Assembly: GCA_021799405.1 (NCBI GenBank)
Contig: JAJZAL010000073.1
Location: 6,128-20,577, forward strand
Source: Acidobacteriota bacterium
GTDB lineage: Bacteria; Acidobacteriota; Terriglobia; Terriglobales; Acidobacteriaceae
DNA: 14,450 bases
Direction: 5' to 3'
Below the pieces are notes generated by a model. That model searched no databases. It was given only the letters and a program-made list of their open reading frames with translations, and had not been told where the DNA came from. The position numbers were made by a program, and so were the translations under genes. The stretch's first letter is position 1, and every line of letters begins with the position of its first letter. This document shows positions 1 through 14,450 of this stretch, piece after piece.

Positions 1-118
1 CGGTGAAACGAACAGCTCAAACTACCAGACTCACTCAGAAGAATGGTTTGTTCAACGAACACCTTGTGTCCTGAGTCTGACGTTCCTTGAACAGAAACAC
101 GGCCAAGAGGGTTGGAAG

Positions 119-169
119 CTTGCGACAGGAAGAGCCTCTTCTGGGTTCTTCGACTCCGTTTGTCGCAAG
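119..169. repeat. Inverted repeat with nested palindrome in intergenic DNA
   Basis: Perfect 9-base arms CTTGCGACA (119-127) and TGTCGCAAG (161-169) are separated by 33 bases, and the spacer holds a second palindrome, GAAGAG-C-CTCTTC (129-141). It lies downstream of the LysR gene stop. No T-run follows on either strand, so it is not a typical intrinsic terminator. The rest of bases 1-234 shows no gene. It may be a dispersed intergenic repeat or a structured transcript end. Confidence 0.35.
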
Positions 170-234
170 AAACCTCGCCAAACTCTACTCAGGATGACAG
201 GCCAACTCATACAACGAACTTCTAGAACAGGACA

Positions 235-1119
235 CTAGATGAGCTCTCGTCTCGGGCGGGAACGCAGGTAAGTGCCCACCAACTCTTCTGTGATTTCGGC
301 GAACCGCACGGCGTTCGGAGCCCGAAGGCCGCGTCTGCGATGCAGCGTGATGGGAATGTTCCCTAGTGGGGGGAGGCCCAGCTCGATAATTTGCACGTCC
401 GTCGGCAGGCCAAGCTCGGCCCGCGAGGTCAATCCCAGACCAGCACTAACGGCGGCCCATACCCCCGTTAAACTCGGGCTGGTCATTGCCACGCGCCAGG
501 AGCGTCCAACACTTTCCAATGCGTCCAGTCCGGGTATCTGACATCCGCATGGGGGGTTGAAGAGAGCGAGCGGTAGAGGCTGCCTTGGACGATCTCTAAA
601 GCTGGGGCTCGCAATCCAGTGCAACGGAAGCTCGGTCAACAGTTGTGCCGTCTTCTTTTGTGCACCGCCTAGTGTCAAGACAAGGTCAAGTTCGCCGGAG
701 TCGACCGCTTGCAGGAGTACTTGGCCTAGGTCGACCGTCACCTCAAGTTTTACAAGTGGATAGAGCGCGTTGAACCGCGCAATGACCAGAGGTAATACGT
801 TACTCGTGAAATCTTGACCAAATCCAATTCGAACGACGCCTGCAAGAGACGATCCACGCAGAGTATCCACCATCTCATCATTGAGCTCTAGCACCCTCCG
901 GGCATATCGGAGAGCAATCTCTCCCTGCTCAGTAAGAATCATCTTCCGGCCTTGCTTCCGAAAGAGCGAGACGCCGATCTCCTCCTGCAGTCGCTTCATC
1001 TGCAAGCTGACAGCGGAGGGAGTTCGTAAAAGCCGTTCCGCAGCACGCCCAAAACCACCCAGGTCTTGGGTGGCCACCAAGGTTCGAAGACTGTCCAGAC
1101 TGAGGTTATTCAAAAGCAT
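235..1119 (-). CDS. LysR-family transcriptional regulator
   Basis: A 294-residue protein of normal LysR length. The N-terminal winged helix-turn-helix (about residues 5-65) has the usual pattern: a first helix with LRTLVATQDLGGFGRAAERL, a recognition region around TPSAVSLQMKRLQEEIGVSLF, and the hinge RKMILTEQGEIAL. Residues from about 90 on, beginning VVRIGFGQDF, form the periplasmic-binding-protein-like effector domain. The family binds DNA as tetramers and responds to small molecules; the ligand here is unknown. The gene is divergent from two alpha/beta hydrolases and a membrane protein, so those are its likely targets. The ATG at 1117-1119 gives the standard LysR N-terminus, though its Shine-Dalgarno (GAGAA) is weak. 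An imperfect dyad lies just upstream and may be its own operator. Confidence 0.93.
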   Translation of the reverse strand: MLLNNLSLDSLRTLVATQDLGGFGRAAERLLRTPSAVSLQMKRLQEEIGVSLFRKQGRKMILTEQGEIALRYARRVLELNDEMVDTLRGSSLAGVVRIGFGQDFTSNVLPLVIARFNALYPLVKLEVTVDLGQVLLQAVDSGELDLVLTLGGAQKKTAQLLTELPLHWIASPSFRDRPRQPLPLALFNPPCGCQIPGLDALESVGRSWRVAMTSPSLTGVWAAVSAGLGLTSRAELGLPTDVQIIELGLPPLGNIPITLHRRRGLRAPNAVRFAEITEELVGTYLRSRPRRELI

Positions 1120-1129
1120 AGTTTAGACA

Positions 1130-1150
1130 TTCTCAACGATAGTGTTAGAA
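1130..1150. promoter_or_regulatory. Possible LysR operator (imperfect dyad)
   Basis: TTCTCAAC and GTTAGAA flank six bases, forming a dyad with one unpaired base, centred about 20 bases upstream of the LysR start codon in the divergent spacer. LysR proteins commonly bind a dyad here to repress themselves and activate the divergent gene. I did not find the canonical T-N11-A spacing within it, so the assignment rests on position and symmetry. Confidence 0.3.
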
Positions 1151-1314
1151 GTTCTCGCTTTTAGTGATCTTCTCTCATCCATATGCTCCATAGTAGCGCA
1201 CCTTGCGGTCGGACTGCGACTCGGTCTTTAAGTCAGCGATGCTAACCAGTCTGATCGCTTAGAGGATCCAGCAGCGGCTCAGCAAGGGCGTGCCAGCTCG
1301 GCGAAAGGTTACTT

Positions 1315-2016
1315 ATGAAAACTATTCCTTCCAATGCAACGATCGTTCTGGTGCATGCCGCATGGGCGGATGCATCCTCGTGGTCTGCTGTAATCGGCCC
1401 ACTCCTCAAGGCGGGCGTCAAGGTGATCGCTGCCCAGATTCCAATGACTTCGCTGTCCGATGATGTTGCTGCGTTGAAAGTGGCCCTCGAAAGAGCGGGC
1501 GCAGGGCCAATCCTCCTCGTCTCCCACTCCTACTCCGGAGGTGTGATCACCGCTCTCGATGGTGATGATCGCATCCGAGGTCTCGCCTATGTAGCCGCTA
1601 TGCCGCCTGCAGAAGGCGAGACGGTGGGAGACCTTTTCTTCCGTGAGGCTCCCCATGAGATGGCCCCCCATCTGGAACCCGACGTACATGGTCTGTTATG
1701 GATGTCGGAGGAAGGCATGAACAATGCGGTCGCCCACCGAGCCACGGCGGAACAAAACGCAATCGCAACAGCAGCGCAACGCCCAATCACGATGAAGTGT
1801 CTTGGCGAGACAATACAGACTCCCGCATGGAGGTCGAAACCTTCATGGTATCTGCTGGCCGAAGACGACCGCATGTTCAGCCCGAAGACACAACGTTTCG
1901 TCGCCGAGCGTATGAGCGCCGAGATCCGTTCGTACAATGTAGATCATGCCCCTCACATTTCAGAACCAGCCCTCGTCGTAAGGTTCTTGCTGGACGCAGC
2001 CAGCGCGTTGCTCTAA
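1315..2016 (+). CDS. Alpha/beta hydrolase, serine esterase type
   Basis: A 233-residue single-domain alpha/beta hydrolase. Visible features are strand beta3 leading to the oxyanion segment LVHAAWADASSW (residues 12-23), the nucleophile elbow S-H-S-Y-S-G with Ser72 as likely nucleophile, an acidic residue in AEDDR (Asp184 or 185), and His211 in DHAPH near the C-terminus. The short cap and HAAWADASSW segment resemble the subgroup of small soluble esterases that includes pyrethroid- and hydroxynitrile-lyase-like proteins; the substrate cannot be told. There is no signal peptide, so it is probably cytoplasmic. The start ATG is preceded by AAAGG six bases upstream. It is the first gene of a probable three-gene operon (52-base gap to the next gene) divergent from the LysR regulator, whose inducer may be related to its substrate. 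Confidence 0.88.
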   Translation: MKTIPSNATIVLVHAAWADASSWSAVIGPLLKAGVKVIAAQIPMTSLSDDVAALKVALERAGAGPILLVSHSYSGGVITALDGDDRIRGLAYVAAMPPAEGETVGDLFFREAPHEMAPHLEPDVHGLLWMSEEGMNNAVAHRATAEQNAIATAAQRPITMKCLGETIQTPAWRSKPSWYLLAEDDRMFSPKTQRFVAERMSAEIRSYNVDHAPHISEPALVVRFLLDAASALL

Positions 2017-2068
2017 GCGATACGTTATCTCGCGTGCCATCAATTGAACGAACGCTACGGAGAATCAC

Positions 2069-2944
2069 ATGACCACATACCACCACGCCCGCATTCAAGG
2101 CCGTAAGATCTTCTACCGCGAAGCCGGGGCGACCACAAACCCGACAATCGTCCTGCTTCACGGTTTTCCGTCATCATCACACATGTTCCGCGAGCTGATC
2201 CCCTTGCTCGCCGACCACTTCCACGTTGTCGCGCCGGATTACCTCGGCTTTGGCTACAGCGATGCTCCACCGGCGGCTGACTTCCAATACACCTTCGACA
2301 ATATAACCGCGCAGATTCAAGAGTTACTCTTCACGACGATGGGTTTGAAGAAGTTCAGCATCTACGTCCAGGATTACGGCGCACCCGTTGGTTTTCGCAT
2401 TGCCTCGCGCCATCCGGAGACGATTGAAGGGATCGTCGTACAGAATGGTAACGCCTACATGGAAGGCATCAGCGCTGCTTTCGACCCGCTCCAGCCATTC
2501 TGGACGAATCGCAACGAGGAGACGGAAAAGGCTCCGCGGTCTCTCTTGACTAAAGAGACGACGATCTTCCAGTACACGCATGGTGCTAAAAACTCGGCTG
2601 CTGTGAGCCCGGACAGTTACACCTTCGACCAGGCGCTGCTGGATCGCCCTGGCAATGATGCAATTCAACTCGACCTCTTTCACAACTACACCTCGAACGT
2701 GGCGCTCTACGACACGTGGCACGAGTATTTCCGCAAACACCAACCCCGAACGCTGATCGTCTGGGGACAGAACGATCCCTTCTTCATCGCTCCAGGAGCG
2801 CAGGCGTTCTTGCGTGACCTGCCCAAGGCGGAACTGCATCTTATCGACGGTGGCCACTTCCTCCTGGAAGAGCACAGCGAGCTTGTCGCAGACAAGATCA
2901 TTGCCTTTCTGGTAAAGGGAAATAAGGCGGAGGTGGTCAAATGA
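2069..2944 (+). CDS. Alpha/beta hydrolase, epoxide hydrolase/haloalkane dehalogenase-like
   Basis: A 291-residue alpha/beta hydrolase whose nucleophile elbow carries aspartate rather than serine: VQDYGAP, Asp102. This is the arrangement of soluble epoxide hydrolases and haloalkane dehalogenases, which form an alkyl-enzyme ester on Asp. The oxyanion motif is HGFPSSSHMF (31-40), the acid is probably Asp236 in WGQNDPF, and the base is His263 in DGGHF. Haloalkane dehalogenases usually have Trp right after the nucleophile to bind halide; here it is Tyr103, which argues against a classical dehalogenase. A cap domain lies roughly at residues 130-210. GGAG seven bases before the ATG is a good ribosome site. 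The stop overlaps the next gene by ATGA, so translation is likely coupled. Confidence 0.88.
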   Translation: MTTYHHARIQGRKIFYREAGATTNPTIVLLHGFPSSSHMFRELIPLLADHFHVVAPDYLGFGYSDAPPAADFQYTFDNITAQIQELLFTTMGLKKFSIYVQDYGAPVGFRIASRHPETIEGIVVQNGNAYMEGISAAFDPLQPFWTNRNEETEKAPRSLLTKETTIFQYTHGAKNSAAVSPDSYTFDQALLDRPGNDAIQLDLFHNYTSNVALYDTWHEYFRKHQPRTLIVWGQNDPFFIAPGAQAFLRDLPKAELHLIDGGHFLLEEHSELVADKIIAFLVKGNKAEVVK

Positions 2945-3453
2945 ATTTCTCCGCCATCAACCCGCCCGACGGAAATAAGCCGCGGGTGGCAGCTCGGACC
3001 TTGCACATCTCTCGGGCCATCCTTTACGCCACCCTGGTGGTAGGAGCGCTTGATGCAACCGACGGTGTCATTTTCCTCGGCCTGCAGGGTCAAAACCCGA
3101 TCCATGTGCTTCAGTACATCGCGAGCGGTCTGCTGGGCACACGATCCTTCTCAGGCGGCCTAGCAACTGCGGGACTTGGACTCGCGGTGCATTTCGCCGT
3201 TTCGCTGGCCGTTGCAGCGATCTATATTTTTGCAAGTCGGCGCGTGGCTGTGCTGCGTACGAAGTGGGTGCTCATGGGTCTGCTGTACGGCGCTGGAGTG
3301 TGGGCGGTCATGAACTTGCTGTTGTTGCCGCTCACTGCAACCGCACACGGCCCGATTGCAATCGCGGCGATAGTCAACGGCCTCGTAGGTCACGCTTTGT
3401 TCGTCGGCCTGCCGTCCGCATACTTTGCGAAGGACGTGGAGATCATCGAATGA
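2941..3453 (+). CDS. Small four-helix integral membrane protein
   Basis: A 170-residue protein with about four hydrophobic segments: roughly residues 25-48, 75-98, 109-133 and 138-161. A short cytoplasmic-looking N-terminus rich in Pro, Asn and Arg precedes the first helix. Several polar residues sit inside the membrane segments, including His near residue 83, Asn in VMNLLLLP and a C-terminal NGLVGHALFVGLP stretch. I cannot assign a function; the shape recalls DUF1440/YagU-like proteins, but that is an impression only. The start ATG overlaps the stop of the upstream hydrolase (ATGA at 2941-2944) and has a GGAGG eight bases upstream inside that gene, so the two are translationally coupled. In this context it might handle a substrate or product of the hydrolases. 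Confidence 0.8.
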   Translation: MNFSAINPPDGNKPRVAARTLHISRAILYATLVVGALDATDGVIFLGLQGQNPIHVLQYIASGLLGTRSFSGGLATAGLGLAVHFAVSLAVAAIYIFASRRVAVLRTKWVLMGLLYGAGVWAVMNLLLLPLTATAHGPIAIAAIVNGLVGHALFVGLPSAYFAKDVEIIE

Positions 3454-3512
3454 GCGGCCTTTCGACATAGCAATCGATGGCAGTGCTGGCATTTGCAGTA
3501 TGAGAGGTGGTC

Positions 3513-3683
3513 ATGGCGGAGACGCCTCGCCTGGTCGACGACCTTCGAGCGACATTGCGTACTGTACGAGACCGATGTGACCGACCCGGCTCTCCGTCTC
3601 TTTCGCAGCGTATCGGCTCATTTGAATTGCGTTTGTCGGAAACTCAGAGACTGCTGCCGGGGGGCACGTCAAGCATCTCTTAA
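3513..3683 (+). CDS. Possible small protein (56 aa), unknown
   Basis: This 56-codon frame lies in an otherwise gene-poor gap (3454-3737). It starts with ATG preceded by GAGAGGTGG about two bases upstream, a strong but unusually close ribosome site. The product is polar and helix-prone, rich in Arg, Leu and Ser, with no cysteine pair or membrane segment. I do not recognise a family. It could equally be a remnant or a chance frame. Nothing else is visible in the gap. Confidence 0.25.
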   Translation: MAETPRLVDDLRATLRTVRDRCDRPGSPSLSQRIGSFELRLSETQRLLPGGTSSIS

Positions 3684-3737
3684 TTGGCAAGGCATCTGAG
3701 TTCAAGCCACTTGGAGCTTTAGCCTAAAGGTGAAGGA

Positions 3738-4070
3738 CTATGATATGGGGAGTACCAACGCCAGCACCTCAACGCGATTTTCGTCCATGACGCTGACCAG
3801 CATCTCAAGGATGAACAGCAGGTCACGCTTGAGCAACCGAACGGGAACGGCGGCGCTCACGGCGGCGAGGACACGGAGGCCGGTCGTGTTGGCGATGGCC
3901 TGTTCCTTGCGCTGCTTGTCCTGCTCGGCCTTCCACTTCTCCTCGTTGCGGCGGGTTGGCTGCTTCGGACGATGGACGGGGCAGGTCAGATTGGTACATA
4001 CCTTATGAATGGTGCCAACGTCGTTGCCTTCAGTGATGATGGCCTCGGTGGTGAACTTGCACGACCTCAT
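3738..4070 (-). pseudogene. ParB-like protein fragment (internal piece, both ends missing)
   Basis: About 100 codons on the minus strand encode a cysteine-bearing segment, HKVCTNLTCPVHRPKQ, then a charged helix (EEKWKAEQDKQRKEQAIANTTGLRV) and a helix with VPVRLLKRDLLFILEMLV. I recognise this as the middle-to-C-terminal part of ParB/Spo0J-like partition proteins of acidobacterial plasmids and islands, where the CxxxxCPVH segment precedes such helices; this is from memory, without a search. The N-terminal ParB nuclease/CTP-binding and helix-turn-helix domains are absent, and similarity appears to end after VEVLA, before the usual C-terminus. The right end abuts the recombinase fragment head-on near 4058-4068. 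It has no convincing start, and is best read as debris of a partition locus. Confidence 0.6.
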
Positions 4071-4743
4071 GCGCCAGAGCGCGAAGAGAGAGCGCGTTCC
4101 TGATGTTCTCGAACTCAGAGAACTTCAGCTTCTTCTCACCAAGCTCGACACGCGCGAACGCACACTAGTTCTGTTGGCTGCTGCCACGGGACTACGCGTA
4201 AGCGAGTTGCTAGGGATTCGATGGGCGGATGTGGACTTCGATAGCCTTGAACTCCGTGTGACTCGATCCATCTGGCATCAGAGGATCGGGGATTGCAAGA
4301 CCGAAGCCTCGGCCAGGCCGGTTCCACTCGACGGCTACATGGCGGAAGACCTGCTTCAATGGCAGAAGAAAAGTCCCTATCCGATGCAAGAAGATTGGGT
4401 CTTCGCCAGCCCGACCATCAAGGGGGAACAACCCTATTGGCCGGACAACCTCATGAAGCGGTACATCAAGCCGGTCGCCAAGGCGAACGGCATTTATAAG
4501 AACATCGGCTGGCACACTTTCCGCCACACCTTCGGCACACTGCTGAAGGCCAACGGGGAAGATGTGAAGACGGTACAGGAGCTTTTACGGCACGCCAACA
4601 GCAGGATCACACTGGATGTCTATACGCAGGCAGTGGGTTCCAATAAGCGGGCCGCGCAAAGCAAGGTTGTAAAAATGATGATTTCTGGCGTGGGTCAGAA
4701 CACGATTAAGATGGACCCGCAAAAAGCTCGAATCGGAACCTAA
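4009..4743 (+). pseudogene. Tyrosine recombinase (phage-type integrase), N-terminally truncated
   Basis: The frame encodes a complete tyrosine recombinase catalytic domain. The active-site set is visible: Arg63 in ATGLRVSELL, Lys97, His169 and Arg172 in HTFRHTF, His195 in LLRHANSRIT and nucleophile Tyr205 in DVYTQ. Family members are about 350-420 residues, with arm-binding and core-binding (SAM-like) domains first. Here only the last remnant of the core-binding linker (RQSAKRER, residues 22-29) remains. The first 20 or so residues are a chance reading of the opposite strand of the ParB-like fragment, so the junction lies at about 4058-4068. No clear ribosome site precedes the ATG at 4009; ATG 4069 is another candidate. 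The protein could not bind its core site normally and is probably inactive. Its stop lies 70 bases before a tRNA 3' remnant, which fits a former integration site. Confidence 0.85.
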
Positions 4744-4790
4744 TGGACCCTTATCGGCCCCGGATTTGGCTGTCACTTGGTCGCCATTGT

Positions 4791-4811
4791 GATTCTAAGT
4801 CACTTAGAATC
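4791..4811. repeat. Perfect palindrome beside the tRNA remnant
   Basis: Arms GATTCTAAGT (4791-4800) and ACTTAGAATC (4802-4811) are perfect 10-base complements around a single C. It ends two bases before the CCA end of the tRNA-Asp remnant. There is no following T-run on the plus strand, and the minus-strand transcript would read ACAATGG after it, so a normal terminator is not supported. It could be a recombinase or excisionase site, or the relic of a tRNA terminator. Confidence 0.55.
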
Positions 4812-4813
4812 TA

Positions 4814-4858
4814 TGGCGGGGACGACGGGGCTCGAACCCGCGACCTCTGCCGTGACAG
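4814..4858 (-). other. tRNA-Asp 3' half remnant; likely attachment site
   Basis: Read on the minus strand, bases 4858 to 4814 give an anticodon loop CTGTCAC (anticodon GTC), the 3' anticodon strand GGCAG, variable loop AGGTC, a T-arm with loop TTCGAGC between GCGGG and CCCGT, a 3' acceptor strand CGTCCCC, discriminator G and CCA. G73 and anticodon GTC point to tRNA-Asp. Bases beyond 4858 cannot pair with the anticodon strand, and no D-arm or 5' acceptor strand follows, so this is not a working tRNA. A tRNA 3' half just behind a tyrosine recombinase gene is the classic product of site-specific integration. Confidence 0.75.
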
Positions 4859-5086
4859 CCGGTTGGAAACCCATAACTTATTGAAATCAGGGGGAATGGA
4901 TGGCCACTTTCGGAGCCCTGAGACACGCTGGAGAACCCTTATCGGACCCTTAACGGACCCGCGACCTCTGCCCAGCAAACCTCTGCCCACACCCTCTCGA
5001 CGACCGATGTTTGCACTATTGTTGCGACAAAATCTCGACCTCTGCCCGGTAAACTTCTGCCTGCGTTCTGCAGAGGTCGTGGGTCC
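4836..5086. repeat. Repeats of the tRNA-derived core ACCCGCGACCTCTGCC
   Basis: ACCCGCGACCTCTGCC appears inside the tRNA remnant at 4836-4851 and again, perfectly, at 4957-4972. A shorter copy, TCGACCTCTGCCC, is at 5035-5047, and AACCTCTGCCC is near 4978-4988. An inverted copy at 5068-5086 reads, on the minus strand, GGACCCACGACCTCTGC, differing in one base from GGACCCGCGACCTCTGC at 4955-4971. Because the unit equals the anticodon-stem to T-stem part of the tRNA, these look like stacked att-core copies. The 4744-5187 stretch holds no gene I can support. Confidence 0.6.
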
Positions 5087-5106
5087 AATTGGACCTTTTG
5101 GACCTT
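5082..5106. repeat. Palindrome GGTCCAATTGGACC overlapping a tandem TTGGACCTT
   Basis: A perfect 14-base palindrome (5082-5095) overlaps two tandem copies of TTGGACCTT (5089-5097 and 5098-5106). It directly follows the inverted att-like repeat. Function unknown; a protein-binding site in the att region is possible. Confidence 0.45.
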
Positions 5107-5187
5107 CGCGCTTCATAGCGAAGTCGCTCTTGCCAAAAGAACTGCATTCAGATTCAGCGAAAGATCCATTGCGCCGCCGCCAATGGT

Positions 5188-5204
5188 CATCTAAACTTTA
5201 GATG
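5188..5204. promoter_or_regulatory. Operator-like palindrome in front of the HTH-PIN operon
   Basis: CATCTAAA and TTTAGATG are perfect 8-base arms around one C. The element ends where the GGAGG ribosome site of the HTH gene (5204-5208) begins, so a bound protein would block transcription or ribosome access. Toxin-antitoxin operons are usually autorepressed through such palindromes, and the first gene encodes a DNA-binding protein. It also covers the upstream ATG at 5202, supporting the start at 5217. Confidence 0.5.
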
Positions 5205-5216
5205 GAGGTGGCGGAT

Positions 5217-5783
5217 ATGCGGACAGTTCAGCTCAAACTTCGGGAGGCGAGCGCGGTGCTCGGCGTCTCGCCCAAGGATCTCCAGAACCTGGTCCAGTTC
5301 GGCGTATTGCAGCCACAGCGGAAGGATCGGTTCTTTGTCTTCGACCGGGCGCTGCTTCTGGAGGCGAAGGTTGCCTTTTATCTCAAGGAGTCGCTCGGAA
5401 CATCTGTGCCGTTGCTGGCGCGGTTTACAAGGGAGATTTTCAAGGACGCAGACCGGGCAAAGCCGGGGCGCGTTTCCAACGTTTCGATTCTCTCGCGGCC
5501 GACAAGAGGGAAAGAAGTGGTCAAGATCGAAATCCCGCTTCAAGCGCTCTCCAAGGAACTGGATGCCCAGCTTCCGGCCGCGGAGTCCCTCGGCAAGGAA
5601 GCTAACGGCCGGAAGCGGGAGAATTGGAAGACGGAGATTACCCGCGTTTTTGAAGCGGCGGCAGGCGATCTGGAAGGCACGACCGAACGCGAGATCCTGG
5701 ATGAGATCAAACGGTATCGTGCCGAGCGAAAGAAGACACCGGAGATCAGCGTCATTGCCCTACCCCAGGAAAAGACGGCCTAG
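5217..5783 (+). CDS. MerR-like HTH protein, probable antitoxin partner of the PIN toxin
   Basis: A 188-residue protein. The N-terminal 50 or so residues (LREASAVLGVSPKDLQNLVQFGVLQPQ...FVFDRALLLEAKVAFYLKE) look like a MerR/excisionase-type helix-turn-helix. The middle is basic and mixed, and the C-terminus (TEREILDEIKRYRAERKKT) is a charged helix of the kind that often wraps a toxin partner. GGAGG at 5204-5208, eight bases upstream, supports ATG 5217; an in-frame ATG at 5202 has no ribosome site and lies within a palindrome. Its last 29 bases overlap the PIN gene, so the two are probably co-translated. The antitoxin role is inferred from this coupling, DNA-binding domain and operator-like palindrome; the protein itself is not a recognised antitoxin family. 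Confidence 0.75.
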   Translation: MRTVQLKLREASAVLGVSPKDLQNLVQFGVLQPQRKDRFFVFDRALLLEAKVAFYLKESLGTSVPLLARFTREIFKDADRAKPGRVSNVSILSRPTRGKEVVKIEIPLQALSKELDAQLPAAESLGKEANGRKRENWKTEITRVFEAAAGDLEGTTEREILDEIKRYRAERKKTPEISVIALPQEKTA

Positions 5784-6210
5784 AGGCGTTGTCGATACTT
5801 CGGTCCTTGTGGCGGGAATCGCCGCCTTCAGGCAACTTGGCGCTCAGTCTCCCGTACCGAGCGCCAAGTTCTTACGGGACTGGATCGAAAACGATACCTT
5901 CCTCTGGCTCATCAACGAAGCGATCGTAGAAGAATACAGAGAGATTCTTGCGCGCCGCGGTGTCCGTCCTCATCACGTCGGTACAGCCATCAACTTGATC
6001 CGCGAGCAGGCGGAAGAGGTTCCGGACATCGCAGGCCGTGACATTTCTCCAGACCCGGATGATGAGCCGTTCTGTACCTGCGCCGAGGCGGGCAAGGCCG
6101 ATTTTATCGTCACGCTGAATCCCGGCGATTTTCCTCAGCAGCGGCTTCGTGCCCATGTCATTCTTCCCGGCGAACCAGTTCCGACGACGGCCCGAACGCG
6201 GTCAGGCTGA
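5755..6210 (+). CDS. PIN-domain protein, putative toxin (COG1569-like)
   Basis: About 151 residues. PIN domains are Mg-dependent ribonucleases, and many are VapC-type toxins cutting tRNA or mRNA. The acidic set is visible: Asp14 in VVDTSVLVAG, Glu59 or Glu60 in NEAIVEEYREIL, Asp100 and Asp103 in SPDPDDEPF, and the terminal IVTLNPGDFP, where Asn stands at the usual fourth acidic position, as is common in this subfamily. The first PIN residues begin soon after the upstream stop, so the start is internal to the HTH gene: TTG 5755 with GGAG ten bases upstream fits best; GTG 5719 and ATG 5701 are alternatives. The gene overlaps the HTH gene by 29 bases and runs tail-to-tail into the AbiEi-like gene, overlapping it by 53 bases. 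Confidence 0.82.
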   Translation: MPYPRKRRPRGVVDTSVLVAGIAAFRQLGAQSPVPSAKFLRDWIENDTFLWLINEAIVEEYREILARRGVRPHHVGTAINLIREQAEEVPDIAGRDISPDPDDEPFCTCAEAGKADFIVTLNPGDFPQQRLRAHVILPGEPVPTTARTRSG

Positions 6211-6424
6211 CTGAATAGTTGGCCTTGCCGATGGGCTGACAAGTGAATCGCCCTAGGGTTGGGAGTGCACGACGCTTGAACCTGTAGACTCCGCGGCTCA
6301 TCCGCTCCAGCCGGCTCCGTTGCGCCAGCCGAACCAGCACGGAATCCTTGATTCCCAGGGCGCGCGCCTCCGCTGACGAGAGCAAACCATTGTGCTCCTC
6401 GGCGAGGGAATACAGTTCGTTCAT
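6158..6424 (-). CDS. AbiEi-type antitoxin N-terminal domain protein, truncated
   Basis: The segment starting MNELYSLAEEHNGLLSSAEA and continuing to RLERMSRGVYRF is the winged-helix N-terminal domain of AbiEi-type (type IV) antitoxins, which repress their operon and counter an AbiEii nucleotidyltransferase toxin. Full proteins are near 200 residues; here only about 88 follow this start, and after GVYRF the family pattern is lost, the last 40 residues looking unrelated. No AbiEii gene follows; the convergent PIN gene occupies that place. The open frame extends upstream to 6538, but that part spans a palindrome and overlaps the HxlR gene end, so I prefer ATG 6424, though no strong ribosome site marks it. 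Probably an orphaned, partly degraded antitoxin that may still bind its operator. Confidence 0.6.
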   Translation of the reverse strand: MNELYSLAEEHNGLLSSAEARALGIKDSVLVRLAQRSRLERMSRGVYRFKRRALPTLGRFTCQPIGKANYSVSLTAFGPSSELVRREE

Positions 6425-6475
6425 ACGAGTTAGCGGCATAGGCCAAGTAAGAGGCAAATTGCCATCCTTGTCAAC

Positions 6476-6496
6476 ATAGTTCCATAGTGGAACTAT
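6476..6496. promoter_or_regulatory. Operator-like palindrome upstream of the AbiEi-like gene
   Basis: Perfect 9-base arms ATAGTTCCA (6476-6484) and TGGAACTAT (6488-6496) surround TAG. On the minus strand a TTGACA hexamer (6474-6469) follows directly and TATAGT lies within the palindrome, so promoter elements may be embedded. AbiEi proteins are known to bind inverted repeats in their own promoter. The position, about 52 bases before ATG 6424, fits negative autoregulation. Confidence 0.5.
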
Positions 6497-6503
6497 ATTG
6501 ACG

Positions 6504-7034
6504 CTAGCCATTTTCGGCCCGAACTTCACCCCGTTCATTATTTTTGGGCAATCCTGTTGAGCATTTCTTTGCGGATGAAGCCGGTTTGTGCTGCCTGCCC
6601 CACTGCGTCAGCATGTCGATCAAATACAACACGGGAAAACCGTGCGACTCCGACAAGGAATACTCCACATGACGTACCTTGGTGCTACGGTCTGAGCGCA
6701 CGACAAGGCCGTCTTCTTCCATTTCGCGCAAACGTTGCGTCAGCATCTTCTTCGACGCGCCCGGCAGCATCCTACGTAGTTGGCTCAAGCGCAGCGGCCC
6801 GTGCTTCAGGCGAGTGAGAATAGCGATTTTCCATTTTCCTTGAAGGAGCGCAATTGCAGCTTGGACCGGTTGGTCCTCAACTTCCCGGTGATGCAGCTCG
6901 CTTTCTGAGGCGTTGCTTTGGACCGAGGTCATCGCACTGCGACCGCTCTCCGCCGCGGCGTCTGAGGAGAGCGCAATTTCACAGCGGTACTGGTCTGAAT
7001 CAAGCTGAGCACCGGCATTCGAGCGACAATTCAT
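6504..7034 (-). CDS. HxlR-family winged-helix transcriptional regulator
   Basis: A 176-residue protein. Residues from about 55 carry the HxlR winged helix: VQAAIALLQGKWKIAILTRL, then LRLSQLRRMLPGASKKMLTQRLREMEEDGLV, the wing (VRHVEYSLSESHGF) and a dimer helix (VLYLIDMLTQWGRQH). HxlR proteins usually have Cys-Pro just before the first helix, used as a redox or electrophile sensor; here the equivalent is Gln-Pro (DQPVQAA), so that mode of sensing is probably absent. A 50-residue polar N-terminal extension with two cysteines (MNCRSNA...YRCEIA) is unusual. ATG 7034 has GAGGAGG about eight bases upstream, a strong site that supports keeping the extension; GTG 7043 is too close to it. The gene diverges from the sigma-like gene, which it may control. 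Confidence 0.85.
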   Translation of the reverse strand: MNCRSNAGAQLDSDQYRCEIALSSDAAAESGRSAMTSVQSNASESELHHREVEDQPVQAAIALLQGKWKIAILTRLKHGPLRLSQLRRMLPGASKKMLTQRLREMEEDGLVVRSDRSTKVRHVEYSLSESHGFPVLYLIDMLTQWGRQHKPASSAKKCSTGLPKNNERGEVRAENG

Positions 7035-7140
7035 CCCTGACACCTCCTCGAAGTCGTAGACTCAAAACTCGGTCTTCACCTCGGCAAAGGCGCTTCTATC
7101 TACTAAAGGCATCTCAAAAGACGTTTTGGGGCGGGCGCGC

Positions 7141-7674
7141 ATGAAACTTTTTGAGCAGGGTAACGTCGCAGTCTTATACTCAGTGCATCTGGTGGATAAT
7201 CCCCCCTCGGGCAAGCGCTCGCGTATGCCACCAACTGATCGTGTTGGGCAGCCGTTGCGGTGGAGTTCCGTTTATCCGACCGGGAACGCGCCTTCTGACG
7301 AGAAGTTGGAAGCCGCTGGACAGGCATCCTGGCCGTATGCTTCTCTCTGTGCCTGGACCTATTTGAACGACAGCGGCGCGGCGCATGACCTGATGGACCA
7401 CGCAATCGCAAATACTTCTCGCTATCTTGCGTGCCACCCGGAGCGGTTAGCGGCAAAGCTGACCGCGCGCGTCAAAAGCGCGATTCGCCGGCGGGCAAAA
7501 CAGCTTGCGACAAAGAACCAACATGAACGCTCTTTCGGGCTTCTTGTTGATATGGAAGAGCTTCTTATAGCTCAGCCGGATGCAGAATTACGGGTACTTG
7601 TGAATGAACTGCTTGAGCGTCTTTCTCCGTTCGCATCGTCGATCGTCAAATCGCGCTGGCATGGATACTCGTAG
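7141..7674 (+). CDS. Sigma-factor-like protein, cut by an amber codon
   Basis: The frame gives 177 residues ending at TAG 7672-7674. The mid-part (ASLCAWTYLNDSGAAHDLMDHA and RLAAKLTARVKSAIRRRAKQLATKN) resembles sigma-70 region 2 of ECF factors in layout, and the end (ELLERLSPFASSIVKSRWHGYS) is the first part of region 4. Directly after the stop the same frame continues REIAKQFEMDHTAVRRAYFHEIESLL, the recognition helix-turn-helix of region 4. A single TGG-to-TAG change (Trp in GYSWREIA) would explain this. Without the rest, promoter -35 recognition should be lost. ATG 7141 is chosen; TTG 7126 is an in-frame alternative and no strong ribosome site favours either. A small membrane protein gene overlaps the original end, as sigma and anti-sigma genes often do. 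The sigma call is my reading of a weak pattern. Confidence 0.55.
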   Translation: MKLFEQGNVAVLYSVHLVDNPPSGKRSRMPPTDRVGQPLRWSSVYPTGNAPSDEKLEAAGQASWPYASLCAWTYLNDSGAAHDLMDHAIANTSRYLACHPERLAAKLTARVKSAIRRRAKQLATKNQHERSFGLLVDMEELLIAQPDAELRVLVNELLERLSPFASSIVKSRWHGYS

Positions 7675-7794
7675 CGGGAGATTGCAAAACAATTCGAGAT
7701 GGACCACACTGCCGTCCGGCGTGCATACTTCCATGAGATTGAGTCATTGCTTCACTGCCTTTCCCGGCCCGGAGATCTGCACCCATGCGATTGA
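7675..7794 (+). pseudogene. Severed C-terminal part of the sigma-like gene (region 4 helix-turn-helix)
   Basis: In the same frame as the gene ending at 7674, 39 codons follow the amber codon before TGA 7792-7794. They encode an HTH-like segment (EIAKQFEMDHTAVRRAYFHEIE). There is no ribosome site or good start after the stop, so it would be made only by readthrough. The natural full protein would be about 217 residues and its stop overlaps the next gene's start, which supports this end as the ancestral one. Confidence 0.6.
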
Positions 7795-8141
7795 ACTGGC
7801 GACACTCTTCACGCTCCCAGGATCGCCTTGAAAAGACAATCGTACAGCAGCACGAAAAACGCGTGCTGGCTGGCGACGTTGTCCCGGTAGGCTCATGCCC
7901 AGACGAGGATTTCCTTTGGCTGCTCGCGCGACGGTCTTCCCGGATCGCGCTAACAGACCCCAGGGTCGATCACGCTGCGAGCTGCCCAAAGTGCATGGAG
8001 CGGCTGATTGCACTGCGCCAGGAATATCGCCGCCGGCGCCGGATGTGGATCATCACGGGGCTGATTGTCGCACTTCTACTGGTGTTCGCTACCGTGTTGA
8101 TAATTTATAAGTGCCTGCTTCCCCATAAGCTTTCTACATAA
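7785..8141 (+). CDS. Single-pass membrane protein with HxxxCxxC motif, putative anti-sigma factor
   Basis: A 118-residue protein. Residues 1-80 are polar and contain His63-x3-Cys67-x2-Cys70 (DHAASCPKC), the signature of zinc-binding anti-sigma domains. A basic stretch RRRRR (82-86) is followed by a transmembrane helix at 87-108, leaving about ten residues outside; the positive-inside rule puts the motif domain in the cytoplasm, where it could hold a sigma factor at the membrane. ATG 7785 has GGAG ten bases upstream and overlaps the ancestral stop of the sigma-like gene (7792-7794), indicating translational coupling. The anti-sigma role is inferred from the motif, topology and neighbour. Its end overlaps the convergent helicase gene by eight bases. 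It appears intact even though its partner is interrupted. Confidence 0.65.
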   Translation: MRLNWRHSSRSQDRLEKTIVQQHEKRVLAGDVVPVGSCPDEDFLWLLARRSSRIALTDPRVDHAASCPKCMERLIALRQEYRRRRRMWIITGLIVALLLVFATVLIIYKCLLPHKLST

Positions 8142-10218
8142 CTGATCGCTTGGGTTTCAGGTCGTCCAAAAATTCAGAAGCAGGTTCGGTGCTGGTCACG
8201 AGCAAATGGTCGCGGGCGCGGGTGCAGGCGACGTAGAGGAGATGGCGCTCCGTGTTGTAGACATCCTCAAGATCGGATTCGTCCGTGACAGTCTCGATTC
8301 GTTCCTGAAGCGGAATCACCTCGTCATCACACGCCATCAGGCCCACCGCCCGGAACTCCAGTCCCTTTGCCAAGTGCATCGTACTTACGGACAGGTAGCC
8401 GGAAGTCGTCTCAACATGCTCGTCGAGAATCTTGTACTTCATCTCTGCCCGTACGGCTGCGGCCCTGGCGCGGTCAAGCTGAGCGGCGGAGCGGACGAAG
8501 AGCGCGATCTCGTGCGGTTGTATTCCACTCTTGAGCAGTTGGGTCAACCAATCCGCGACAGCTTTGATCTCCTCATCCGTAGACGGGTAAGTTTTGATGT
8601 CCGGCTGCGGCCCATTGAAGAGCGAGACCGTCCCCCTGCGTTCCTCAAGGTTTCCGTCAACATCCGCTATTTGCGGCTCCAGCAAGCGGTCGGCCTGCGA
8701 GCGAATCTGGTGCGATGTCCGGTAATTGATCTTGAGGCTCGTCGATCGACCGCGCACATCCACTCCCGCAGTCTTCCATGAGAACGGCTGCTGGAAGATG
8801 CGCTGGCCAAGATCGCCGGCAAAGAAGAGGCCATTGGGTCGTCCTGCACCAATGGCTGCGAGGAACCTGACCTGGGCGATGCTGATGTCCTGCGCCTCAT
8901 CGACGACTGCGAAGTCGAACGGTGCGGATGCGCCAGCGGCATAGTGCCGCGCGAGCACGTTGAACATTCCTGAAGTCGTCAGCAATCCCTGCTCCCGCAA
9001 TCCAGAGCGAACCTTCTCGAAGATCGACCACAGCAGTTGCCGTTGGGGTTCCTTCAAGCGCGTCTTCCGCCCAAGCCGAACAACGTCCCGGTAGTCCTCC
9101 CAACTCTCCAACTGCCAGCCATCGACCACCTGCTCCCATTCCGTAGTCAGAAATTGCAGTGAGAACTTGTGCCCGCCCACCGCCTGGGAAGCCTGTTCCA
9201 TCAACTCACGCACCACGGCGCTCGACGCGATATGCAGCTTCCCAAGGTTCAACTCATAGAGCCGTCGCCCAATCGCATCCATCGAGTAGACTTCGATCCG
9301 TTCGCCCAGTCGCGGCTCGCTGTGCAGCAGCAGTCGCAACTTGGCGCGCAGCGCGTTTGCCAGCGGCTCAGAAAACGTCGTCAGCAACACACGCGCCTGC
9401 GGATTCGAGCGCGCCAGGTGCGCGGCGCGGTGCAACGCCACGATGGTCTTGCCTGTCCCCGCCGTGCCTGCCACCCGCGCCGGTCCATTGAAGTTCTTCT
9501 CCACCAGCTTGCGCTGCGCTGGGTGCAGAAACACCGCCCAGCGCTCCCACGGGTAGTCGAGCGCCAACGCCAGCTCTTCGACGTTCTTCATCACGCGGAA
9601 GCGGCGCAGCGCGTCCGGGTGCTCGAAGGGATCGCCACCTGCGGGCGCAACCTCAGCCAACGGGGGCCGTATGCCCGTGGCCAGATTCAGCAATGCCTCG
9701 GCGGCTTCGCCTGGCAGATGGCCTGCAATTTCGAGCAGCGTGTCCTCGGTTGCGTTCAGCGCGTCGGCTACCCACTCCGGCGGCACACCGTAGGAAAGTA
9801 GCGTCCCCTCAGAGATGCCCTGCAGCACGCGCGGCTTCGTGACAGGATGCTCCACCTCCACGTACTTCGGAACGGTGATCTCCTGCACGCGCTCGCGTAC
9901 CTCGACCAGTTGCGCCGCGCCGGTCTTCGGGTGCGTCTCCAGCCGTCGGCGCTCTGCCCACTGATAGGCATCATCGTGGTGGGCAACGTAGCAGAGCAGC
10001 AGGCTGGTGCCCGTGCGATGCACAATCATGCGCAGATCGCGGCTCACGCGGATCGACCAGAAGTTGTGGTCCTTGGCCTTGTCCAGCTTGTGCAGTTGCA
10101 GTCCGGGATTGGCCGGATTCACTTGCAGATCAAACGTGGCCGTCTTTGCGGCCTTCTGCTCCTCGCTGGTCAGGCGGGCCAGGCTGTCCGTAAATGTGTC
10201 GGCAATTCGGAACTCCAT
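8134..10218 (-). CDS. SF1 (UvrD/Rep-like) helicase with N-terminal RelE/ParE-like domain
   Basis: A 694-residue protein. Residues 1-95 look like a RelE/ParE toxin fold: FTDSLARLTSEEQKAAKTATFDLQ helices, then WSIRVSRDLRMIVHRTG and LLLCYVAHHDDAYQWAERRR strands. A linker follows, then a superfamily 1A helicase: Walker A GTAGTGKT (251-258), motif II DEAQD (440-444), motif III FAGDLGQRI, motif IV INYRTS, motif V STMHLAKGLEF and motif VI YVACTRARDHL, all intact. The C-terminal nuclease of RecB/AddA types is absent. ATG 10218 with GGTGGA six bases upstream is preferred over 10272, which would lie inside the preceding gene. It starts 19 bases after the DUF6946-like gene and is probably co-transcribed with it and the restriction-modification genes. 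Whether the toxin-fold domain still cleaves RNA or only binds is unknown. Confidence 0.88.
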   Translation of the reverse strand: MEFRIADTFTDSLARLTSEEQKAAKTATFDLQVNPANPGLQLHKLDKAKDHNFWSIRVSRDLRMIVHRTGTSLLLCYVAHHDDAYQWAERRRLETHPKTGAAQLVEVRERVQEITVPKYVEVEHPVTKPRVLQGISEGTLLSYGVPPEWVADALNATEDTLLEIAGHLPGEAAEALLNLATGIRPPLAEVAPAGGDPFEHPDALRRFRVMKNVEELALALDYPWERWAVFLHPAQRKLVEKNFNGPARVAGTAGTGKTIVALHRAAHLARSNPQARVLLTTFSEPLANALRAKLRLLLHSEPRLGERIEVYSMDAIGRRLYELNLGKLHIASSAVVRELMEQASQAVGGHKFSLQFLTTEWEQVVDGWQLESWEDYRDVVRLGRKTRLKEPQRQLLWSIFEKVRSGLREQGLLTTSGMFNVLARHYAAGASAPFDFAVVDEAQDISIAQVRFLAAIGAGRPNGLFFAGDLGQRIFQQPFSWKTAGVDVRGRSTSLKINYRTSHQIRSQADRLLEPQIADVDGNLEERRGTVSLFNGPQPDIKTYPSTDEEIKAVADWLTQLLKSGIQPHEIALFVRSAAQLDRARAAAVRAEMKYKILDEHVETTSGYLSVSTMHLAKGLEFRAVGLMACDDEVIPLQERIETVTDESDLEDVYNTERHLLYVACTRARDHLLVTSTEPASEFLDDLKPKRSVM

Positions 10219-10237
10219 CTTCGATCCACCAAAAATA

Positions 10238-10963
10238 TCAGGCAACAGATGCAACCTCTGTATCCGTTGCAAATGGGCAATCAGCCCAACCTATTCCAAG
10301 GCGAATGTCGCCGGCATTGACAATCTGCATCTGCCCGCGGACCGCGTTTACACCCACCGCGCTGCATAGCCGAGAAAACATCTGGAAGCTTTCCCCCGGG
10401 GCTGCAAATGCTTGAACGACTAACGCAGCGTTTGGCGCTCTGAATCGTTTCGCCTCGATGACACCAGCAGCGCACCTGTGCAACAACTGATATGGCACAT
10501 CCTTATAGTGGTCGAAATCGACGAGGGGGAGGTTCTCGCTGATGTACCTCCATCGGGCGGCACGATTCGATTTCGATTTGTCTGACTTGCCCGCGTCGAG
10601 CCAATGTTCAAGCGATTCGTTGTCTGCGCCGAAGGGCTCGTTCGCCTTGGCTTCAACAGAAAGTGAGAGCAAGCCTGCGGTCGTATCCAGGAGTGCCCAG
10701 ACGTCGCACTGAGAATCTGCCTGTCCACCAGGTAGAGGTACCTTGTGTTCGGCGATAGCGAGCAGGAGCGCACCTTCGCCAAAGACGCTATTGCGGAATA
10801 ATGCGCCGATTGGCTCCGGCAGTCCGGCAGGGTTGCTAGACGCCCCCTCCCATGCAACGGCAGTCTCAAATGCGGAATAACCCCGCCTCCATTGGCTATC
10901 TGGCTTCACCAGGCGTTCACGCCAGCTACAAATGCCTCGTGTTTCTGTACAAAGCAAATTCAT
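10238..10963 (-). CDS. DUF6946-like protein, possible PD-(D/E)XK nuclease
   Basis: A 241-residue soluble protein. I recognise a DUF6946-like pattern: CDVWALL...LLSLSVEAKANEPFG (86-111), a charged segment, then YQLLHRCAAGVIEAKRF and a C-terminal FSRLCSAVGV. The spacing Asp87 ... Glu104-Ala-Lys106, the latter two on a hydrophobic strand (LLSLSVEAK), matches the D-x(n)-E-x-K layout of PD-(D/E)XK nucleases, with an upstream Glu (Glu63 or Glu72) in the first helix. Nuclease activity is inferred only from this. The start ATG overlaps the methyltransferase stop (ATGA), and the stop is 19 bases from the helicase start, so it sits inside the restriction-modification operon. Its place suggests a role in the same defence function, either DNA cleavage or helicase partnering. 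Confidence 0.65.
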   Translation of the reverse strand: MNLLCTETRGICSWRERLVKPDSQWRRGYSAFETAVAWEGASSNPAGLPEPIGALFRNSVFGEGALLLAIAEHKVPLPGGQADSQCDVWALLDTTAGLLSLSVEAKANEPFGADNESLEHWLDAGKSDKSKSNRAARWRYISENLPLVDFDHYKDVPYQLLHRCAAGVIEAKRFRAPNAALVVQAFAAPGESFQMFSRLCSAVGVNAVRGQMQIVNAGDIRLGIGWADCPFATDTEVASVA

Positions 10964-12663
10964 ACTCTAAACACCTTCATCACCTCATCGCCAAGGTGGT
11001 TGATAACTTTGACGGCGATGCGTCCTGACTCCGGCTTGTCGAAGGGACGCGAGGTGTCGCTGTGCAGCGACTCCCATGCCTCTTCATTGATCTCGGCCTT
11101 CAACGTTGTCTTCAGCGACCTGTAGGGATCGTTCGCGCCCAGGAAGTAGGCGTGGCGCACGAAGAAGCTCTCCTCATTGTAGTCCGTGTCCAGGAACCAG
11201 CAGGCAATCTCGTCCGGGCCATTGCTGCGCACCTCGCCGGTGCTGGGGTGGAAGACATCCACGCCGCGCACCTTCACCTGCAACTTGCCGTCGGCAAGGT
11301 TCAGAATCTCGATGTCCGGTTCGCCGAAGATGACAAACAGGTTGCCTTTGCCGGTGTTCTTTAGGTCGGCGGCCATGTGCAGGTCGGCGTTCATGCGGGC
11401 CTTCAGCACGGGGATGCGGCCCAGCTTGTTGAAGTCGGCGGAGTGCGCATCGTAGCTGAAGGCGCAGGCGATCAGCACGTCAAAGGCGGCGTCGCCGGCC
11501 TCGCGGGCGGCGGCCACCAGGTCTTCGCGGGTCACGGTGCCAAACTCCGGGCCGATGAAGATGCCGGCACGCTTCTCGCTGCCATCAGTTTCACTGTAGC
11601 GGCCCTCGGCGCAGATGTAGTTGCCCGGCCACGGCGCCAGCGAGGTGAAGGTGATCTTGTCTTCCTTGTGCGCCTGCTGCACGCCGCTGGTCTTCAGGTT
11701 GTCGAGGATGATCTGGACGAAGTTTTTTGCGTCGCGGGTGTCGGCATCGGCGCGGCCAGGGGTTTCGATCAGGTCTTCGTTCTCGTCCACGGCCAGCACG
11801 CGATGCGGTGACAGGCTCTCCACAGTGAAGGGGCCGGCGACGCGGACCTTCTTCTTGTCGTCGTAGGGCTTGTCGTAGAGATACTCGAAGTCGGCCTTGG
11901 CGGCGATGGAGGCGTCAATGGCCTTCTGGCGCGCGATGCGCTGCTCCCAGAACTGTGCATGCAGCGGCTTGGCCGCGGCGGGCCAGTCGGCAGGAAACTC
12001 GCGCGGAATCTCCCACTCCTGGATTGCATCGGAGACGGGTGCGGTGTACTTCTGCGCCTTGCGGCAATCGGCGAGCCAGTTCTTCGGCAGCAATGCGGTC
12101 AACTGTTCGCGCAGCGGCAGCAGCCGAGATTCATAGTCCTCCCAGATCACGTCGATTTCGGCGTTGTTCGCGATGTGGCCTAACTTTACGTGGGGAAGAC
12201 GCTCACATACAAATCCGTGGCGGATGTTCCTGTGGGTCTGCGCGTTAGAGGGAACCTTGCCCTGTAACTCTGCCTCTTTGATCTGCCCTTCGGGACTATC
12301 GGCAAGCAGATAGTAGGGGTAGCGCGTGCCCATAATGCGCGCACGCGCGAGGGCCAATGATACGCGCGATGTGTCGATGGTGATCCAGCGGCGGCCCCAT
12401 TGTTCTGCTACATACGCCGTAGTGCCAGAGCCGCACGTTGGGTCTAAAACCAGATCGCCTGGGCTCGTTGCAAGCTGTATGCAGCGTTCGATAACCTTGG
12501 TATTGGTCTGAACTACATATACTTTCTCTTCAGTGAAGTTGCCTGTTCCAGTGTCCGTCCAGATGTTGCCATGCACCCCAGCATCAAAATCGGTATGGAA
12601 TCGAACATACTGAATCGAGTTTTCCGCGACGTGAAGGCGATTGGCACGCGCGAGCCGTTCCAT
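10960..12663 (-). CDS. Type III-like DNA methyltransferase (Mod), C-terminal part after frameshift
   Basis: 567 codons continuing the methyltransferase in the next frame. The start of this piece (MERLARANRLHVAEN) is the normal continuation of the target region, followed by GNIWTDTGTGNFTEEKVYVVQTN and the AdoMet-binding motif I, LVLDPTCGSGTTAYVAEQWG (72-91), with motif II residues in WITIDTSRVSLALAR. About 450 further residues form a large C-terminal region ending KVINHLGDEVMKVFRV, which looks complete. No good ribosome site precedes ATG 12663, so the piece is unlikely to be an independent gene. Its stop overlaps the DUF6946-like gene by ATGA. On its own it lacks the DPPY catalytic motif, so without restored reading frame the enzyme should not methylate DNA. 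Confidence 0.85.
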   Translation of the reverse strand: MERLARANRLHVAENSIQYVRFHTDFDAGVHGNIWTDTGTGNFTEEKVYVVQTNTKVIERCIQLATSPGDLVLDPTCGSGTTAYVAEQWGRRWITIDTSRVSLALARARIMGTRYPYYLLADSPEGQIKEAELQGKVPSNAQTHRNIRHGFVCERLPHVKLGHIANNAEIDVIWEDYESRLLPLREQLTALLPKNWLADCRKAQKYTAPVSDAIQEWEIPREFPADWPAAAKPLHAQFWEQRIARQKAIDASIAAKADFEYLYDKPYDDKKKVRVAGPFTVESLSPHRVLAVDENEDLIETPGRADADTRDAKNFVQIILDNLKTSGVQQAHKEDKITFTSLAPWPGNYICAEGRYSETDGSEKRAGIFIGPEFGTVTREDLVAAAREAGDAAFDVLIACAFSYDAHSADFNKLGRIPVLKARMNADLHMAADLKNTGKGNLFVIFGEPDIEILNLADGKLQVKVRGVDVFHPSTGEVRSNGPDEIACWFLDTDYNEESFFVRHAYFLGANDPYRSLKTTLKAEINEEAWESLHSDTSRPFDKPESGRIAVKVINHLGDEVMKVFRV

Positions 12664-13826
12664 CCATCTGGATAGTTTGCCTTCCAGTGAGAATTCTTTT
12701 CCCAGCTTTCGTAATCCTTACCACGAAACCAGAATGGCTGCGGCTCTTTGGGCCTGCCTTGAGATAGGATGTTGTCCGGCTTATAAGGCCGCGCACCCTC
12801 CGGTATCTGGACCTCCCCTCTCTTTTCCTTGGCTGACACCCCGCGATAGGACCAATCGCCAAGCATCAACCATTTAGCATTTCCTTCGCCAATTTCGAAC
12901 TCTTTTCGATAGAACGGTGGATTTGATCTTGCGGCAGACTTGTTCTTTGCATACCAGACGATAAAGTCTGACATATTACCCAGAAAATTTGCCTCAAAAC
13001 CTGTTGTTGTCTGAACGGAAATGAGGCTGAGGAAGTTTTGATCTCCAAATACCTCATCCAGAAGAGATCTCACCAGATGGACATTTTCATCGCCAATCTG
13101 CACGAAAATGGAGCCCGAATCTGAGAGGAGATCACGGGCGACTGTGAGCCGGTCTCGCAAATAGGTCAGATAAGAATGGATTCCATCTCGCCAGATATCG
13201 CGGAACGCCTTCACCTGCTCCGGTTCGCGCGTGATGTGATCGACGTTGCCGTCCTTCACATCACGGCTGGTCGTTGACCATTGGAAATTCGAGTTGAACT
13301 TGATCCCATAGGGCGGGTCAATATAAATGCACTGCACCTTGCCGCGCAGCCCTTCGCGCTCGGCTAAGGACGCCATCACTTGCAGGCTGTCCCCGAGAAT
13401 CATCCGGTTCGACCAGTGGGCATCGTGCTGGTAGAACTCCGTCCGTGCCTCCGCGCTGGGCAGGCCGTTGAAGTCGGCAAAGAGATCGAATTGTGGGGCC
13501 GTTGCCTCTTTGCTCGCCTGCGTCTGCCGCTGCAGGTCGTCGATCAGCACCTTGGGGTGGACCTTCTCCTGAATGTAGAGCGGCGGCGCGGCTACCACCA
13601 GATCGGACCAGTCCTGCTCGTCCTTGCCGCGCCAGACCAGTTGCGGGTCAAGATCACGATTCCTTCGCTCGTACGCCACGCGAATGGGCGAGAGCTCCTC
13701 GGCGCGCATGACGGACTGATACTCCGCCGTGGGAATGTTCTTGCGCGAGGCCTCGTCGTGGAGGAGGGTTTCGACGATCTTCTTCGGCTTGTCTGTTCCG
13801 CGTTTCGTGGGTGTCGTTCTGGCCAT
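12513..13826 (-). CDS. Type III-like DNA methyltransferase (Mod), N-terminal part, frameshifted
   Basis: A 437-codon frame of which the first 387 are methyltransferase and the last 50 (after NYPDGW) are out-of-frame tail. It carries the amino-methyltransferase catalytic motif IV DPPY (residues 170-173, CIYIDPPYGIKF), preceded by NRMILGDSLQVMASL, and the FVQIGDENVHLVRSLLDEVFG segment. DPPY before motif I is the beta-class order typical of type III Mod subunits. The restored protein would be about 955 residues, longer than classical Mod (about 600-700). Expected sequence at the break is ...PDG-MERLA...; the DNA reads GATGG|ATGGAACGG, one base short between 12664 and 12663. AAGGAAG upstream supports ATG 13826, which lies 14 bases after the Res stop. 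Confidence 0.88.
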   Translation of the reverse strand: MARTTPTKRGTDKPKKIVETLLHDEASRKNIPTAEYQSVMRAEELSPIRVAYERRNRDLDPQLVWRGKDEQDWSDLVVAAPPLYIQEKVHPKVLIDDLQRQTQASKEATAPQFDLFADFNGLPSAEARTEFYQHDAHWSNRMILGDSLQVMASLAEREGLRGKVQCIYIDPPYGIKFNSNFQWSTTSRDVKDGNVDHITREPEQVKAFRDIWRDGIHSYLTYLRDRLTVARDLLSDSGSIFVQIGDENVHLVRSLLDEVFGDQNFLSLISVQTTTGFEANFLGNMSDFIVWYAKNKSAARSNPPFYRKEFEIGEGNAKWLMLGDWSYRGVSAKEKRGEVQIPEGARPYKPDNILSQGRPKEPQPFWFRGKDYESWEKNSHWKANYPDGWNGSRVPIAFTSRKTRFSMFDSIPILMLGCMATSGRTLEQATSLKRKYM

Positions 13827-13840
13827 GATTCTTCCTTTTT

Positions 13841-14450
13841 CTATGCAGGCTGCGCGGGCCGGGGCTGGGTGACGGAGTCCACCACGCGGCAGAACTCGGA
13901 TTCAACTTTGGCGGCGAAGTCGGCCTCCATGCCGAAGACCTCAGTAAACTCCGCAAAGGCCCAGCGCCCAAACTGGCTGCTGGCGTTGACGCCGGGAATC
14001 CAATAGGTCTCCATGGCGAGCTTTTTGTCTTTGGCGTCTTCGCGGCGGTAGCCCTTGACCTCGACCACCAGATGCAGCAGGTCGTCTTCGCCGTGGCCGT
14101 CCTCCACCAGAACGATGAAGTCGGGCCGGTAGACGTGGCTCCCTGAGCCTTGGCGATAGGGCACGTCGAAGCCGAGGTTGTGGTTCTTGACGTAGGCGCG
14201 CACGCGGGGATGATTCTCTGCCACGCGGCAGAACTCAGCCTCCCAGTCGCTGTCGAGGATGACCCAATTGATGTGGCAGCGGCGCGAATCCGTCTGCCAC
14301 CGGCTGGTTTTGGACGTGGTGAAGTTGACGTGACCTGTGGAGCCGACGGGATTGTAGGGATCGAGCAGCACCTTGACGGAGGCGCGGCCAGCGGAATCGG
14401 AGTTGATGGCGGCGGTGATGCGCTCGCAGGCCATGTCGGCAAGGTTGCGG
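13841..14450 (-). CDS. Type III-like restriction enzyme (Res) C-terminus, continues beyond the window
   Basis: About 202 C-terminal residues; the frame stays open through the right edge, so the helicase part lies outside. The visible part is the nuclease domain. WEAEFCRVAENHPRVRAYVKNHNLGFDVPY leads to RPDFIVLVEDG and LLHLVVEVKGYRREDAKDKK, giving Pro-Asp, then Glu-Val-Lys 19 residues later: the PD-(D/E)XK site found in Res subunits. TYWIPGVN...GRWAFAEFTEVFGME follows, then a short tail. I recall a restriction family labelled BPTD_3080 with this ending, but cannot check it. The stop at 13841 is 14 bases before the methyltransferase start, as in res-mod operons. In type III systems Res translocates or slides on DNA and cuts when recruited by Mod at unmethylated sites. 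Confidence 0.82.
   Translation of the reverse strand, partial: RNLADMACERITAAINSDSAGRASVKVLLDPYNPVGSTGHVNFTTSKTSRWQTDSRRCHINWVILDSDWEAEFCRVAENHPRVRAYVKNHNLGFDVPYRQGSGSHVYRPDFIVLVEDGHGEDDLLHLVVEVKGYRREDAKDKKLAMETYWIPGVNASSQFGRWAFAEFTEVFGMEADFAAKVESEFCRVVDSVTQPRPAQPA

Follow-up and report, generated by a model that had tools for sequence, protein, structure and literature searches.

The window, a stretch of 14,450 nucleotides, carries four genes in tandem on its minus strand in the order Res, Mod, DUF6946 protein and helicase (Table 1). Res and Mod are direct neighbours with 14 bases between them, Mod shares an ATGA overlap with the DUF6946 gene, and a further 19 bases separate the latter from the helicase, which confirms the coordinates and spacing of the single-strand, four-gene operon described in the original prediction. 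The helicase frame was listed as running from a TTG at 10272 to 8134, and homologues favour the ATG at 10218. The Res gene is truncated by the end of the window, with 14449-13841 as the coding part within it. Its C-terminal part scores 212 bits against NF046055, a value for a partial protein to be read against a cut-off of 800 set for the whole protein, and in relatives Res-matching ORFs of about 1000 codons are located upstream of Mod. A sequence search of the PDB with one Res relative, from locus L018, gave no match.

Table 1. Features of the operon, in coordinates of the 14,450-nucleotide window.
Feature	Coordinates	Strand	Evidence
Res, C-terminal part, BPTD_3080-family type III restriction subunit	13841..14450	-	NF046055 E 1.6e-62; PF19778 RE_endonuc E 1.7e-06
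Mod, N-terminal half (first frame, 437 aa), with DPPY motif	12513..13826	-	PDLC03632 positions 74-385, E 6.5e-150; PF01555
Mod, C-terminal half (second frame, 567 aa)	10960..12663	-	PDLC03632 positions 419-983, E 5.3e-253
Target-recognition region of Mod, no DNA similarity to L014	12468..12999	-	blastn matches stop at 12467 and restart at 13000
DUF6946 protein (cargo), 241 aa, predicted PD-(D/E)XK nuclease	10238..10963	-	PF22187 E 3.5e-55
DUF6946 predicted catalytic hairpin, D87 ... E104-A-K106	10646..10705	-	invariant residues in homologues and predicted strands
Slot content, stretch unmatched in L014	10220..10968	-	blastn matches stop at 10219 and restart at 10969
UvrD-type SF1 helicase with N-terminal RelE/HigB-like domain, 694 aa	8134..10218	-	PF00580, PF13361; homologue alignment beginning MEFRIADTFTDSL
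Helicase N-terminal RelE/HigB-like domain, residues 1-92	9943..10218	-	PF05015 in some relatives; RelE3 E 0.71

Both Mod frames match the PADLOC MTase_III model PDLC03632, which identifies the gene as a type III Mod, a beta-class amino-methyltransferase, and the intact Mod of a relative, L014, an unbroken protein of 934 aa, matches the solved type III Mods 6k0w and EcoP15I (4zcf). In the window, the gene is split across two overlapping frames near 12.66 kb, with the change of frame inside the target-recognition region; because of this split, the copy of the operon in the window may be inactive. The Mod C-terminus ends in a conserved GDEVMKVFRV tail, which shares the ATGA with the next gene.

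With its Res-Mod pair, its Mod matches and a Res C-terminus that fits the BPTD_3080 model, the operon resembles the EcoP15I-like type III R-M systems, from which it differs by its third conserved gene, located 3' of mod, and by the exchangeable cargo carried between its genes. In type III systems, Res joins an SF2 helicase to a C-terminal PD-(D/E)XK domain, and cleavage depends on ATP and on two unmethylated sites in inverse orientation. An additional gene has been described for m4C type III systems, in which an extra helicase-like ATPase, whose function is unknown, stands beside res/mod in more than 500 genomes (PMC8259958, Murray et al. 2021). The two arrangements have in common a third ATPase/helicase gene that consistently adjoins res and mod; theirs, however, is an SF2 protein encoded 5' of mod, whereas here it is an SF1 (UvrD) protein encoded 3' of mod, and no cargo slot is described there. 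Within the window, which ends inside Res, no additional SF2 helicase-like gene was found 5' of mod.

For the link between the helicase and the R-M genes, we used the best 80 of 221 helicase loci, ranked by how similar they are to a single helicase; the 80 come from many phyla. A Mod gene lies upstream on the same strand in 70 of the 80, 67 of which were identified from the locus DNA and three (L040, L047 and L071, the last with only a remnant) by whole-genome search; nine loci do not contain enough upstream DNA to be informative, and one, L058, is negative. The helicase can thus be regarded as a member of the R-M operon, as had been proposed. Starting from Mod, the helicase was found 0-5.7 kb downstream in 14 of 20 strong, hand-chosen Acidobacteriota Mods and was absent near the other six, two of which have less than 5 kb of downstream DNA. 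On viral contigs, Mod is present at 16 of 19 helicase loci, and one of the three loci without it, L173, has more than 5 kb of upstream DNA. Four more distant helicases (32-47% identity) belong to other systems, in which no Res/Mod of this type is annotated. At the level of sequence, BPTD_3080-family Res, type III Mod and the RelE-like/UvrD helicase are a conserved three-gene core. Because this core recurs across phyla, and because the four-gene order is found again at two other loci (L051 and L054), the arrangement seen in the window is more than chance.

Relatives differ from one another in the interval between Mod and helicase. In the nearest relative, L014, whose helicase is 96% identical to that of the window, this slot is empty. 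In eight pairs of loci, hand-chosen so that their helicases are alike but their gaps differ in length, homology is lost at the Mod stop and regained at the helicase start, within about 10 bases, in every pair, and three loci with helicase DNA that is 89-91% identical (L041, L043 and L044) have three different slot contents. Among 97 measured Mod-helicase gaps, in which duplicates by helicase sequence were kept (for example, L020 = L127 and L072 = L073), 35 are no longer than 100 bases and 50 are longer than 600 bases; in 36 of these 50 filled slots, a cargo ORF could start between -20 and +40 bases from the Mod stop. When ORFs were defined from stop to stop, with no gene calls, 90 of 99 in the slot were co-directional with the operon, compared with 105 of 198 in the stretch that follows the helicase. 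On the helicase tree, filled slots group together, as do empty ones (17 changes, where shuffling gives a mean of 26), and exchange is therefore not constant; the tree excludes the near-duplicates L162, L171, L073 and L127 as well as helicase ORFs of 500 residues or fewer, and the count of states excludes gaps of 100-600 bases. In L051, the DUF6946 frame is a read-through from Mod, and the locus was for that reason scored as empty in the gap, co-direction and tree counts and left out of the 50 filled slots, but was scored as filled in the state-change count. This read-through, an open frame of 1207 residues, had suggested a Mod-DUF6946 fusion, which we rejected because the end of Mod leaves its usual frame just before the stop and because the DNA still has the usual ATGA overlap.

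A rival explanation is a defence island that gathers genes randomly, in which the Mod-helicase interval is nothing special and adjacency is uninformative about function. Genomic neighbourhoods can be rich in defence genes more generally, as on a Rhizobium plasmid that has Shedu and DarT genes nearby, and a second gap, that between Res and Mod, carries cargo too. The excess of co-directional ORFs in the slot, the borders that all eight chosen pairs share at the end of Mod and the beginning of the helicase gene, and the way in which the helicase follows Mod across phyla argue against this explanation, however, and make it highly improbable.

The slot fillings found elsewhere include SIR2-HerA, QatABCD, Hachiman, IetAS and a Dsr2-like gene, amongst others. 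DUF6946 itself occupies the slot at three separate places on the helicase tree, besides a broken copy in L188. In a PADLOC scan of hand-picked ORFs from 23 slots, which excluded L058 and was run without a random-gene control, 15 slots gave a match at E <1e-30, three gave weak matches only and five (L021, L025, L045, L079 and L093) gave none; if the slot reading is right, these five would be ready candidates for new defence genes. The operon therefore appears to be a carrier for interchangeable defences.

In the window, the slot holds the DUF6946 protein, which at 187.1 bits lies well over the curated Pfam cut-off of 27 for PF22187. The published clan assignment for PF22187 predicts an EndoMS-like PD-(D/E)XK fold and active-site residues (PMC10584680, Durairaj et al. 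2023), and the window protein agrees with it in family and active-site residues and probably also in predicted fold. In its section on the family, that paper calls the precise function unknown and gives no genomic context, whereas here a sub-clade is found in an R-M slot. D87, E104 and K106 are present in 120 of 120 aligned homologues and lie at either end of a predicted hairpin formed by strands 88-94 and 97-106. Our own structure model was compared using Foldseek (PDB) and VIA-align; Foldseek returned nothing from the PDB at E <= 0.001. PADLOC gave no match for the protein, and a search of viral contigs found no relative. Together, the published fold, our model and the invariant residues make a predicted PD-(D/E)XK nuclease a plausible identity for this protein, in line with the original prediction.

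That prediction had also suggested DUF6946 as a dedicated partner of the helicase, with cleavage driven by the latter. In its fullest form, this idea would make the four genes one dedicated machine, in which the DUF6946 nuclease cuts DNA that the helicase has exposed by unwinding at Mod/Res sites. The tight packing and the ATGA overlap fit such a machine, as do the shared gene order of L051 and L054, a broken copy of it in L188, and a DUF6946 fragment immediately after the helicase in L029. Moreover, among the genomes compared, the DUF6946 genes closest to that of the window (L051, L054 and L188) all lie inside the operon. The same helicase is, however, found without cargo or with unrelated cargo, and only two of the 97 measured gaps (L051 and L054) hold DUF6946, the others being empty or otherwise filled. 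L014 has no DUF6946 match either in its slot or in its genome. Any match to DUF6946 was seen in 7 of the 80 helicase genomes, in four of which it lies away from the helicase, and more distant DUF6946 genes, including annotated plasmid cases, stand apart from Mod and helicase (G384, a weak match, is outside this neighbourhood comparison). A mechanism of helicase-driven cleavage would need to apply anew to each different cargo. A dedicated partnership is thus not upheld, and a single four-gene machine is improbable.

The description of the last gene as a RelE-fold/SF1 helicase fusion holds for its UvrD part, through PF00580 and PF13361, and is weakly backed for its RelE part. The window helicase has no RelE-type Pfam match at E 0.01. 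A precomputed match to PF05015, a HigB-like toxin family, is carried by 7 of 120 listed relatives of the N-terminus, out of 1838 in all, a search of the PDB gave a single RelE match, to RelE3 (a weak one, E 0.71), and the full-length helicase model, with a pLDDT of 51, is too poor for use. Within the N-terminal domain, H80, H81, D82, Y85 and W87 are invariant in 14 of 14 homologues. A RelE fold may merely bind nucleic acid. Alternatively, the domain could be a toxin that mounts an abortive response and is restrained by the helicase, Mod or, acting as antitoxin, DUF6946. The PF05015 relatives and the invariant residues are compatible with a toxin, and a table in PMC12654330 includes a predicted HigB-1/DUF6946 toxin-antitoxin pair from one marine MAG. 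Against this stand the poor model and the single weak structural match, the lack of DUF6946 next to the helicase in 95 of the 97 cases measured, and the nine empty-slot junctions inspected, where no antitoxin-like gene was found between Mod and helicase. A toxin role is, on this evidence, very improbable. The UvrD-type helicase also recalls GajB of Gabija, to which it has partial PADLOC matches (best 1.3e-22); it differs from GajB in its N-terminal RelE-like domain and its tie to Res/Mod, and GajA is absent among the scanned window ORFs, the gene that precedes the helicase being DUF6946.

The reading that we favour, with a probability of roughly 0.68, is that a type III R-M operon harbours an internal slot for exchangeable defence genes, occupied in this case by a predicted nuclease. 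The operon would belong to a mobile family whose core is a Res of the BPTD_3080 type, a Mod about 930-1000 aa long and a helicase of the UvrD type that begins with a RelE/HigB-like domain; one exchangeable slot runs from the Mod stop to the helicase start, and a second lies between Res and Mod. The sequences themselves show the core, the slot with its borders, the swapping of contents and the nuclease's predicted fold and residues, whereas mobility, co-transcription, nuclease activity, the second-layer role and what the helicase does are inferred from them. Slot modules vary by genome, several of them being complete known anti-phage systems, and, as they lie mostly on the same strand and often start a few bases from the Mod stop, they are presumably co-transcribed with the core. 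Mod and Res most likely provide methylation-directed restriction, the helicase may process or unwind DNA for the Mod/Res complex, and the DUF6946 protein would act as a self-contained PD-(D/E)XK nuclease, forming a second defence layer. One could go further and view the Res-Mod-helicase operon as a chassis evolved for exchangeable modules, in which the helicase that closes the slot is more than an accessory of restriction and links the modules to it, for instance by sensing that restriction has failed or is blocked and then licensing whatever cargo precedes it; this remains speculative and, in our judgement, rather unlikely.

A comparable nesting is that of PrrC, which is embedded in the type IC locus EcoprrI, according to the passage on it in a review (PMC12707154). 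As portrayed there, an R-M locus likewise encloses an effector gene that provides a second layer; that locus involves one effector family and a type I system, whereas here a type III slot receives many unrelated systems, including multi-gene ones. In the open-licence literature searched, including the accessible text of PMC8259958, PMC10121019 and PMC12707154, we found no description of the slot or of a UvrD-type third gene.

If the favoured reading is true, this would be a widespread type III operon family with a fixed internal site that swaps complete, unrelated anti-phage systems, and it would provide a straightforward way to look for new defence genes, namely to inspect the interval between this Mod and this helicase. 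DUF6946, a predicted nuclease so far without a known role, would gain an anti-phage context, and the operon raises the testable question of whether its cargo is controlled by the helicase or by the restriction complex.

The four genes of the operon, in the order Res-Mod-DUF6946-helicase, are spaced exactly as in the original prediction: Res and Mod lie 14 bases apart, Mod overlaps DUF6946 by ATGA, and 19 bases separate DUF6946 from the helicase. The parent kind of this arrangement is the type III restriction-modification (R-M) system. The window Mod is split over two overlapping frames that both match one PADLOC type III model and, since these represent successive parts of that model, there is an apparent frame change inside the target-recognition region. 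In the nearest relative, locus L014 (MAG BP9.bin128, Acidobacteria), which has the same operon, the intact Mod is 934 aa long.

Features of the window with coordinates and supporting matches
Feature	Position	Strand	Remarks
Res C-terminus, BPTD_3080-family restriction subunit	14449-13841	minus	5' part beyond window end
Mod, type III, frame 1	13826-12513	minus	PADLOC type III model positions 74-385
Mod, type III, frame 2	12663-10960	minus	PADLOC type III model positions 419-983
DUF6946 gene	10963-10238	minus	
UvrD helicase gene	ATG 10218 to 8134	minus	
Apparent tRNA gene 3' end, adjoining integrase gene	~4812-4870	minus	sequence reading
Phage-type integrase gene	4009-4743		PF00589

The helicase had been predicted to belong with Res and Mod, and this association recurs widely. 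A helicase-alignment search of one genome per species (84,980 species) gave 221 relatives, and the best 80 of these, spread over many phyla, had a same-family Mod upstream on the same strand of the extracted DNA at 67 loci, and Res within it at 46. Whole-genome searches of the other 13 loci identified an upstream Mod on the same contig (L040), a Mod C-terminus at a contig end (L047) and a Mod remnant (L071), while L058 had no Mod within 17 kb before the helicase and the remaining nine had upstream DNA too short to judge (3.7 kb in L049, <1.4 kb in the rest). Starting from 20 hand-chosen strong Acidobacteriota Mods, we located a helicase 0-5.7 kb downstream in 14; in the six others none was present in the DNA examined (<0.6 kb in L140, ~4 kb in L135, ~12-13 kb in the other four). 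Both genes were present in 16 of 19 loci from viral collections, with no Mod in >5 kb upstream in L173 and only ~1 kb available in the other two. Nine of the 44 matched plasmid records were examined: annotation of the Gemmobacter and Rhizobium operons lists a BPTD_3080 restriction endonuclease, methyltransferase, intervening genes and helicase, that of the Sphingomonas plasmid gives the restriction endonuclease and helicase flanking a stretch without listed genes, and that of the Phenylobacterium and Shinella plasmids is too sparse to judge. The Qipengyuania, Thermus, E. coli and Pseudanabaena helicases (32-47% identity) lie in other large systems with no annotated Res/Mod of the BPTD_3080 operon kind. 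Judged by gene order across these genomes, Res-Mod-helicase is a conserved unit.

The DUF6946 gene is not a constant neighbour of the helicase. Window and L014 DNA match at 14348-13000, 12467-10969 and 10219-8158, and the helicase proteins are 96% identical. Only two segments within 14348-8158 are unmatched: one is the Mod target-recognition region, and the other, running from the final Mod codons up to the helicase start, corresponds to the DUF6946 gene. The Mod stop of L014 lies 12 bases 5' of the helicase ATG, so that the interval between Mod and helicase, hereafter the slot, is empty there, and the L014 genome contains no DUF6946 match; many other slots are filled with unrelated genes (cargo). 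Within the window Mod, the DNA of 12468-12999 is unrelated to L014 between flanks that are 84-89% identical, and specificity has probably changed here by segment replacement.

Across 97 Mod-helicase gaps, a count that includes duplicate loci and in which L051 was scored empty because its DUF6946 reads through, 35 were <=100 bases, 12 were 100-600 and 50 were >600, the largest being 7.9 kb. Among the 99 ORFs of >=150 codons lying in the 50 filled slots, 90 were co-directional with the operon, compared with 105/198 in the 4 kb that follow the helicase (71 loci). An ORF of >=80 codons can start within -20 to +40 bases of the Mod stop in 36 of these slots, overlapping or preceding it in 11. The 76 plus-strand slot ORFs of >=100 codons from genome loci fell into 64 sequence clusters.

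To identify cargo, PADLOC profiles were run on hand-chosen ORFs of 24 loci, or 23 slots once the Mod-less L058 was excluded. Fifteen slots gave matches at E <1e-30: SIR2+HerA (L031, L129), HamA/HamB (L022), QatABCD (L043, L040), IetA/IetS (L060; L061 was tested for IetA alone), a type IIG enzyme (L047), PDC-S68 and HEC-06 (L071), NsnC (L041), PDC-S06 (L032), HEC-01A (L133), PDC-M32A (L124), Dsr2-like (L142) and PD-Lambda-5_A (L029). Matches were weaker in L130, L082 and L084, and absent for the chosen ORFs of L021, L025, L045, L079 and L093. Pfam searches of 40 slot ORFs identified, among others, GmrSD (L091; its N-terminal domain in L041) and Schlafen AlbA_2 (L026, L082).

In all eight pairs, which were hand-chosen for helicase similarity and unequal gap lengths, blastn homology was lost at the Mod stop and regained at the helicase start codon, within ~10 bases, and matches ran continuously through the core genes present up to these borders; the target-recognition region was also unmatched where both members keep most of Mod. 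The helicases of L041, L043 and L044 are 89-91% identical in DNA, and yet their slots hold GmrSD_N + AAA/DUF3696 + NsnC, QatABCD and a single ORF >80 codons (186 codons), respectively. A helicase tree with 94 rows, built by a quick search and not bootstrapped, requires at least 17 changes of slot state among 82 scored rows, against a mean of 26 (range 20-32) in 200 shuffles; slot state is thus partly inherited yet often changing. DUF6946 occupies the slot at three separate places: the window and L054 fall within a single clade of 12 rows, separated there by rows whose slots are empty, and L051 is distant. These comparisons reveal a precisely bounded slot whose content has been exchanged repeatedly.

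DUF6946 has nuclease residues and, less firmly, a predicted nuclease fold, and is a putative nuclease. The proposal that the helicase unwinds DNA for this nuclease to cut, as one dedicated device, becomes less likely, since this helicase also occurs with a variety of unrelated cargoes, or with no cargo at all. Helicase residues 1-92 may be RelE/HigB-like: PF05015, a HigB-like family, matches 7 of the 120 relatives listed, RelE3 matches at an E of 0.71, and the structure model is poor. H80, H81, D82, Y85 and W87 are invariant in 14/14 homologues. Toxin activity of this domain is hypothetical. In a table of PMC12654330, HigB-1 and DUF6946 form a predicted toxin-antitoxin pair of a single marine MAG, so that DUF6946 beside a HigB-like gene, read as antitoxin, is on record there; the empty slots argue against such a role here, and in nine inspected empty-slot junctions the space from Mod to helicase is too short for an antitoxin gene.

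A second slot, smaller than the first, lies between Res and Mod, and in 31 of 76 cases the two genes are more than 600 bases apart. Ten ORFs from these gaps were scanned: GmrSD, Fic, DUF4062/HATPase and AAA_21 genes were among them, and three gave no match; loci with such cargo include L016, L023, L041, L135 and L165.

The operon may itself move as an integrative island, since an element of ~180 bases resembling the apparent tRNA end beside the integrase gene (79% identical) follows the L014 helicase (L014 5515-5691); ARAGORN found no whole tRNA. The chromosomal flank (window 4-3764) is 93% identical to contig 7 of a related genome, G001, which has ~890 extra bases, then a match to window 3760-4065 and no further island match on this contig; the G001 R-M operon is on a different contig. 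L014 and G001 probably represent a single assembly; the Mod locus of G001, L095, gives identical hits. Between integrase and helicase, a gene weakly matching a MerR-type family is followed by an overlapping frame with a PIN domain (PF13470), and the two look like a toxin-antitoxin pair (5202-6210).

Nested effectors have precedents: one review (PMC12707154) gives PrrC within a type IC locus as the classic case, and additional systems are noted for the E. coli type I locus in PMC10121019. Murray et al. (PMC8259958) described a third, helicase-like gene with SF2 motifs 5' of mod in >500 genomes with type III systems, whereas the third gene here is UvrD-like and 3' of mod. The open-licence literature searched, mostly at listing level, yielded no description of a Mod-helicase slot. 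Distant RelE-like/UvrD helicases of Thermus, E. coli and Pseudanabaena plasmids (L217, L218, L219; 32-37% identity to that of L014) are preceded by very large DEAD/DEAH helicase genes, with a large DNA methyltransferase also 5' in Thermus and Pseudanabaena, an arrangement suggesting that this helicase family may also provide the closing gene of other multi-gene systems.

We propose that Mod and Res would restrict unmethylated DNA, with the helicase acting alongside the R-M complex at DNA ends, and that cargo would be made from the R-M transcript, DUF6946 being an added nuclease layer independent of one particular helicase partner. Slot proteins of 261-651 aa in L021, L025 (first two genes), L045, L079 and L093 have neither Pfam nor PADLOC matches, and are candidate undescribed defence genes.
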